Assembly: GCF_028437565.1 (NCBI RefSeq)
Contig: NZ_JAMRYR010000005.1
Location: 62,001 to 126,000 of the forward strand
Length of the DNA stretch: 64,000 nt
Source of the DNA: Actinomyces sp. B33
Lineage (GTDB): Bacteria > Actinomycetota > Actinomycetes > Actinomycetales > Actinomycetaceae
Direction: 5' to 3'
The position numbers were made by a program, and so were the translations under genes. This document shows, one piece after another, positions 1 through 64,000 of the stretch. Each line of letters opens with the position of its first letter. Position 1 is the first letter of the stretch. The notes under the pieces were generated by a model that was not told the origin of the DNA, made no database searches, and saw nothing but the letters and a program-made list of their open reading frames with translations.

Positions 1-86
1 TCATCGCTGACCTGTGGGGCGTCGACGAGGCCGAGGCGTGCGAGACCCTGATGGCGACGTCGCGGAGGGTCTACGGCTCCTGGTGA
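1..86 (+). CDS. tatD: TatD-family metal-dependent hydrolase, C-terminal end (partial)
   Basis: Only the last 27 codons are inside the window (reading from base 3, TGA at 84-86). The peptide ends in DLWGVDEAE followed by a helix and RRVYGSW, which resembles the C-terminal helix of TatD-type DNases, where a late Arg-Arg-hydrophobic-Gly tail is usual. The main support is context: in many actinobacteria tatD directly precedes an rpf gene, then rsmA and ispE, exactly as here. TatD proteins are TIM-barrel, metal-dependent nucleases. No catalytic residue is visible in this fragment, so the call depends on synteny and tail similarity. Confidence 0.6.
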   Translation, partial: IADLWGVDEAEACETLMATSRRVYGSW

Positions 87-158
87 GGCGCCCGGGGCGG
101 GGCTCTCGGGGGTGATTCTTCCCATGACGCGCGCCCGCGGAGAGGGGGATCCCGTACG

Positions 159-1343
159 GTGGGAGTGTTCCGTCCGGTCCCGAGCGGACTCGCCCCGGGC
201 GAGTCGGCCGATTCCGGATCCTTCGACGTCTGGAGACCCGTGGTCCTCTCCCTCCTCTCGCGGCGCGCCGTTATCGCCTCGGCGTCCGCTCTCGGCCTGG
301 CCCTCACCGGCACCGCTGCGACGGCCGTCGCCCTGTCCCACAAGGACGTCACCGTCGAGGTGGACGGGGTCTCCCAGCCGGTCTCCGGGTTCTTCCGGAC
401 GGTGGGCGACGCGCTGGACGCGGGAGGGGTGAGCGTCGGCGCGCACGATCTGGTCGCGCCGGCGGTCGCCGAGTCGCTGGCGGACGGCCAGACCGTCGTC
501 GTGCGGACGGCCGTCGAGTACCGGGTCGAGGTCGACGGGCGCGATGTCAGCGCCTGGTCGACGGCGGGCAGCGCCGACGAGGTCCTCGACGGGATCGCCG
601 GCGGGTCGGTCGTCATGGCGGCGGATCGGTCGACGGTTCGCGAGGCGCTGGCGGTGTCCTCCCGCGGGGGCCCGGTCCGGGTCGATGCCGACGGGCAGTC
701 GTCTGAGGTCGTCGTCGCGGCGGGCGACGGGGTCGAGGAGATCCTCGCGAAGGCGGGCGTCGAGGCGTCCCCGTTGGACCGCGTCGAGTTCGTATCCGAG
801 GGGGAGGACCTGGCCGTGCGCGTCCAGCGGGTGACCCGCGGCGCGGTGACCTCCACCGAGGCGATCCCGCACGGCGTCGAGGAGCGCGAGGACGCGGAGG
901 CGCTCGAGGGCGTGCGCGCGGTCGTCCAGGAGGGGGCGGACGGGTCGGTGACGACGACGTCCTACCGGGAGACGGTGGACGGCGAGGCCGTCGTCGACGT
1001 CGTCGTGTCGACCCAGCGGGTCGAGCCGGTGGCGCGGGTCGTCTCGGTCGGGACGAAGAAGGCCGCTGCTGCGGCCGGGGCGGCGGGGTATCCGGCGACC
1101 GCGGTCGGCGGGTCGGATCTCGACGCGATGTTCGCGAGGATCGCCCAGTGCGAGTCGGGCGGGAATCCGACGACGAACACGGGCAACGGCTATTACGGGA
1201 TGTATCAGTTCTCGCTTCCGACGTGGCAGTCCGTCGGCGGCACGGGGCTGCCGTCGGAGGCCTCCGCGGAGGAGCAGCTGGCCCGGGCGAAGATGCTTCA
1301 GGCCCGGTCGGGCTGGGGCCAGTGGGGCTGCTCGCCGTACTGA
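159..1343 (+). CDS. rpf: Resuscitation-promoting factor (DUF348/G5/Rpf muralytic enzyme)
   Basis: Secreted peptidoglycan hydrolase of the Rpf family, 394 residues from the GTG at 159; a GGAGAGGGGG stretch lies upstream. An in-frame GTG at 240 is an alternative that would give a more usual signal peptide (RRAV followed by a hydrophobic stretch ending near TAVALS). Next come DUF348 repeats (for example KDVTVEVDGV), then a G5-like segment ending in VVSVGTKK. The C-terminal Rpf catalytic domain begins near residue 320: CESGGN with Cys331 and catalytic Glu332, then NTGNGYYGMYQF, and a final GCSPY whose Cys391 probably forms the domain disulfide. Known members cleave the glycan backbone and stimulate growth from dormancy. 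The architecture matches RpfB/Rpf2. The next gene is a paralogue with a different catalytic end. Confidence 0.9.
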   Translation: MGVFRPVPSGLAPGESADSGSFDVWRPVVLSLLSRRAVIASASALGLALTGTAATAVALSHKDVTVEVDGVSQPVSGFFRTVGDALDAGGVSVGAHDLVAPAVAESLADGQTVVVRTAVEYRVEVDGRDVSAWSTAGSADEVLDGIAGGSVVMAADRSTVREALAVSSRGGPVRVDADGQSSEVVVAAGDGVEEILAKAGVEASPLDRVEFVSEGEDLAVRVQRVTRGAVTSTEAIPHGVEEREDAEALEGVRAVVQEGADGSVTTTSYRETVDGEAVVDVVVSTQRVEPVARVVSVGTKKAAAAAGAAGYPATAVGGSDLDAMFARIAQCESGGNPTTNTGNGYYGMYQFSLPTWQSVGGTGLPSEASAEEQLARAKMLQARSGWGQWGCSPY

Positions 1344-1510
1344 TCGGAGGGGAGTGATCGGGGGTGGGCGCCCGCGCGGGCGGGCCTGGGTGCGGACCGG
1401 TCGTTCTGGCGCCGTGATCCTCCCCTCGTCCACTACCCGCGAAGATCACGAATCGATTACGCTTGCATCAGCCGCCGCCGCGGCGCCCCCATGACGATCA
1501 GGAGACCCGC

Positions 1511-2860
1511 GTGCCCCATCCAGTGACCGCGACCCTCGCCCGCGCCGCCGCATCCCTGGGCGCCAGGATCGGCGGGTTCGAGCCCGCCCGCCGCACCGTC
1601 CTCGGGGCCGTCGCCGGGTCGACCGCTCTCCTGCTGGGCACGGCCGGCGTGGGCATCGCCCAGTCCCGCACCGACGTCATGGTCGAGGTCGATGGGGTGG
1701 TCCGCCCCGTCTCCTCGTGGACCTCCGAGGTCGGCGACATCCTCGCCGCCGCCGGCATCACCCCCGCCGACCACGACCTCGTCCAGCCCGCGCGCGGCCA
1801 ATCCGTCCCCGACGGGGGCACGGTCGTCGTGCGCACGGCCCGCCCCCACACCGTCGCCGTCGACGGGGTCGCCCGGACCATCTGGTCGACCTCGTCCTCC
1901 GCCGACGCGATCCTCGCCGACTCGGCGGCCCTGGGCGCCACCGTCTCCCTGGCGGCCGACCGCTCCTCGACCCGCCAGGAGGTGACCCCCCTCGTCGCCC
2001 GCGCCCGCAGCGTCGACGTCGAGGCCGACGGGCAGACCGCGCAGGTCGTCGCCCGGGAGGGCCAGGACGCGCGGGCCGTCCTCGACTCCGCGGGCATCGG
2101 CGTCGGCCCCCTCGACCGGGTGAGCGTCTCGGCCGACGCCGCGGGGCAGATGACCGTCGCCGTCGAACGCGCCGGACGCGGCACCGTGACCGAGACCGTG
2201 CCGATCGACTTCGAGCAGACCGAGACGACGAGCGACACGATGTTCATCGGGGAGTCCCAGGTGACCTCCCTCGGCTCCGCGGGCTCCCTCGAGCGGACCG
2301 TGTGGCGCGAGACGGAGGACGGCAGGACCGTCCACGAGGCCGTCCTCGACGAGAAGATCGTCGCCGAGCCCGTCGCCCAGGTCCTCACCCGCGGAACCAA
2401 GGAGGCGACCCCGGAGAGCCTCGCCGCCGCCGGACTCGACCCGACGGCGACCCTCGAGGAGGCCGTCGAGGCCGACGGGACGACCTCGGTCCGCTACCGC
2501 AAGAAGCTCTCCTCCGCCGCGGCGTCGACGGGCTCCGCGCCGTCGGGCACGTACTCGGGCGAGGACCCCCGGGGGATCGCCCAGCAGATGGTCGCCGCCC
2601 GCGGGTGGTCGGACGCCGAGTTCCAGTGCCTCCTCAACCTGTGGCAGCGCGAATCCGGGTGGAACCCCTACGCGCGCAACGCCTCCTCCGGCGCCTACGG
2701 GATCCCCCAGTCCCTGCCCGGATCGAAGATGGCCTCGGCCGGCGCCGACTGGATGACGAATCCGGCGACCCAGATCACCTGGGGGCTGGGCTACATCGCG
2801 GGCCGCTACGGGACCCCCTGCGGGGCGTGGGCCCACTCGAACTCCGTCGGCTGGTACTGA
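1511..2860 (+). CDS. Secreted DUF348/G5 protein with APF-like lytic transglycosylase domain
   Basis: A paralogue of the preceding Rpf across its first ~300 residues: signal/anchor segment (ARRTVLGAVAGSTALLLG), DUF348 repeats (DVMVEVDGVV) and a G5-like region ending QVLTRGTKE. The C-terminus is not an Rpf domain. It is a lysozyme-like fold with RESGWNPYA (candidate catalytic Glu381), GAYGIPQSLPGSKM and Cys373/Cys437, typical of aggregation-promoting-factor/transglycosylase-like proteins. The GTG at 1511 is chosen because AGGAGA lies just upstream; a TTG at 1463 would add 16 residues unlike a signal peptide. Length 449. It probably cleaves peptidoglycan outside the membrane. It likely arose by duplication of the rpf scaffold with swapping of the catalytic domain. 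Confidence 0.85.
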   Translation: MPHPVTATLARAAASLGARIGGFEPARRTVLGAVAGSTALLLGTAGVGIAQSRTDVMVEVDGVVRPVSSWTSEVGDILAAAGITPADHDLVQPARGQSVPDGGTVVVRTARPHTVAVDGVARTIWSTSSSADAILADSAALGATVSLAADRSSTRQEVTPLVARARSVDVEADGQTAQVVAREGQDARAVLDSAGIGVGPLDRVSVSADAAGQMTVAVERAGRGTVTETVPIDFEQTETTSDTMFIGESQVTSLGSAGSLERTVWRETEDGRTVHEAVLDEKIVAEPVAQVLTRGTKEATPESLAAAGLDPTATLEEAVEADGTTSVRYRKKLSSAAASTGSAPSGTYSGEDPRGIAQQMVAARGWSDAEFQCLLNLWQRESGWNPYARNASSGAYGIPQSLPGSKMASAGADWMTNPATQITWGLGYIAGRYGTPCGAWAHSNSVGWY

Positions 2861-2890
2861 CCCGCCCGCCGGGGCCCGTCCGGCCTCGAC

Positions 2891-2896
2891 TAGACT
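2891..2896 (+). promoter_or_regulatory. Probable -10 element of a leaderless rsmA transcript
   Basis: TAGACT lies 6 nt before the GTG start of rsmA and no Shine-Dalgarno is visible. This spacing places transcription initiation at or next to the start codon, the usual pattern for leaderless actinobacterial mRNAs. Confidence 0.5.
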
Positions 2897-2902
2897 CGCC
2901 CC

Positions 2903-3964
2903 GTGACCCGTAGCCGCACTCACCGAACGCCTCAGCGACGCACCGACCCGACCCTGCCCGACGGCGCCCGGCCGTCGGACTCCGGGCTGCTCGGCCCCCT
3001 CGAGGTCCGGGCGATCGCCGAAGCCCTCGGCATCCGCCCGACGAAGGCCCTGGGGCAGAACTTCGTCCACGACGCGGGCACCGTCCAGCGGATCGTCCGC
3101 GCCGGAGGGGTCGAGGCCGGCGACGAGGTCGTCGAGGTCGGGCCCGGCCTCGGCTCCCTGACCCTCGCGCTCCTCCAGGCCGGGGCCCGGGTCCGCGCCG
3201 TCGAGATCGACCCCCCGCTGGCCCGCGCCCTGCCCGAGACCGTCCGCGCCCGCATGCCCGAGGCCGCCGACCGCCTCCACGTCGTCGCCCTCGACGCGAC
3301 GAAGATCGCCGGCCCCGCCGACTTCGGGGTCGACTGGCCGGACCCGACCCGTCTCGTCGCGAACCTGCCGTACAACGTCGCGGTCCCCGTGCTCCTGGCG
3401 ATGCTCGAATCGTTCCCGTCGATCACCGACGTCCTCGTCATGGTCCAGTCCGAGGTGGCCGACCGTCTCGCGGCCGGCCCGGGGTCGCGCACCTACGGCG
3501 TCCCGTCGGTCAAGGCCGCCTGGTACGGCGATGTCGAGCGGGCCGGCACCATCGGGCGCACCGTGTTCTGGCCGGTGCCGAACGTCGACTCGGCCCTCGT
3601 GCGCCTGCGCCGCACCGGCGAGCCGCGCGGCGGCGCCGCCCTGCGGCGGGCGACGTTCGAGGTGTGCGACGCGGCCTTCGGGCAGCGGCGCAAGACGCTG
3701 CGCGCCGCGCTCAAGACGTGGGCGGGCTCGCCGAGCGCCGCCGAGGCGCTCCTCGACGAGGCCGGGATCGACCCGTCCGCGCGCGGCGAGACCCTCGGCA
3801 TCGACGAGTTCGTCCGCCTGGGGAGGGCGGTCCTCGACCTGCGCGCCTCGGGGGTCGTCGCCCGGCGGGTCGACCCGCGCGCCGGCGCCCCCGCCGAGGA
3901 CGACGGGGCCGGCCCCGACCCGGTCGGCGACGCGGACGCGAGCCGGGAGCGGCCCCATGCGTGA
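2903..3964 (+). CDS. rsmA: 16S rRNA (adenine1518-N6/adenine1519-N6)-dimethyltransferase
   Basis: RsmA/KsgA dimethylates two adjacent adenines in the 3' hairpin of 16S rRNA using S-adenosylmethionine, late in 30S assembly. The protein has 353 residues. After a basic, disordered N-terminal 30 residues come [10 protein letters not shown] (48-57), the SAM motif [11 protein letters not shown] (77-87), the acidic VEIDPPLA and the catalytic NLPYN beginning at Asn154. The C-terminal all-helical domain contains [12 protein letters not shown] at 2903 is preceded by a TAGACT element and no ribosome-binding site. The C-terminal tail past about residue 320 is acidic and disordered. The gene overlaps ispE by 8 nt, as is common in actinobacteria, so the two are co-transcribed. 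Confidence 0.96.
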
Positions 3965-4934
3965 AGTCGTCGCCTCCGCGCCCGGGAAGGTCAATCTCAC
4001 CTTGCGCGTCGGCCCGCCCGGCGCCGACGGGTTCCACCCCCTCGTCACCGTCTTCGAGGCCCTCGACGTGCGCGAGACCGTCGCCGTGCGCACGTCGCGG
4101 ACCCCGGGCGTGCGCGTCGAGACCACCGCCTACCTGCCCGACGGGTCGGTCGACCCCCGGGCCACGGACCTCATGCGGCGGGTGCCCGACGAGCACCACC
4201 TGGCGGTGCGGGCCGTCCGCGTCATGCAGCGCCTGGCCGCCGCCGGCCCCTGGGCGCACACGGCGGCCGGCGTGTCGATCCGCGTCGACAAGCGCGTCCC
4301 GGTGGCCGGGGGCATGGCCGGGGGGTCGGCGGACGCGGCCGCGGCCCTCGTCGCCTGCAACGCCCTGTGGGGGATCGGACTGGACGCCGGGCGGCTCGAG
4401 GCCATCGGGAGAACCCTCGGGGCCGACGTGCCCGCGTGCCTGGTCGGCGGCATCGCCCTGGGCACCGGGCGCGGCGACCGGATGGAGGCGCTCGCCGACC
4501 CGGGCGGCGCCGAGCACCACTGGGCGATCGTCCTGTCCGACGAGGGGCTGTCCACCCCCGAGGTGTTCCGCGCCCTCGACGAGGCAGGGGGACCCGGCGG
4601 GCGCTGGTCCCCCCTCGTCGTCCCCGACGAGGCGGAGGTCGCGGCCCTGACGGGCCCCGCCGAGGGCCTGGCCGACGTCCTCGTCAACGACCTGACCGGC
4701 GCGGCCCTCTCCCTGCGCCCGCGCCTGGACGATGTCCTCCGGGGGGCGCGCGAGGCGGGGGCCCTGGCCGCCGTCGTCTCCGGCTCCGGCCCGACGGTCG
4801 CGGCCCTCGCCCGCGACGCCGATCACGCCCGCGGTCTCGCCGCCGCCGTCCGCGGCCTGCCCGGCGTGCGCGGCGCCCTCGCCGTCTCGGGGCCCGCGCC
4901 GGGCGCCCGCGTCGAATCGGACGAGGCGGCCTGA
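3957..4934 (+). CDS. ispE: 4-diphosphocytidyl-2-C-methyl-D-erythritol kinase
   Basis: IspE is the ATP-dependent kinase of the MEP pathway, phosphorylating the 2-hydroxyl of CDP-ME on the route to isoprenoid precursors. The 325-residue GHMP kinase starts [16 protein letters not shown] (motif 1), has the phosphate-binding loop [17 protein letters not shown] near residues 115-131, and the third motif [10 protein letters not shown] near 274-283. The ATG at 3957 overlaps the end of rsmA; a longer upstream open frame is only the rsmA shadow. The stop codon overlaps the next ATG as TGATG, indicating translational coupling to the ABC-F gene. Confidence 0.95.
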
Positions 4935-6832
4935 TGGCGCACCTGCTCGGCACCCAGGCGGCGGGCGCGATGGCCGGGTCGCGCCGACTCCTCGACGCCG
5001 TCACCGTCGGCCTGGACGACGGGTCGCGCGTCGGCATCCTCGGGCCGAACGGGGCGGGCAAGTCGACGCTCCTGCGGCTCGTCGCCGGGGCGCAGGAGCC
5101 CGACTCGGGGAGCGTCACCCGTCGGGACGGCGTCCGCGTCGTCGTCCTCGACCAGGCGGACCGCCTGGACGCGGCCCTGCGCGTCGTCGACGCCGTCCAC
5201 CCCGGCGCCCGGGAGTACCAGTGGGCGTCCGACGCGCGCGTGCGCGACGTCCACGCCGGGCTCCTCGCCGATATCCCCCTGGACTCGCGGGTCGGCGACC
5301 TGTCCGGCGGGCAGCGCCGACGCGTCGCCCTGGCGCGGGTCCTCGCCGCCGAGTCCGAGATCGTGTGCCTCGACGAGCCGACGAACCACCTGGACGTCGA
5401 GGGCGTCGCCTGGCTCGCCGACCACCTGGGCGCCCGATTCTCCCGCCCCGGATCGACGGGGGCCCTCCTGGCCGTCACCCACGACCGCTGGTTCCTCGAC
5501 GCCGTGTGCGAGCACATCTGGGAGGTCGTGCCGGGCGTCGACCCGGGCGGGGACCGGCCCCAGACGGCCGGCCGCGTCGAGATCTACGACGGCTCCTACG
5601 CCGCCTACACGCTGGCCCGCGCCGAGCGGGCGCGTCAGGCGGACGTCGTCGCCCGCAAGCGCGCGAACCTGCTGACCAAGGAGCTCGCGTGGCTGCGGCG
5701 GGGGGCTCCGGCGCGCACGTCGAAGCCGAAGTTCCACATCGCGGCCGCCGAGGCGCTGATCGCGGATGTGCCGCCGCCGCGCGACGCCGTCGAACTCGTC
5801 GCGATGGCGACGGCCCGCCTGGGCAAGGACGTCCTCGATCTCGAGGACGTCACCGTGGAATTCCCCCGGCCCGACGGCTCCACCGCGCGGATCCTCGACT
5901 CGGTGACGTGGCGGCTCGCCCCCGGCGAGAGAGTCGGGGTCGTCGGCGTCAACGGGGCGGGCAAGACGACCCTCCTCAACCTCCTGCGGGGCGACCTGGA
6001 GCCGACGTCGGGCCGGGTCAAGCGGGGGAAGACCGTCGAGGTCGCGACCTTGTCCCAGGACACCCGCGAACTCGACGCCCTCGCGGACCTGCGGGTCGTC
6101 GAGGCGGTCGCCGAGGTCGCCCAGACGTGCCTCGTCGACGGGCGGGAGGTCAGCGCCGCGCAGATGACGGAGCGCATGGGATTCACCCGCCAGCGCGCGT
6201 ACACGCGCGTCGCGGAGGTCTCCGGCGGGGAGAGGCGGCGCCTCCAGCTGATGCGCCTGCTCATGGCCCAGCCGAACGTCCTCCTCCTCGACGAGCCGAC
6301 GAACGACCTGGACACCGACACCCTGGCCTCGATGGAGGACCTCCTCGACACCTATCCGGGGACCCTCGTCGTCGTCTCCCACGACCGGTATCTCCTCGAG
6401 CGGGTCACCGACCACCAGGTCGCCCTCCTGGGGGACGGGAGGGTGCGGGCGCTGCCCGGCGGCGTCGAGCAGTACCTGGATCTGCGCCGGCGGGCCGACG
6501 AGGCGCCGGGGCCCGGAGGGGGCCGGTCCTCCGGGGGCGCGTCGCGGACGACGAGCGCCGGGTCGGCGGATGGGGCCGGGGCGGGACCGTCGGACTCCGC
6601 GGCCCGGCGGGCGGCGAAGAAGGAGGCCGATCGGATCGAGCGGCGCCTCGATCGGCTGCGCGCCGAGGCGGGGGCCCTCGAGGCGAGGCTCGCGGCCCTG
6701 GCCGAGAGGGCCGTCTCGGATCCATCGGCGGTGGGTGAGTTGACGGAGGCGTCGGCGGAGCACGCGGGGGTCCTCGCCCGGATCGACGAGCTGGAGGAGG
6801 CGTGGCTCGCGGCGGCCGAGCTCCTGGAGTGA
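4934..6832 (+). CDS. ABC-F family ATPase (ribosome-associated type)
   Basis: A soluble protein of 632 residues with two ABC ATPase domains and no membrane segment, the ABC-F architecture. Domain 1 has Walker A GPNGAGKST (37-45), LSGGQRRR near 123 and LDEPTNHLD near 146. Domain 2 has GVNGAGKTT near 338, VSGGERRR near 429 and LDEPTNDLD near 453. A linker of charged helices separates them. A glycine/serine-rich hinge is followed by a C-terminal coiled coil (about 560-632, KKEADRIERRLDRL). ABC-F proteins act on the ribosomal E site or in antibiotic protection. The rsmA-ispE-ABC-F order is conserved in several actinobacteria, suggesting a housekeeping role; the specific subtype is not assigned. 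The start is fixed by the TGATG overlap with ispE. Confidence 0.9.
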   Translation: MAHLLGTQAAGAMAGSRRLLDAVTVGLDDGSRVGILGPNGAGKSTLLRLVAGAQEPDSGSVTRRDGVRVVVLDQADRLDAALRVVDAVHPGAREYQWASDARVRDVHAGLLADIPLDSRVGDLSGGQRRRVALARVLAAESEIVCLDEPTNHLDVEGVAWLADHLGARFSRPGSTGALLAVTHDRWFLDAVCEHIWEVVPGVDPGGDRPQTAGRVEIYDGSYAAYTLARAERARQADVVARKRANLLTKELAWLRRGAPARTSKPKFHIAAAEALIADVPPPRDAVELVAMATARLGKDVLDLEDVTVEFPRPDGSTARILDSVTWRLAPGERVGVVGVNGAGKTTLLNLLRGDLEPTSGRVKRGKTVEVATLSQDTRELDALADLRVVEAVAEVAQTCLVDGREVSAAQMTERMGFTRQRAYTRVAEVSGGERRRLQLMRLLMAQPNVLLLDEPTNDLDTDTLASMEDLLDTYPGTLVVVSHDRYLLERVTDHQVALLGDGRVRALPGGVEQYLDLRRRADEAPGPGGGRSSGGASRTTSAGSADGAGAGPSDSAARRAAKKEADRIERRLDRLRAEAGALEARLAALAERAVSDPSAVGELTEASAEHAGVLARIDELEEAWLAAAELLE

Positions 6833-6923
6833 GCCGTGCAGGCTGTGGGCGCAGCCGCGCGCAGGGGGCGCTCCGGGGCTGAGGAGGGGCGGGCCGACTG
6901 GGGGACGGTGAGGCTGCTCTTCC

Positions 6924-6965
6924 CTATTTACGTCACGGATCGGGCCGTCAATGTCGCGTAAATAG
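6924..6965. repeat. AT-rich inverted repeat upstream of the DUF1540 gene
   Basis: CTATTTACG (6924-6932) and CGTAAATAG (6957-6965) form perfect 9-bp arms around a 24-nt spacer. The stretch is far richer in A+T than its surroundings. A TAATAAT sequence near 7005 could be a -10 element. The repeat sits in the 292-nt gap between the ABC-F gene and the DUF1540 gene. It may be an operator for the latter; no known regulator motif is recognised. Confidence 0.45.
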
Positions 6966-7125
6966 TGATGCCGTCGGTGGGGAATGCCCCTGGGCAACTC
7001 GCCCTAATAATAGGCTCTGACCTGCGTGAATAGGGGGATGGTGGACGCTTGTTGAAATCGGGGGTCGAATGGGGACGACGCCGATCGCCCCGGTCGGCCC
7101 CGAGTACTCGCAGGAGGGAATCGAC

Positions 7126-7407
7126 ATGGCCACCACCGACATGCCCCGCGTTCTGGACTGCTCCGTCGAGAGCTGCTCCTACAACAAGACCAAGAGCTGC
7201 GGCGCCGCCGCCATCACCGTCGGCTACGCGCAGACGTGCACGACGTTCATCCCGCTGTCCATCAAGGGCGGCCTCGACACGGTGACGTCCGTCGTCGGCG
7301 CCTGCCAGAAGGCCGACTGCGTCCACAACTCCGCGCTGGAGTGCACGGCCGAGTCGATCCGCGTCGGCGCGATGACGGCGGACTGCCTCTCCTTCGAGCT
7401 GCGCTGA
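7126..7407 (+). CDS. Two-domain DUF1540 cysteine-rich small protein
   Basis: A 93-residue protein consisting of two DUF1540 repeats. Repeat 1 has Cys12, Cys17, Cys25 and Cys38 (C-x4-C-x7-C-x12-C, with CSYNKTKSC). Repeat 2 has Cys60, Cys65, Cys73 and Cys87 (C-x4-C-x7-C-x13-C, with CVHNSALEC). Four regularly spaced cysteines per repeat suggest metal binding, probably zinc, but function in the family is unknown. The ATG at 7126 is selected because CAGGAGGG lies 8 nt upstream; an earlier in-frame ATG at 7069 lacks such a site. No signal peptide, so cytoplasmic. It is followed by a terminator shared with the convergent marR gene. Confidence 0.85.
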   Translation: MATTDMPRVLDCSVESCSYNKTKSCGAAAITVGYAQTCTTFIPLSIKGGLDTVTSVVGACQKADCVHNSALECTAESIRVGAMTADCLSFELR

Positions 7408-7426
7408 CCCGTCGAGGGACTCGTCG

Positions 7427-7455
7427 AGGGCGTCCGGGGCCCGCCCGGGCGCCCT
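7427..7455. terminator. Bidirectional terminator between DUF1540 and marR
   Basis: A 12-bp stem (AGGGCGTCCGGG / CCCGGGCGCCCT, one G-T pair) with a 5-nt loop lies between two convergent genes. Its right edge touches the stop codon of marR. There is no clear U tract, common for high-GC actinobacteria. Confidence 0.6.
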
Positions 7456-7985
7456 CAGCGCGTCTTCGACGGACGCGCGGCGTCCGCCGATTCGAGGGGG
7501 AGGAGGAGGGCGCGCAGCAGCCGCGTCGCCTCGTCCCGATCGGCGTCGTCGATGGGCGAGAGGATCTCCTCCTCGCAGGCGAGCAGCGCGGCGAGGGCCT
7601 CGTCGACGAGGCCGCGCCCGGAGGGCGTCAGGGTGACGACGATGGCGCGCCGGTCGCGCGCGGAGGGGGAGCGGGCGACGAGGCCGCGAGACTCCAAGCG
7701 GTCGATCCGGTTCGTCATCGTCCCCGAGGAGACGAGGAGCTCGGCGAGGATCTGCCCGGGGGTGGCCGCGTACGGGGGGCCGAGGCGGCGCAGGCACGCG
7801 AGGACGTCGAACTCCCAGGGTTCGAGGTCGTGGTCGGCGAAGACCGTGCGGCGGCGCAGGTCGAGGTGACGGGCCAGTCGGGAGGCGCGCGAGAGCACGG
7901 ACATCGGCGACGTGTCGAGGTCGGGGCGCTCGCGCCGCCACGCCGAGACGATCCCGTCGACCTCGTCCATGCCGTGTGCCGTCAT
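7455..7985 (-). CDS. MarR-family transcriptional regulator
   Basis: A 176-residue winged-helix regulator. The DNA-binding core reads LEPWEFDVLACLRRLG, then ATPGQILAELLVSSGTMTNRIDRLESRGLVARSPSARDRRAI, the characteristic recognition helix and wing with the DRR motif. Flanking helices form the dimer interface. The start MTAHGMDEVDG (CAT at 7983-7985) is preferred; an internal Met five codons later is possible. A TATCTT sequence just upstream could be a promoter element. MarR proteins usually respond to small aromatic ligands or oxidants and repress adjacent genes. The ligand and targets cannot be deduced here. The neighbouring TetR gene on the same strand is divided from it by about 70 nt. Confidence 0.88.
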   Translation of the reverse strand: MTAHGMDEVDGIVSAWRRERPDLDTSPMSVLSRASRLARHLDLRRRTVFADHDLEPWEFDVLACLRRLGPPYAATPGQILAELLVSSGTMTNRIDRLESRGLVARSPSARDRRAIVVTLTPSGRGLVDEALAALLACEEEILSPIDDADRDEATRLLRALLLPLESADAARPSKTR

Positions 7986-8056
7986 ACCACCAAGATACTC
8001 GACGTCGAGAGGAACGGCGCCGAGCGGGACGAGGGGGCGGCGACCGGCCCCGCGCC

Positions 8057-8680
8057 CTACTCCTGACGGATCCTCAGCCCGGGAGCGGGGCGCAGATTGT
8101 GCATCCCGTTCCACACGAGGTTGACGACGTGGGCGGCGACCTCGTCCTTCTTCATCCGCCGATCGTCGAGCCACCACTGCCCGACCTGGGCGATGAGCCC
8201 GACGAGCATCTGCGCGTACAGCGGCGCCCACCCCGGGTCGAACGAGGACCGGCGGAACTGGTCGGCGAGGACGTGCTCGACGCGGGCCGCGACGTCCCCC
8301 AAGACCGACGAGTAGGAGCCGAGCGCCTGCTCCGTCGGCGCATCGCGCACGAGGACCCGGAACCCCGCCGTATTCGACTCGATGTAGTCGAGGAGGGCCA
8401 GCGCCGCGTTCTCCAGGACGAACCGGGGGCGGTCGGAGGACTCCAGGGAGGACGACACCTGGGAGAGCAGGGCGTGGACCTCGCGGTCGACGACGACCGC
8501 GTACAGCCCCTCCTTGCCGCCGAAGTGCTCGTAGATCACCGGTTTGGACACCTTCGCGCGGGCGGCGATCTCCTCGACGCTCGTCGCCGAGAACCCCCGG
8601 TCCGCGAAGAGCGAGCGCCCCACGGCCACCAACTGCTCGCGGCGCTCCAAGCCGCTCATCCTCGTGCGCTTCTCTCCCAT
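8057..8680 (-). CDS. TetR-family transcriptional regulator
   Basis: A 207-residue TetR-type repressor. The N-terminal helix-turn-helix is clear: RREQLVAVGRSLFADRGFSATSVEEIAARAKVSKPVIYEHFGGKEGLYAVV (about residues 14-64). The remaining helical domain would bind ligand and dimerise. The start at CAT 8678-8680 gives MGEKRTRMSGLERR. Divergent placement next to tRNA-Gln/glmU resembles the mycobacterial arrangement of a TetR gene beside glmU. That arrangement suggests a conserved neighbourhood rather than proven regulation of glmU. The ligand is unknown. Confidence 0.9.
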   Translation of the reverse strand: MGEKRTRMSGLERREQLVAVGRSLFADRGFSATSVEEIAARAKVSKPVIYEHFGGKEGLYAVVVDREVHALLSQVSSSLESSDRPRFVLENAALALLDYIESNTAGFRVLVRDAPTEQALGSYSSVLGDVAARVEHVLADQFRRSSFDPGWAPLYAQMLVGLIAQVGQWWLDDRRMKKDEVAAHVVNLVWNGMHNLRPAPGLRIRQE

Positions 8681-8794
8681 GGGGCCAGTATCCCACCCGC
8701 CGGTCCGGGGGCGGGCGACGGGGGAGGGGCGTCTGGGCCGGCGGGGCCCGGACCCGGGGAGCCCCTCGCATGTGGCACAATCGCTTCCGAGCGA

Positions 8795-8865
8795 TCCGCC
8801 CTGGTGTAACGGCAGCACATGGGTTTTTGGTGCCTTTGGTCCGGGTTCGAGTCCTGGGGGCGGAG
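8795..8865 (+). tRNA. tRNA-Gln (anticodon TTG)
   Basis: A 71-nt cloverleaf: acceptor TCCGCCC (8795-8801) pairs with GGGCGGA (8858-8864), discriminator G8865, and CCA is not encoded. The D arm has GTG...CAC with AACGGC. The anticodon loop is TTTTGGT (8825-8831) with UUG at 8827-8829. The T arm is CCGGG-TTCGAGT-CCTGG (8841-8857). The anticodon stem is unusually weak: TGGGT against GCCTT gives two G-C pairs, two wobble pairs and one T-T mismatch. The position directly before glmU is common in actinobacteria. A CACAAT sequence at 8776-8781 may be the -10 element. Confidence 0.88.
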
Positions 8866-8898
8866 CGATTCGGGAGGCACCGACCACGGAGGACGACG

Positions 8899-9939
8899 AT
8901 GACCCGACCCGCAGCAGTGATTGTCCTGGCCGCGGGCCAGGGGACCCGGATGCGCTCCGACCTGCCCAAAGTGGTCCACCCCGTCGCCGGACTGTCGATG
9001 ATCGGCCACGCCCTGCGGGCCGGGGCGGGCCTGAACCCGGGACGCCTCGTCGCCGTCGTCCGCCACCAGCGCGACCTCGTGGCCGCCGAGATCTCCCGCG
9101 TCGCGCCCGACGCCCTCATCGCCGACCAGGACGAGATCCCCGGGACCGGGCGCGCCGTCCTCTGCGGACTGACGGCCCTCGACGCCGCCGAGGGCCCCGT
9201 CCACGGGACCCTCCTCGTCACCTACGGCGACGTCCCCATGCTGTCGACCGGCACCCTCGCGGCCCTCGTCGACGCCCACGAATCCCAGGGCAACGCCGTC
9301 ACCGTCCTGACGAGCAGAGTCGACGACCCCACCGGCTACGGGCGCATCATCCGCGACGCCACCGGCGTCGTCACCGCCATCGTCGAGCAGCGCGACGCCA
9401 CCGCCGAGCAGGCCGCCATCACCGAGATCAACGCCGGCATCTACGCCTTCGACGCCGACTTCCTGCGCGACGCCCTCGCGTCGGTCGGCTCCGACAACGA
9501 CCAGGGGGAGGTCTACCTCACGGACGTCCTCGCCGCCGCGGCCCCCGTCGGGCGCAGCGCCGGCGCCCTCGAACTGGCCGACGCCTGGCAGTGCCAGGGG
9601 TGCAACGACCGCGCTCAACTGGCCGAACTCGGGGCCGAGCTCAACCGACGGATCTGCCTGGCCCACATGCGCGCCGGCGTGACGATCGTCGACCCCTCCT
9701 CGACGTGGATCGACGTCGACGTCGTCATCGGCGCGGACACGACGATCCTGCCGGGCACGTGCCTGCGCGGGACGACGACGATCGGCTCCGGGTGTGAGAT
9801 CGGTCCCGCCGCTACGCTCAAAGCCGCGCAAGTGGGCGACCGGGCGACGATCCCCACCGCATGGGTGGAGGACGCGGTCGTCCCAACCGATACGATGGTC
9901 CCACCATTCAGCGTCATCGGAGGGGCTGACAGGTCCTGA
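8899..9939 (+). CDS. glmU: GlmU-type UDP-GlcNAc pyrophosphorylase lacking most of the acetyltransferase domain
   Basis: GlmU normally makes UDP-GlcNAc by acetylating glucosamine-1-phosphate and then transferring UMP. Here the uridylyltransferase half is complete: LAAGQGTRM (10-18), Lys24 in LPKVVH, PGTGRAV, GDVPM with Asp110, GYGRI, INAGIYAF and NDQGEVYLTD, then the WQCQGCNDRAQL linker. The protein stops after 346 residues, against about 450-480 usually. Only the first few left-handed beta-helix hexapeptide turns (VVIGADTTILPGT, TIGSGCEIGP) are present, and it ends PPFSVIGGADRS. The acetyl-CoA and glucosamine-1-phosphate catalytic region is missing. ATG at 8899 follows GGAGG. The prs gene begins 38 nt after the stop, so no missing codons follow in another frame. 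Confidence 0.88.
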   Translation: MTRPAAVIVLAAGQGTRMRSDLPKVVHPVAGLSMIGHALRAGAGLNPGRLVAVVRHQRDLVAAEISRVAPDALIADQDEIPGTGRAVLCGLTALDAAEGPVHGTLLVTYGDVPMLSTGTLAALVDAHESQGNAVTVLTSRVDDPTGYGRIIRDATGVVTAIVEQRDATAEQAAITEINAGIYAFDADFLRDALASVGSDNDQGEVYLTDVLAAAAPVGRSAGALELADAWQCQGCNDRAQLAELGAELNRRICLAHMRAGVTIVDPSSTWIDVDVVIGADTTILPGTCLRGTTTIGSGCEIGPAATLKAAQVGDRATIPTAWVEDAVVPTDTMVPPFSVIGGADRS

Positions 9940-9977
9940 AAGAGCCCGATCCATCGGGGCATAGGGAGGAACGCCGC

Positions 9978-10949
9978 ATGAGCGGACTGGTCACCAGCGG
10001 AGAGAAGAGCCTCGTCCTCGTGTCTGGGCGCGCGCACCTGGACCTGGCGAATCGGGTGGGCGAGGAGATCGGCTGCGGCGTCTCCCCCGTCACCGCCTAC
10101 GACTTCGCCTCCGGCGAGATCTACGTCCGCTTCAACGAGTCCGTGCGGGGCGCCGACGTGTTCGTCCTCCAGTCCCACACCGGCGACATCAACAAGTGGC
10201 TGATGGAGCAGCTCATCATGATCGATGCCGCCAAGCGGGCGTCGGCCAAGCGCATCACCGCGGTCGCCCCCTTCTACCCGTACTCCCGACAGGACAAGAA
10301 GCACCAGGGCCGCGAGCCGATCTCCGCGCGGCTCGTCGCCGACCTGTTCAAGACGGCCGGCGCCGACCGGGTGATGAGCGTCGACCTGCACGCCTCCCAG
10401 GAGCAGGGCTTCTTCGACGGCCCCGTCGACCACCTCTTCGCCATGCCCGTCCTCGTCGATTACGTGCGCACGCGCGTCGACCTGGCCAACACCGTCATGG
10501 TCTCCCCCGATGCGGGGCGCATCCGCGTCGCCGAGAAGTGGTCGTCCAAGCTCGGCGGATGCCCGCTGGCCTTCGTCCACAAGACGCGCGACACGACCCG
10601 GCCGAACGTCGCGGTCGCCAACCGGGTCGTCGGCGACGTCGCCGGCAAGCAGTGCATCCTCGTCGACGACATGATCGACACGGCCGGCACGATCACCGAG
10701 GCCGTCAAGGTCCTCACCGACGCGGGGGCCTCGAAGGTCATCATCGCCGCCACTCACGGGATCCTCTCCGACCCCGCGGCCCGTCGCCTCTCCGAGTCCG
10801 GCGCCGACGAGGTCGTCATCACGGACACCCTGCCGATCCCCGTGGACAAGCGCTTCGACCGCCTGACGATCCTGTCGATCGCGCCGCTGCTCGCCCGCGC
10901 GATCCGCGAGGTCTTCGACGACGGTTCCGTCACATCCCTCTTCGACTGA
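9978..10949 (+). CDS. prs: Ribose-phosphate pyrophosphokinase (PRPP synthetase)
   Basis: Prs transfers pyrophosphate from ATP to ribose-5-phosphate, giving PRPP for nucleotide, histidine and tryptophan synthesis. The 323-residue protein shows the class I features: SGEIYVRFNESVRGADVFVLQS at the N-terminus, the flexible loop PFYPYSRQDKKHQGREPISA, the metal-binding SVDLHASQEQGFF, and the PRPP-binding loop LVDDMIDTAGT near residues 228-238. AGGGAGGA precedes the ATG at 9978. Location directly after glmU is conserved among Gram-positive bacteria and suggests one operon. Confidence 0.97.
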   Translation: MSGLVTSGEKSLVLVSGRAHLDLANRVGEEIGCGVSPVTAYDFASGEIYVRFNESVRGADVFVLQSHTGDINKWLMEQLIMIDAAKRASAKRITAVAPFYPYSRQDKKHQGREPISARLVADLFKTAGADRVMSVDLHASQEQGFFDGPVDHLFAMPVLVDYVRTRVDLANTVMVSPDAGRIRVAEKWSSKLGGCPLAFVHKTRDTTRPNVAVANRVVGDVAGKQCILVDDMIDTAGTITEAVKVLTDAGASKVIIAATHGILSDPAARRLSESGADEVVITDTLPIPVDKRFDRLTILSIAPLLARAIREVFDDGSVTSLFD

Positions 10950-11095
10950 TTCGTCCGCCGGGGCGCCGCTGAGGTACCCTGGCCCAGTTGCTCCGGCGAG
11001 GGCGGCCCCGGCCGCCGTGATCGACAGGGCCTCCCGCGTTCGCGCAGGGGTTCATCGACGCCGGTGCGTTCCCAAGAGCCCCAGGAGGAAAACCC

Positions 11096-11392
11096 ATGAG
11101 CGACAAGCCCGTTCTCACCGCCCAGGTCCGCACCGAGTTCGGCAAGGGCGCCGCCCGCCGCGCGCGCCGCGCCGGCCTCGTCCCCGCCGTCGTCTACGGC
11201 GCCGGCACCGAGCTCGTCCACCTCGACGTCCCCCAGCACGACCTCTTCCTCATCGTCCGCGGCACCCGCGGCGGCCAGCAGGTCGAGCTCACCGTCGACG
11301 GCTCCTCCTACGACGTCGTCGTCGGCGAGATCCAGCGCCACCCGGTCAGCCGCGAGCTGCTCCACGTCGACTTCGTCGTCGCCACGGCCTGA
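11096..11392 (+). CDS. rplY: 50S ribosomal protein L25 (short form)
   Basis: A 98-residue L25, the 5S rRNA-binding ribosomal protein. It has the diagnostic VRTEFGKGAARRARRAGLVPAVVYGAG start, the mid-region HLDVPQHDL, and the C-terminal HPVSRELLHVDF. It corresponds to the single-domain form and lacks the C-terminal CTC domain present in many actinobacterial homologues. The ATG at 11096 is preceded by CCAGGAGGAAAA, a strong ribosome-binding site. A 147-nt gap to prs probably holds its own promoter. A strong hairpin follows the stop codon. Confidence 0.93.
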   Translation: MSDKPVLTAQVRTEFGKGAARRARRAGLVPAVVYGAGTELVHLDVPQHDLFLIVRGTRGGQQVELTVDGSSYDVVVGEIQRHPVSRELLHVDFVVATA

Positions 11393-11410
11393 CGCCGGCA
11401 CCGAGTCCCG

Positions 11411-11444
11411 ACGGGGGACGGATCCCACGGGATCCGTCCCCCGT
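11411..11444 (+). terminator. Hairpin terminator after rplY
   Basis: A perfect 16-bp inverted repeat (11411-11426 and 11429-11444) separated by only AC, so the real loop includes inner bases. It lies 19 nt after the rplY stop. There is no U-run beyond TTCG. Confidence 0.7.
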
Positions 11445-11568
11445 TCGCGCACCCGCAGCCGTCCGAGCACGGGTCGATCCCGTGTGGGAGGGGCAACACG
11501 GCGGCGCATCCGGCGGGGACGACTGGTAGCGTGGCAATCCGTTGACGGCTTGCGATGAAAGGCCCTTC

Positions 11569-12843
11569 GTGAACAAGCAGATGATGGCAGGCGGCGTCGC
11601 GGTCCTCGCGGCCGCGTCCTTGAGCGGATGCGCCTCGAACCTCCCCCAGTCCACCCCGACCTCCGTGACCGGAACGGACCGGGCCGTGGTGTGCGCGGCG
11701 CTCGGCGAGGACGGCGCCGAGGCGCTGGGCCCCCGGGCGCTGGCCGACGCGGTCGAGGCCGCCGCCGAGTCGCTCGGAGCGGACTCGCGCACGGCCTCGG
11801 GCCCGAAGGCGGCGACCTCCCTCGCCGACGCCGGGTGCACCCTCATCATCGCGGCGGATCAGTCCCTGACCGCCGACCTCATCGCCGTCGCCGACGAGCA
11901 CCCCGACGTCGACGTCGCCCTCCTGGGAGGGGCCCTCAGCGGCCCTCAGGGGGAGGACTACCGCCGCGACAACGCGGCCGCCGTCGACCTGCGCCTGTCC
12001 GAGGCCGCCTACCTCGCCGGCTACGCGGCCGCCGGCATGACGACGACCGGGACCCTCGGCGTCGTCGGAGGAACCGATGACGCCCTGACCCAGGGGGCGA
12101 TGGACGGGTTCGCCCAGGGCGTCGACGCCTACAACCGATCCAAGGGGACCTCGATCCGCGTCCTGGGTTGGGACCCCCTCGCGCTGAGCGGCGCGCTCGC
12201 CTCGACCGCCGACGGGGTCGAGGCCGCGGCGGCCGAGATGATCGCCGAGGGCGCCGACATCATCATGCCCGTCGCCGGAGAGGCGAGCGCAGGGGCGTTC
12301 TCGGCCCTGGCCGCATCGGGCAACCCCCTGGCCCGGGTCATCACGACCGGGGCGACGACCACCGATCTGCGCGCGGGCCAGGCCGTTGCGGCGGATGGGG
12401 ACGCCCAGTCCGCCGGCTCCGCCCAGTCCGGAGAGACGGCCCAGTCCGGCCCGGCCCCCCAGTCGGGCGACGAGGCCGGCTCCGACCGCTCCGATGCGAC
12501 CGCCCAGTCCGGCGTCGGCCCGCGCGAAGAAGCCCAAGCCGACGACGACTTCTCCCAGGACTACCTCGACCGCGTCGGCGTCCCCGTCCTCACCGGGATC
12601 GTCACCCGCCTCGACGAGATCGTCGCCGACCTCGCCGAGCGGAGCATCCGAGGCGAGATCGGACCCGATCCGATCGTCTACTCGACGGCGGACGGGCGCG
12701 TCCACCTCGCCGGATTCGCCGACGCCGCCGCGCTGATGTCGCCGGAGCTGACCTCGGATCTGACCGCGCTGCGCGAAAGGATCGACTCGGGCGACCTGAT
12801 CGTCGCCACGGCCTTCGACCTGGCCGACGCCGACCGGAAGTGA
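11569..12843 (+). CDS. BMP/PnrA-type substrate-binding lipoprotein with a QSG-rich insert
   Basis: A 424-residue secreted lipoprotein. The GTG at 11569 follows GAAAGG, and the signal peptide ends in the lipobox LSGC with Cys21 as lipid anchor. The mature part has the Bmp family pattern (VVCAALG, EAAYLAGYAAAGMTTTGTLGVVGGTDDALTQGAMDGFAQGVDAYN), that is, a periplasmic-binding fold related to nucleoside-binding PnrA. Between about residues 277 and 320 the protein carries a low-complexity insert with repeated AQSG/PQSG units rich in Ser, Gln, Gly and Ala, which interrupts the fold. No ABC transporter genes adjoin it, so it may be an orphan receptor or a surface protein. Its stop overlaps the next gene's GTG. 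Confidence 0.8.
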   Translation: MNKQMMAGGVAVLAAASLSGCASNLPQSTPTSVTGTDRAVVCAALGEDGAEALGPRALADAVEAAAESLGADSRTASGPKAATSLADAGCTLIIAADQSLTADLIAVADEHPDVDVALLGGALSGPQGEDYRRDNAAAVDLRLSEAAYLAGYAAAGMTTTGTLGVVGGTDDALTQGAMDGFAQGVDAYNRSKGTSIRVLGWDPLALSGALASTADGVEAAAAEMIAEGADIIMPVAGEASAGAFSALAASGNPLARVITTGATTTDLRAGQAVAADGDAQSAGSAQSGETAQSGPAPQSGDEAGSDRSDATAQSGVGPREEAQADDDFSQDYLDRVGVPVLTGIVTRLDEIVADLAERSIRGEIGPDPIVYSTADGRVHLAGFADAAALMSPELTSDLTALRERIDSGDLIVATAFDLADADRK

Positions 12844-13427
12844 CGCCGGTGCCCCGGCCCGCCTCCTACCCCCGGCAGGTCGATGCGACGACCTGCGGGA
12901 TCGCGGCGCTCGCCGTCGTCGCCGCTCGCTCCGAGGCGTCCCCCGACTACCTCGGCGCCGGGCCCGAATCCATCGTCCGCCACCAGAAGGCCCTCCACGT
13001 CGTCGCCTCGCGCGTCGGGATGCCGTGGCCCCGATCCCTGGGGACCTCCCCGTGGGCCCTCGCCCGCCTCGCCTCCGCCGCCACCGGCAGGCGCTACCGG
13101 AGCGCCATCGGCCGCCGGCTCCGCGCCGCCATCGACCGGGGCCTCGACCACGGCGACGTCTTCGTCTACACCGGGGGAGGGCCCCAATGGTGGAGCCGAT
13201 GGATCCCCCGGCACGTCGTCGCCGTCCTCGCCGACGGACCCGATCCCCGCGACGGATGCTACGACGTGTACGAGCCGTCCTCCGGCCTCATCCACCGCGT
13301 CGACGCCGACGGATTCCTCACCGGGGCCGCGGGCGGGCGAGCCGCCCGCGGCAACTGGCGCCGGGCCCTCCTCGTCCTCGCCCCCGAGCCCCTCCGGGAG
13401 GGGCCGACCCGAGCCTGCCGACGCTGA
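12840..13427 (+). CDS. C39-like cysteine peptidase fold protein
   Basis: A 195-residue protein beginning at GTG 12840, overlapping the lipoprotein stop as GTGA. It has the layout of papain-like C39 peptidases: PRQVDATTCGIAALAVVAA with candidate nucleophile Cys19 preceded by Gln13, RHVVAVL with candidate His125, and DVYEPSSG (142-149), the position of the third catalytic residue. There is no evident signal peptide, membrane segment or ABC exporter domain, so it is not a bacteriocin-processing transporter. The substrate is unknown. Tight coupling to a lipoprotein gene suggests they work together, but nothing in the sequence proves it. Confidence 0.65.
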   Translation: MTPVPRPASYPRQVDATTCGIAALAVVAARSEASPDYLGAGPESIVRHQKALHVVASRVGMPWPRSLGTSPWALARLASAATGRRYRSAIGRRLRAAIDRGLDHGDVFVYTGGGPQWWSRWIPRHVVAVLADGPDPRDGCYDVYEPSSGLIHRVDADGFLTGAAGGRAARGNWRRALLVLAPEPLREGPTRACRR

Positions 13428-13763
13428 GCCCCTGGAACGGCGTCGACGCCGAGGGCCGCGAGCACCTCGATGAGGGAGCGCCAGCGGGCGCCCACCCGCT
13501 CCATCAGGAAGGCCGCGAGCCCCACGACGGCCCCGTCCCCCGGGAAAACGGTTCGTCAGCGGGGAGGCGTCGCCGGCCCTGGCGGGGCGTCGAGTCGGGC
13601 GGGAGCATCGGCGCCGGCGTGCACCCCATCGGGCTGGCGGCGCCCGGGTACCCGGGCGCGCGGGCGAAACCGTGCTCGACCCGGATATCCTGCAGGGGCG
13701 CCGCCCCAGATCGCGGCCCGCGCCGCCGGTGCCAGGCCGGCGCCTTCGAGGAATGAGGACCCC
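13428..13763. other. 336-nt intergenic region without a convincing gene
   Basis: No ORF here has both a plausible start and family resemblance. On the minus strand around 13525-13430 a short frame reads GLAAFLMERVGARWRSLIEV, which looks protein-like, but it runs into low-complexity sequence and overlaps the 3' end of the C39-like gene antisense, so at most it is a remnant. A TATCCT at 13686-13691 could be the -10 element for the LOG-family gene, which starts at 13764. No strong hairpin was noticed. Confidence 0.4.
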
Positions 13764-14507
13764 ATGACCGACGCCCCCCGCACGTCCTACCAGCGCGGCC
13801 CCGTGATCCTGCGCGGACCCCAGATCCCCACCGAGACCTCCGACACTCGGCTCCTGCGCGAGCAGCGCGGATCCGACTGGGTCCACGAGGACCCGTGGCG
13901 GGTCCTGCGCATCCAGTCGGAGTTCGTCGAGGGGTTCGGCGCCCTGACCGAGGTCGGCCCCGCGATCTCCGTGTTCGGGTCGGCCCGCACCCCCCAGGAC
14001 TCCCCCTATTGGCGGGCCGCCTACCGCATCGGCCAGATGCTCGTCGACCGCGGGTACGCGGTCATCACCGGCGGCGGCCCGGGGGCCATGGAGGCGGCGA
14101 ACAAAGGGGCGTGGGACGCGGGCGGCAAGTCCGTGGGGCTCGGCATCGAGCTGCCCCACGAGCAGAAACTCAACCAGTGGGTCAACATCGGCATCAACTT
14201 CCGCTACTTCTTCGCGCGCAAGACGATGTTCCTCAAGTACTCGACGGGCTTCATCGCCATGCCCGGCGGGTTCGGGACGATGGACGAGCTCTTCGAGGCC
14301 CTGACCCTCGTCCAGACCGGCAAGGTCGGCTCCTTCCCGATCGTCCTCGTCGGCACCTCCTACTGGGCGGGGCTCATCGACTGGATCGAGGACCGGATGA
14401 TCGGCGAGACGATGATCACCCCGGGGGACGAGGCCCTCGTCCACGTCGTCGACGACGAGGAGGAGGCCGTTCGCCTCGTCCTCGGCGACCCGATGCCCCC
14501 CGCCTGA
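13764..14507 (+). CDS. LOG-family (TIGR00730) Rossmann-fold protein
   Basis: A 247-residue member of the LOG/YvdD family, often annotated as lysine decarboxylase but in studied cases a cytokinin-nucleotide phosphoribohydrolase. The nucleotide-binding signature is present: SVFGSARTPQDSPYW, ITGGGPGAMEAANKGAWDAGGKSVGLGIELPHEQ, and PGGFGTMDELFEALTLVQTGK near residues 167-187. These include the PGGxGTxxE motif that carries the catalytic Glu. The ATG at 13764 follows GAGGAATGAGGA. An upstream open extension is GC-rich noise. Its position before DUF3117 resembles the mycobacterial Rv1205-Rv1211 region. The natural substrate in this organism is unknown. Confidence 0.92.
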   Translation: MTDAPRTSYQRGPVILRGPQIPTETSDTRLLREQRGSDWVHEDPWRVLRIQSEFVEGFGALTEVGPAISVFGSARTPQDSPYWRAAYRIGQMLVDRGYAVITGGGPGAMEAANKGAWDAGGKSVGLGIELPHEQKLNQWVNIGINFRYFFARKTMFLKYSTGFIAMPGGFGTMDELFEALTLVQTGKVGSFPIVLVGTSYWAGLIDWIEDRMIGETMITPGDEALVHVVDDEEEAVRLVLGDPMPPA

Positions 14508-14550
14508 GGCGAATCTGCGCCTTTGCGCGCACCAACGGGCCGCTCCTTGG

Positions 14551-14556
14551 TAAAAT
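14551..14556 (+). promoter_or_regulatory. Probable -10 element for the DUF3117 gene
   Basis: TAAAAT stands out in GC-rich sequence 60 nt before the DUF3117 start. A TTGCGC lies further upstream but with too long a spacing (22 nt), so only the -10 is proposed. Confidence 0.45.
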
Positions 14557-14615
14557 GGGCGGGTCCGCTGCGGCGCGCCCCGTGCCGCCAGCCCAGCACA
14601 AGAGGAGCGCAGCCC

Positions 14616-14780
14616 ATGGCAGCCATGAAGCCCAGGACCGGTGACGGACCGCTGGAGGCAACGAAAGAGGGACGCGGCATCGTCATGCGCATCCCCAGCG
14701 AGGGCGGCGGCCGTCTGGTCATCGAACTGACCCCCGACGAGGCCTCCGAGCTCGCCCAGGCGCTCAGCGCCGCAGTCTGA
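14616..14780 (+). CDS. DUF3117 small conserved actinobacterial protein
   Basis: A 54-residue protein starting MAAMKPRTGDGPLEATKEG, continuing GRGIVMRIPSEGGGRLVIEL and ending in TPDEASELAQALSAAV. This is close to the canonical DUF3117 sequence found almost unchanged across Actinobacteria, where the protein is short (about 55-75 residues) and of unknown function. AGAGGAG lies upstream of the ATG at 14616. A Met three codons later is the alternative start. The compact basic N-terminus and acidic C-terminus suggest a soluble cytoplasmic protein. The gene is monocistronic, between a clear -10 and a strong terminator. Confidence 0.93.
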   Translation: MAAMKPRTGDGPLEATKEGRGIVMRIPSEGGGRLVIELTPDEASELAQALSAAV

Positions 14781-14794
14781 CCCGACGCTCGTAG

Positions 14795-14831
14795 GCGACG
14801 CCCCCGTCCCAGGATCGGACGGGGGCGTCGC
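14795..14831. terminator. Bidirectional terminator between DUF3117 and O-methyltransferase genes
   Basis: A perfect 15-bp stem (14795-14809 with 14817-14831) and a 7-nt loop CAGGATC sit between convergent genes. Confidence 0.75.
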
Positions 14832-14855
14832 CCGTCCTGGGCGACCCCGGGCCCC

Positions 14856-15485
14856 TCAGCGCTTGACGGCGACCGCCAGGCCGTCGCCGACGGGCAGCAC
14901 CGCGGAGACGAACTCCTCCGAATCGCGCAGGAAGTGGACGACCTCGCGGCACACGACCGTCTCCGCGTCGCGGCGCGCCGGATCGGAGACCTGGTCGCGC
15001 CACAGGGCGTGGACGAAGGCGACGGTCCCGCCGGGACGCAGGACCCGCACCGCGTGATCGAGGTAGGCGGGGGCCTCGGAGACCTCGGCGTCGAGGACCA
15101 TCATGTCGTAGCCGCGCGCCGCCATCCTCGGCAGGACGTCGAGGGCGCGTCCGGCGATCAGGCGGGTCCTCTGAGAGGACACGCCGGCGGCAGAGAACGC
15201 CCGTCGCGCGTGCTTGTGGAACTCGACCTCGTGATCGATCGACGTGAGGACCCCGTCGGCGGCCATCCCGTCGAGCAGCCACAGGCCCGACACCCCCGCG
15301 CCCGTGCCGACTTCGAGGACGGCGCGCGCCCCCGACACGGCGGCGAGCATCCGCAGGGCCGCGCCCTGGCCGGGCGTCACCGGCTCGGCGCCGAGCTCCG
15401 CGGCGGTCGCGCGGGCCTGGGTGACGATCTCGCGTTCGGGGATGTAATCCTCGGCGTACACCCAGGTCTGGGCCTTGTCAGCCAT
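14856..15485 (-). CDS. Class I SAM-dependent O-methyltransferase (family 3)
   Basis: A 209-residue methyltransferase of the catechol/caffeoyl-CoA O-methyltransferase type. It contains EIVTQARATAAELGAEPVTPGQGAALRMLA, the SAM motif VLEVGTGAGVSGLWLL (56-71), SIDHEVEFHKHARRAF, and DMMVLDAEVSEAPAYLDHAVRVLRPGG. The start at 15485 (MADKAQTWVYAEDYIP) follows GAAAGG; a longer upstream frame lacks a better site. The same protein lies next to sigE in mycobacteria (Rv1220c). Here sigE and tatB are absent, and mrp follows directly on the same strand. The substrate is unknown. Confidence 0.88.
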   Translation of the reverse strand: MADKAQTWVYAEDYIPEREIVTQARATAAELGAEPVTPGQGAALRMLAAVSGARAVLEVGTGAGVSGLWLLDGMAADGVLTSIDHEVEFHKHARRAFSAAGVSSQRTRLIAGRALDVLPRMAARGYDMMVLDAEVSEAPAYLDHAVRVLRPGGTVAFVHALWRDQVSDPARRDAETVVCREVVHFLRDSEEFVSAVLPVGDGLAVAVKR

Positions 15486-15567
15486 TGCGGCCGCCTTTCG
15501 CAGGAACAACAGGAACGAGTGGAACACTCCAACACTAGCGCCCGAAGGGCGCGCATCGGGGGACGGC

Positions 15568-16698
15568 TCAGCGCCGGACGGGGGAGACGCCGAGGGGACG
15601 GCCCGCCAGCCCCCGCTCGACGGAGCCCAGGGACGCGGCCAGGGAGGAGAGGACGTCGGCGGCCGGACCGGAGCCGACCGCGACCGGACGGCCCTCGTCG
15701 CCCCCCTCGCGCAGCGCGATGTCGAGCGGCACCTGGCCCAGCAGCGGGACCTCGTAGCCGAGGTGGGCGCTCAGGCGCGCCGACACGGACCGTCCGCCGC
15801 CCTCGCCGAAGATCTCGAGGCGCGACCCGTCGGCCTGGGGCAGGTACGACATGTTCTCGATGACGCCGACGACCTTCTGCTCGGTCTGGGAGGCGATGGA
15901 CCCGGCCCGCTCGGCGACCTCGGCGGCGGCGACCTGCGGGGTCGTGACGACGACGATCTGGGAGGAGGGCAGGAGCTGGGCGACGGAGATCGCCACGTCG
16001 CCGGTGCCCGGGGGCATGTCGATGAGGAGGACGTCGAGGTCGCCCCAGAACACGTCGGCGAGGAACTGCTGAAGGGCCCGGTGGAGCATCGGGCCGCGCC
16101 AGATCACGGGCTGGCCGTCGGGGACGAACATGCCGATGGAGATCACCTTGACGCCGCAGGCGCCGACGGGGGGGATGATCATCCCGTCGATGACCTGCGG
16201 CTCGTGGTCGACGCCGAGCATCCGGGGGATGGAGAAGCCGTAGATGTCGGCGTCCATGACGCCGACCTTGAGACCGGACTGGGCCATGGAGGCGGCCAGG
16301 TTCGCCGTCATCGAGGACTTGCCGACGCCGCCCTTGCCGGAGGTGACGGCCAGGACGCGGGTGAGGGATCCGGGCTGGGCGAAGGGGATCTCCCGCTCGG
16401 CGCGGCCGCCGTTGAGTTTCTCGCGCAGGGCCTTCTTCTGCTCGTCGTTCATCACGCCCATGTCGACGGCGACGGAGTCGACCCCGTCGAGGGCCCCGAC
16501 CTTCTGCTCGATGTCGGCTCCGATGGGGCCCCGCAGCGGGCATCCCGCGGTCGTCAGGAGCACGTGGACGCGCACGGCGCCGCCGTCGATGTCGATGAGG
16601 TCGGGGGAGACCATGTCGAGGTCGGTGATGGGGCGGCGGATCTCCGGGTCGATGACGGCGCTGAGGGCCTCCATGACCTGTTCTCTGGTGACAGTCAT
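15568..16698 (-). CDS. mrp: Mrp/ApbC-type iron-sulfur cluster carrier ATPase
   Basis: A 376-residue P-loop ATPase. Residues 1-95 are a MIP18/DUF59 domain (ALSAVIDPEIRRPITDLDMV, with TAGCPLRG). The deviant Walker A SGKGGVGKSS (120-129) opens the ParA/MinD-like domain, followed by DADIYGFSIPRML, LLIDMPPGTGD and VIENMSYL. Mrp proteins bind and transfer Fe-S clusters. The C-x2-C motif seen in many homologues near VIENMSYLPQ is not present here (LPQADGSR follows), so cluster ligation may differ. The ATG at 16698 is preceded by TAGGAT at leaderless spacing. The order mrp, DUF1003, MgtE_N/CBS is conserved with mycobacteria. Confidence 0.92.
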   Translation of the reverse strand: MTVTREQVMEALSAVIDPEIRRPITDLDMVSPDLIDIDGGAVRVHVLLTTAGCPLRGPIGADIEQKVGALDGVDSVAVDMGVMNDEQKKALREKLNGGRAEREIPFAQPGSLTRVLAVTSGKGGVGKSSMTANLAASMAQSGLKVGVMDADIYGFSIPRMLGVDHEPQVIDGMIIPPVGACGVKVISIGMFVPDGQPVIWRGPMLHRALQQFLADVFWGDLDVLLIDMPPGTGDVAISVAQLLPSSQIVVVTTPQVAAAEVAERAGSIASQTEQKVVGVIENMSYLPQADGSRLEIFGEGGGRSVSARLSAHLGYEVPLLGQVPLDIALREGGDEGRPVAVGSGPAADVLSSLAASLGSVERGLAGRPLGVSPVRR

Positions 16699-16812
16699 GG
16701 ACCCATCCTAGGAGCCGGGCGGCCGGGCCTTCCACGCGAGAGGCCCGTCGCCCGGCGGGTGCGCCAGGTGTGCACGCCGAGGGGGCGGGGACGGTCGGAT
16801 GCCCCGGCGGGC

Positions 16813-17394
16813 TCAGCGCCCGTCGTCGTGCCCGGAGCGATCCGCCTGCTCGGCGGCGAGCTCGGCGAGCGTGGGCGCCTCGGGGCGGGGGCCGTCCTCC
16901 GGGTCGGCGGCGAGGTCGAGGTCGGCGCGCAGGTCCTCGAGGACGTCGCGCAGTTCGGAGCGGACGAAGTCGCGGGTCGCCACGTCGCGCAGGGCCAGGC
17001 GCAGGCCGGCGATCTCGCGCGTGAGGTACTCGGTGTCGGCGAGGTTGCGCTCGGCGCGCTGACGGTCCTGCTCGGCCTGGACGCGGTCGCGATCGTCCTG
17101 ACGGTTCTGGGCCAGGAGGATCAGGGGCGCCGAGTAGGAGGCCTGCGTGGAGAACGCGAGGTTGAGGAGGATGAACGGGTAGGGGTCCCACGCGTACTCG
17201 CGGGATGCCCGGTATAGGACGAGGTTCGCGGTGATCCACGCGATGACGAAGATCGTCATGTAGAGGATGAACCGGGGGGATCCCATGAACCGGGCGGTGG
17301 CCTCGGCGAATCGTCCGAAGCCGTCGCCCCGGGAGCGCCTGCGGCGCAGGAGGCCCCAGCCGGAGTCGCGGGGGGTGTCGAGACGCTCAGCCAT
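16813..17394 (-). CDS. DUF1003 membrane protein
   Basis: A 193-residue protein with the DUF1003 core: a basic cytoplasmic start (LLRRRRSRGDGFGRF), GSPRFILYMTIFVIAWITANL (membrane helix 1), WDPYPFILLNLAFSTQASYSAPLILLAQNRQ (helix 2 plus the signature), then a long charged helical C-terminus (QDDRDRVQAEQDRQRAERNLADTEYL) likely to form a coiled coil. Function is unknown. The start overlaps the stop of the upstream MgtE_N/CBS gene by 8 nt, so the two are translationally coupled, and homologues are paired in mycobacteria (Rv1231c-Rv1232c). The pairing suggests the soluble sensor domain may act with this membrane protein. Confidence 0.9.
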   Translation of the reverse strand: MAERLDTPRDSGWGLLRRRRSRGDGFGRFAEATARFMGSPRFILYMTIFVIAWITANLVLYRASREYAWDPYPFILLNLAFSTQASYSAPLILLAQNRQDDRDRVQAEQDRQRAERNLADTEYLTREIAGLRLALRDVATRDFVRSELRDVLEDLRADLDLAADPEDGPRPEAPTLAELAAEQADRSGHDDGR

Positions 17395-18691
17395 CGATGC
17401 TCCTTGCCATCATGCGGTCGGTGACCTCGTCGTCGAAGTCGCGCCAGTCCTCGGGCAGGAGCTCGTCGAGGACGTCGTCGACGGAGACCGCGCCGAGGAG
17501 GTGGCCGTCCTCGTCGACGACGGGGAAGACCGTGAGGTTGTAGGTCGCCAGGAGGCGGGTGACGGTGGCGACGTGGTCGTCGGGGGAGGCGGCCTCGATG
17601 TCGTGGTCGAGGATCGTGCCGAGGAGGGTCTGCGGGGGCTCGCGCAAGGCCCGTTGGATGTGGACCATCCCGAGGTACTGGCCGGTCGGCGTCTCCTCCG
17701 GGGGGCGGACGATGAACGCGACGGTCGCCAGGGAGGTCGGGATGTCCTCGCGTCGGGCGGCGGCGAGCATCTGGGCGACGGTGGCGTCGGGGCCGAGGAT
17801 GATCGGCTCGGTCGTCATCAGCGAGCCGGCGGTCGACTCCTCGTAGACGAGGAGCCGTCGCACGTCGGCGGCCTCCTCGGGCTCCATGAGGGCCAGGAGG
17901 GTCTGGGCCTGGGCGTCGGGCAGTTCGGAGACGAGGTCGGCGGCGTCGTCGGGCTGCATGACGTCGAGGACGTCGGCGGCGCGCTTGGCCTCGAGTGCGG
18001 TGACGATGGCGACGCGGTCGTCGTCGCCGAGCTCTTCGAGGACGTCGGCGAGCCGGGCGTCGGGCAGCTGCTGGGCGACGGCGATCTGGCGCTCGCGGGG
18101 CAGGTCGTGGATGAAGTCGGCGAGGTCGGCGGGCCGCATGTCCTCGGTGTGCTGGATGAGGGCGGTGGCCGACTGGTTGGAGTCCGTCTTGAGGAGGCCG
18201 GAGATCTCGTCGACGGAGACGGTCAGGGTCTCGCCGCGCCGGGAGAACCCGAGGGCGGTGGCCCGTTGGCGCTGGACGTGGAGCTTGGAGATCACCCAGT
18301 CGCGGGGTCGGCGCCGTTCCATGGCGACGTCGACGATCCGGGCCTGGCCGGTCCCGTCGTTCATGGTGACGACGCGGTCGAAGAGCTCGGACAGGACGAG
18401 GGTCTCGATGGGGCGCTGCTTGAAGGAGCGCATGTTGAGCAGGCCCGTGGTGATGACCGAGCCGGCTTCGATCGAGGTGACCCGGGTCAGGGGCAGGAAG
18501 ACGCGTTTGCGGGGGCCGACCTCGACGACGAAGCCGATGACGTTGGCCGCGGATTTGAGCCGGAAGGCGACGACGACGTCGTGGACGGCGCCGACGCGGT
18601 CGCCCAGGGGGTCGAAGACGGAGGTGCCGGCGAGCCGGCCGATGTAGATGCGCTTGCCGGCCGTCGCCAGGTCCATGGGTGCAGTGCTCAC
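17387..18691 (-). CDS. PRC-barrel/MgtE N-domain/CBS protein without channel domain
   Basis: A 434-residue soluble protein. The N-terminal ~150 residues contain PRC-barrel-like segments (IYIGRLAGTSVFDPLGDRVGAVHDVVV). Next is the MgtE N domain (ALIQHTEDMRPADLADFIHDLPRERQIAVAQQLPDARLADVLEEL), then two CBS motifs (STAGSLMTTEPIILGPDATVAQML; LATYNLTVFPVVDEDGHLLGAVSVDDVLDELLPEDW). The five-helix MgtE channel is absent, so it is not a magnesium transporter by itself. It may sense Mg2+ or nucleotide and control another protein, possibly the coupled DUF1003 partner. GTG at 18691 is preceded by TAGGCT within a palindrome at leaderless spacing. Confidence 0.88.
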   Translation of the reverse strand: MSTAPMDLATAGKRIYIGRLAGTSVFDPLGDRVGAVHDVVVAFRLKSAANVIGFVVEVGPRKRVFLPLTRVTSIEAGSVITTGLLNMRSFKQRPIETLVLSELFDRVVTMNDGTGQARIVDVAMERRRPRDWVISKLHVQRQRATALGFSRRGETLTVSVDEISGLLKTDSNQSATALIQHTEDMRPADLADFIHDLPRERQIAVAQQLPDARLADVLEELGDDDRVAIVTALEAKRAADVLDVMQPDDAADLVSELPDAQAQTLLALMEPEEAADVRRLLVYEESTAGSLMTTEPIILGPDATVAQMLAAARREDIPTSLATVAFIVRPPEETPTGQYLGMVHIQRALREPPQTLLGTILDHDIEAASPDDHVATVTRLLATYNLTVFPVVDEDGHLLGAVSVDDVLDELLPEDWRDFDDEVTDRMMARSIDG

Positions 18692-18693
18692 GG

Positions 18694-18711
18694 AACCAGC
18701 CTAGGCTGGTT
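18694..18711. promoter_or_regulatory. 18-bp perfect palindrome between divergent genes
   Basis: AACCAGCCTAGGCTGGTT reads identically on both strands. It contains TAGGCT, placed as a -10 element 6 nt before the GTG of the minus-strand MgtE_N/CBS gene. It lies 61 nt upstream of the divergent stress-protein gene. Promoter/operator function is inferred. Confidence 0.45.
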
Positions 18712-18771
18712 GACGGATGAACCGATGCCAGGACTCGTCGAATTGGGTCCGTTGTCACGCCAGGAGGCCCC

Positions 18772-19416
18772 ATGCCCCGAACCGATGTCCCCGGATCGAT
18801 GCCGACGATGCCCTCCGGGGTGGAGGTCGCGTCCTATCGCACGTACGCGGAGGCGCAGGCGGGCGTCGACTACCTGTCGGATCAGGAGTTCGACGTCAAG
18901 GCGATCACGATCGTCGGCACGGACCTGCATCTTGTCGAGCGGGTGACGGGGCGTTTGACGATGGCGCGGTCGGCGATGTCAGGGGCGTCGACGGGCGCCC
19001 TGTGGGGCGGGTTCCTCGGCATGATGATGTCCTTCGCGGCGCCGGAGCGCTCGGCGCTGATCTGGGTGGCGTTCGGCCTGGTCGGCGGGGCGCTCGCGGG
19101 CACGCTCATGGCGGCCCTGTCGTACGCGGCGTCGGGGGGTCGGCGGGATTTCGTCTCCCATTCGCAGGTCGTGGCCTCCCGGTACGCGGTGCTCGCGTCG
19201 GCGCAGGTGGATGAGGCGTTCCGCCTCTTGCAGCGCACGCCGGGCAATCAGATGCGCCCGAGGCCGCGCCGGGCGCGGCCGGAGCCGGAGGGGCCCACGG
19301 AGTACGGGTCGAGGCCGGACGAGGAGCCTCGTTTCGGCGTGCGCGTATCGGATCCGGGGGAGGGGAACGGGGCCGGCTCGACTCCCTCGACCGAGGATCC
19401 GGGGGAGCGGCCGTAG
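18772..19416 (+). CDS. General stress protein 17M-like (YflT domain) membrane protein
   Basis: A 214-residue protein. The N-terminus has the YflT/general-stress fold (VEVASYRTYAEAQAGVDYLSDQEFDVKAITIVG), two glycine-rich membrane segments follow (STGALWGGFLGMMMSF and ALIWVAFGLVGGALAGTLMAALSY), and the C-terminal half is proline- and charge-rich and probably disordered. CAGGAGG precedes ATG 18772. The divergent position beside the MgtE_N/CBS gene repeats the mycobacterial Rv1232c/Rv1234 layout. Its biochemical function is unknown. Confidence 0.8.
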   Translation: MPRTDVPGSMPTMPSGVEVASYRTYAEAQAGVDYLSDQEFDVKAITIVGTDLHLVERVTGRLTMARSAMSGASTGALWGGFLGMMMSFAAPERSALIWVAFGLVGGALAGTLMAALSYAASGGRRDFVSHSQVVASRYAVLASAQVDEAFRLLQRTPGNQMRPRPRRARPEPEGPTEYGSRPDEEPRFGVRVSDPGEGNGAGSTPSTEDPGERP

Positions 19417-19616
19417 ACGGGGCTTGTTTTCGGGGTTATCCTGCGGCTGAACAAGGGGGTTCAGCGGGTCTCGCCCAAGCGCACGGGGTGAGGACGGTTC
19501 GCCGTATCGAATCGTCGGGTTCTGCCGGGCCTCCCTGGGTGCGGGGACGCGTCGTGGCTCGATTGGCCGAGCGCTCTGCGCGCCGAGAGAGTGTCGCCGG
19601 TGAGGCGGGAGGAGCG

Positions 19617-20304
19617 ATGGTGCGCGGTTCGATGAGGGTCTTCGGAGGACGCGGACTCGGTGGGGGTCGCGAGGACGCGACTCATACGGGGAGGCGGCGG
19701 GGAGTCGTCGTGGCGTGCGCGCTCGCCTGCGGGGCGGGCCTGGCCGTATCCTCCTGTTCACAGGGCGGCGCGCTCGACGGCGCCGCGGCAGCCCCCCGGG
19801 CAGTCCGCGTCGGTCCCCGCTGTCGACGGCCCGTATGCGACGGAGCTCGCTCAGGCCTATCGGGATTCGCAGTCGGAGTACTTCCGCGAGGTGATCGCCG
19901 ATGGGGTCATCACCGATGCGGAGTACGCCGAGGCGCAGAGTCGCTCGCGCCAGTGCTTGGAGGACAACGGATTTACCGGGATCGTCCAGAACCCCGACGG
20001 GACGAGAAGCATCGATGTGCGGACCGACATCAGCGAGGAGGAAGAGTCTCGCTTAAAAACCGAATGCGATGATCATTCGGGGCTCATCGATACCGAGATC
20101 TGGTACCGGATGCTGAAGGCGAATCCCGACAACGTCGATTGGCCGAGCGCCGAGCGGGACTGCCTCGTCAAGGCCGGGCTCCTCGAAGCGGGGACCACCG
20201 TCGAGGAGATGAACCAGTGGTACGTCAGCGGCGATCCGGCGTCCCGGTCGTACGAGGCCTACGTGTGCTCGCAGGACGCCCTCGGGCACCTCGGTCTCCA
20301 ATGA
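19617..20304 (+). pseudogene. Lipoprotein gene split by a frameshift in a C6 tract
   Basis: The first part, from ATG 19617 (after GGAGG), encodes a lipoprotein signal: TGRRRGVVVACALACGAGLAVSSC, then SQGGALDGAAAAP. It then leaves frame at a run of six C (19792-19797). The next frame carries the coding-like remainder (PGQSASVPAVDGPYATEL onward, DGVITDAEYAEAQSRSRQCLEDNGF, ending ALGHLGLQ at 20304). Removing one C would join the two into a lipoprotein of about 228 residues. No family is recognised; the mature part has several Cys and many acidic residues. It precedes a PG-binding adaptor and ABC genes on the same strand and may be that exporter's lipoprotein. The defect may be a real mutation, slippage or an assembly error. 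Confidence 0.65.
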
Positions 20305-20347
20305 CCCCGCCCCCACGGCGCGCGCCACGACCCCGGGAGGGGGACCG

Positions 20348-21388
20348 ATGACCCGCTCGCTCCTGGCGCTCGCAGCCGCCGTCACCGCCATCGCCGCGGG
20401 CATCGCCCTGGGCGCCCTCCTCTTCCGCCCCGCCGTCCCCCGCGGCCTCGACGAGGCCCCCGCCGTCGTCGACACCCCCGTCGCCGAACGCGCCCTCGAC
20501 GACCGGCGGACCGTCAGCCTCGCCCTCGACCTCGGGCCCAGCACCGCCCTGAAATCCCCCGCGGACGGGCTCGTCACCGCGTTCCACTGCCGCCCCGGCC
20601 AGGCCGTGTCCTCCGGCGACCACCTGATGACCGTCGGCGACCAGCGCGTCTACGCGCTCGCCACCGACGCGCCCCTGTGGAGAGACCTCGGCCCGGGCGA
20701 CACCGGCGACGACGTCGCCGACCTGCAAGAAGAACTCCAGCGCCTCGGATACCCCCTCGCGGTCGACGGGGAGGTCGGGCCCCGTACCCTGCGCGCAGCC
20801 GCCGACCTCGTCGGGCTGGTCGACCCCGCGTCGATCCGCGCGTACACGACGATCCCCCGCGCCTCGTTCGTATGGCTCCCCGCCGCTAGCGTCGTCCCCG
20901 TCTCCTGCACCGCATCGGTCGGAGACGGCGTCAACGAGCACGACGACCTCGCCGCCCTCGAACGGCCCCTCGTGCGCGCCCAGATCGTCGCCATGCCCGA
21001 CGACCTCCTCCCCGGGCCGCGCCGCCTGACCGTCGACGGGCAGGACCTCCCCGTCGACGACTCGGGCGCCGTCGACGACCCCGACGCCCTCGAACGGCTG
21101 CGCACGACCCCCTCCTACCAGCGCTGGCTCGCCGGCCTGGCCGACGACCCCGCATCCGCCCTCGACGCCGCCCTCGGCCTCGTCGACCCCGCCGTCGTCT
21201 CCTCCGTCAGCCCCTCGGCGATCTACGACATCGACGGGGCCGCCGCGTGCGTCCTCGACAACGGCGCCCCCAGGCCCGTGACGATCGTCTCCTCCGAACT
21301 GGGCCAGACCCACGTCGTCTTCCCCGACGGACGACCCGCCCCCCTCTCCCTGCCCGCCTCGACCCGGACGGGCCCGCCGTGCAGGTAG
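20348..21388 (+). CDS. Membrane-anchored adaptor with peptidoglycan-binding domain
   Basis: A 346-residue protein with one N-terminal membrane helix (LLALAAAVTAIAAGIALGALLF). It has a biotinyl/lipoyl-like hairpin segment (ALKSPADGLVTAFHCRPGQAVSSGDHLM) typical of HlyD/MacA-type adaptors, and a PG_binding_1 repeat (LGPGDTGDDVADLQEELQRLGYPLAVDGEVGPRTLRAA). The C-terminal ~170 residues are poorly conserved. The layout resembles periplasmic-adaptor-like proteins encoded with ABC exporters in actinobacteria and Firmicutes. Its C-terminal codons overlap the GTG of the ATPase gene by 10 nt, so it belongs to that transcription unit. It would connect the permease to the cell wall. Confidence 0.75.
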   Translation: MTRSLLALAAAVTAIAAGIALGALLFRPAVPRGLDEAPAVVDTPVAERALDDRRTVSLALDLGPSTALKSPADGLVTAFHCRPGQAVSSGDHLMTVGDQRVYALATDAPLWRDLGPGDTGDDVADLQEELQRLGYPLAVDGEVGPRTLRAAADLVGLVDPASIRAYTTIPRASFVWLPAASVVPVSCTASVGDGVNEHDDLAALERPLVRAQIVAMPDDLLPGPRRLTVDGQDLPVDDSGAVDDPDALERLRTTPSYQRWLAGLADDPASALDAALGLVDPAVVSSVSPSAIYDIDGAAACVLDNGAPRPVTIVSSELGQTHVVFPDGRPAPLSLPASTRTGPPCR

Positions 21389-21726
21389 TCATCGACTCCG
21401 TCGGCCACCGCTTCCCCACGGGCCCCTGGCTCTTCCGGGGACTGACCGCCCGACTCGACCCCGGGCAGGTCTACGCCCTCGTCGGCCCCTCCGGGAGCGG
21501 CAAGAGCACCCTCCTCAGCCTCATCGCCGGATGGGTCGCGCCCGCCGAGGGCGCCATCGAGCGCCTCGGGAGCGGCCGGACCTCGTGGGTGTTCCAGAAT
21601 CCCCACGGCGCGCCCCGCCGAACCGTCCTCGACCACGTCGTCCTCCCCCTCCTGGCCGCCGGGGCCCGGCGCCGCGAGGCCGAGGCCGACGCCGCGCCCC
21701 CCACGCGATGGAGGTGGCGCCGATGA
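21379..21726 (+). CDS. Truncated ABC transporter ATPase (N-terminal half only)
   Basis: A 115-residue protein beginning at GTG 21379. It has an intact Walker A (GPSGSGKST) and a Q-loop-like WVFQNP, then LDHVVLPLLAAGARRREAEADA, and then ends in APPTRWRWRR. The ABC signature, Walker B, D-loop and H-switch, about 100 further residues in related MacB-type ATPases, are absent. The permease start overlaps the stop, so no room remains for them in any frame. It is therefore a deletion derivative and unlikely to hydrolyse ATP alone. It could work only if another ATPase supplies the missing half. Confidence 0.75.
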   Translation: MQVVIDSVGHRFPTGPWLFRGLTARLDPGQVYALVGPSGSGKSTLLSLIAGWVAPAEGAIERLGSGRTSWVFQNPHGAPRRTVLDHVVLPLLAAGARRREAEADAAPPTRWRWRR

Positions 21727-22796
21727 CATGGGGCTCGATCCTGTCGGAGGGCTGGCGCGACACCGTCAGCGGCACGAGCCGCGCCCTGCTCTGGGGCGTC
21801 GTCACCGCGGCCATCGTCTTGACCGTCATCGCCGCCGAGATCCTCCACGCCCACGCCGCCGCCCTCGCCGCCCAGGAGTACGCGGCCAGCGGCGCCTCGA
21901 TCATCACCCTCCAGGCGCCCGGGCGGATCGACCCCGCCGCCTGCGAGGCCCTCAACCGGGTCGAGGGCGTCCGCGCCGCCGGGGCGCTCGCCGCCGAGGA
22001 GGAACGGGTGCGGCTCGCCGTCCTGCCCTCCGCCCCCGTCCCCGTCGCCACCGTCACCCCCTCGTTCCCCGCCGTCCTCGGGGCCCGGACCGGTGCACGG
22101 GCCGGGGCGGTGATCTCCGACCAGGTCGCCGAACGGATCAATGCGGGGCCCGGGGACGCGGTCGCGACCGACGGCGACGACCTCGTCGTCTCCGGCGTCT
22201 ACGCCTACCCGGAGGATGGGCGGGCCTCCGGCTACGGGTACATGATCCTCCTGCCCTCCAACGCCCGGACCGCGTACGACGAGTGCTGGGTCGACGCCTG
22301 GCCCCAATCCGACCTCCTGACCGGCCTCGTCTACTCCTCCCTCATCCCCACGAGGGACCCGCAGGCGGCGAGCCCGCGGATCGGGCAGCTCAACTCGACC
22401 CTCGGGGCCCGCTTCACCGGTAGGGAGCAGTTCGACGCCAGGGCGACCCGCTTCTCGCCGGCCGTCGTCGCCCTGGCCTGCCTCGCCCTGGGATTCGCCT
22501 CCGTTCGGGCGCGCCGCCTCCATCTCGCCTCCGACCTCCACGCCGGGGCGACGCGGCGCGACATGCGCACGATCGTGGTCGTCGAGACCCTGTGGTGGCT
22601 GGCCCCCGTGATGCTCCTCTGCGAATCCGCGGCGATCATCCTCACGGCCGGGCTCGGGGAGCTCGACGATCCCGCGCCCCTCGTCCTGGCGAACCGGATC
22701 GTCTGGGCGGCGACGGCCGCGTCCCTGACCGGCGCGGCCCTAGGATGGTCGTTGACGCGCGAGCGCCACCTCTTCGCCTATTTCACGACACGATAA
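21723..22796 (+). CDS. FtsX/MacB-like ABC permease
   Basis: A 357-residue membrane protein starting at ATG 21723, with GGAGGT 7 nt upstream and ATGA overlap with the ATPase stop. One N-terminal helix (LLWGVVTAAIVLTVIAAEIL) is followed by a large extracytoplasmic domain (about residues 40-235) and then three C-terminal helices (FSPAVVALACLALGFASV, TLWWLAPVMLLCESAAIILTA, RIVWAATAASLTGAALGW), the FtsX/MacB topology. It forms a unit with the adaptor and the half ATPase. Such proteins transmit mechanical signals or export peptides. With a non-functional ATPase its own activity is doubtful. Confidence 0.7.
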   Translation: MTWGSILSEGWRDTVSGTSRALLWGVVTAAIVLTVIAAEILHAHAAALAAQEYAASGASIITLQAPGRIDPAACEALNRVEGVRAAGALAAEEERVRLAVLPSAPVPVATVTPSFPAVLGARTGARAGAVISDQVAERINAGPGDAVATDGDDLVVSGVYAYPEDGRASGYGYMILLPSNARTAYDECWVDAWPQSDLLTGLVYSSLIPTRDPQAASPRIGQLNSTLGARFTGREQFDARATRFSPAVVALACLALGFASVRARRLHLASDLHAGATRRDMRTIVVVETLWWLAPVMLLCESAAIILTAGLGELDDPAPLVLANRIVWAATAASLTGAALGWSLTRERHLFAYFTTR

Positions 22797-22814
22797 GGGG
22801 AACAGGAGACAGGG

Positions 22815-23069
22815 ATGAGAAAACTGTTCCGGGCGGCAGCGGCGACGGGCATCGCCGGCATCGTCCTGCTCGCCGGCGTCCACCTGGCCCTCCTCGTCCT
22901 CTCGACAGCAGACCCCTCGGGAGGGGCGAATATCGGGCTGGGGCTCGTCGGGCTCGCGGCATACGGGGTCCTCGCGATCGCCGCCGTCCTGTGGATCGTC
23001 TACGCGGTCGCGCGCATCGGGTCGCGCCGCGCGCCGGGCCCGGACCGGCAGGCGCCTCCCCGGCAGTAG
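22815..23069 (+). CDS. Small two-helix membrane protein
   Basis: An 84-residue protein with two hydrophobic segments (TGIAGIVLLAGVHLALLVL and GLVGLAAYGVLAIAAVLWIVYAV) separated by a short loop (STADPSGGANIG), and a basic, proline-containing C-terminal tail. CAGGAGACAGGG precedes ATG 22815, giving strong translation support. It is 18 nt after the permease and likely the last gene of that operon. No family is recognised. The size and position suggest an accessory membrane subunit. Confidence 0.65.
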   Translation: MRKLFRAAAATGIAGIVLLAGVHLALLVLSTADPSGGANIGLGLVGLAAYGVLAIAAVLWIVYAVARIGSRRAPGPDRQAPPRQ

Positions 23070-23078
23070 CGCCGAGGA

Positions 23079-23101
23079 CCGGCCCGCGGCGAGCGGGCCG
23101 G
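23079..23101. terminator. Bidirectional terminator
   Basis: A perfect 9-bp stem CCGGCCCGC/GCGGGCCGG with loop GGCGA lies between the convergent small membrane protein and peptidase genes. Confidence 0.65.
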
Positions 23102-23107
23102 GCGCCC

Positions 23108-24643
23108 TCACCGGCCCTGGGCCGAGGCGATCCACGCCTCCACGTCCGCGATCGTCCGCGGGATCGACTCCGAGAGCCGAACGACCCGCCCGTCGTCGCC
23201 CACGACGACATCGTCCTCGATGCGCACCCCGATGCCCCGGTACTCCTCGGGGACCATCATGTCGTCGGCGCGGAAGTACAGGCCGGGCTCGATCGTGAAG
23301 CACATCCCCGGCTCCAGCAGCGCGTCCTGATACATCTCGCGGCGCGCCTGCGCGCAATCGTGGACGTCGAGGCCCAAGTGGTGGCTCGTCCCGTGCGGCA
23401 TCCACCGGCGGTGCTGCTGGCCGGCGGGGGACAGGGCCTCCTCGGCGCTCACCGGCAGCAGCCCCCACTCCTCCAGGCGCGCGGCGATGACCCGCATCGC
23501 CGCGTCGTGCACGTCGCGGAACCGGGTCCCCGGCTCGTTGGCCCGGGCCAGCGCCGCCTCGCACGCGTCGAGGACCGCCTGATAGACGCGGGCCTGCACC
23601 TCGGTGAAGCGGCCGCTGACGGGGAGCGTCCGGGTGATGTCCGCGGTGTAGAGGGAATCGACCTCGACGCCGGCGTCGACGAGGACCAGATCGCCCTCGT
23701 GGACCGGGCCGTCGTTGTCGATCCAGTGGAGCGTGTTCGCGTGATCGCCCGCCGCCGCGATCGTGTCATAGCCCAGGCCGTTGCCCTCCTCGCGGGCCAC
23801 GGCCCCGAAGGCCCCCTCGATGACGCGCTCGCCGCGCCGGTGACCGACCGCGCGCGGCAGCGCCCGCAGGATGTCGTCGAAGCCGGCGCGCGTCACCTCG
23901 ACGGCCCGCGTCAGCTCGCCGATCTCGAAAGGGTCCTTGCGCAGGCGGATCTCCGACAGGCGCTCCTCGAACTCCTCATCCGCTCCCCGCGCATCCTCGC
24001 CGTCGGCCAGTCCCGCCTCGGAACGGACCTCGTTGACCATCCGCTCGACCTGCTCGTCGACGCCGCGCACGACCCGAAGGCCCACCTGCCCGGCGTCCTT
24101 GGCGAGCGCATCGCGCAGCGTGTCGATGTGCTCGCAGCGCAGCCCCGTCGCCGCCGACACCTCGTCGAGGGAGGGGCGCGCCCCCACCCAGAACTCCCCG
24201 TAGCGGGCGTCGGCGTAGAACTCCTGCGACGTGCGCGACGCGCGGGGCTTGAAGAAGAGCACCGCCTCATGGGGGCCGTCGGCCCGCGGCTCGAGGACGA
24301 GCACCGAATCCGGCTCCTTCTCCGCGCCCAGGCCCGACAGGTGCGCGAACGCCGAGTATGCGCGGAAACGGTAGGTGCAGTCGTTGTTGCGGACCTTGTA
24401 CGTGCCCGCGGGGACGACGAGGCGCTCGCCGGGGAACGGCTCGCCCGCCGCGGCCGCCCGCGCCGGCAGGAAGCCCGCGACGGCCTCGCGCTCGGGCAGG
24501 GACGCGTCGCGCGGCCCCCAGCCCGAGCCCATGAACTCTCGGAACGCGTCGGAGTCGGGGCGCCTCGAGCGCCCCTCGACGCGCTCGGCCATCGACGCGG
24601 GAGCCGAATCCTCGGCGGGGACCTGGGAAGTCGAATCAGTCAT
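23108..24643 (-). CDS. Xaa-Pro aminopeptidase (M24B, PepP-type)
   Basis: A 511-residue metallopeptidase that removes N-terminal residues preceding proline. The N-terminal AMP_N domain (about 30-190, with TYRFRAYSAFAHLSGLG) precedes the pita-bread catalytic domain. The five metal ligands are visible: two Asp in LVDAGVEVDSLYTADITRT (near 320 and 331), His in HHLGLDVHD (near 426), Glu in TIEPGLYF (near 450) and Glu in IEDDVVV (near 473). The start MTDSTSQ (24643) is preferred; MGSMTDS at 24652 is three codons longer. There is no signal peptide, so it is cytoplasmic, serving peptide turnover. Confidence 0.93.
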   Translation of the reverse strand: MTDSTSQVPAEDSAPASMAERVEGRSRRPDSDAFREFMGSGWGPRDASLPEREAVAGFLPARAAAAGEPFPGERLVVPAGTYKVRNNDCTYRFRAYSAFAHLSGLGAEKEPDSVLVLEPRADGPHEAVLFFKPRASRTSQEFYADARYGEFWVGARPSLDEVSAATGLRCEHIDTLRDALAKDAGQVGLRVVRGVDEQVERMVNEVRSEAGLADGEDARGADEEFEERLSEIRLRKDPFEIGELTRAVEVTRAGFDDILRALPRAVGHRRGERVIEGAFGAVAREEGNGLGYDTIAAAGDHANTLHWIDNDGPVHEGDLVLVDAGVEVDSLYTADITRTLPVSGRFTEVQARVYQAVLDACEAALARANEPGTRFRDVHDAAMRVIAARLEEWGLLPVSAEEALSPAGQQHRRWMPHGTSHHLGLDVHDCAQARREMYQDALLEPGMCFTIEPGLYFRADDMMVPEEYRGIGVRIEDDVVVGDDGRVVRLSESIPRTIADVEAWIASAQGR

Positions 24644-24734
24644 GGACCCCATGATGGCACCGCCGCCGCGCGGACGTGAACCCGCCCCGCGGCGGCGATT
24701 GTCCGGCGGCGCCGTCGACGGATACCCTCGGCAC

Positions 24735-25580
24735 ATGCCCAGGATCGACCCGCACGCCCACTCGGCCCTCTCGGACGGCACCGACGCCCCCGCCGAGCTC
24801 ATGGCCGCCGCCGCGGCCGCGGGCCTGGACGCCGTGGGCCTGACCGACCACGACACCTTCGCCGGCTGGGACGAGGCCGCCGGCGCGGTCGAGACCACCG
24901 GTGTCGCGCTGATCCGCGGCGTCGAGATGTCCTGCGCCGCCGACGGCATCACCGTCCACCTCCTCGGCTACCTGCCCGACCCCGACGACCCCGGCCTCGC
25001 CGCCGCCTTCGACGAGACGATCCGCTCGCGCGCCACCCGCGCCCGGCGCATGGTCGACGCCCTCGCCTGCGACTACCCGATCACGTGGGAGCAGGTCGTC
25101 GCCCTCGCCCCCAGCGGGGGCCCCGTCGGGCGCCCCCACATCGCCGACGCCCTCGTCGCCGTCGGCGCCTTCCCCGACCGGTCCTCGGCCTTCGCCCGCG
25201 CCCTGCACCCCTCGGGCCCCTACTACGTCCACCACTGGGCGCCGACGCCCGTCGACGCCGTCCGCCTCCTCGTCGCCGCCGGCGGGGTCCCCGTCCTCGC
25301 CCACCCGCGCGCCCGGGCCCGCCAGCGCCTCCTGCCCGAGTCCGTCATCGACGAGATGGCCGACGCGGGGCTCTTCGGCATCGAGCGCGACCACCGCGAC
25401 CACGGGCCCGCCGACCGCGCCGACGTCGATCGGATCGCCGCGCGCCTCGGGTTGCGGATCACCGGCTCCTCCGACTATCACGGGTCCGGTAAGCCCAACC
25501 GCCTCGGCGAGAACCTCACCGAGGCGGCCGTCATCGACGAGATCGCCGAACGCGGACACCTGGAGGTCCTCCACCCGTGA
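24735..25580 (+). CDS. PHP-domain phosphoesterase (RNase AM/YciV type)
   Basis: A 281-residue PHP protein with the metal-binding residues of the YciV/RNase AM subgroup: DPHAHSALSDGT (His7, His9, Asp14), LTDHDT (Asp38, His39), RGVEMS (Glu64), RPHIADAL, VLAHPRA and GSSDYHG. Studied relatives hydrolyse 3',5'-nucleoside bisphosphates or trim RNA 5' ends. The ATG at 24735 has no ribosome-binding site but TACCCT ends 6 nt before it, indicating a leaderless mRNA. The stop overlaps the GTG of the MarC gene. The PHP-MarC pairing recurs in actinobacteria. Confidence 0.9.
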   Translation: MPRIDPHAHSALSDGTDAPAELMAAAAAAGLDAVGLTDHDTFAGWDEAAGAVETTGVALIRGVEMSCAADGITVHLLGYLPDPDDPGLAAAFDETIRSRATRARRMVDALACDYPITWEQVVALAPSGGPVGRPHIADALVAVGAFPDRSSAFARALHPSGPYYVHHWAPTPVDAVRLLVAAGGVPVLAHPRARARQRLLPESVIDEMADAGLFGIERDHRDHGPADRADVDRIAARLGLRITGSSDYHGSGKPNRLGENLTEAAVIDEIAERGHLEVLHP

Positions 25581-26218
25581 GCATCGCTTCTGTCATCGAC
25601 GCCGCCCTCTTCGCGACGACGTTCACGACCCTCATCGTCATCCTCGACCCCATCGGGACCGTCCCCGTCTTCCTCGGGCTGACGTCGAGGCTGACCCCCG
25701 CCGGGCAGCGCCGCGCCGCCCTCCAGGCGACCTCCGTGTCGATCTCCGTCATCCTCACTTTCGCGGTCCTCGGCCAGCAGATCCTCTCCCTCCTCCAGAT
25801 CTCCATCGAGGCCCTCCAGCTGTCCGGGGGGTTCCTCCTCTTCCTCGTCGCCATGGAGCTCCTCATGGGCAAGGATTCCGACGAGCCCGACACGGGCGAC
25901 GACAACGTCAACGTCGCCCTCGTCCCCCTGGGGACGCCGCTGCTCGCCGGCCCCGGCGCCATCGTCGCCGTCATGGTGTCCGTGTCCCACGCCGGCTCCT
26001 CGGCGCCCGGATGGGTCGCGGTCGTCCTCGCCGTCGTCCTCGCCCACCTCGTCATGTGGGCGACGATGCGCTTCTCCCTCGTCCTGTCGCGCCTCCTGGG
26101 CCCCGGCGGGATCCTCATGCTGACGAAGATCTCCGGCCTCCTGCTCGCGGCGATCGCCACCCAGCTCGTCATGGGCGCGATCTTCGACTTCATCTCCTCC
26201 GCGCACATCCTCGGGTGA
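25577..26218 (+). CDS. MarC-family integral membrane protein
   Basis: A 213-residue polytopic protein with about six membrane helices. It contains the family signatures TTLIVILDPIGTVPVFLGLT near the start and VPLGTPLLAGPGAIVAVMV in the middle, where the conserved P-L-x-P-L-L-x-G-P-G pattern is nearly intact. A cytoplasmic acidic loop (GKDSDEPDTGDDN) separates the two halves. The GTG at 25577 overlaps the PHP stop codon (GTGA), so the genes are coupled. The family's transported substrate is unknown; earlier claims of a multiple-drug resistance role were not supported. Confidence 0.9.
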   Translation: MSIASVIDAALFATTFTTLIVILDPIGTVPVFLGLTSRLTPAGQRRAALQATSVSISVILTFAVLGQQILSLLQISIEALQLSGGFLLFLVAMELLMGKDSDEPDTGDDNVNVALVPLGTPLLAGPGAIVAVMVSVSHAGSSAPGWVAVVLAVVLAHLVMWATMRFSLVLSRLLGPGGILMLTKISGLLLAAIATQLVMGAIFDFISSAHILG

Positions 26219-26424
26219 GGAGGGCGACCGCGCCCCGGGGCAGAGAATCGGGGTCCGAAGCGGGCGAGGGATCGGGGCCGTCGCCTCGGCGAGGGGGGAG
26301 GACCGGCGTCGGGATCGGGGCGTGTCGCGCGAATCGTTGGGTTGTCTGAGACGGATCGGGGCGCGATGAGCGGCGAGTGAGGTTCCTCAACGAATCCGAT
26401 GCGGGAAAACCGATGCTTCCTCGC

Positions 26425-26430
26425 TAGTCT
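26425..26430 (+). promoter_or_regulatory. Probable -10 element of glgP
   Basis: TAGTCT lies 55 nt before the glgP ATG in the only short A/T-containing stretch of the intergenic region. No good -35 was found. Confidence 0.4.
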
Positions 26431-26485
26431 GGCGGGGCACGACGCCCGCCCGCCGGGCGGGGAACCACTCGAAGAGGGGAAGTCC

Positions 26486-28846
26486 ATGACGCTCACCGAT
26501 TCCGTCGTCTCGCAGGTCCGCGCGGCCTCGGGGCGCCCGGTCGCCGAATCCACTCCGATGGAGGTCTGGCACGGCCTGTCCTCGGCCGTCATCGACCGCA
26601 TCGCCGACGACTGGAGCGCCACGGCGAAGACCTACGCGGCCACCCGCCAGGAGCACTACTTCTCCGCGGAGTTCCTCATGGGCCGCGCGCTCCTCAACAA
26701 CCTGTCGAACCTCGGCCTCGTCGACGAGGCGCGCGAGGCCCTCGCCGCCCACGGCCAGGATCTGTCCACCGTCCTGGAGGAGGAGCCCGACGCCGCGCTG
26801 GGCAACGGGGGACTGGGCCGCCTGGCCGCCTGCTTCCTCGATTCGTGCGCCACCCTCGACCTGCCGGTCACCGGGTACGGGATCCTCTACCGCTACGGCC
26901 TGTTCAAGCAGCTCTTCGAGGACGGCTTCCAGACCGAGCACCCCGACCCGTGGATGGAGGAGGGCTACCCCTTCGTCATCCGCCGCGAGGAGCTCCAACG
27001 GGTCGTGTCCTACGCGGACCTGACCGTGCGGGCCGTCCCCTACGACATGCCGATCACCGGCTACGGGACCCGCAACGTCGGGACGCTGCGGCTGTGGCGC
27101 GCCGAGCCCGTCGAGGAGTTCGATTACGTCGCGTTCAACTCCCAGCGCTTCACGGACGCCATCGTCGATCGCGAGCGCACGCACGACATCTCGCGCGTCC
27201 TGTACCCCAACGACACGACCTTCGAGGGCAAGGTCCTGCGCGTGCGCCAGCAGTACTTCTTCTGCTCGGCGTCCCTCCAGTCGATCGTCGACGGCTACAT
27301 CGCCGCCCACGGCGACGATCTCAAGGGCTTCGCCCGCTACAACGCGATCCAGCTCAACGACACCCACCCGGTGCTCGCGATCCCCGAGCTCATGCGGCTC
27401 CTCATGGACGAGCACTCCCTGGGGTGGGAGGAGGCGTGGGAGGTCGTCTCTCAGACCTTCGCCTACACGAACCACACGGTCCTCGCCGAGGCGCTGGAGA
27501 CGTGGGAGATGACGATCTTCGACCGGCTCTTCCCGCGCATCGCCGAGATCGTCCGCGAGATCGACCGGCGCTTCCGCCTCGACATGGCCGGGCGAGGCCT
27601 GGATCAGGGGCTCATCGACTACATGGCGCCGGTGGCGGGCACCACGGTCCGCATGGCGTGGATCGCCTGCTACGCGTCGTACTCGATCAACGGGGTGGCG
27701 GCCCTCCACACGCAGATCATCGCCCGCGAAACGCTCAAGGAGTGGCACGACCTGTGGCCCGAGCGCTTCAACAACAAGACGAACGGGGTGACGCCGCGCC
27801 GGTGGCTCAAGCAGTGCAATCCGCGGCTGGCGGCCCTGCTCGACGAGGTCGTCGGTTCCGACGAGTGGGTCACCGACCTGTCGGTCCTCGCCCGTTTCGC
27901 CGATGCGGCCGACGAGTCGGTCCTCGATCGGCTGACCGAGGTCAAGCGGGCGAACAAGGCGGACTTCGCCGCGTGGGTGAAGGAGCGCGAGGGCGTCGAC
28001 ATCGATCCGGAGGCGATCTTCGACGTCCAGATCAAGCGGCTCCACGAGTACAAGCGCCAGCTCCTCAACGCCTTCTACATCCTCGACCTGTACTTCCGCC
28101 TCAAGGAGGACCCGTCGTTGGAGGTCCCCAATCGGGTCTTCGTGTTCGGGGCGAAGGCGGCGCCCGGCTACATCCGCGCCAAGGCGATCATCAAGCTCAT
28201 CAACGCGATCGCCGACCTGGTCAACGCGGATGCGGACATCGACGGGCGGCTGAAGGTCGTGTTCATCCACAACTACAACGTGTCGCCGGCCGAGCACATC
28301 ATCCCGGCGGCGGACGTGTCCGAGCAGATCTCGACGGCCGGCAAGGAGGCGTCGGGCACGTCGAACATGAAGTTCATGATGAACGGGGCGCTGACCCTGG
28401 GGACCCTCGACGGGGCGAACGTCGAGATCCTCGACGCGGTGGGCGACGAGTGCGCGTACATCTTCGGGGCGCGCGAGGACGAGCTGGGGGAGCTGCGGCG
28501 CGACTACGACCCGCGCTGGCACTACGAGAACGTCCCGGGCCTGCGCCGTGTCCTCGACGCGCTGACGGACGGGACGCTCAACGACAACGGGTCGGGGTGG
28601 TTCCACGACCTGCGCGGCTCCCTGTTGGAGCACGGGCACGAGGCGGCCGACGTGTACTACGTCCTCGGGGACTTCGACGACTATCGGCGGGTGAAGGACC
28701 GGATGGCCGCCGACTACGCGGATGCGCGCGGGTGGGCGCGCAAGGCGTGGGCGAATATCGCGGCGTCGGGGCGGTTCTCGTCGGATCGGACGATCCGCGA
28801 CTACGCCGATGAGGTGTGGAGGCTCGATCCGACGCCGATCGCCTGA
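26486..28846 (+). CDS. glgP: Glycogen/maltodextrin phosphorylase
   Basis: A 786-residue PLP enzyme that phosphorolyses alpha-1,4-glucans from the non-reducing end to glucose-1-phosphate. Hallmarks: EHYFSAEFLMGRAL, EEEPDAALGNGGLGRLAACFLDS, QLNDTHPVLAIPELMRLLMDE, RFNNKTNGVTPRRWLKQCNP, KRLHEYKRQLLN, and the PLP site EASGTSNMKFMMNGALTLGTLDGANVE (Lys near 629). The length matches the bacterial GlgP/MalP class. GAAGAGGGGAAG precedes the ATG at 26486; an upstream ATG at 26399 is rejected for lack of a site. The gene is monocistronic, flanked by its own promoter and terminator. Confidence 0.96.
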   Translation: MTLTDSVVSQVRAASGRPVAESTPMEVWHGLSSAVIDRIADDWSATAKTYAATRQEHYFSAEFLMGRALLNNLSNLGLVDEAREALAAHGQDLSTVLEEEPDAALGNGGLGRLAACFLDSCATLDLPVTGYGILYRYGLFKQLFEDGFQTEHPDPWMEEGYPFVIRREELQRVVSYADLTVRAVPYDMPITGYGTRNVGTLRLWRAEPVEEFDYVAFNSQRFTDAIVDRERTHDISRVLYPNDTTFEGKVLRVRQQYFFCSASLQSIVDGYIAAHGDDLKGFARYNAIQLNDTHPVLAIPELMRLLMDEHSLGWEEAWEVVSQTFAYTNHTVLAEALETWEMTIFDRLFPRIAEIVREIDRRFRLDMAGRGLDQGLIDYMAPVAGTTVRMAWIACYASYSINGVAALHTQIIARETLKEWHDLWPERFNNKTNGVTPRRWLKQCNPRLAALLDEVVGSDEWVTDLSVLARFADAADESVLDRLTEVKRANKADFAAWVKEREGVDIDPEAIFDVQIKRLHEYKRQLLNAFYILDLYFRLKEDPSLEVPNRVFVFGAKAAPGYIRAKAIIKLINAIADLVNADADIDGRLKVVFIHNYNVSPAEHIIPAADVSEQISTAGKEASGTSNMKFMMNGALTLGTLDGANVEILDAVGDECAYIFGAREDELGELRRDYDPRWHYENVPGLRRVLDALTDGTLNDNGSGWFHDLRGSLLEHGHEAADVYYVLGDFDDYRRVKDRMAADYADARGWARKAWANIAASGRFSSDRTIRDYADEVWRLDPTPIA

Positions 28847-28856
28847 GCGCGTGCGC

Positions 28857-28890
28857 GAGGCCCGTCGTCCCGGGTGGGGCGGCGGGCCTC
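28857..28890 (+). terminator. Terminator after glgP
   Basis: GAGGCCCG (28857-28864) pairs with CGGGCCTC (28883-28890) around an 18-nt GC-rich loop, 11 nt after the stop. Confidence 0.6.
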
Positions 28891-28934
28891 GTCATCGCGC
28901 GGGTGGGCTTGACGGGGAGGGCCCCATCTGACAA

Positions 28935-28954
28935 TGTATTAGTGTATTAATACA
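28935..28954. promoter_or_regulatory. Operator/promoter of the GntR-ABC operon
   Basis: An AT-rich island with the direct repeat TGTATTA (28935-28941 and 28943-28949). The second copy starts a perfect 12-bp palindrome TGTATTAATACA (28943-28954). It lies 24 nt before the regulator start and overlaps likely -10 sequences, as expected for an autorepressed YtrA-type operon. Confidence 0.6.
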
Positions 28955-28977
28955 GCAATTCAGGAAGAGGGGTGCCG

Positions 28978-29352
28978 ATGCGCATCGACGACACCCGACC
29001 CATCTGGGTGCAACTCGCCGAGGAATTCCGGACGAACATCGTCTCCGGCGCCTGGCAGTCGGGCAGCAGGATCCCCTCCGTGCGCGAACTCGCCGTCGGA
29101 GCCGGGGCCAACCCCAACACCATCCAACGCGCCCTCGGCGAACTCGACCGCGAGGGCCTGACTCTCACCGAGAGGACCGCGGGACGCTACGTCACCACCG
29201 ACGAGGCCGCCATCGCCGCCGCCCGAACCGCCCTCGCCTCGACCGCCGCCGACACCTATATCGCCGCCGCCCGCTCCCTCGGCCTCACCGAGGACGGCGC
29301 CACCGGCCTCGTCAGCACCCGATGGACCCCCACCACAGGAGAATCCCGATGA
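28978..29352 (+). CDS. GntR-family regulator, YtrA subfamily
   Basis: A 124-residue regulator: a GntR winged helix (RPIWVQLAEEFRTNIVSGAWQSGSRIPSVRELAVGAGANPNTIQRALGELDREGLTLTERTAGRYV) and a short helical C-terminus rather than a ligand domain, the YtrA pattern. These regulators repress operons for ABC transporters involved in cell-envelope antibiotic response. ATG 28978 is chosen because GAGG ends 7 nt upstream; GTG 28972 is too close to it. The stop overlaps the next ATG (ATGA), coupling it to the transporter genes. Confidence 0.9.
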   Translation: MRIDDTRPIWVQLAEEFRTNIVSGAWQSGSRIPSVRELAVGAGANPNTIQRALGELDREGLTLTERTAGRYVTTDEAAIAAARTALASTAADTYIAAARSLGLTEDGATGLVSTRWTPTTGESR

Positions 29353-30068
29353 CCACCCCCGCCCCCGGGGACCACGCGCCCCTGCTCGCCGTCACCCGAC
29401 TGACGAAGACCTACCGCGGCGCCCCCGCCCTCGACGACCTCACCCTCAGCCTCGACGCCGGGCACATCGTCGGACTCCTCGGCCCCAATGGATCGGGCAA
29501 GACCACCCTCCTGAAGATCCTCGCCGGCGTCCTCGCCGACTGGACCGGCGACGTCTCCATCGCGGGCCACCGCCCCGGACACGCCACCAAGGGCTTCGTC
29601 TCCTACCTGCCCAGCGTCGACTTCCTCGACCCCGCTCTGACCTGCCAGGCCGCCATCGACCTGTACGACAGGTTCTTCGCCGACTTCGACGCCGCCAAAG
29701 CGCGCCGCATGGTCGACTTCTTCCGCCTCCCCGCCGACAAGACCCTCAAAGAGATGTCCAAGGGCATGGGGGAGAAGCTCCAGATCGCCCTCGTCATGTC
29801 CCGCCGCTCGCGCGTCTACCTCCTCGACGAGCCGATCTCCGGCGTCGACCCCGCCGCCCGCGACTACATCCTCCAGGGCATCCTCTCCGAATTCGACCCC
29901 GACGCCCTCCTCCTGATGTCCACCCACCTCATCGCCGACATCGAACCCATCATCGACCACGCCCTCTTCCTCGCCGACGGCCGCCTGCTCATGTCCGGCG
30001 ACGCCGACGACCTCAGGGCCGAGCACGGGATGTCCCTCGACGCCCTCTTCCGCAAGGAGTACCGCTGA
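29349..30068 (+). CDS. ABC transporter ATP-binding protein (YtrB-like)
   Basis: A 239-residue ABC ATPase with Walker A LGPNGSGKTT, Walker B VYLLDEPISGVD and switch THLI. The signature is degenerate: KEMSKGMGEKLQIAL in place of LSGGQ, as is usual in YtrB-type ATPases. AGGAGA precedes the ATG. It is coupled to the GntR gene upstream and to the permease downstream (TGATG). It would energise export or protection from a membrane-active compound. The ligand cannot be read from sequence. Confidence 0.92.
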   Translation: MTTPAPGDHAPLLAVTRLTKTYRGAPALDDLTLSLDAGHIVGLLGPNGSGKTTLLKILAGVLADWTGDVSIAGHRPGHATKGFVSYLPSVDFLDPALTCQAAIDLYDRFFADFDAAKARRMVDFFRLPADKTLKEMSKGMGEKLQIALVMSRRSRVYLLDEPISGVDPAARDYILQGILSEFDPDALLLMSTHLIADIEPIIDHALFLADGRLLMSGDADDLRAEHGMSLDALFRKEYR

Positions 30069-30892
30069 TGCTCGCCACCGTCCTATCCCACGAACTGCGC
30101 GCCCAGGCGAAGAACGACCTGCGCACCGTCGGGATCCTCCTGCTCTTCGCCGGCGGATTCACCATCGTCGGGCTCTTCGCGGGCGGGTTCTTCGTCGGAG
30201 CCGGCCTCGTCCTCCTCCTCATCCCCGTCGCCCTGCTCGCCCAGGCCGCCGCCGACTACTGGCAGACGATGTACGGGGCCCGCGGCTACTGGACGATGAG
30301 CCTGCCCGTGCGCGGGCGCGACCTCTACCTGGCCAAGACCATCCGCGCATTCCTCTCGGCCCTCGTCGGATCCCTCGTCACCGTCGCCGGACTGACACTC
30401 GTCGCCCTCGTCGGCATCTGGCGGACGCGGCTGCCCTACGACGAAGTGGTCCGCGGATTCGAAACGATGCTGAGGATCAGCACGGACTCGGCCGCCATCG
30501 TGCTGCTCCTCGCCGGCCTCGTATCCCTGTTCTGCCTGATCCTCCAGGTCAGCGCCGCCATGACCATCGGCGCCGAGGCCCGCTGGAACCGCTACGGCAT
30601 CGGCGCCCCCATCGTCATCTGCGTCCTCATGTACGTCTTCAGCCAAGTGGTGTCGGTCGTCTCGATGCTCTTCGTGCCGGTGGCCTACTCCTTCGACGAG
30701 AACCGCATCGTCATCCGGTCGGTGGGCAGCGAGCTGCTCACGGGCGCCTCCGGCCCCGTGAGGGTCGTCACCGACGAGAGCCCGAGCAGCGACCTCATCG
30801 GAGTCGCCCCCTCCGTGCTCGCCCCGATCATCGCCGTCGGCTTCGCCTGGTGGGCGATCCGCTCGATCGAGAACCGGACGTCGCTGCGCTGA
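30068..30892 (+). CDS. ABC transporter permease
   Basis: A 274-residue membrane protein with six predicted helices, including VGILLLFAGGFTIVGLFAGGFFVGAGLVLLLI, FLSALVGSLVTVAGLTLVALVGI, AAIVLLLAGLVSLFCLILQV, and a final LAPIIAVGFAWWAI. The segment YGARGYWTMSLPVRGRDLYLAK is the ABC-2-type coupling region. The start overlaps the ATPase stop by 1 nt. With the YtrA regulator and ATPase it forms a three-gene operon. Specific substrate unknown. Confidence 0.85.
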   Translation: MLATVLSHELRAQAKNDLRTVGILLLFAGGFTIVGLFAGGFFVGAGLVLLLIPVALLAQAAADYWQTMYGARGYWTMSLPVRGRDLYLAKTIRAFLSALVGSLVTVAGLTLVALVGIWRTRLPYDEVVRGFETMLRISTDSAAIVLLLAGLVSLFCLILQVSAAMTIGAEARWNRYGIGAPIVICVLMYVFSQVVSVVSMLFVPVAYSFDENRIVIRSVGSELLTGASGPVRVVTDESPSSDLIGVAPSVLAPIIAVGFAWWAIRSIENRTSLR

Positions 30893-31089
30893 ACGCCCGC
30901 TCCGGGAGCCGCTGCGCCCGGACCCGTCAGAAGCACGGGCGCCGCGGCGCGCGCCGATGACCCCGCGTCCGCCCCGCCGTCAACGGGACGGGACGAGGCG
31001 CTGGCCGGGCCCCGCCTCGGCGCCCGCCGGAGACGCGTCTCGTAGCGTAGCCATCGGCCCGCCTCGGTGTCCGCCTGGACGCGGCGATG

Positions 31090-32820
31090 TCAGTCCTGAG
31101 CGCCATCCCCCGACGAGCCCTTGCGGCGGCGGATCCTCTTGCGCGCCGGGCGCGGAGCCTGATCTTGCGAGGCGTCGAGGGTGTGGTTCCCCCGGCCCCG
31201 CCCCCGGGACCCCCGATCCGAACGCCCCTGCTGACCGGCGCGCGACGACGCGCCCCCATCACGAGACGCCCGTGACCTGCCCGACCGGGAGCCCCGCGAC
31301 ATCCCGCCCCGGGGGGCGCCCCGCCCGCCCCGTCCGGACCGGCCCCGGCCCTCGCGCGACGACGGGCCCCCGAGATCCTCGAGGACCTCGGCGCCGAGCC
31401 CGGCCAGCGTCCGCTTGGCCCGCGGCAGGCGCCCCGTCGTCCCCTCGGGAATGTCGAGATCGGTGAACAGGTGCGCCGACGTGTGGTACGTCTCCAGGGG
31501 CTCGGGAACGCCCAGGCCCAAGGCCTTCGAGATCAACGACCACCGGGGGGTGTCGTCCCAGTCGACGAAGGTCACCGCCGTGCCCGAATGGCCGGCGCGC
31601 CCGGTGCGCCCGATCCGGTGGATGTAGATCTTCTCGTCCTCGGGGCACTGGTAGTTGATGACGTGGGTGACGTCGTCGACGTCGATGCCGCGGGCCGCGA
31701 CGTCAGTGGCCACGAGGACGTCGACCTTGCCGTTGCGGAAGGCGCGCAGCGCCTGCTCGCGGGCGCCCTGCCCGAGGTCGCCGTGCAGCGAGCCCACGGC
31801 GAAGCCGCGGTCCGTCAGGTCCTCGCCCAGGCGGGCCGCGGTGCGCTTGGTCCGGCAGAAGATGATCGAGCGCCCCCGCCCCTCCGACTGGAGGATACGG
31901 GCGACCACCTCGACCTTGTTCATCGCGTGGACCCGGTAGATCACCTGCTTGACGGAGTTGACCGTCTGATTCTGGTCCTCGGGGTCCTGGGCGCGGATGT
32001 GCGTCGGATGCTCCATGAACTTGCGGGCCAGGGCGACGACCGGGCCGGGCATCGTCGCCGAGAACAGCATCGTGTGCCGGTGGGAGGGGACGCGCGCCAG
32101 GAGGGTCTCGACATCGGGGAGGAAACCGAGGTCGAGCATCTCGTCGGCCTCGTCGAGGACGACCGTCTCGACCCCCGACAGGTGCAGGTGGCCCTTGCGC
32201 AGCAGGTCGATGAGGCGCCCGGGAGTTCCGACGACGACGTCCGCACCGCGCTCGAGGGCCTCGATCTGGGGCTCGAAGGCGACGCCGCCGTAGATCTCGA
32301 CGATGCGGGTGGCCAGGAGAGCTCCCGCGTCGCGCAGGTCGCCGGCGACCTGCTTGGTCAGCTCGCGGGTCGGCAGAACGATGAGGGCCTGGGGCTTGCC
32401 GGGGTTGAGGAGGTCGTCGTAGCCGGGCTCGTCTGGGGCGATGACGTCCTCGAGGACGGGGATGCCGAAGCCGAGGGTCTTGCCGGTACCGGTCTTGGCC
32501 TGGCCGATGATGTCGTGGCGGTCGAGGGCCGGCGGCAGGGTGAGCGCCTGGATGGGGAACGGGTGGGTGATGCCCTTGGCCTCGAGGGCGTCGACGATGG
32601 GGTCGGTGACGCCGAAGTCGGCGAAGGAGCGGTGCTCGAGGTCCTCGTCGCCGGAGTCGACGACGTCGGGGGTCGCCTCCTCCTCGACGGCGATCGGCTT
32701 GATGTCGCCGAGGCGGACGACGCCCGCGGAGTACTCGACCCTCCGGGGGGCGGTGGTCTCGGCGGCGCGGGCGTCGGCGGTCATGGGGGCGCTGTCGCCC
32801 GCGTGGATGTCGGTGGTCAC
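31090..32820 (-). CDS. DEAD-box RNA helicase with RG-rich tail
   Basis: A 576-residue ATP-dependent RNA helicase. Motifs in order: Q motif in FADFGVTDPIVDAL...PFPIQ, I AKTGTGKT (108-115), Ia PTRELTKQ, Ib TPGRL, II VLDEADEML, III SATMP, IV IIFCRTK, V DVAARGID and VI HRIGRTGRAG. The N-terminal ~60 residues are acidic. The last ~100 residues are rich in Gly, Arg and Ser (GRSGRGGRGAPRGG, RGSRGRGRGN), likely for non-specific RNA binding. The start is GTG at 32820. Such proteins act in ribosome assembly and cold-stress mRNA handling. It is monocistronic. Confidence 0.95.
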   Translation of the reverse strand: MTTDIHAGDSAPMTADARAAETTAPRRVEYSAGVVRLGDIKPIAVEEEATPDVVDSGDEDLEHRSFADFGVTDPIVDALEAKGITHPFPIQALTLPPALDRHDIIGQAKTGTGKTLGFGIPVLEDVIAPDEPGYDDLLNPGKPQALIVLPTRELTKQVAGDLRDAGALLATRIVEIYGGVAFEPQIEALERGADVVVGTPGRLIDLLRKGHLHLSGVETVVLDEADEMLDLGFLPDVETLLARVPSHRHTMLFSATMPGPVVALARKFMEHPTHIRAQDPEDQNQTVNSVKQVIYRVHAMNKVEVVARILQSEGRGRSIIFCRTKRTAARLGEDLTDRGFAVGSLHGDLGQGAREQALRAFRNGKVDVLVATDVAARGIDVDDVTHVINYQCPEDEKIYIHRIGRTGRAGHSGTAVTFVDWDDTPRWSLISKALGLGVPEPLETYHTSAHLFTDLDIPEGTTGRLPRAKRTLAGLGAEVLEDLGGPSSREGRGRSGRGGRGAPRGGMSRGSRSGRSRASRDGGASSRAGQQGRSDRGSRGRGRGNHTLDASQDQAPRPARKRIRRRKGSSGDGAQD

Positions 32821-32930
32821 GATCGGCCTGTCCTCCCGGGCTCTCCCGGGGTCGGGGATGGCAGCCGATCGCGCATCAATCGAGGCGCCTGCGGGCGCCT
32901 ATCCGCATGTCTTCTTCAGCGACCGGTCAG

Positions 32931-32965
32931 CCGTGGTCGCCCTCATTGTACGAGGGCGACCGCGG
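32931..32965 (-). terminator. Terminator downstream of the alpha/beta hydrolase operon
   Basis: A 14-bp stem (one G-T pair) with a 7-nt loop ATTGTAC: arms 32931-32944 and 32952-32965. It lies between the end of the minus-strand hydrolase gene and the start of the helicase gene. The remainder of this 213-nt gap shows no gene. Confidence 0.65.
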
Positions 32966-33033
32966 CCGTCCCATGCGGTATGGCCTATCACTCATCGAGC
33001 GGACAGGCGCGGGCCCGGAAGCGGGAGGCGCGA

Positions 33034-34884
33034 TCAGAACGCCCCGACCTGCCCCCCGACGAGCATCCAAGCGAAGATCGCGGCGCCGATGGTCGAGGAG
33101 ACCCAGAGTGATCGCGTCCTGACGTGCACCCACACGGTAAGCGCGACCAAGGCGGTGAACTGCGGGATGACGACCGCCAGCATCATCATCCAGCGTCCGC
33201 CGAACGTCGGCAGGCCGATGACGTCCATTCCGGGACCGAACCCCAGGTAGCCGGGGACGAAATGGGCCAGCCACAGCAGGCACAACCCCCCGATGGCGCT
33301 CACCCAGGAGAAAATGAATCTTCTCAGCCACGTCTTCTGGACGGCCTCGCCTGGGCGCTCGCGGATCTGCGCCATCACGGTCAAGGACAGCCCGTTGACG
33401 ACGAAGAAGAACATCCAGATGATGAGGAAATAGGGCAGGAGGACCAGGGCCCTCTCGGGAGTCAGCGTCTTGAGCATCGGCCACAGGACTCGGAACTCCG
33501 GCCCCCTGAAGAACGCCGTCACCCCCACGAACAGCGCGAGCCATCCGATGAGCAGCGCGCACAGGGCCGTGGACGCCCCGATCCACCGATGACCGGCGGG
33601 AACGATCCCCAGCTCCTGCCATGTCCATCCTCGACCCGCCCCGCGGAGCCTCCACACGAGGAAGACCCCCAGTGTCACCGCAGTCGTCACGACCAGCCAG
33701 GTGGCGATGCCGTTGCCCATCTGGAGGGGGAGGAAGGGGATCACCGCCGAGATCGGATCGTCCCCACCGCCTTTCTGCGTGCACAGCGGATACAGGAGGA
33801 TCGTCATCAGGATGCTCGCGACGGCTGTCATCACGAGGCTTCTGCGGCTCGCAGCCGGGGATCTGGGCCCCGGGACGATCGCGCCGCCGAGGAACGAGTT
33901 CCTCAGCAGGAGGCCGAGCAGGGGGACCAACGAGGCGATGAGGCCGCCGAGCGCGAGGGCCCCACCGATCTCCTTCCATTGGTAGACCTGCGAATCGGGG
34001 GCGATCCAGTGCTCGTCCTGAGCGCCTCCTCGCAGCGCGTCGTTGAACCATGCGACGACTGCACTGTTGGAGGCCCCCGAGGTCATGACTCCCAGATGGG
34101 TCCCCGAGACGAGTTCGGCGCGCCTGGCCGAGCCGTCGTCGAAGGACCCGTACGTGTGATTCCACTCCAGCACATCATCGGGAGCGAGGCCGAAGGCATC
34201 GAGGCGGGCCGGATGGGTGCTGAGGGAGGCGACGGGGAAGGTCTTCTCCCGATAGGGGCCGATCTCCTCGTTGTCCCCCTGGACGAGCAGGTAGTTGCGG
34301 ACCTCGTGGATCGTGGGGTCCCCTCCGTTGCCGGACAGGGCGGCGACTGCGCGGACTCCGTCGTTGGCAGCGGCGAGTTTCACCGCGTAGATCGATCCGG
34401 TCGAGTGCCCGTAGACCCCCAGGGCATCGGGGATCACGAAAGGCAACGAGACGAGGTAGTCGAGGCCGTACTGGGCTCCTGAGAGGATCTCCGGGTCGAC
34501 TCCGTGCTGCGTCGAGGAGCCGTGCCCGAATTGATCGATGCTCAAGACGACGAAACCGCGGCGGGCGAGCTCGATGGTTCCGAACGTCGTCGTCGCCTCC
34601 TTGTCCGACTGGTATCCGTGCAGGGCGAGCAGCCCCGGGGCCGGGTCGTCAACGGAGACCCATGTCGGCCGGTAGACCTTGGCCGACATGGGGACCCCTT
34701 GCGGGGTCATGAAGTCGACGGCTCGGACATCGATCCGACCGAATCCCCGGTCGGCGCTCGATGACAGGACGATGCCGCTCAACGAGACGAGGAGGAGGAC
34801 GAGGAGGGCGATGACCTGCTGTCGCAGGGGAGACGAGTCGGCGCTCCCATGGCGCGCGGGTGTCTGGATCGGGATGGCGCTCAT
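33034..34884 (-). CDS. Alpha/beta hydrolase fused to an eight-helix membrane domain
   Basis: A 616-residue protein. One N-terminal helix (QQVIALLVLLLVSLSGIVL) precedes an extracytoplasmic or membrane-attached alpha/beta hydrolase: LLALHGYQSDKEATT for the oxyanion region and GVYGHSTGSIY with Ser161 as nucleophile. A candidate acid/His is in ELVSGTHLGVM. From about residue 305 to the end there are about eight membrane helices (for example LALGGLIASLVPLLGLLL, YFLIIWMFFFVVNGL). A GAGGAGAAG site precedes the ATG. It is the last gene of the OtnK-LtnD-SMP-30 cluster, 15 nt after SMP-30. It may hydrolyse an ester of a sugar acid or act in uptake; neither is shown. Confidence 0.8.
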   Translation of the reverse strand: MSAIPIQTPARHGSADSSPLRQQVIALLVLLLVSLSGIVLSSSADRGFGRIDVRAVDFMTPQGVPMSAKVYRPTWVSVDDPAPGLLALHGYQSDKEATTTFGTIELARRGFVVLSIDQFGHGSSTQHGVDPEILSGAQYGLDYLVSLPFVIPDALGVYGHSTGSIYAVKLAAANDGVRAVAALSGNGGDPTIHEVRNYLLVQGDNEEIGPYREKTFPVASLSTHPARLDAFGLAPDDVLEWNHTYGSFDDGSARRAELVSGTHLGVMTSGASNSAVVAWFNDALRGGAQDEHWIAPDSQVYQWKEIGGALALGGLIASLVPLLGLLLRNSFLGGAIVPGPRSPAASRRSLVMTAVASILMTILLYPLCTQKGGGDDPISAVIPFLPLQMGNGIATWLVVTTAVTLGVFLVWRLRGAGRGWTWQELGIVPAGHRWIGASTALCALLIGWLALFVGVTAFFRGPEFRVLWPMLKTLTPERALVLLPYFLIIWMFFFVVNGLSLTVMAQIRERPGEAVQKTWLRRFIFSWVSAIGGLCLLWLAHFVPGYLGFGPGMDVIGLPTFGGRWMMMLAVVIPQFTALVALTVWVHVRTRSLWVSSTIGAAIFAWMLVGGQVGAF

Positions 34885-34899
34885 CCGGTTCTTCTCCTC

Positions 34900-35793
34900 T
34901 CAGGCCCGGCCGGAGGCCCGGCGGCAGTCCGTGGTCGTTGTCGGGATGGTGTAGATGGAGGTGCTCGCGGCGATGAACAGATCGGTCCCGTCGGCGCCGC
35001 CGAAGCACAGGTTGCCGATCTTCTCGGGGACGGGGACGCGGCCGATCTCCCGGCCGTCGGGGGCGAAGACGACGACGGCGTTCAGGCTCGACGACCAGAC
35101 GTTCCCGGCCTCGTCGACCTTGATGCCGTCGGGAACGCCGGGGGAGACCTCGGCGAAGTCCTCTCCCGCCTTGAGCCGCCAGTCGTCGACGAGATAACGG
35201 CGGATGTGATGGCGCCCCATGGTCCCGTCGCGGGTCAGAGCCGAGGAATCCGCAACGTAGAGCACGGATTCGTCGGGGGAGAACGCGAGGCCGTTGGGCT
35301 CGACGACATCGGTGAGGGCGACCGTCAGCCGTCCCTCGGGGGTCACTCGGAACACCCAATGGTCGCAGTACTCGCGCGATCCCGGGTGGCCCTCCTGGGG
35401 GTAAATGATCCCGTAAGCCGGATCGGTGAACCAGATGCTCCCATCGGAAGAGACGACGATGTCGTTGGGGGCGTTGAACCGGTGGCCCGACCAGTGGTCG
35501 ACGACGACGCTGATGCTCCCGTCACGATCGCGCTCGATGCGGCGCCCGCCGTGAGAGCACTGGAGCACGGAGCCGTCGAGGTCGAGAGTCCGGCCGTTGA
35601 CATGGTCGGGCGATTCCTGATGGATCGAGGCGCTCCCGCTCAGGGGGTCGAGATTCCACACCCTGTCGGCGATGACGTCGGAGAATCTCAGATGACGGTG
35701 CGAGGGGATCCAGCACGGGCCCTCAAGCCAAGAACCACCGATGAAGATGCGGGTGAGGGCCGTCGGGTCGGGAACGAGGGAGGAGAAGTCCAT
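34900..35793 (-). CDS. SMP-30/gluconolactonase family protein
   Basis: A 297-residue six-bladed beta-propeller of the SMP-30 family, which hydrolyse sugar lactones with a divalent metal. Conserved elements: EGPCW with ligand Glu24, FNAPNDIVVSSDGSIWFTDPAYG, VVEPNGLAFSPDE and VPDGIKVDEAGNVW, supplying Asn and Asp ligands. The family members vary between gluconolactonase, other aldonolactonases and organophosphatases. Here the neighbours handle four-carbon acid sugars, so an aldonolactone such as threono- or erythrono-lactone is a reasonable guess. No signal peptide, so cytoplasmic. Confidence 0.88.
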   Translation of the reverse strand: MDFSSLVPDPTALTRIFIGGSWLEGPCWIPSHRHLRFSDVIADRVWNLDPLSGSASIHQESPDHVNGRTLDLDGSVLQCSHGGRRIERDRDGSISVVVDHWSGHRFNAPNDIVVSSDGSIWFTDPAYGIIYPQEGHPGSREYCDHWVFRVTPEGRLTVALTDVVEPNGLAFSPDESVLYVADSSALTRDGTMGRHHIRRYLVDDWRLKAGEDFAEVSPGVPDGIKVDEAGNVWSSSLNAVVVFAPDGREIGRVPVPEKIGNLCFGGADGTDLFIAASTSIYTIPTTTTDCRRASGRA

Positions 35794-35902
35794 GAGCGGT
35801 CCTTTTCTTCACGTGTCGCGGGGTGATGCGCAGCAGGCTGCGATGCGTCTCCGCTCCGATGCCTCGGGCGCGCAGCGGAGGACGGGGGTGCTCATGGCCG
35901 GG

Positions 35903-36790
35903 TCACCGCCTATCGGGGGAGAGGACGCGGATGACGGTCGAGTCGTCGTCGGCCGCCCTGCCCTGGGCGGCGCCGAGCACGTAGAGCTGCTCGGCGGCGG
36001 CGGCCAACGGCACCGACAGGCCGACGCTCTTGGCCGCGGCCGTGACGATCCCCATGTCCTTGACGAAGATGTCGAGGCGCGATGCGACCTCGGGCTCGCC
36101 GCCCTCGTAGGCCTCGATGGCGCGGGGCCCGCGGTTGCCGAGCATGAAGGACTCGGCGGCGCCCGACATCAGCGCGTCGAGGGCGGCGCGCTGGTCGAGG
36201 CCGAGCCTGCCCGCCAGCGCGAGGGCCTCCCCGGCGGCGGCGATGTGGATGCCGCATAGGAGCTGGTTGACGGTCTTGAGGGCCTGGCCCTTGCCGGGCT
36301 CGTCGCCGACGAGGACGAGGGTGCCGGCCATCTCCTCGAGGACGGGCAGGGTCCGCTCCCACACGTCCGGGTAGGCGCCGCAGGTCACGAGGAGGTCCCC
36401 CTCGCCGGCGCGCACGGGCCCGCCGGACACGGGGGCGTCGACGAGGCCGATGGAGTCGGAGGCCAGGCGGGCGGCGACCTCCTCGACGGCGGAGACTCCG
36501 ACGGTGGAGGTCAGGACGACTATGGACCCGGGGCGCATGGCGGGGACGACGCCGCCCTCGCCGTAGAGGACCTCGTCGAGCTGGGCTCGGTTGCGCACGG
36601 CGATGAGGACGACGTCGGCGTCGCGGGCGGCCTGGGCGGCCTCGGCGACGACGCGGACGCCCTCGGCGGACGCCAGGTCGCGGCGGGCCTCGAAGGGATC
36701 GAAACCGGTGACGTCGAACGAGGAGCTGAGGTGGGCGGCCATGGGCAGTCCCATGGCCCCCAGGCCGAGGACGGCGATGGACAGGGGCAT
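35903..36790 (-). CDS. ltnD: Beta-hydroxyacid dehydrogenase, L-threonate dehydrogenase-like
   Basis: A 295-residue NAD(P)-dependent enzyme of the 6-phosphogluconate/3-hydroxyisobutyrate dehydrogenase family. It has the nucleotide motif IAVLGLGAMGLPMAAHL (5-21), VDAPVSGGPVRAGEGDL with the substrate-binding SGG, and GKGQALKTVNQLLCGIH containing the catalytic Lys. LtnD oxidises L-threonate (or D-erythronate) at C2, giving the 2-oxo acid that OtnI/OtnK/OtnC further process. The adjacent OtnK-like kinase supports this assignment over other family members. The upstream gap contains a 22-nt palindrome. Confidence 0.8.
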   Translation of the reverse strand: MPLSIAVLGLGAMGLPMAAHLSSSFDVTGFDPFEARRDLASAEGVRVVAEAAQAARDADVVLIAVRNRAQLDEVLYGEGGVVPAMRPGSIVVLTSTVGVSAVEEVAARLASDSIGLVDAPVSGGPVRAGEGDLLVTCGAYPDVWERTLPVLEEMAGTLVLVGDEPGKGQALKTVNQLLCGIHIAAAGEALALAGRLGLDQRAALDALMSGAAESFMLGNRGPRAIEAYEGGEPEVASRLDIFVKDMGIVTAAAKSVGLSVPLAAAAEQLYVLGAAQGRAADDDSTVIRVLSPDRR

Positions 36791-36810
36791 GATGTTCCTC
36801 CTGGGGTCGT

Positions 36811-36832
36811 GGCGCCGCGACGTCGCGGCGCC
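36811..36832. other. 22-nt perfect palindrome inside the operon
   Basis: GGCGCCGCGA-CG-TCGCGGCGCC lies between the kinase and dehydrogenase genes, 21 nt before the dehydrogenase start on the minus strand. A second small hairpin (GACA/TGTC) lies a few bases away. It may be an attenuator or RNA-processing hairpin that alters expression of downstream genes. Confidence 0.45.
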
Positions 36833-36884
36833 GGGGATACGACAGCGGTGTCGTGGATCGGACGGGTCGGACGGGGGAGACGGG

Positions 36885-38327
36885 TCAGCTGCTGAGGGTC
36901 TCGACGACGTCGGCGAGGGACTGGTCGTCGCCGACGTTGCCCGGGAAGACGACGTAGGGGATGCCCGCGGCGGGCCCGTCCTGGGCGGACCACAGGGAGA
37001 TGATCCCGGGCAGCATCGGGCCGACCGCGAGGGCGCGGCGGATCCGCAGGCCCTTCGAGGCGACGTCGGAGGAGGTGATGCCGCCCTTGGCGACGACGAA
37101 GCGCGGGGAGGTGCGGGCGAGGACCCGCTGGACGACGTCGACGACGGCGGCGGAGATCCTGCGGGAATGGGCGAGGGCGGTGTCGGGGTCGAATCCGTCG
37201 AGGAGGGCCCGGGAGGTGCGCAGGACCACGGTGCTGGAGTCGAGGCCCGAGGCGATGGCGCCGGCGATCTCGTCGAGGTGGGCGTCGGCGTCGCGCTCCT
37301 CGATGACCCGCGCGGAGTCGATGACGGCGACCGGCGGGTCGAGTCGTTCGACGAGGGCGTCGAGTTGGCGGCGCGTCATGCCGACGTGCGAGCCGACGAC
37401 GACGAGGCCGCCGGCCGAGCAGGTCCGGTCGCCGCGGGAGGCGTCGATCTCGTCGGGGGTCAGGGGGGCGTGCTTGTCCTGCCCGAAGCGGGCGCGGCCG
37501 AAGGGCGGGCCGACGCGGTAGATGAAGCGGGATCCGGCGTCCTCGGCGCGGATCAGGGCCAGGGCGAGGGCCCTGAGGTCCGATTCGTCGTCGACGGAGT
37601 CGACGGCGATGGGCCGGCGGTCGCGGGCCGATCGCAGGAGGGCGACGGTCGCGTCGGGGTCGGCGCGCAGGGTCTCGATGTCGAGGACGAGGACGTCGCC
37701 GGCGCTGATGCGCCCGCCGCTCTTCTCCTCGACCCACTGGGGCAGGGTCGAGGAGGAGTAGCCGAAGGTGTTGTCGCGGGCGAACTCGGATTCCCCGACG
37801 GGCACGTACCCGGTGGCGGGGCTGCCGGCGTAGTGGGTCCCGTGGATCGTCATGCGGCCGGCGTCGGAGAAGGCGGGGACGATGACGATGCCGTCGACCT
37901 GGGCGCCGGTGCGCGCTGCGAGGACGTCGGCGATCGTCTCGGGCTCGAGGGGGAAGTGGCCTCGCAGGGTGGAGTCGGATCGGGAGACGAAGGCGACGTC
38001 GAGGCGGGCCCTCTCGGCGGCGGTCAGGGCGGCTTCGACGACCTCGCGGTTGACGGACTCGGCGTCGGCGGGGGGCAGGGAGCGCGAGTTCGTCATGACG
38101 TAGACGGCGCCGGCGCCGGTGCCGAAGGCCCAGAGGAAGTCGTCGACCTCCCAGGCGGTGAGGACGGGGATGCCGGAGACGGATTGGGTGCCGGTGGGGT
38201 CGTCGTCGAGGACGACGTGGAATGGCCGGGTCGAGGCGGCGGCCTGGGCGGCGGCGACGTCGGCGGCGGTGATCGACGGGGCCGGGGGGAGGCCGGCGGT
38301 GAGCTCTTCGAGGGTGCGTGCGGTCAT
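36885..38327 (-). CDS. otnK: Four-carbon acid sugar kinase (DUF1537, OtnK/DtnK-like)
   Basis: A 480-residue kinase of the DUF1537 family. It contains VVLDDDPTGTQSV near the N-terminus (substrate side), FVSRSDSTLRGHFPLE, VPAFSDAGRMTIHGTHY, and the C-terminal ATP-binding elements FVVAKGGITSSDVA and VGPMLPGIISLW. Members phosphorylate 2-oxo-tetronate (OtnK) or D-threonate/D-erythronate (DtnK). The start MTARTLEELT at 38327 has CAGGAG upstream; a longer frame extends into the operator region. The usual partner aldolase/decarboxylase (OtnC) and isomerase (OtnI), or PdxA2, are not in this cluster. Confidence 0.85.
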   Translation of the reverse strand: MTARTLEELTAGLPPAPSITAADVAAAQAAASTRPFHVVLDDDPTGTQSVSGIPVLTAWEVDDFLWAFGTGAGAVYVMTNSRSLPPADAESVNREVVEAALTAAERARLDVAFVSRSDSTLRGHFPLEPETIADVLAARTGAQVDGIVIVPAFSDAGRMTIHGTHYAGSPATGYVPVGESEFARDNTFGYSSSTLPQWVEEKSGGRISAGDVLVLDIETLRADPDATVALLRSARDRRPIAVDSVDDESDLRALALALIRAEDAGSRFIYRVGPPFGRARFGQDKHAPLTPDEIDASRGDRTCSAGGLVVVGSHVGMTRRQLDALVERLDPPVAVIDSARVIEERDADAHLDEIAGAIASGLDSSTVVLRTSRALLDGFDPDTALAHSRRISAAVVDVVQRVLARTSPRFVVAKGGITSSDVASKGLRIRRALAVGPMLPGIISLWSAQDGPAAGIPYVVFPGNVGDDQSLADVVETLSS

Positions 38328-38372
38328 GGTCGCTCCTGGGTATCCGGGGTGTCCCCCATCCGAGCACCTTTG

Positions 38373-38386
38373 CTCAGACCTCTGAG
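38373..38386. promoter_or_regulatory. Candidate operator upstream of otnK
   Basis: CTCAGA-CC-TCTGAG, 6-bp arms with 2-nt spacing, lies 46-59 nt upstream of the otnK start. Short palindromes like this are typical targets for FadR/GntR regulators, one of which is encoded just upstream. Confidence 0.4.
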
Positions 38387-38469
38387 GACTTGTGAACACC
38401 GTACCCCCGTACTCCGACACGCGCAAGGGGCGGAGCGCCCCACCGGGGGCGCTCCAATGACGCGGTCCC

Positions 38470-38620
38470 ATCAACCCCCTGCGCGTGAGGGCGAGACCAC
38501 CAGACAGGCACCCCAGAAGCCCCGCAACGGATCAATCCCCATGCGCGTGAGGGCGAGACTCGGCGAGCTGATCGGCAGGTCCCAGGGCTCGAATCAATCC
38601 CAGTCGAGTGAGCACGAGAC
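38470..38620. CRISPR. Degenerate CRISPR-like array (three repeats, two 33-nt spacers)
   Basis: Three related 28-29-nt units start ATCAA and end GAGAC: 38470-38497, 38531-38559 and 38593-38620. Copies 1 and 2 share an identical 18-nt 3' part (TGCGCGTGAGGGCGAGAC); copy 3 has diverged (GTCGAGTGAGCACGAGAC). The two spacers are each 33 nt, giving a period of 61-62, the geometry of type I-E arrays, and the repeat can fold as CCCC/GGG. No cas gene is near. It is probably an inactive relic or an orphan fragment. Flanking sequence out to 38742 shows no gene. Confidence 0.55.
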
Positions 38621-38710
38621 CGGCCTTTCGACCACGCGGTCCCGGGCCCGGGGACTCATTCGAACGAGGGTCGGATGCGCGTACCCGATGCCCGGATCGG
38701 CGGGGCAGTA

Positions 38711-38736
38711 GCTCCCGACCGCGCGAGAGCGGGAGC
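38711..38736 (-). terminator. Hairpin after the GntR regulator gene
   Basis: GCTCCCG (38711-38717) pairs with CGGGAGC (38730-38736), 7 nt beyond the stop of the minus-strand regulator gene. It probably separates the regulator transcript from the kinase gene. Confidence 0.5.
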
Positions 38737-38742
38737 GTCGGA

Positions 38743-39438
38743 TCAGCGCGCGGTCGACTCGATGAGATCGCGCCTGGTCTGAGACATGTGCGAGCGCATC
38801 GCGTCCTTCGCCGCCTGCTCGTCCCCGTCCCTGATCGCCTCGAAGATCGCGCGATGATGCTCCTGCGCGCGGTCCCTCACCCGCGGATTCGAGGCCGTGA
38901 CCACCCGGGACGAGCGCAGCGCCCGCTCCAACGGGCTCATGACGACCCCGATGTACGGATTGCGAGACGCCCGCATGATCCGGTCGTGGAAGGCGATGTC
39001 GGCGGCCACCACGGTCCTCACGTCGTCCTCGGCCCCCGCCCTGTCCATGACCTCGAGGAGGCCGGCGAGCGCCGCGACGTCCTCGTCCCGCCGGTTGAGC
39101 GCGGCCAGGCCGGAGGCCCCGACCTCGATCATCCGGCGCAGCTCCGTCAGCCGCAGGCCGACCTCGCGCGGCGACGACTTCCGCAGCGACATCGACACGA
39201 CCGTCCCCAGGTCCGTCCACTCCTCGCGAGGGGCCAGGTACGTCCCCCGCCCGTGGACCACCCGGAGGACCCCTCGCTCCCGCAGGACCTTGACGGCCTC
39301 GCGGACCGTCAGCCGCGACACCTCGAGATCGGCGGCCAGGTCGACCTCGCCCGGCAGAGCCTCCCCCACGCGGTAGCGGCCCTCGGCGATCCCGTCGAGG
39401 AGAGCGTCGACCACCTGCTCGACGAGGTCCTTGCGCAT
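38743..39438 (-). CDS. FadR-type GntR regulator (FCD domain)
   Basis: A 231-residue regulator with a GntR winged helix (VVDALLDGIAEGRYRVGEALPGEVDLAADLEVSRLTVREAVKVLRERGVLRVVHGRGTYL) and an all-helical FCD ligand domain. The FCD domain carries candidate metal ligands in DIAFHDRIM and EHHRAIFEAIRDGD. Start at 39438 follows AGGGGGAGGAC. FCD regulators commonly control sugar-acid catabolism, fitting the downstream kinase-dehydrogenase-lactonase genes on the same strand. The effector is probably an aldonate or its oxo-acid, by inference. Confidence 0.9.
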   Translation of the reverse strand: MRKDLVEQVVDALLDGIAEGRYRVGEALPGEVDLAADLEVSRLTVREAVKVLRERGVLRVVHGRGTYLAPREEWTDLGTVVSMSLRKSSPREVGLRLTELRRMIEVGASGLAALNRRDEDVAALAGLLEVMDRAGAEDDVRTVVAADIAFHDRIMRASRNPYIGVVMSPLERALRSSRVVTASNPRVRDRAQEHHRAIFEAIRDGDEQAAKDAMRSHMSQTRRDLIESTAR

Positions 39439-39526
39439 GTCCTCCCCCTTACTCCGGATGAGACGGATCATCCCACAGCGACGCCGCCCGCCGCCCGGAG
39501 GGCTGCCGATCGGGGAGCGCAGGCGC

Positions 39527-39532
39527 TAGCCT
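39527..39532 (+). promoter_or_regulatory. Probable -10 of a leaderless transcript
   Basis: TAGCCT is followed by 6 nt and then the ATG of the ferritin-like gene, with no ribosome-binding site. Confidence 0.5.
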
Positions 39533-39538
39533 GGCGCC

Positions 39539-40168
39539 ATGGCTTCACATTACGCACCCGTCGCGCCCCGGGACGCCGACGTCGTCGGCCTCCTCGCCTA
39601 TTCCGCCCTCGCCGCGATGACTCGCCTGGCCAAGGACGGGGACCAGGCCCCCTCGATCCGCGCGCACATCGAGCACGCCCGCATGTCCGCGCGGGCCTTC
39701 ACCGTCTTCGAGCAGCTCGAGACCTGGGCCGGTCACCGCGGGTTCGACCTGCACTCGGCCGCCGACGCGTTCTCCGGCATGTACGACGACCTCGACGCGA
39801 GGACCCGGCCGACCACCTGGCATGAGAGGCTCATCAAGACCTACGTCACCGCGGGGATCCTCGGCGACATGCTCCACGAGGTCGCCGCCCGACACGGGCT
39901 CTTCCAGGAGTCCGACGACCAGTGGGACCTCGGCGAGGGGGACTGGGTGCGCGAGCACATGGCATCGAGCACGGCGGCCGACGAGCAGCTCGCCGCGCGC
40001 CTGTCCCTGTGGGCCCGTCGCGTCGCCGGCGAGGTCCTCGGCCTCGTCCGGTCGACCCTGTTCACCCACCCGGATCTGGCCCTGACCCCCGAGGCCATGG
40101 ACGAGATCGTCGAGGCCGTCACCGCCCGCCACGGCGAGCGCATGGGGGAGATCCACCTCAAGGCGTGA
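39539..40168 (+). CDS. Ferritin-like fold protein (MiaE_2 family)
   Basis: A 209-residue all-helical protein of the actinobacterial ferritin-like family annotated MiaE_2 (related to the tRNA hydroxylase MiaE). The pattern GLLAYSALAAMTRLAKDG, IRAHIEHARMSARAFTVFEQLETW and ERLIKTYVTAGILGDMLHEVA shows the paired helices. Candidate metal ligands are Glu/His of EHA and FEQLE in one helix pair and Glu/His of HE later. Neighbouring DUF3107 and AdnAB genes form a conserved actinobacterial block. Enzymatic activity is unproven. The start at 39539 rests on a leaderless-type promoter. Confidence 0.8.
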   Translation: MASHYAPVAPRDADVVGLLAYSALAAMTRLAKDGDQAPSIRAHIEHARMSARAFTVFEQLETWAGHRGFDLHSAADAFSGMYDDLDARTRPTTWHERLIKTYVTAGILGDMLHEVAARHGLFQESDDQWDLGEGDWVREHMASSTAADEQLAARLSLWARRVAGEVLGLVRSTLFTHPDLALTPEAMDEIVEAVTARHGERMGEIHLKA

Positions 40169-40217
40169 GCCGGGCGGCTCCCCGCGACGGGGCCAGAGGG
40201 CCGGGCGGGCCGGGGCC

Positions 40218-40442
40218 TCAGTCGATGGCGAAGCCGACGCGCCGCTCGGCCGATCCGACGATCTGGACGAAGCCGATCGCGCGGGACGGCACCAGGGTCC
40301 GCTGACCCTTGACGTCGGTCAGCTCGAGGACCGAGCCGGTCGCGACGGCCTCGCCGACGAGGCGGGTCAGGGCGGCCTCGTCCATGTCGACGTCGAGGGC
40401 GAGCTCCCGGACCGTGTCGCGCACGCCGATGATGATGTTCAT
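40218..40442 (-). CDS. DUF3107 small conserved actinobacterial protein
   Basis: A 74-residue protein: MNIIIGVRDTVRELALDVDM, then DEAALTRLVGEAVATGSVLELTDVKGQRTLVPSRAIGFVQIV. This is the DUF3107 (TB9.4-like) pattern, with a beta-rich fold and the conserved LVPSRAIGFVQI segment. GGGAGGAACACC precedes the ATG. Function is unknown. Its conserved position beside the ferritin-like gene and adnAB points to a housekeeping role. It is transcribed divergently from adnA with 77 nt between starts. Confidence 0.92.
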   Translation of the reverse strand: MNIIIGVRDTVRELALDVDMDEAALTRLVGEAVATGSVLELTDVKGQRTLVPSRAIGFVQIVGSAERRVGFAID

Positions 40443-40519
40443 GGTGTTCCTCCCGTGAATGAATGCCTGCCACCATGCTAAGCGCCGCAGATGCCGATGC
40501 CCTCTGAGAGTATTCAGTC

Positions 40520-43500
40520 ATGAGCGAAATCGACGTGCGCATCAGGCCCCGGCCCGACGGCTGGGCCGACCTGCCCGTCCTCGACCCCGCCCAGGCCGCG
40601 GTCGTCGAGGCCGCGTCGACCGGCTGCGTCATCGCCCGGGGGGCGCCCGGCTCGGGACGCACGACCACGGCCCTGGCCGTCGTCGACCGGGCCGTGCGCG
40701 AGGGGCGCGAGCCCCTCCTCCTCGTCCCCGACCGGGCGCGCGCCGACCGCCTGGCGCCCCGGGTCCGCGCCCTCGTCCCGTCGGGGGTGCGGCCGGTGCG
40801 CACCCCCGCGTCCTACGCCTACTCGGTCGTCTCCACCTGGCGCACCGGTCGGGAACGCCCCCTCGGCGGCGTCGAGCTGCTGACCGGGGCCGCTCAGGAC
40901 CTCCTCCTCGAGCGCCTCCTCCTCGTCGACGCCCCCTGGCCCGAATCGATGCCCCCGCAGATGCGCCAGGCCCCCGGCTTCCGCGCCGAGCTGCGCGGCC
41001 TCTTCGCCCGCGCCGGAGAGGCCGGCCTCGACGGACGGGCCCTGGCCCGGGCGGGCTCCCGATTCGGGCAGCCCCAGTGGATCGCGTGCGGGCGCCTCCT
41101 CGACGAGTACCTCGCCGGAGCCGACTTCGACGTCGAGACCGACGGCGTCCTGCGCGTCGACTTGTCCCGCATCCAGTCGATGGCGGCCGACGTCATCGCC
41201 CGATGGGACGACCGGGCGCGCGACCGGGGGGTGACGGCCCCGATCCCCCTGCCCGACGTCCTCGTCGTCGACGACCTCCAGGACTGCACCCCCTCGACCC
41301 TCGCGCTCCTGCGAGCCGCCCGGGACCGGGGGGCCCGGATCGTCGCCATGTCCGACTCCGACGTCGCCATCGCCGGCTACAGGGGAGGCGAGCCCCACCT
41401 CGACATCCGCTTGGCCGACGCCGTCGGCTGCCCGATCCTCGACCTCGGCGCGGTCCGCGGGCAGCCCGAGCAGATCCGCTCCCTCGTCCGCTCGATCACC
41501 GGCCGCATCGCCCAGTCCGGCCCGGCCGGGCGTCGGCGCGCGGACGTCGCCCCCGGAGCCCCGAGCGGACGGGTCCTCGCCAGGCTCGCCGCCTCGTCGG
41601 CCCAGCTCGGCGCCCTCGTCGCCCGGGATCTGCGCGCCCTCCACCTCCACGAGGGGATCCACTGGGACGACCAGGCCGTCATCGTCCGCTCGGCCTCCAT
41701 GGTCGACGAGGCGGCCCGGCACCTGCGGCGCGCGGGCGTGCCCGTCAGCGGGGGAGGGCGGGCCTTCGACTTCGCCGCCCAGCCCGTGACCCGCCTCCTC
41801 CTCGGACTGCTCCTGCCCCCCGCCCCCGACCTGACCGAGCCCGAGCGGGACGTGCAGGCGACCGAGCTCCTGTCCTCCGCCCTCGTCGGCGCCGACCCCC
41901 TCGAGATCCACCGGCTCCTGCGCCGGCTCAACGCCGCGCGGGCCCGCGCCGACGACCTGGAACAAGAAGGGCCCCCCATCGGGCCGTCCCGTCTCATCGC
42001 GGAGCCCGACTGCTGGCGGGGGACGGCGAGGGGCGCCCTCGCCGAGCGCCTCGAACGGGCCGCCACCCTGTGGGGGTCCCGGGACCGCGCCCACGGGATG
42101 CGCCCCCGCCCGGCCCTGTGGGAGGCGTGGGTCGCCGCCGATGTCGCCGACCGGTGGCGCGACGGCGCTCTCGCCGCGGGGCCCGACTCCGCGTGGTTCG
42201 ACGACCAGCTCGACGCCGTCGTCGCCCTCATGCGCGTCGCCGACGTGTGGGAGCAGCGCACACCGACCGGGCGGGCCGGGGACTTCGCCGAGCAGCTCCT
42301 GGCCGGAACGGTCCCCGTCGACACCATCGCCCGCACCGGCGTGCGCCCGCCCGGCGTCCACGTCCTCACGCCCGCGCAGGCCGTCGGCGGGCGCTGGAGC
42401 GTCGTCGCCGTCCTCGGCCTCCAGGACGGGGCCTGGCCGAACACCCGCCTGCGCGATCGGATCCTGCGCGCCGACCTGCTCGCCGACATCGGAGCCGGGC
42501 GCGTGGGCGTTGGGGCGGACGGGTCCGAGGCCCTCATCGACGACCCGCACTCGGCGCGCCGCGCCGTCCTCGACGACGAGCGGCGCCTCCTGGCCGCCGC
42601 CGTCTCCCGCTCGACCCGAGTCCTCATCGCCGGGGCCGTGCGCGCCGAGGACCGCGCCCCCTCCCCCTTCTTCGACCTCATCGCCGCCGGCGCCCCCGTC
42701 GACCGGGTCGACGGCGTCATGGCGCTCGACGAGGTCCCCGCCCCCCTCGACCTCGACGGGCAGGTCGCCGACCTGCGCAGGATCGTCGCCTCCGACCGAC
42801 CCGGCCCGGAGGTCGACTCGGCCGCCCGACTCCTCGCCCTCCTCATGCGCGAGGGCGTGCCCGCCGCGGACCCCGCGACGTGGCTGGGATCCGGCGGGGA
42901 GCAGACGACGGACGCCGGCATCGACGGCCCCATCGTCTTAAGCCCCTCCTCCTTCGAGACCGCCCTCGCCTGCCCCCTCTCATGGTTCCTCCGCAGGATC
43001 GGCGCCTCCCCGCCGGCTCGAGAGGCCCAGCGCCTGGGGACCCTCGTCCACTCCCTCGCCGAGCGCCTGCCCCACGGGGACCAGAGCGAACTCCTCGCCG
43101 CCCTCGAAGAGCGCCTCGTCGACGAGCTCGGGATCGACGAGCGGACCTGGGCCGGGCGCCGGCGGGCCGAGCACGCCCGGGGCGTCGTCCGCGCCCTCGC
43201 CGACTACCTCGCCTCGATTCCCGGGGACGTCGACGTCGAGCAGCGGATCCGCGTCGACATCGACTCGGTGACGGTCTCCGGCCGGATCGACCGCATCGAG
43301 CACGTCGACGACGGGGTCCGGGTCACCGATCTCAAGACCGGCTCCTCGACCGTCTCTGCGAAAGCCGCCCAGGACCACGCCCAGCTCGCCCTCTACCAGG
43401 TCGCCCTGCGCGAACTCGGCCACCGCGTCGTCGGGGGCCGCCTGGCCTACTTCGGCAAGGAGAAGAAGGAGCTGCGCGACCAGGCGGCGCTCGACGACGA

Positions 43501-43654
43501 GGCCCTCGCCGGGTGGAGGGCCGCCATCGCCGACATCGGGCGCATCGCCCGGGGCCCGGCCTTCACTGCCGTCGAATCCAATGACGCCTGCAAAAACTGC
43601 CCTTTCGACGCCGTGTGCCCCGCGAAGGATCGCGGCCGCCGGACCATCGAGTAA
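40520..43654 (+). CDS. adnA: AdnA-type helicase-nuclease subunit with degenerate motor motifs
   Basis: A 1044-residue UvrD-like protein with a C-terminal RecB/PD-(D/E)XK nuclease. AdnAB resects double-strand breaks in actinobacteria. The length and order match mycobacterial AdnA (first gene). The Walker A reads GAPGSGRTT (41-49), with Arg47 in place of the catalytic Lys, and Walker B reads DDLQD (251-255) instead of DExQD, so ATP turnover here is doubtful. The nuclease is intact: His844 in GTLVHS, Asp924 in GRIDR, and Asp937/Lys939 in TDLKTG. Cys818 with Cys1024, Cys1027 and Cys1033 (C-x2-C-x5-C) match an AddB-like Fe-S staple. Nine nt separate it from adnB. Confidence 0.88.
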   Translation: MSEIDVRIRPRPDGWADLPVLDPAQAAVVEAASTGCVIARGAPGSGRTTTALAVVDRAVREGREPLLLVPDRARADRLAPRVRALVPSGVRPVRTPASYAYSVVSTWRTGRERPLGGVELLTGAAQDLLLERLLLVDAPWPESMPPQMRQAPGFRAELRGLFARAGEAGLDGRALARAGSRFGQPQWIACGRLLDEYLAGADFDVETDGVLRVDLSRIQSMAADVIARWDDRARDRGVTAPIPLPDVLVVDDLQDCTPSTLALLRAARDRGARIVAMSDSDVAIAGYRGGEPHLDIRLADAVGCPILDLGAVRGQPEQIRSLVRSITGRIAQSGPAGRRRADVAPGAPSGRVLARLAASSAQLGALVARDLRALHLHEGIHWDDQAVIVRSASMVDEAARHLRRAGVPVSGGGRAFDFAAQPVTRLLLGLLLPPAPDLTEPERDVQATELLSSALVGADPLEIHRLLRRLNAARARADDLEQEGPPIGPSRLIAEPDCWRGTARGALAERLERAATLWGSRDRAHGMRPRPALWEAWVAADVADRWRDGALAAGPDSAWFDDQLDAVVALMRVADVWEQRTPTGRAGDFAEQLLAGTVPVDTIARTGVRPPGVHVLTPAQAVGGRWSVVAVLGLQDGAWPNTRLRDRILRADLLADIGAGRVGVGADGSEALIDDPHSARRAVLDDERRLLAAAVSRSTRVLIAGAVRAEDRAPSPFFDLIAAGAPVDRVDGVMALDEVPAPLDLDGQVADLRRIVASDRPGPEVDSAARLLALLMREGVPAADPATWLGSGGEQTTDAGIDGPIVLSPSSFETALACPLSWFLRRIGASPPAREAQRLGTLVHSLAERLPHGDQSELLAALEERLVDELGIDERTWAGRRRAEHARGVVRALADYLASIPGDVDVEQRIRVDIDSVTVSGRIDRIEHVDDGVRVTDLKTGSSTVSAKAAQDHAQLALYQVALRELGHRVVGGRLAYFGKEKKELRDQAALDDEALAGWRAAIADIGRIARGPAFTAVESNDACKNCPFDAVCPAKDRGRRTIE

Positions 43655-43663
43655 GGAGGAACG

Positions 43664-46600
43664 ATGATCCACTCGGCCACGAGCATCCAACGGATCGTCG
43701 ACGCAGACCGGATCCCGACCGACGAGCAGGTCCGCGTCATCGAGGCCCCGCCCGAGCCCCTCCTCGTCGTCGCCGGAGCAGGATCCGGCAAGACCGAGAC
43801 GATGTCGATGAGGGTCCTGTGGCTCGTCGCCAACCACGAGGAGATCCCCCCCGGGGCCGTCCTCGGCCTGACCTTCACCCGCAAGGCCGCCGGGGAGCTC
43901 GGCGCTCGCCTGCGGGAGCGACTCGACGCCCTCGCCGGACCCATGGGATGGCCTCAGGACCGCGACGACCCGGTCGCCTCGACCTACAACTCCTTCGCCG
44001 AGAGGATCGTCGCCGAGCACGGGCTGCGCATCGGCGTCGACCCGGACTTCTCGATCCTCGGGCAAGCCGGCGCCGTCCAGATGATGACGGACGTCATCTC
44101 CTCGTGGACCGGGGACCTGGGTCCCGACCTCGCCCCCGCCACCGCCGTCGCCGCGGCCCTGTCCCTCGCCTCCCAGCTCGGCGAGCACGGGTACGACATC
44201 GACTCGGCGCGCAGCGCCCTCACCGAGTTCGACGATCAGATCAGCCAGGTCGGCGACACCAACGAGGCGGCCAGGAAACTGCGCGCCGCCAACCGCAGCC
44301 GGCTCGCGCTCCTCGGCCCCATCGGCGCGTTCCACCGGCGCAAGCGCGATCAGGGGCTCCTCGACTTCTCCGATCAGCTCGTCCTCGCCACGCGGATCGT
44401 CACCGAATGCCCCGACGTCGTCGACATGCTCCGACGCGAGCACCGGGCGGTCCTCCTCGACGAGTTCCAAGACACCTCCGTCATCCAGATGACCCTCCTG
44501 TCGACGATCTTCCGAGGCCATCCGGTGACCGCCGTCGGCGACCCGAACCAGGCGATCTACGGGTGGAGGGGCGCCTCAGCCTCCTCCCTCGCCCGATTCC
44601 ACGAGAGATTCGCCGCCCCCGGCTCGTCGGCCGAGGAGGGCAGGACCCTCACCCTGTCGACCGCGTGGCGCAACGACGAACTGATCCTCACGGCCGCGAA
44701 CGCCGTCGCCGCGCCCCTGCGCGACCACGCGCGCGCGACGACCGGCTCCGCGCCGGGCCGCGCCCGAGGGGTCGCCTCCCCGGTGCTCGCCCCCCGTCCC
44801 GAAGCGGGCAGGGGAGAAGTCGTCGTCTCCTACGCGCCCGACCAGCGGCGCCAGGCCGAGGCCATCGTCGACTTCGTCTGCGCCCATCGCGCGGGCGCCG
44901 GGAGGAAGCGGCCGACGACCGCCGTCCTGTGCCGGCGCAAATCCGACTTCCCCCTCATCGACCGCGCCCTGCGCGAGGCCGGGATCCCCACGCAGGTCAT
45001 CGGCGTCGGCGGACTCCTCGATCAGCCGATCGTCTCCGACGTCAGGGCCGCCCTCCAGATCGCCGTGGACGTCGCCGACTCCCCGTGGCTCATGCGACTC
45101 ATCGCCGGACTCGACCTGGGGGCCGCCGACCTCGTCGCCCTGTCCGACTGGGCCCGCCACCTCGCCGCCTCCCAGGGCAGGAACCCGCACCTGTCCCTCC
45201 TCCTCGACGCCGTCGACTCGCCCCCGCCGTCAGGCTGGCCCCACGAGCCCGGGCGGCATGGCATCACCCCGGCCGCCGTCGACCGCCTCGCGCTCCTGGG
45301 CCGGCGCCTGCGCCGAGTCCGCGACGGCGCCGGCCGATCCCTCACCGAGCAGGTCGAGCGGGCGATGAGGATCATGGGCGTCGTCTCCGACTCCCTCGCC
45401 GACCCCCTCGTCGCCGGCGGGCGAGCCGCCCTCGACGCCTTCGTCGACCTCGCCGCCGGTTACGAGGCCGACGCGCCCGGAGCGACACTCGCGGGATTCC
45501 TCCACTGGCTCGCCGCCGCCGAGACCGAGGAGAACGGGCTGAGCGCTGGAGCGGACCAGCACGACCCCGACGCCGTCCAGATCCTCACGGTCCACGCGGC
45601 CAAGGGCCTGGAATGGGACTCGGTCGTCGTCGCCGGCCTATCCGACTCGGTCTTCCCCAACCACTCGGCGCGCACGACAGTGACGTGGACGCAGGATCCG
45701 CCCGGGGTCAGCGGATGGATCAACGCCGCGGGCGACCTCCCCCACCCGTTGCGAGGGGATCGCGACGACCTGCCGGACTTCGCCCTCGACGTGGACGGGG
45801 AGAACAACCCCTCGGCGGCCTTCAACACGTGGCTGAAGGAGGAGTACAAGCCCCTACTCGGGGCGCATGCCGAGCGGGAGGAGCGGCGCCTCGCCTACGT
45901 CGCATTGACCCGCGCCCGCAGCTCCCAACTGCTCATCGGCTCGTGGGCAGTCGGCGGAGCAACAACCCTCAAGGAGCCGTCGCGCTACCTCATGGAGGCC
46001 CGATGCGCGCTCAACGACCCCCCGGGGACGATGAGCGACCGCCCCGATCCCGACGGGCCGAAGGAGGAGTCCGCCCCCGCCGCCCCGCAGACGTTCCCGC
46101 CGCAGCCGGGGCCGTCGCGACGCCGCATGGCCATGGCCGCCGACCGCGTGCGCGCCGAGCGCTCCCAGATGGCCGCCGGAGCCGACGTCTTCGACCTCCT
46201 GGCCCAGATGGAGGACGAACCGGCGGTCCGCGACGTCGTCGCCCTCCTCGAGGAGCGGCGCCTGCGCGCCGAGCGCCCCGTCGTCGAGCTGTGGCAGGAC
46301 TCGGTGCCGGCGACCTCGGTGGCCGGCCTCATCGAGGACCCGAGGGGCTTCGCCCTCGACATCCGCCGCCCGATGCCGACCGAGCCCTCGCCGGACTCCG
46401 AACTGGGGACGGTCCTGCACTCCTGGATCGAGAGGCGCCTGAGGATCGGATCGGCCGAGCCCTCCGAGGACCCCCTCACCGACGAGGCCTCCCTCGACGA
46501 GAGGGCCCGCCGGCGCCTGGAGATCCTCAAGGACAACTTCGAGAAGACGGGCTTCGCCGACCGGCCGGCGCTGGCCCTCGAGGAGCCCTTCAGCGTCCGC

Positions 46601-46936
46601 GTGGCGGGGGCGTCGATCCAGGGCCGGATCGACGCCGTCTTCGAGGACGGTCCGGGCCGCTGCCTCGTCGTCGATTGGAAGTCCGGGGCCGTGCCGACCC
46701 GGCGCACCGACGGGCGGTCACTGAGGTACTTCATCACGCAGCTGCGCCTGTACCGGCGCGCCTGGGCCCAGCGGGCGGGGGTGGACGAATCCGCGGTGAG
46801 CGCGAGACTGGCATTCCTCTCCGGGCCGCGCATCCTCGACCTGGCCGACCTCGAGGAGATGGCCGGCGGGGTCCGCGCCGGCCTCGACGCGCAGGTCGCC
46901 GCCGCCCTGGGGGTGCCGGCCCCGGGAGCCGGCTGA
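43664..46936 (+). CDS. adnB: AdnB-type UvrD helicase-nuclease subunit
   Basis: A 1090-residue SF1A helicase fused to a RecB-type nuclease. Motor motifs are canonical: Q motif (PTDEQVRVIEA), Walker A GAGSGKT (38-44), TFTRKAAGEL, DEFQDT (266-271), GDPNQAIYGWRGA, and the late motif LTVHAAKGLEWDSVVVAGL. The C-terminal nuclease has GTVLHSW, GRIDAVF with Asp990, VVDWKSG (Asp1004, Lys1006) and QLRLY. It should provide the translocation force while the AdnA subunit contributes a second nuclease. GGAGGAACG precedes the ATG 43664. A hairpin follows the stop. Confidence 0.94.
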   Translation: MIHSATSIQRIVDADRIPTDEQVRVIEAPPEPLLVVAGAGSGKTETMSMRVLWLVANHEEIPPGAVLGLTFTRKAAGELGARLRERLDALAGPMGWPQDRDDPVASTYNSFAERIVAEHGLRIGVDPDFSILGQAGAVQMMTDVISSWTGDLGPDLAPATAVAAALSLASQLGEHGYDIDSARSALTEFDDQISQVGDTNEAARKLRAANRSRLALLGPIGAFHRRKRDQGLLDFSDQLVLATRIVTECPDVVDMLRREHRAVLLDEFQDTSVIQMTLLSTIFRGHPVTAVGDPNQAIYGWRGASASSLARFHERFAAPGSSAEEGRTLTLSTAWRNDELILTAANAVAAPLRDHARATTGSAPGRARGVASPVLAPRPEAGRGEVVVSYAPDQRRQAEAIVDFVCAHRAGAGRKRPTTAVLCRRKSDFPLIDRALREAGIPTQVIGVGGLLDQPIVSDVRAALQIAVDVADSPWLMRLIAGLDLGAADLVALSDWARHLAASQGRNPHLSLLLDAVDSPPPSGWPHEPGRHGITPAAVDRLALLGRRLRRVRDGAGRSLTEQVERAMRIMGVVSDSLADPLVAGGRAALDAFVDLAAGYEADAPGATLAGFLHWLAAAETEENGLSAGADQHDPDAVQILTVHAAKGLEWDSVVVAGLSDSVFPNHSARTTVTWTQDPPGVSGWINAAGDLPHPLRGDRDDLPDFALDVDGENNPSAAFNTWLKEEYKPLLGAHAEREERRLAYVALTRARSSQLLIGSWAVGGATTLKEPSRYLMEARCALNDPPGTMSDRPDPDGPKEESAPAAPQTFPPQPGPSRRRMAMAADRVRAERSQMAAGADVFDLLAQMEDEPAVRDVVALLEERRLRAERPVVELWQDSVPATSVAGLIEDPRGFALDIRRPMPTEPSPDSELGTVLHSWIERRLRIGSAEPSEDPLTDEASLDERARRRLEILKDNFEKTGFADRPALALEEPFSVRVAGASIQGRIDAVFEDGPGRCLVVDWKSGAVPTRRTDGRSLRYFITQLRLYRRAWAQRAGVDESAVSARLAFLSGPRILDLADLEEMAGGVRAGLDAQVAAALGVPAPGAG

Positions 46937-46945
46937 CGCCGCTGT

Positions 46946-46966
46946 GCCGCCCCGGGCCGGGGCGGC
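46946..46966. terminator. Terminator after adnB
   Basis: A perfect 9-bp stem GCCGCCCCG/CGGGGCGGC with a GGC loop, 9 nt after the adnB stop and before the convergent phosphotransferase gene. Confidence 0.65.
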
Positions 46967-47078
46967 GAATCGCGGGCGTCGAACGAGGGCGCGAGCGGCA
47001 GGACGGACCGGTCGGCGCGCGGCGAGGATCAGGGGACTCGGCCGGGCGCCGAGCACCGCCGGGGCCTGGCCGAGGGGC

Positions 47079-48209
47079 TCAGTGGGATGAGCCCGACCGG
47101 CCGCCGAGATCGAGGACCTCCGTCGGCCCCTCCGCGTCGGCGCCCCGCTCCCCGGCGTCGGACGGGACCCCGAGTCCGGCCCGATCCGGGCCCGTGGAGC
47201 GGCCAGAGTCGGGGGCCGCGGGGGGACGGGTCGGCTCCGGCGACGGCGCGACGGGATCGCGTCGGACGACGAGCTGGTCGTCGCCCAGGTCCTGGGACAG
47301 CTCGGCGAGCATCTCTCGCGCCTCGGCGACGATCGAGCGGTCCTCCGCGTGCAGGCCGTGGACGAGCCATCGGATCACCGCCAGCTCCGATACCAGCTGC
47401 GCCCTTGTCACCAGCTGGAGGTCGACGGCCTGGCGCTCGCGCGAGTAGGCCTCGAGGAAACGGTCGAGGAAGTCGTCGGAGGCCTGGGCGAGGACCCACG
47501 CGACGTCGGTCGCGGGATCGCCGACGTGGGCGGAGGAGAACCCGGTCAGCGCGGTGACCGACCCGCGCTCAACCATGACCGAGGTCATCTGCAGGTCCCC
47601 GTGGATCGGCGCCGCCGGGAATCTCCACAAGGAGAGGTCCTCCAGGGCCGCCTCCCACCGGTTCCACAGGTTCGCGGGGATGAGGACCTGCCCGGCGGCC
47701 TCGTCGAGGAGGGCGAGTTGGCGCTCGCGGCACTGGGCCGCGGAATAGGACGGCAGATCGACGCCCGTGTACGCGGTGTCGGGCAGGTTGTGCAGGGCGG
47801 CCAGGGACCGTGCCAGTGAGACCGGCAGGAGGTGGGGGTCGGAGAAGTCCGCCTCGTCCATCGTCCTGCCCCCCAGCGACTGATGGACGATGACGCGCGC
47901 CCCCTCGGGGGTGCGGGCCGTGCCCTTGACCCGGGGGACGTCGAAGGGGAGGCGCTTGGCGTCGAAGGCCGCGGCCAGCCGTTCGAGGACGCCGGATTCG
48001 GAGTCGAGATCGAGGCCTCCGACGGAGTCGTGCGGGCACGTGACCGTCCACCGGTTGCCGGCGATGTCGATGATTCCGGTGACCGAGACGACCTCGTCGG
48101 AGTACTGTGGCGGGCGCAGACCCGCGATCTGCAGCCCGGGGACGGCCGCCGTCGCCAGGGCGGCCAGTTCGAGGGGGGTCTTCGCGCGCGTCACCCTCAC
48201 ACGGTACAC
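47079..48209 (-). CDS. APH-fold phosphotransferase homologue with substituted catalytic residues
   Basis: A 376-residue protein of the aminoglycoside/macrolide phosphotransferase fold. The catalytic loop reads HGDLQMTSVM: Asp205 is present but the usual Asn four to five residues later is Ser210. The DFG-equivalent Asp that binds Mg2+ is replaced, LTGFSSAHVGDPATDVAW having Gly223. It is therefore either a pseudokinase or uses an altered site. The last ~75 residues are acidic, proline-rich and probably disordered. Start GTG 48209 is uncertain; GTG codons at 48200 and 48194 are alternatives. It lies between adnAB and the tad cluster. Not necessarily an antibiotic-resistance gene. Confidence 0.7.
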   Translation of the reverse strand: MYRVRVTRAKTPLELAALATAAVPGLQIAGLRPPQYSDEVVSVTGIIDIAGNRWTVTCPHDSVGGLDLDSESGVLERLAAAFDAKRLPFDVPRVKGTARTPEGARVIVHQSLGGRTMDEADFSDPHLLPVSLARSLAALHNLPDTAYTGVDLPSYSAAQCRERQLALLDEAAGQVLIPANLWNRWEAALEDLSLWRFPAAPIHGDLQMTSVMVERGSVTALTGFSSAHVGDPATDVAWVLAQASDDFLDRFLEAYSRERQAVDLQLVTRAQLVSELAVIRWLVHGLHAEDRSIVAEAREMLAELSQDLGDDQLVVRRDPVAPSPEPTRPPAAPDSGRSTGPDRAGLGVPSDAGERGADAEGPTEVLDLGGRSGSSH

Positions 48210-48262
48210 GCCGGGCCGAGGGGTTCGGGGCTCCCCCGTTATCCACAGGCGGGATCGGGGTC

Positions 48263-48308
48263 TTGTCCGATGCGGACGCGGCCCGATATTATGCTGACCA
48301 GTTGGTCA
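48263..48308 (+). promoter_or_regulatory. Promoter with inverted repeat for the tad cluster
   Basis: TTGTCC (48263-48268), 18 nt, then TATTAT (48287-48292). The interrupted palindrome TGACCA-GT-TGGTCA (48295-48308) covers the predicted transcription start, a typical place for a repressor site. The TadA start follows at 48347. Confidence 0.6.
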
Positions 48309-48346
48309 AAATGAGGAATCGGGATGCCCCGCAGGAGGTGCAGCAG

Positions 48347-49564
48347 ATGACCGCCGCCGCGCATGACGCTCATGTCGCCTGGATCCGCGACCGCCTCGCC
48401 TCCCGCGGGATCGACCCCTTCTCCCAGGCGGATGCCACCGCCGCGCTCGTCGACGAATCCATCGACGCCCTCTCCGATCCGCTGACGCCCCTCGAACGCG
48501 AGGAGCGCTTCGCCGCCCTCGTCGCCGAGGTGTCCGGCCTCGGCCCGATCCAGCCCCTCCTCGACGACCCGACGGTCGAGGAGATCTGGATCAACTCGTC
48601 CTCCCGCGTCTTCGCCGCCAGGGGAGGGGTCGCCGAACTCACCACCGTGATCCTCACCGACCAGCAGGTTCGAGACCTCGTCGAGAGGATGCTCCACCAC
48701 TCCGGGCGCCGCCTCGACCTGTCCCAGCCCTTCGTCGACGCGACACTGCGCGGGGGAGAGCGCCTCCACGTCGTCATCCCGCCCGTCACCGGCCGCCACT
48801 GGTCGGTCAACATCCGCAAGCACGTGCAACGCGCCCGGACCCTCGCCGACCTCGTCGACGCCGGGATGGTCCCGCGACCCATGGCGGACTTCCTCAAGGC
48901 CGCCGTCGCCTCGGGGCTGTCCGTCCTCGTCTCCGGCGCCACCCAGGCGGGCAAGACCACCCTCCTACGGGCCCTGGCCGGAGAGCTCCCGCGCCCCCGC
49001 CGCGTGATCTCGTGCGAAGAGGTCTTCGAACTCGGGCTGACGAACTGGGACTGCGTCGCCCTCCAGACGCGCCCCGGCAACATCGAGGGCCGCGGAGAGA
49101 TCACCCTGCGGGACCTCGTGCGCGAGACCCTGCGGATGCGCCCCGAGTGCCTCATCGTCGGGGAGGTCAGGGGGCCCGAGGCCCTCGACATGCTCCTCGC
49201 CCTCAACGCCGGAGTCCCCGGCATGGCCACCGTTCACGCGAACTCGGCGCGAGAGGCCCTCGACAAGCTCTCGATCCTCCCCCTGCTCGCCGGTGAGAAC
49301 GTCACCTCGGGCTTCGTCGTCCCCACCCTGGCCTCGAGCATCGACCTCGTCTGCCACGTCGAGCGGTCCCCCGGGGGATCGCGACGGCTCGCCGAGATCA
49401 TCGCCCTGCCCGGGCGGACCGAGGGATCGAGGATCGAATCGTCGGACCTGTGGTCCTACGACGGGACCTCCGTGCGGCGCGGACCCGGGGGCCTCGACCT
49501 CCACGAGCGCTTCGCCGCCGCCGGCTTCGACCTGTCCTGCCTGCTCGCCGGGGACGGATCGTGA
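48347..49564 (+). CDS. tadA: Tad pilus assembly ATPase TadA/CpaF
   Basis: A 405-residue type II/IV secretion ATPase that powers assembly of Flp-type pili. It has the CpaF N-terminal region (GLGPIQPLLDDPTVEEIWIN), Walker A GATQAGKTT near 197-205 (normally GGTGSGKTT), the Asp/His-box region QTRPGNIEGRGEITLRDLVRETLRMRPE, GEVRGPEALDML as Walker B, and ATVHANSAREALDKL. ATG 48347 is selected because AGGAGG lies 8 nt upstream; an ATG at 48311 lacks such a site. The stop overlaps tadB's GTG (GTGA). Confidence 0.93.
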   Translation: MTAAAHDAHVAWIRDRLASRGIDPFSQADATAALVDESIDALSDPLTPLEREERFAALVAEVSGLGPIQPLLDDPTVEEIWINSSSRVFAARGGVAELTTVILTDQQVRDLVERMLHHSGRRLDLSQPFVDATLRGGERLHVVIPPVTGRHWSVNIRKHVQRARTLADLVDAGMVPRPMADFLKAAVASGLSVLVSGATQAGKTTLLRALAGELPRPRRVISCEEVFELGLTNWDCVALQTRPGNIEGRGEITLRDLVRETLRMRPECLIVGEVRGPEALDMLLALNAGVPGMATVHANSAREALDKLSILPLLAGENVTSGFVVPTLASSIDLVCHVERSPGGSRRLAEIIALPGRTEGSRIESSDLWSYDGTSVRRGPGGLDLHERFAAAGFDLSCLLAGDGS

Positions 49565-50421
49565 GCGCCGTCCTCGCCGGGCTCGGCCTGGGCGTCGGCC
49601 TGATCCTCATCGCCTCGGTGTGGGTCGGGGTGCCCGCCGCGCCCTCGCGCCGCCCGGCATGGGTCCTCGCCTGGCAGGACCGGATCGTGCGCGCCGATCT
49701 CCCGGGGATGACGCCGGGCCGCCTCGCGGCCCTGAGCCTGGCGGCGGGCCTCGTCCTCCTCGTCACCGTCTACGCCTGGACCCAGGTCGCCGCCGTCGCC
49801 GTCGTCATCGGCCTCATCGTCGTCCCCCTCCCCCCGATGTGGGTCTCCTCGAGGGCCCGCGCGCGGGCTCGCCTCATGAGACAGGGATGGCCCGACGTCA
49901 TCGACTCCCTCGTCTCCGGCGTCCGAGCCGGAGCGGGCCTGCCCGAGCTCCTCGCCGACCTCGGGGAGTCCGGGCCCGACCCCCTGCGCCCCGCCTTCCG
50001 GGCGTTCGGCACCGACTACCGGGCCGAGGGCCGATTCGACACCGCCCTCGACCGCCTCAAGGAGCGCCTCGCCGACCCCGTCGCCGACCGGATCGTCGAG
50101 GCCCTGCGGCTGGCCCGCGAAGTCGGCGGATCCGACCTGTCGGTCCTCCTGCGGGATCTGGGGACCCTGCTGCGCGAGGACGCGCGCGTGCGCGGAGAGC
50201 TCGAAGCCCGTCAGTCGTGGACGGTCAACGCCGCCCGCCTCGCCGTCGTCGCCCCCTGGGCGGTCCTCCTGATGATCTCCTCCCAGCCCCGGGCGGCCAC
50301 CGTCTGGAACAGCCCCCGCGGCGTCGTCGTCCTCCTCGTCGGAGCGGCGATGTGCGTCGTCGCCTACCTGGCCATGCGGGCCCTCGGACGCCTCTCGACC
50401 GATTCGAGGACCCTGCGATGA
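49561..50421 (+). CDS. tadB: Tad pilus inner-membrane protein TadB
   Basis: A 286-residue T2SSF-domain membrane protein. Hydrophobic N-terminal segments (LAGLGLGVGLILIASVWVGV; LAALSLAAGLVLLVTVYAWTQVAAVAVVIGLIVVPLPPM) precede the cytoplasmic helical domain (QGWPDVIDSLVSGVRAGAGLPELLADLG), and two helices end the chain. It forms the platform with TadC on which TadA acts. GTG 49561 overlaps the tadA stop, and tadC overlaps its own end (ATGA). Confidence 0.9.
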   Translation: MSAVLAGLGLGVGLILIASVWVGVPAAPSRRPAWVLAWQDRIVRADLPGMTPGRLAALSLAAGLVLLVTVYAWTQVAAVAVVIGLIVVPLPPMWVSSRARARARLMRQGWPDVIDSLVSGVRAGAGLPELLADLGESGPDPLRPAFRAFGTDYRAEGRFDTALDRLKERLADPVADRIVEALRLAREVGGSDLSVLLRDLGTLLREDARVRGELEARQSWTVNAARLAVVAPWAVLLMISSQPRAATVWNSPRGVVVLLVGAAMCVVAYLAMRALGRLSTDSRTLR

Positions 50422-51314
50422 CGCACGTGCTCAGCGCCGCCGGCCCCGTCCTCGCCGGGCTCCTCTTCAGCGCGGGCCTCCTCCTGCTCGTCGGGGCGGC
50501 GACCGCCCGGCGCCCGGATCTGGCGGCCCGAGTCGCCCAGGGGTCCGTTCGTCCCAGGGGAGCCCGGCCCACGGCGCGCATGCGGGGCGCCTGGTTCGGG
50601 GCGCTCCTCGAAGGCCTCGGATCCACCACCGGATCGGTCGAGCGGCGTCTCGAACTGCTCGGAGCGCCCACCGATCCCGGGCCCTTCCGGCTGCGCCAAG
50701 CGATCGGCGCGATCGCCGCGGCGGCCCTCATCGTCGCCCTCGTGACGCCCGTCCTCGCCCACCGAGGGCTCGCCGGCCTGCCCGCGATCGGCCTGGCCGG
50801 CGTCGTCGGAGCGCTGACCGGGCTGAGCGCGGCCGACCGGCTCCTGACGATCCGGGCCCGCCGCCGCCAACGGAGCATCGACTCCCAGACCCCCGATGCC
50901 TCCGAGCTGCTCGCCCTGGCCATCGGCGCCGGGGAATCCATCCCCGCGGCCCTGAGCCGGGTCGCCCGGATCGCCTCGACCGACCTCGCCGTCGAATTGG
51001 GGAGAGCCGTCGCGGACATGCGCTCGGGCACTCCGTCGATCGTCGCCCTCGCGGACCTGTCGAGACGCAACGACTCCCCGGCCCTCGACCGCCTGTGCCT
51101 GACGCTCATCACCTCCATCGAACGGGGAGCGCCCCTGGCCCGCGTCCTCCACGACCAGGCGCGCGACATCCGGGAGGCCTCCCGGCAGGATCTGATGGAG
51201 GAGGGCGGCAAGCGGGAGATCGCCATGCTCTTCCCCGTGATCTTCCTCATCCTGCCCGTCACCGTCCTCTTCGCCCTCTACCCGGGGCTCATCGCCCTTG
51301 ACCTCGCCCCCTGA
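50418..51314 (+). CDS. tadC: Tad pilus inner-membrane protein TadC
   Basis: A 298-residue second T2SSF protein. Helices: VLAGLLFSAGLLLLVGAA near the start, AIGAIAAAALIVALVTPVLA and PAIGLAGVVGALTGLSAA in the middle, and IAMLFPVIFLILPVTVLFALYPGLIAL at the C-terminus. The cytoplasmic core reads DASELLALAIGAGESIPAALSRVARI. It pairs with TadB as the platform complex. The start ATG 50418 overlaps the tadB stop. Forty-eight nt follow before the small pilin-like gene. Confidence 0.9.
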   Translation: MTHVLSAAGPVLAGLLFSAGLLLLVGAATARRPDLAARVAQGSVRPRGARPTARMRGAWFGALLEGLGSTTGSVERRLELLGAPTDPGPFRLRQAIGAIAAAALIVALVTPVLAHRGLAGLPAIGLAGVVGALTGLSAADRLLTIRARRRQRSIDSQTPDASELLALAIGAGESIPAALSRVARIASTDLAVELGRAVADMRSGTPSIVALADLSRRNDSPALDRLCLTLITSIERGAPLARVLHDQARDIREASRQDLMEEGGKREIAMLFPVIFLILPVTVLFALYPGLIALDLAP

Positions 51315-51362
51315 GCGGGGTGTGATTCTGTGCACGCCGATCACCGATGAAGGGAGTACCCG

Positions 51363-51560
51363 ATGCACCGCCTCGACACCTTGCGCATGCGGATGCGAAA
51401 CGCCGCCCCCGAGCGCGACGACCCCGAACGCGGGGACGTCCCCGGCTGGGTCCTCATCACCCTGATGACCGCGGCCCTCGTCGTCCTCATCTGGGGGGTT
51501 GCCTCCGATCGCCTCCTCGAGATCTTCAACCGGGCGATGGACTCCGTCTCGGGGATCTGA
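51363..51560 (+). CDS. Small pilin-like single-helix protein in the tad cluster
   Basis: A 65-residue protein with a basic, charged N-terminus (MHRLDTLRMRMRNAAPERDDPERGD), one membrane helix (VPGWVLITLMTAALVVLIWGV) and a short C-terminal tail (SDRLLEIFNRAMDSVSGI). Position between tadC and tadE and overall shape resemble the Flp/DUF4244 pilin-like proteins of actinobacterial tad loci. A conserved G-xxxx-E prepilin cleavage site is not obvious, so the pilin call is tentative. AAGGGAG lies upstream of ATG 51363. Confidence 0.65.
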   Translation: MHRLDTLRMRMRNAAPERDDPERGDVPGWVLITLMTAALVVLIWGVASDRLLEIFNRAMDSVSGI

Positions 51561-51561
51561 C

Positions 51562-51951
51562 ATGCGGCGCAGCGGAGGGGGCGAGGAGGGCTCGGAAGTC
51601 GTCGCGACTGTCCTCCTCCAAGGACTCGTCCTCGTCGTCGTCCTCGCGATGCTCCAGATCGGCTTCGCCCTCCACACGCGCAATCTCGCGATCAGCGCGG
51701 CCCAGGAGGGCGCCCGCCGCGGGGGCCTCCTCGGAGGGGACGAGGCCGAGGCCGTCGCGCGGACGCGGGAGATCCTCTCGTCGTTCGTCGGGGCGGACGA
51801 GGATCCCCGGATCGAGGCGGTCCGGTCGACGCTCGGGGGGCGCGAGGTCCTCGTCGTCACCGTGGAGACCGCCGTCCCCGTCGTCGGCGCGCTCGGGCCC
51901 CGGTGGCTGACGGTCGTCGGCAGGTCGCTCGTCGAGAGGGGCCTGCCGTGA
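51562..51951 (+). CDS. TadE-like pseudopilin
   Basis: A 129-residue protein with a TadE N-terminus: GGEEGSEVVATVLLQGLVLVVVLAMLQIGFAL, where the Glu-rich start and long helix match the TadE consensus EEGSxxVE, followed by HTRNLAISAAQEGARRGG. The remainder is beta-rich and probably extracytoplasmic. It starts 1 nt after the pilin-like gene's stop codon, and its own stop overlaps the next GTG, so it belongs to the same message. Confidence 0.82.
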   Translation: MRRSGGGEEGSEVVATVLLQGLVLVVVLAMLQIGFALHTRNLAISAAQEGARRGGLLGGDEAEAVARTREILSSFVGADEDPRIEAVRSTLGGREVLVVTVETAVPVVGALGPRWLTVVGRSLVERGLP

Positions 51952-52382
51952 GGCGCCGTCGTGCTCCCGGATCGACGGTCGCGGGGGAGGAGGGGAGCGC
52001 CGTCGTCGAATTCGTCGCGCTCATGGCGGTGATCGTCGTCCCGGTCCTCTACCTCGTCCTCGCCCTGGCCGACGTCCAGGCCGCTGTTCTCGCCTCGGAG
52101 GCGGGGGCGCGCGAGGCGGTGAGGATCCTCGCGGAGGATCCCGGCGCGCAGGACGACGCCCGGTTCCAGATCGACCTGTCGTCGGCCGACTACGGCGCTC
52201 CCCCGCCCTCGGGGGTGACCATCGACTGCTCGGTCTGCTGGGGGGAGGGGCGCGACGTCGTCGTCTCCGTCGAGACGTCCGTTCCGCTCCCCCTCCTTCC
52301 CGACTGGCTCTCCGACCGCGCGTCCGTCCCGATCAGGGCGACGGCGCGCTCCCCCCTCGAGGAGGTGGCCGTTGACCGCTGA
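51948..52382 (+). CDS. Second TadE/TadF-like pseudopilin
   Basis: A 144-residue protein starting at GTG 51948 (GTGA overlap). It has a basic lead (VRRRRAPGSTVAG), EEGSAVVEFVALMAVIVVPVLYLVLALADVQAAVL (TadE-type helix with the conserved Glu), SEAGAREAVRILAEDPG, then a domain with two cysteines in DCSVC. It may pair with the preceding TadE protein as minor pilins. The order TadE-TadE/F-TadG is typical of tad clusters. Confidence 0.82.
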   Translation: MRRRRAPGSTVAGEEGSAVVEFVALMAVIVVPVLYLVLALADVQAAVLASEAGAREAVRILAEDPGAQDDARFQIDLSSADYGAPPPSGVTIDCSVCWGEGRDVVVSVETSVPLPLLPDWLSDRASVPIRATARSPLEEVAVDR

Positions 52383-52851
52383 TCATCGGGCGAGGCCGTC
52401 TCGTTCGCGGACCCGGGGCCCGGAGACGGGCGAGGAGGGCCGCATCGGGATGCTCCTGGTCGGCTGCGTCGGCGTCGTCGTGATGTTCGTCCTCGTGTCG
52501 GCGGCGATCACGTCGGTCGTCATCGACGATCGGCGCCTCGTCGCCTGCGCCGACCGGGTGGCGGCGGCAGCCGCCGGGTCCGTCGACGGCCGGGCCTTCT
52601 ACGACGGCGACGACGAGGGGCTCGCCGTGTCGACGCGGAGCGCGCGCCGCAGGGCCGAGGACGCGCTCGACAAAATGTTGGATTCGACATGCTCGATCGG
52701 CGAGGGCGCGGCCCTGGTCGGAGTCGAGGTCGTCGGGGACGAGGTCGTCGTGTCGGTCGAGGCCCGACCGCTCCTGGCGCTCGTGCCTCGCCCGCTTTCG
52801 GGCGCCGTGACGCCGATTCTCGTCAGGAGCTCGTCGGCTGTCGTCCGGTGA
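52372..52851 (+). CDS. TadG-like/Flp-associated membrane protein
   Basis: A 159-residue protein starting at TTG 52372 with GGAGGTGG upstream. It has a basic, disordered lead, GEEGRIGMLLVGCVGVVVMFVLVSAAITSVVIDDRRLVACADRVAAAAAGSVDG (the helical start common to TadG-related and Rv3660c-type helicase/secretion neighbours), then a soluble region with one further Cys. It overlaps the upstream gene by 11 nt. It ends the tad cluster. Assignment is by position and the DRRLVACADRVAAAAAG segment. Confidence 0.7.
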   Translation: MTADHRARPSRSRTRGPETGEEGRIGMLLVGCVGVVVMFVLVSAAITSVVIDDRRLVACADRVAAAAAGSVDGRAFYDGDDEGLAVSTRSARRRAEDALDKMLDSTCSIGEGAALVGVEVVGDEVVVSVEARPLLALVPRPLSGAVTPILVRSSSAVVR

Positions 52852-52871
52852 CCGGGGGATCGCGCGGATGA

Positions 52872-54344
<1,473 letters not shown>

Positions 54345-54366
54345 TACTCGTCGGATCCCACGGCTC

Positions 54367-54409
54367 GGGGCCGGGAGGGGCAGCTGGACGCTGGACGCCT
54401 CCCGGCCCC
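54367..54409 (+). terminator. Terminator after gdhA
   Basis: A perfect 12-bp stem GGGGCCGGGAGG/CCTCCCGGCCCC around a 19-nt loop, 22 nt after the stop. Confidence 0.65.
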
Positions 54410-54442
54410 GTCGTCCGCCGACGGCGCCGCTGCCGCCTGCGC

Positions 54443-54448
54443 TAGTGT
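54443..54448 (+). promoter_or_regulatory. Probable -10 of the two-component operon
   Basis: TAGTGT lies 36 nt before the histidine kinase start. It resembles the TAnnnT elements of other genes in the window. Confidence 0.4.
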
Positions 54449-54483
54449 GGCGCACGGACGGAGCCGGTGAAAGGAGCGACGAC

Positions 54484-55305
54484 GTGGGGTGGGGGATCGC
54501 TGCTGCGGCGATTGCCGCCCTCCTGCTCTGCGGCGTCCTCGCATGGAGGCTCCGGACCGACCTGGCGCGAGCCCGCATCGAGCTCGAGCGCCTGAGGCGA
54601 CTCCACGAGAAGCAGGCGAACCGGCCGGGAGTGCTCTCCCACGAGCTGCGCACCCCGCTGACCGTCATCCACGGCGCCGCGGAGTTCCTCCTCGACGAGA
54701 CGGCGGGCCCCCTCAACCCCGTCCAGCGCAGATTCGCCAAGACGATCGCGGAGAACTCCCACCAAGTGGTCGAAATGGCCGACGACCTCCTCGCGGAGAT
54801 CAGGATGGAGTCCGAGCTGTTCAAGCTCCGACTCGTCCGGGTCGACATCCGCGAACTGGTGCGCGATCACGTCGCGCAGATGAGGCGCGTCCACAGCACC
54901 CCGATCCGCTTGGAGAATCACGGGCCGCCCATCCGCCTCGATGCGGACCGCCGCCTCCTCGGCCAGGCGATCTCCAACCTCGTCAACAACGCCGCCCGGC
55001 ACGCGGGCGAGGGCGCCTCCATCCTCGTCGCCGTCGCCGACTCCGAGAACGACGTGACGATCTCGGTATCCGACGACGGCGTGGGGATGACCCCCGACGA
55101 GCGGGCCCGCCTGTTCGTCCCGTTCGCGACCGGCGGATCCCTCCGAGCCGGTACCGGCATCGGCATGATGATCACCCAGAAGATCCTCGACCTGCACGGG
55201 GGCCGGGTGCTCGTCGACACGATCCAGGCCAAGGGCACGACTTTCTACCTCACGCTTCCGCGCGCGCAGCCCGGGGCCACCATGATGAGGAGCGAACAGG
55301 GATGA
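54484..55305 (+). CDS. Sensor histidine kinase with minimal input domain
   Basis: A 273-residue kinase with a single N-terminal helix (GWGIAAAAIAALLLCGVLAW) and no extracytoplasmic sensor domain. A short coiled stretch leads to HisKA: LSHELRTPLTVIHGAAEF with His53 as phospho-acceptor. The HATPase has NLVNNAARHAGEG (N box), VSDDGVGMTPDERARLF (G1) and GTGIGMMITQKILDLHGG (G2). GTG 54484 is chosen for AAGGAG upstream. With so little outside the membrane it may sense an intramembrane signal or depend on the adjacent transporter. Its stop overlaps the regulator ATG. Confidence 0.9.
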   Translation: MGWGIAAAAIAALLLCGVLAWRLRTDLARARIELERLRRLHEKQANRPGVLSHELRTPLTVIHGAAEFLLDETAGPLNPVQRRFAKTIAENSHQVVEMADDLLAEIRMESELFKLRLVRVDIRELVRDHVAQMRRVHSTPIRLENHGPPIRLDADRRLLGQAISNLVNNAARHAGEGASILVAVADSENDVTISVSDDGVGMTPDERARLFVPFATGGSLRAGTGIGMMITQKILDLHGGRVLVDTIQAKGTTFYLTLPRAQPGATMMRSEQG

Positions 55306-56012
55306 CCGAAGAACCGCGCCGCGCCGCGCCGCCGAGGGCCTTGATCGTCGACGACGAGCCGCAGATCCTCATGATCATGCAGTTCGCCCTCGAGACGGCC
55401 GGATTCGCCATCGTCACCGCCAACGACGGCGCCCGCGCGTGGGAGCTGTTCTCCTGCGGCGACTTCGACGTCGTCGTCCTCGACCTCATGATCCCCTCTG
55501 TCGGGGGCCTGGCCCTCACGGAGAGGATCAGAGCGGTCTCGGACGTCCCGATCATGATGATCACAGCGCTGTCGGAAGAATCCGACAGGGTGCGCGGACT
55601 CCAGATCGGCGCGGACGACTACATGACGAAGCCCTTCAGCCCCCGCGAATTCGCCCTCCGGGCCCAGGCGCTCGTCCGACGGTGGAGGGGGCGACCCACG
55701 ACGAGCATCGTCAACGGGGCGCTCACCGTCGACATCGTCAGGCACCGGGTGCTCCTCGACGGGCGCCTCATCGAGATGCCCGCCACGGAGACCCATTTCC
55801 TTGAGGCCCTCGCCCTCCACATGGGCCGATCCGTCAGCTACCGCGATCTGCTCAACCAGGTGTGGGCCACGCACGAGACCAACGGCGGCAAGGACATGAT
55901 CAAGATGACCGCCTACCGGGTTCGCCAAGCCCTCGGGGACGAGGGGCGCACCTACGTCCGCTCCCTCAGGGGCGTCGGCTATACGATGCCCATTCTCCCG
56001 CAGGAACGGTAA
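55302..56012 (+). CDS. OmpR/PhoB-family response regulator
   Basis: A 236-residue regulator: receiver with Asp17/Asp18 (VDDEP), phospho-acceptor Asp61 in VVVLDLMIP, Thr88 in MMITAL, and Lys110 in MTKPFSPREF. The C-terminal winged helix ends in TAYRVRQALGDEGRTYVRSLRGVGYTM. It is coupled to the kinase by ATGA overlap. Repeats in and just after its stop codon (56008-56036), 97-125 nt before the transporter's binding-protein gene, suggest it controls that transporter. Confidence 0.94.
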   Translation: MTEEPRRAAPPRALIVDDEPQILMIMQFALETAGFAIVTANDGARAWELFSCGDFDVVVLDLMIPSVGGLALTERIRAVSDVPIMMITALSEESDRVRGLQIGADDYMTKPFSPREFALRAQALVRRWRGRPTTSIVNGALTVDIVRHRVLLDGRLIEMPATETHFLEALALHMGRSVSYRDLLNQVWATHETNGGKDMIKMTAYRVRQALGDEGRTYVRSLRGVGYTMPILPQER

Positions 56013-56036
56013 CCGAAGCGTTACCGGGCGTTACCG
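56008..56036. promoter_or_regulatory. Tandem repeat candidate operator for the response regulator
   Basis: GGTAAC (56008-56013) is followed after 6 nt by GTTACC (56020-56025) and after 4 more by GTTACC (56030-56035). The 9-mer GCGTTACCG occurs twice (56018-56026 and 56028-56036), exactly 10 bp apart, the helical-turn spacing typical of OmpR-family tandem sites. It overlaps the regulator stop codon and precedes the binding-protein gene. Confidence 0.6.
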
Positions 56037-56132
56037 CCGACCGATGCGCGTCGCGGCTCGATCGGCGAGCCTGGATGGAAGCCGCGATCGATGAGGATCC
56101 GGCCCTGTTTCGCAGGCTCGAAGGAGAACCCC

Positions 56133-57188
56133 ATGAAGAAACGACACCTACTGGCCCCCTCCGCGCTCCTCGCGTTCGCGATGGCGCTCACCGGATGCGT
56201 CGTCCCCGAGTCGCAAAGCGGGGCCTCCTCGGAGCCGGGGTCCGATTCCCTGACGATCGCCTGCGGCGCGATGGAGGACCTCTGCCAGAAATGGACCGAG
56301 GAATTCTCCGCGTCCACGGGCATACACGCCACGTACGTGCGCCTGTCGTCCGGGGAGACCGTCGCCCGCCTCGATTCGGCGAAGGACAATCCGGAGTTCG
56401 ACGTGTGGCACGGGGGACCGGTCGACGGATACGGCGCCGCAGTGGAGAAGGGCCTCATCGAGGCCTATGACTCCCCCTCGGCTGCGGAGATCCCCGACAA
56501 GTACAAGGACCCCGGGCACCACTGGACGGGCGTCTACGTCGGCGTCCTCGGGTTCTGCTCGAACAGCGCCGTCCTCGACCAGCTCGGCGTCGACATCCCC
56601 GACTCCTGGGACGACTTGACCGATCCGGCCCTCAAGGGGCAGATCTCCACCGCTCATCCGTCGACCTCCGGCACCGCCTTCACGACCCTGTGGACCCAGG
56701 TGACGCTGCGCGGCGGCGAGGACGAGGGACTGGACTACATGAAGAAGATGCACAACAACGTGCTCCAGTACACGAAATCCGGCACCGCCCCCGGGCAGAT
56801 CGCCGGGCGCGGAGAGGTCGGCGTCGGCCTCGTCTTCTCCCACGACTGCGTGAAGTACGCCGAAGAGGGCATGAAGGACCTCGTCGTCTCCTTCCCGCAG
56901 GAGGGGACCGGCTACGAGATCGGGGGCGTCGCCCTCATCAAGAACTCGAAGAACTCCGACGCCGCGAAGAAGTACATCGACTGGGCGATCTCCGCAGACG
57001 CCCAGAACATCGGGCAGACCGTCGGCTCCTACCAGCTCCTGACCAACCCGAACGCCAAGGCCAACGACAAGATGGTCGATCTCGACGCGGTCACCCTCCT
57101 CGACTACGACTTCGCCAAGGCCTCCGCCGCCAAACCGGCGCTGACCGCGCGCTTCGACGAGGAGATCGCCGCGAAGCCCCGGGAGTGA
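56133..57188 (+). CDS. ABC transporter binding lipoprotein, AfuA/FbpA family
   Basis: A 351-residue lipoprotein (MKKRHLLAPSALLAFAMALTGC, Cys22) of the iron/hexose-phosphate/phosphonate binding family. The mature fold is clear: LTIACGAMEDLCQKWTEEFSASTGIHATYVRLSSGETVARLDS, FDVWHGGPVDGYGAA, IPDSWDDLTDPALKGQI. Ferric-binding FbpA proteins have an adjacent Tyr pair in the second lobe. Here that region reads GLVFSHDCVKYAEEG, with His237-Asp238 and later Glu262, which is closer to hexose-phosphate-binding AfuA. AAGGAG lies upstream. Substrate is therefore inferred, not proven. Confidence 0.82.
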   Translation: MKKRHLLAPSALLAFAMALTGCVVPESQSGASSEPGSDSLTIACGAMEDLCQKWTEEFSASTGIHATYVRLSSGETVARLDSAKDNPEFDVWHGGPVDGYGAAVEKGLIEAYDSPSAAEIPDKYKDPGHHWTGVYVGVLGFCSNSAVLDQLGVDIPDSWDDLTDPALKGQISTAHPSTSGTAFTTLWTQVTLRGGEDEGLDYMKKMHNNVLQYTKSGTAPGQIAGRGEVGVGLVFSHDCVKYAEEGMKDLVVSFPQEGTGYEIGGVALIKNSKNSDAAKKYIDWAISADAQNIGQTVGSYQLLTNPNAKANDKMVDLDAVTLLDYDFAKASAAKPALTARFDEEIAAKPRE

Positions 57189-57198
57189 CGCCCCTGCC

Positions 57199-57232
57199 CC
57201 TGCGGCCCCGGACCCTCGTTCGGGGCCGCAGG
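57199..57232 (+). terminator. Intra-operon hairpin after the binding-protein gene
   Basis: A perfect 12-bp stem CCTGCGGCCCCG/CGGGGCCGCAGG with a 10-nt loop lies between binding-protein and permease genes. It would lower expression of downstream genes or protect the upstream message, giving excess binding protein. Confidence 0.6.
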
Positions 57233-57303
57233 AACAGACCCCCATCCCCTGAATCCAGTCGCGGCGGGCCGCAGCCCCTGCCGTCGAAAGGAACGGCCTC
57301 CCC

Positions 57304-59049
57304 ATGTCATCTGTCACGTCCACACCGCCCTCACGGCCCGAGCGGAAGCGGCCGCCGGTGAAACAGCGCACCAGGGTCCGCCAGGACCCCGTCACCCTCC
57401 TCATCGTCGCGGCGATCTCCCTGGTCCTGTTCCTCCTCGTCCTCCTGCCCCTCGTCACGATCCTGTCCAGGGCCTTCTCCTCCGACGGCGTCGAGGTCCT
57501 CTCCGGGATCGTCTCGACCACGACGAACCGGACGATCGTCGTCAACACCATCGTCCTGGGCTGCGTCGTCGGCCTCATCGGCACCCTCGTCGGGTTCTTC
57601 TTCGCCTTCGTCCAAGCACGGGTGGATCTGCCGGGCAAGAAGCTCCTCCACCTCATCTGCCTCATCCCGATCGTCTCCCCGCCCTTCGCGGTGGCGACCG
57701 CGTCCATCACTCTGTTCGGCCGCAACGGCATCATCTCGACCCAGCTCATCGGCCAGCAGTGGAACATCTACGGACTGCCGGGACTGACCCTGGTCCTGAG
57801 TCTCTCGTTCTTCCCCGTCGCCTACATGAACATGCTCGGCATGCTGCGCAACCTCGACCCGGCGATGGAGGAGGCGGCGGCCTCACTCGGCGCGTCGCGG
57901 TGGACGGTGTTCCGCACCGTCACCCTGCCGATGCTCGTCCCCGGGTTCGCGGCCTCGTTCCTCCTCCTCTTCGTCGAGGCGATCGCCGACCTCGCGAACC
58001 CCCTCGTCATCGGCGGCGACTACACGGTGCTCGCCTCGCGCGCCTACATCGCGGTCAACGGCGAGTACAACACGGCCGCGGGCAGCGCCTACTCCCTGAT
58101 CCTCCTCGTGCCCGCCCTCCTCGTGTTCCTCCTCCAGCGCTACTGGGCGGGCCGTTCATCGGCGGTGACGGTCACCGGCAAGCCGACCGGCAGGATCACG
58201 ACGATCTCCGGGAGCCTCGCGAGGATCCCCCTGGGTGCCGTGGCGGCCCTCCTGGGGTTGTTCATCGTCTCCATCTACGCGACGGTCATCATCGGCGCCT
58301 TCGTCAACATCCTCGGCGTCGACAACACCTTCACGCTGGGCAACTTCGAGTACGTGCTCTCCGGCATCGGCAACGACGCGATGATCGACACGACGATCCT
58401 CGCGCTCATCGCCACCCCGATCGCCGGCATCCTCGGCATGCTCGTCGCCTGGCTCGTCGTCGTGCGGTTGAGGGCCAGCGCCGGGCTCATGGACTTCCTC
58501 GGGATGCTCGGCCTGTCCGTTCCGGGGACGGTCCTGGGCATCGGGTACCTCATCACCTACAACAAGCCGTTGATCGTCGGACGCCTCCAGTTCCTCCCGG
58601 CCCTGGCCGGCGGCTCCGCGGTGTTCGGCGGGGCCCTGGCGATCATCCTCGTGTACGTCGCCCGCTCGATGCCCTCGGGCCAGCGATCGGGCATCGCGAG
58701 CCTCCAGCAGATCGACAAGAGCATCGACGAGGCCTCGACCTCACTGGGGGCCTCGGGCCTGCAGACCTTCGTCAGGGTGACCATGCCGCTGATCCGCCCG
58801 GCGTTCATCGCCGGCCTGACGTACGCGTTCGCCAGATCGATGACGACCCTGTCGCCGATCGTCTTCATCACGACGCCGCGCACGAAGATCATGACGTCGC
58901 AGATCCTCGCGGAGGTCGACGCGGGCCGATTCGGCAACGCCTTCGCGTTCTGCACGATCCTCATCGTCATCGTCATGACCGTCATCGGATTGACCAACCT
59001 GCTCGTGCGGGACACGTCAGTGACCGCCCAGAACCGTGCGGGCCTGTGA
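57304..59049 (+). CDS. Two-domain ABC permease (FbpB/AfuB type)
   Basis: A 581-residue permease formed by duplication, with about twelve membrane helices. Each half has the cytoplasmic EAA loop: EEAAASLGASRWTVFRTVTLPM in the first and DEASTSLGASGLQTFVRVTMPL in the second. This fused double permease is typical of FbpB/AfuB and distinguishes the system from two-gene permeases. The N-terminal ~30 residues are basic and cytoplasmic. GAAAGGAACG lies upstream of ATG 57304. Confidence 0.93.
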   Translation: MSSVTSTPPSRPERKRPPVKQRTRVRQDPVTLLIVAAISLVLFLLVLLPLVTILSRAFSSDGVEVLSGIVSTTTNRTIVVNTIVLGCVVGLIGTLVGFFFAFVQARVDLPGKKLLHLICLIPIVSPPFAVATASITLFGRNGIISTQLIGQQWNIYGLPGLTLVLSLSFFPVAYMNMLGMLRNLDPAMEEAAASLGASRWTVFRTVTLPMLVPGFAASFLLLFVEAIADLANPLVIGGDYTVLASRAYIAVNGEYNTAAGSAYSLILLVPALLVFLLQRYWAGRSSAVTVTGKPTGRITTISGSLARIPLGAVAALLGLFIVSIYATVIIGAFVNILGVDNTFTLGNFEYVLSGIGNDAMIDTTILALIATPIAGILGMLVAWLVVVRLRASAGLMDFLGMLGLSVPGTVLGIGYLITYNKPLIVGRLQFLPALAGGSAVFGGALAIILVYVARSMPSGQRSGIASLQQIDKSIDEASTSLGASGLQTFVRVTMPLIRPAFIAGLTYAFARSMTTLSPIVFITTPRTKIMTSQILAEVDAGRFGNAFAFCTILIVIVMTVIGLTNLLVRDTSVTAQNRAGL

Positions 59050-59075
59050 GCCCCGACCAGATCAAGGAGAATCGC

Positions 59076-60251
59076 ATGTCCACTGCACGAAGCGCCGCCC
59101 ACGGCCAGACCGAGCCCCTCGAGGCGGCGGGAGCGGAACCGGCCTCCGGGCGCCTGCGCCTCGTCGACCTGACGAAGACCTTCGGCGATGCGACCGCGCC
59201 CGTCACCGCCGTCGACCACATCGACCTCGACATCCTCCCGGGCGAGTTCATCACGCTGCTGGGACCGTCGGGCTGCGGGAAGACGACGACCCTGCGGATG
59301 ATCGCCGGATTCGAGGACGCCACCTCGGGCCGGGTGCTGCTCGACGGGGAGAACATGGTGAGCATCCCGCCGAACAAGCGGCCCATGTCGATGGTCTTCC
59401 AGTCGTACGCGCTCTTCCCGCACTTGTCGGTGCGCGACAACGTCGCCTACGGCCTCAAGCTCCAGCGCATGGGAGAGCCCGAACTGACCGAGGCGGTCGA
59501 CGTGGCGCTCGCGGCGATGAACCTCACCGCCATGGCGGACCGGGCCCCGTCGCAGCTGTCCGGCGGCCAGCAGCAGCGCGTCGCCCTCGCGCGCGCCATG
59601 GTCGTGCGCCCCAAGGTGCTCCTCTTCGACGAGCCCCTGTCGAATCTCGATGCGAAGCTGCGCGTGAGGATGCGCATCGAGATCCGCCGGATGCAAAAAC
59701 GCCTGGGGATCTCCTCCGTGTACGTCACGCACGACCAGTCAGAGGCGATGGCGATGTCGGATCGGATCGTCGTCATGAACTCCGGGAGGATCGAGCAGGT
59801 GGCGACGCCCGCTGAGATCTACCTCCACCCGGCGTCGGTCTTCGTCGCCGACTTCGTGGGCCGCGCGAACTTCCTCACGGCGAGGGCCCTTGAGGAGGTC
59901 GAGCCCGGCAGATTCCTCGTCACCGCCTTGGGCCAGACGTTGACGGTGCGCGCCCAGGAGAAGGCGACTCGGGCCGTCGCCGATGGCGGCGAGGTCGTCC
60001 TCATGGTGCGACCCGAGTCGGTGCGGCTCGAGCCGGTCGCGGAGCGGCCGAAGGCGATCACCGGTTCGCTCGGGCAGGTCGTCACCAGCGTCTTCTACGG
60101 GGAGACCGTCGAATACGAGATCGAAACGGAGAGCAATTCGATCGTGTGCGTCCAGTCCGATCCGACGAGCGCCTCGCTGCTCGAGGAAGGGGATGTCGTC
60201 CGCGTGGCGATCGAGGAGGAGAAGGCCTGGCTCCTCGAATCGGGGGAGTGA
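59076..60251 (+). CDS. ABC transporter ATPase (FbpC/PotA type)
   Basis: A 391-residue ATPase. Walker A LLGPSGCGKTT, VFQSYALFPHLSVRDNVAYGL, signature LSGGQQQRVALARA, Walker B VLLFDEPLSNLD, and switch THDQSEAM are intact. The C-terminal ~110 residues form a TOBE-type regulatory domain (MVRPESVRLEP...). ATG 59076 follows AAGGAGA, 26 nt after the permease stop. A strong terminator ends the operon. Confidence 0.94.
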   Translation: MSTARSAAHGQTEPLEAAGAEPASGRLRLVDLTKTFGDATAPVTAVDHIDLDILPGEFITLLGPSGCGKTTTLRMIAGFEDATSGRVLLDGENMVSIPPNKRPMSMVFQSYALFPHLSVRDNVAYGLKLQRMGEPELTEAVDVALAAMNLTAMADRAPSQLSGGQQQRVALARAMVVRPKVLLFDEPLSNLDAKLRVRMRIEIRRMQKRLGISSVYVTHDQSEAMAMSDRIVVMNSGRIEQVATPAEIYLHPASVFVADFVGRANFLTARALEEVEPGRFLVTALGQTLTVRAQEKATRAVADGGEVVLMVRPESVRLEPVAERPKAITGSLGQVVTSVFYGETVEYEIETESNSIVCVQSDPTSASLLEEGDVVRVAIEEEKAWLLESGE

Positions 60252-60253
60252 CG

Positions 60254-60300
60254 AAACGGCCGGGCCCGACGATACGAGAAGTCGTCGGGCCCGGCCGTTT
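60254..60300. terminator. Strong bidirectional terminator
   Basis: A perfect 19-bp stem (60254-60272 and 60282-60300) with a 9-nt loop, beginning AAACGGC and ending GGCCGTTT followed by GTTTC. It serves the transporter operon and the convergent surface-protein gene. Confidence 0.85.
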
Positions 60301-60310
60301 GTTTCATCGT

Positions 60311-61801
60311 CTATCGGCGAGAACGGCGCGTCCGCGGCAGGAGGGCGCCTCCCGCGGCCAGGAGGGCTGCCCCTGCGAGGGCGGTGAGGGCGGAGGAGCC
60401 GGTAGCGGCCAGCGCCGACGGGTTCTTCCCGCGTGAGCCCTTGTGGGCGGTCTGGGGCGTGCGCCCCTGGGACGCGTCCGCGGGAGTGTCGGGGGAGGGC
60501 TGGGGCGAGGGGGCCTCGGGCTGGTCGGGCACGGGGGCGATCGGTTGGGAGCCGCCGGTCTGGGGGTCGTCAGCGGGTGCCGCGGCGGTGGGGAACCTCA
60601 TCCGCGCCCACACGAGCCGGTGGTCGGACGTGGGGAAGGGGTGGACGCCGGTCAGGCGGAAGAGGGGGTCCTCGCGAGTGGGCCAGAAGACGCGCGCCTC
60701 GTTGACCTGGGTGCCGGCGTTGGGCAGGACGTAGTCGATGCGCAGATTCCCGGGACGCGGGTCGTCGCCGAAGTCACCGGTGTCGTATATCGGGTCGGTG
60801 AGGTGCTGGGCGTTCGCCCCGCCCTGGAGTCGGGCCTCGATAGGGCCGGCCTTGGAGACGGGCAGGGTGTCGACGACTCGGGGGCTGGTCAGCAGCTGGT
60901 CGATGGCACCCGGGTAGGAGTCGCCGTCGAGGGGGTCGGAGTTGTAGTCGCCGAGGATGACGAAGTTCGCGTCGACGGGCAGGCCGCCGACGACCCCGGC
61001 GTCGTCGTAGAGGTAGTCGGCGCGGTCGGCGATGTAGTCGGCCCACAGGCGGATCTCGTCGAAGTTGCGCTTCTTGTTGCGCTGCTCGGGGCCGTCGAAG
61101 GAGGGCGGGGTCGGGTGGGCGGCGAGGACGTGGACGGTGGTGCCGTCGACGTCGATCGGCAGGTCGGCGTGGGTCTTCGAGGACAGGGGGAAGGCGGCGA
61201 GGGCGTCGTCGCCGTACCAGCTGGTGCCGTCCTCCTTGGTCGGCAGGAGGGCGCCGGGCATGTCCTTCCAGAGGAAGTTCTGGAAGGTGCGGATCTCATC
61301 GGTCTTGATCGGGTACTTCGAGTAGACGACGAAGCCGTACTGGCCGGGGAAGGCGCCGAATCCCCAGCCGTCATCGGGCAGTGCGATCTTCCCGTCGCCG
61401 TTGAGGTCGAATCCGCTGAGGCTGCCGGTGTTGACTGGCCCGGCCCATGCGTAGGGGTAGACCACCGGGTCGGCGCCGTTATGGCCGACTTCGAGATAGT
61501 TCGTGCGGAAGAGATCGACGGCCCGGCCCTGGGGGTCGTAGTCGAACTCGTTGATGAGGATGATGTCGGGGGAGACTCGTTGGATCGTCTCGGCGGCGTT
61601 GGCGGCCTGCTCGTTGTCGGGGGCGGCGAGGTCGGCGAGGAGCTGTCCCTCGGCGGTGCGGTTGAGGCTGGCGTTGAAGGTGGCGATGGTCAGGGCGTCG
61701 GTCGTCGGCGGCGCGGCGGCGTGCGCGGGGGCGGGGGAGGCGGCGATGAGGCCGCAGGCCAGGGGCAGGCATGCGGCGGCCGCGAGCGGGTGCTTCATCA
61801 T
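60311..61801 (-). CDS. LAATG-anchored endonuclease/exonuclease/phosphatase-fold surface protein
   Basis: A 496-residue exported protein. The signal peptide (MMKHPLAAAACLPLACGLIAASPAPAHA) is followed by an EEP catalytic domain: ATFNASLNR, INEFDYD, VLAAHPTPPSFDGPEQRNKKRNFDEIRLWADYI, VILGDYNSDPLDGDSYPGAI, RIDYVLPN and SDHRLVWARM. An EF-hand-like loop DLNGDGKIALPDD (near residues 132-144) could bind calcium. A proline-rich stalk leads to a sorting signal: LAATG, a hydrophobic helix and RTRRSRR, matching class E sortase targets. Substrate could be nucleic acid or a phosphoester such as phytate. GAGGAG precedes the tandem ATG. Confidence 0.88.
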   Translation of the reverse strand: MMKHPLAAAACLPLACGLIAASPAPAHAAAPPTTDALTIATFNASLNRTAEGQLLADLAAPDNEQAANAAETIQRVSPDIILINEFDYDPQGRAVDLFRTNYLEVGHNGADPVVYPYAWAGPVNTGSLSGFDLNGDGKIALPDDGWGFGAFPGQYGFVVYSKYPIKTDEIRTFQNFLWKDMPGALLPTKEDGTSWYGDDALAAFPLSSKTHADLPIDVDGTTVHVLAAHPTPPSFDGPEQRNKKRNFDEIRLWADYIADRADYLYDDAGVVGGLPVDANFVILGDYNSDPLDGDSYPGAIDQLLTSPRVVDTLPVSKAGPIEARLQGGANAQHLTDPIYDTGDFGDDPRPGNLRIDYVLPNAGTQVNEARVFWPTREDPLFRLTGVHPFPTSDHRLVWARMRFPTAAAPADDPQTGGSQPIAPVPDQPEAPSPQPSPDTPADASQGRTPQTAHKGSRGKNPSALAATGSSALTALAGAALLAAGGALLPRTRRSRR

Positions 61802-61975
61802 TGAATCTCCTCGGCTCTAGATGTCGGTGGTGGCACGGATGGTAGAGCATTGACACGAGGCCGAGTCAAGGCCGGGTGAGACCGGCCTGGGCGCCGGACG
61901 CTGATCTGGGGGCGGTCGGTTGGGCAGGCGAGGCGTTGGGCCGCTGCCGCCTCCCGGCGGCCCCGGTCGGACTTT

Positions 61976-62052
61976 GTGCACGGGGATGCTATTCGACGCA
62001 GTTTTGGGAGTCCGGAGGGCCACGAACGTCGTCGAATAGCATCCCCGTGCAC
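61976..62052. repeat. 77-nt inverted repeat with 23-bp perfect arms
   Basis: Left arm 61976-61998 (begins GTGCACGGGGATGC, ends ATTCGACG) and right arm 62030-62052 are exact reverse complements, separated by 31 nt. The element lies in the 272-nt gap before prfB. It resembles a REP/MITE-like palindromic element or a large hairpin; no transposase or target duplication was found. Confidence 0.7.
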
Positions 62053-62061
62053 ACAAGCGGC

Positions 62062-62067
62062 TACGCT
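62062..62067 (+). promoter_or_regulatory. Probable -10 of a leaderless prfB transcript
   Basis: TACGCT followed by 6 nt and the GTG of prfB, with no ribosome-binding site; 10 nt after the inverted repeat. Confidence 0.5.
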
Positions 62068-62073
62068 GACCCC

Positions 62074-63198
62074 GTGGCCACCGAATTCCCCGAAGAGATC
62101 CAGTCCCTGCGCACGACGATGGACAACGTCGTGGCGGTCGTCCAGCCCGACAGGCTCCGCGCCCAGATCGCCGAGCTCTCCGAGCGGGCAGCCGCCCCGG
62201 ACCTGTGGGACGACCCCGCCCGTGCCCAGGAGGTCACCTCCGCCCTCAGCCACCGCCAGAGCGACCTCGACCGCGTGACCCGAATGGTCGAGCGCATCGA
62301 CGACCTCGAGGCGATGGTCGAGATGGCCGGCGAGGACCCCGACGAGGCCGCCGAGATCCTCGCCGAGGCCGAGGTCGATCTCGCCGTCCTCAAGAAGGAC
62401 ATCTCCGACCTCGAGATCCGCACCCTCCTCGACGGGGAGTACGACGAGCGCAACGCCGTCGTCACCATCCGATCGGGCGCCGGCGGCGTCGACGCCGCGG
62501 ACTTCGCCGAGATCCTCCTGCGCATGTACCTGCGCTGGGCCGAACGCCACGGCTACCCGACGAAGGTCATGGACACCTCCTACGCCGAGGAGGCGGGCCT
62601 GAAGTCCGCGACCTTCGAGGTCCAGGCCCCCTACGCCTACGGCACCCTGTCCGTCGAGGCCGGCACCCACCGGCTCGTGCGCATCAGCCCCTTCGACAAC
62701 CAGGGGCGGCGCCAGACCTCCTTCGCGGCCGTCGAGGTCATCCCCCTCATCGAGTCGACCGACCACATCGAGATCCCCGAATCCGAGCTCAAAGTCGACG
62801 TGTTCCGCTCCTCGGGCCCCGGCGGCCAGTCCGTCAACACGACCGATTCCGCGGTGCGCATGACCCACATCCCCACCGGCATCGTCGTGTCGATGCAGGA
62901 CGAGAAGTCCCAGATCCAGAACCGGGCCGCGGCCCTGCGCGTCCTCCAGTCGCGACTCCTCGTCCTGCGCCACGAGGAGGAGCAGGCGAAGAAGAAGGAG
63001 CTCGCCGGCGACGTCAAGGCCTCATGGGGCGATCAGATGCGCTCCTACGTCCTCCAGCCCTATCAGATGGTCAAGGACCTGCGCACCGAGTTCGAGTCCG
63101 GCAGCCCCCAGAACGTCTTCGACGGCGACATCGACGGCTTCATCAACGCCGGCATCCGCTGGCGCAAGAACGAGCAGAACGCCGCCGCCGACCGGTGA
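62074..63198 (+). CDS. prfB: Peptide chain release factor 2
   Basis: RF2 terminates translation at UGA and UAA. The 374-residue protein has the class I layout: N-terminal helical domain, the codon-recognition SPF motif (205-207) in [12 protein letters not shown], and GGQ (250-252) in [19 protein letters not shown]. The reading frame is uninterrupted, so the autoregulatory +1 frameshift known from E. coli prfB is absent. GTG 62074 is supported by a leaderless-type -10. The order prfB-ftsE is conserved in actinobacteria. Confidence 0.97.
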
Positions 63199-63275
63199 GC
63201 CCCGCGCCCGCGCCGAAGAGCCCCGACATGCGCGGGCCGGGCGTGTCACTGGGAGGCGCGGGGGAATCGCGCGCC

Positions 63276-63281
63276 TAGTCT
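63276..63281 (+). promoter_or_regulatory. Probable -10 of ftsE
   Basis: TAGTCT lies 34 nt before the ftsE ATG, in the 117-nt gap after prfB. Confidence 0.45.
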
Positions 63282-63315
63282 GATCGGTGACCACGACCCC
63301 GATCTGGACGGCCCC

Positions 63316-64000
<685 letters not shown>

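Follow-up and report, generated by a model that had tools for sequence, protein, structure and literature searches.

The window analysed here, a 64,000-nucleotide stretch of an Actinomyces sp. B33 contig (NZ_JAMRYR010000005.1, assembly GCF_028437565.1), contains a short glmU gene between a tRNA gene and a gene that resembles prs. The features are as follows, in window coordinates.

8795..8866 (+), tRNA-Gln (ttg), the upstream neighbour, which marks the glmU slot.
8899..9939 (+), glmU, 346 aa, with a complete uridylyltransferase domain, the linker and the first coils of the left-handed beta helix, but without the acetyltransferase half.
9978..10949 (+), prs (ribose-phosphate pyrophosphokinase, 323 aa; named from its sequence), the downstream neighbour, which starts 38 nt after glmU and was used as the anchor for the glmU slot in relatives, with one match in each of 10 of 11 genomes.

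The protein matches the TIGR01173 (GlmU) model with residues 6-340 on positions 2-329 of 452, at 313.8 bits against a cut-off of 366.85, and the 11 bacterial GlmU models among 25 of 33 matches inspected are all under their cut-offs; Pfam detects the nucleotidyltransferase and one hexapeptide stretch. The best matches in the PDB are M. tuberculosis GlmU, against which the uridylyltransferase residues are conserved, as they are in short relatives. The protein ends at nearly the same place as the 331-residue crystallised E. coli GlmU construct (1fwy, 1fxj), with window residues 5-337 aligning with 6-329; that construct, which is engineered, probably retains uridylyltransferase activity and trimerises. 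We infer that the window gene encodes a monofunctional UDP-GlcNAc pyrophosphorylase (GlcNAc-1-P uridylyltransferase), a natural counterpart of the E. coli construct, in which the short beta-helix stub probably serves only to hold the trimer. A rebuilt acetyltransferase site in the stub and tail, which would make the short protein bifunctional, is highly improbable: most short proteins share a PF or PY pair near the end (11 of 12), but full M. tuberculosis GlmU has a PF at the aligned place too, the match to the model stops at position 329, and the tails vary in length and sequence between genera.

The initial annotation proposed that the missing acetylation is done either by another enzyme or by a second full GlmU. 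We find no second GlmU in this genome (2.28 Mb in 11 contigs, rated 100% complete), where the remaining 6 matches are E 1e-9 or weaker, and a profile of the GlmU acetyltransferase half built from 12 sequences finds nothing in it at E 1e-20. The pattern across the genus speaks against an assembly error or frameshift, as 33 of 35 genomes have a GlmU match ending at model position 306-343, 2 of 35 (G008 and G017; G-numbers denote genomes and L-numbers loci) have none, and 0 of 35 pass the cut-off. Genomes of this genus include, through shared coordinates, Schaalia georgiae (G007 = G231), S. suimastitidis (G033 = G234) and Pauljensenia hongkongensis (G008 = G232); the last also lacks a prs match and is rated 70% complete, so that its assembly is probably incomplete there.

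Across the order, 177 of 198 genomes pass the GlmU cut-off, and 13 of the 21 that do not are in the same family, Actinomycetaceae. The 15 genomes of this family divide into 12 with short GlmU, one (G070) with none, and two (G101 and G171) with full-length GlmU, likewise placed before prs; the G101 gene was split into two matches in one frame, 512.9 bits together. Of the 12 short ones, 7 were seen directly as model matches or ORFs, while G086, G129, G185, G199 and G213 rest on their best E-value (1e-83 to 1e-97) and on the tally of genomes over the cut-off. The other eight of the 21 are three in 250-460 contigs without a match at 1e-50 (G044, G074, G090), three in 270-430 contigs with matches at 1e-103 to 1e-109 (G049, G113, G183), and two of 0.8-0.9 Mb, from a single genus, with only the N-terminal half (G087, G214; model positions up to 240-243). 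The latter two are not among the genomes that match the candidate acetyltransferase described below, and are perhaps dependent on supplied sugars.

We next searched for a candidate for the missing enzyme among GNAT proteins (PF00583 only) in five genomes that lack the acetyltransferase half, which gave 57 matches, of which 50 ORFs were read; the other 7 are second domains, close neighbours or were not retrieved. One family is present in all five genomes at 55-66% identity to each other, and it is the only one in all five at over 55% to the copy in the B33 genome (G000), as the others that hit all five do so at 24-42%. The B33 copy, of 150 residues, lies outside the window at G000:C1:187616-188053 (L059). 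Members are 58-65% identical to this copy between genera, with 31 invariant columns in 70 sequences, and PF00583 is found in 70 of 70. The family is not RimI by the TIGR01575 cut-off (31-38 of 86.4 bits in four members), and a separate RimI-like ORF (L048) exists in the B33 genome. An ORF that looks like TrmD fused to a GNAT domain (L064:577-1932 (+), contig C4 of the B33 genome, 451 aa) has orthologs at 46-50% in G115, G143 and G157, but none among the 8 ORFs read from 10 matches in G070, and was set aside.

With the five sequences as a profile, a search of the order at E 1e-20 finds this GNAT in 15 of 198 genomes: the 13 Actinomycetaceae without the acetyltransferase half, at E 2e-67 or better, and two distant ones (1e-36, 1e-33) with full GlmU. 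The two Actinomycetaceae with full GlmU, G101 and G171, have none. Five of the 13 are the genomes from which the family was picked, such that 8 of 8 are independent. A draw of 396 genomes of the phylum was then searched with a GNAT profile that includes four GNATs of full-GlmU carriers (36 positive), and with the GlmU-half profile (333 positive); 30 genomes have the GNAT only, 6 both, 327 the half only and 33 neither. For genomes at least 90% complete and at most 5% contaminated, these counts are 30, 5, 250 and 16, i.e., the GNAT is in 30 of 46 without the half and 5 of 255 with it. The Fisher odds ratios are 50 and 94, respectively, not corrected for kinship. The 30 fall in ten families, and one of them (G000) was a discovery genome. 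Since 33 of 63 phylum genomes without the half lack the GNAT, 16 of 46 among the good ones, other solutions exist.

The association recurs outside the family. A scan of named genomes counted 561 relatives, and the 80 loci listed come from Actinomycetaceae, Acidimicrobiia, single records of Chloroflexota and Acidobacteriota, and some Micromonosporaceae, Frankia and Streptosporangiaceae. GlmU was sought in the genomes of 45 of these 80 loci: 28 have a match at E 1e-30 that is under the cut-off (25 end at model position 313-345, three at 225-247), 12 have none, and 5 pass. The short ones include Acidimicrobiia and Leptolinea (Chloroflexota), and each of 16 that were retrieved has an ORF of 335-490 aa that matches the window protein and ends after the stub. 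The five with full-length GlmU are Actinoplanes, Paractinoplanes, Dactylosporangium, Frankia and, with two GlmU copies, Scrofimicrobium; together with G379, G547, G575 and G643 in the phylum draw, plus two distant matches (G088 and G103), these show that the GNAT can have another role or be redundant. Scrofimicrobium canadense (G239) holds a truncated GlmU, a full-type GlmU cut by contig ends and a UDPGP-family protein, suggesting a contaminant or a recent gain; it is the only 1 of 23 genomes with the eukaryote-type UDP-GlcNAc pyrophosphorylase family (PF01704), which is also in 0 of 14 control genomes.

A tree of 79 GNATs places the Actinomycetaceae in one clade (100/99), so co-distribution is partly inheritance, Acidimicrobiia and others in another (weakly supported), and the carriers with full GlmU in a third small clade (99/84) that also holds two Streptosporangiaceae MAGs and one more MAG. 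The genome of one of these Streptosporangiaceae (G264) has a short GlmU, so short and full GlmU mix within that clade. Records titled Xylanimonas cellulosilytica strain 352_XCEL and Bifidobacterium breve (MAG) (L109 and L159) group with Schaalia and Ilumatobacteraceae and are probably mislabelled; the genome of L109 shares its GlmU coordinates with genus member G024. No gene neighbourhood ties the GNAT to amino-sugar genes, as GlmU, Prs and GlmM (GlmS was not included) give no blastp hit at E 1e-3 among 4331 ORFs of 88 loci, in a search with a working control. In Acidimicrobiia the neighbours look by eye like GlnD, Nudix and PAC2 proteins. In Trueperella and Arcanobacterium (L099:4645-7964, L100, L101) the GNAT follows pta and ackA, directly behind ackA in L099, and may link acetyl-CoA supply to the cell wall.

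An AlphaFold2 model of the GNAT from 70 sequences (pLDDT 94.4, pTM 0.88) was compared to known structures with Foldseek and VIA-align. The uncharacterised acetyltransferase 2dxq ranks first (Z 18.6); Cryptosporidium GNA1 6yug is tied (Z 18.2, rmsd 1.7 over 138 residues, the lowest rmsd of 50 matches), as is a polyamine acetyltransferase. Arabidopsis and yeast GNA1 and the T. brucei enzyme 3fb3, probably also a GNA1, follow at 16.2-16.4 and Aspergillus GNA1 at 15.3, among aminoglycoside and other acetyltransferases. Identity to eukaryotic GNA1, which is of similar length, is 15-27% in the structural alignments. In sequence, the profile matches 3fb3, 6yug, 4ag7, 3t90, 3cxp and 2huz at E 2e-9 to 2e-5, among 80 chains in all, but the best hit in the PDB is 1z4e, annotated as a transcriptional regulator. 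A motif [IV]ED[VIL][VAC]V, also in the 3fb3 alignment, is in 5 of 50 GNAT ORFs, all of this family. The predicted fold agrees with a glucosamine-phosphate acetyltransferase but does not prove it, and the structural ranking does not single out GNA1.

GlmM (TIGR01455) is over its cut-off in 14 of 15 genomes searched, including all 8 Actinomycetaceae among them that lack the half; the exception is Leptolinea. GGEQSGH is in 14 of 14, while SASHNP is exact in 12 of 14 and RPSGTEP in 8 of 14, the latter missing in short and full genomes alike. Hence GlcN-1-P is probably still made, and the simplest scheme is GlcN-6-P to GlcN-1-P (GlmM), to GlcNAc-1-P (GNAT), to UDP-GlcNAc (short GlmU). Life on salvaged GlcNAc without de novo acetylation is very unlikely: although many Actinomycetaceae are host-associated, salvage alone would not need GlmM, and Acidimicrobiia MAGs, which are not known to be host-bound, share the GNAT, several with short GlmU. 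It is also unlikely that a left-handed beta-helix acetyltransferase other than GlmU does the acetylation while the GNAT has an unrelated conserved role. The B33 genome has three such proteins, L003 (214 aa, NeuD-like, no listed model over its cut-off), L004 (CysE, over cut-off) and L005 (maltose/galactoside O-acetyltransferase-like, none over cut-off), but each matches GlmU over only 41-49 residues, none is found by the GlmU-half profile at E 1e-20, and L004 is accounted for as CysE.

Collectively, we consider it likely, by inference from phylogenetic and structural rather than biochemical evidence, that in most Actinomycetaceae this GNAT-fold enzyme of about 145-150 residues has taken over the N-acetylation that full GlmU performs on GlcN-1-P, an assessment that covers either GlcN-1-P or GlcN-6-P as substrate. 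This supports the first alternative of the initial annotation. We place GlcN-1-P slightly ahead because GlmM is kept, with GGEQSGH, a loop that may bear on substrate choice, in short and full genomes alike. The eukaryotic route, in which GlcN-6-P is acetylated and GlmM or another phosphohexomutase makes GlcNAc-1-P for the short GlmU, is possible but somewhat less favoured. It is suggested by the similarity to eukaryotic GNA1, which acts on GlcN-6-P, and by a second match to the mutase model at E 1e-20 in 12 of 15 genomes, but G157 and G070, with the GNAT and without the GlmU half, show only one mutase match, GlmM itself. A similar pair of parts is known from Mimivirus, in which R689 (255 aa) resembles the N-terminal domain of E. 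coli GlmU and the GNAT L316, described as close to eukaryotic counterparts, acts on both phosphates with a five-fold preference for GlcN-6P over GlcN-1P (PMC9614988). An independent origin reported for Apicomplexa-specific GNA1, a eukaryotic family, shows that GNA1 activity has arisen more than once among GNATs (PMC5838249). In the open literature searched, which also included PMC10522769, and judging by titles and the beginnings of abstracts, we find no paper on GlmU of Actinomycetaceae without its acetyltransferase half or on a GNAT replacing it in bacteria, and none that pairs GlmU with Actinomycetaceae. As GlmU is generally regarded as a conserved bacterial drug target, inhibitors of its acetyltransferase half would miss a family that includes Actinomyces, Schaalia and Trueperella, and these would expose a different target; the proposal also assigns a likely essential function to an unnamed GNAT family.

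A second DISPLACEMENT is suggested by three genomes that seem to have replaced the uridylyltransferase half as well. In G017, G070 and G244 (Buchananella hordeovulneris) tRNA-Gln and prs stand 255, 287 and 109 nt apart (L248, L250 and L249), against 1112 nt in the window, with no GlmU ORF between them and no GlmU match better than E 1e-10 for the N-terminal half elsewhere. All three carry a stand-alone nucleotidylyltransferase of about 270 residues (L274:1186-2127, L275:1016-1825, L276:729-1535), a candidate replacement. It is about as likely as not that there is a second, GlmU-independent way to acetylate in bacterial UDP-GlcNAc synthesis, carried by this GNAT family in Actinomycetaceae, Acidimicrobiia and at least one Chloroflexota, and that in these three genomes (the GNAT was not sought in G017) both halves of the textbook enzyme have been displaced one after the other. 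The nucleotidylyltransferases of G017 and G244 are 56 and 60% identical to that of G070, and the G070 copy, the only one scanned, is nearest to archaeal GlmU-like and AglF models but far below their cut-offs. In the B33 genome, where the same search would have shown it, the three N-terminal-type matches are only distantly related or not matched, and 7 weak hits taken from 7 other genus members are something else.
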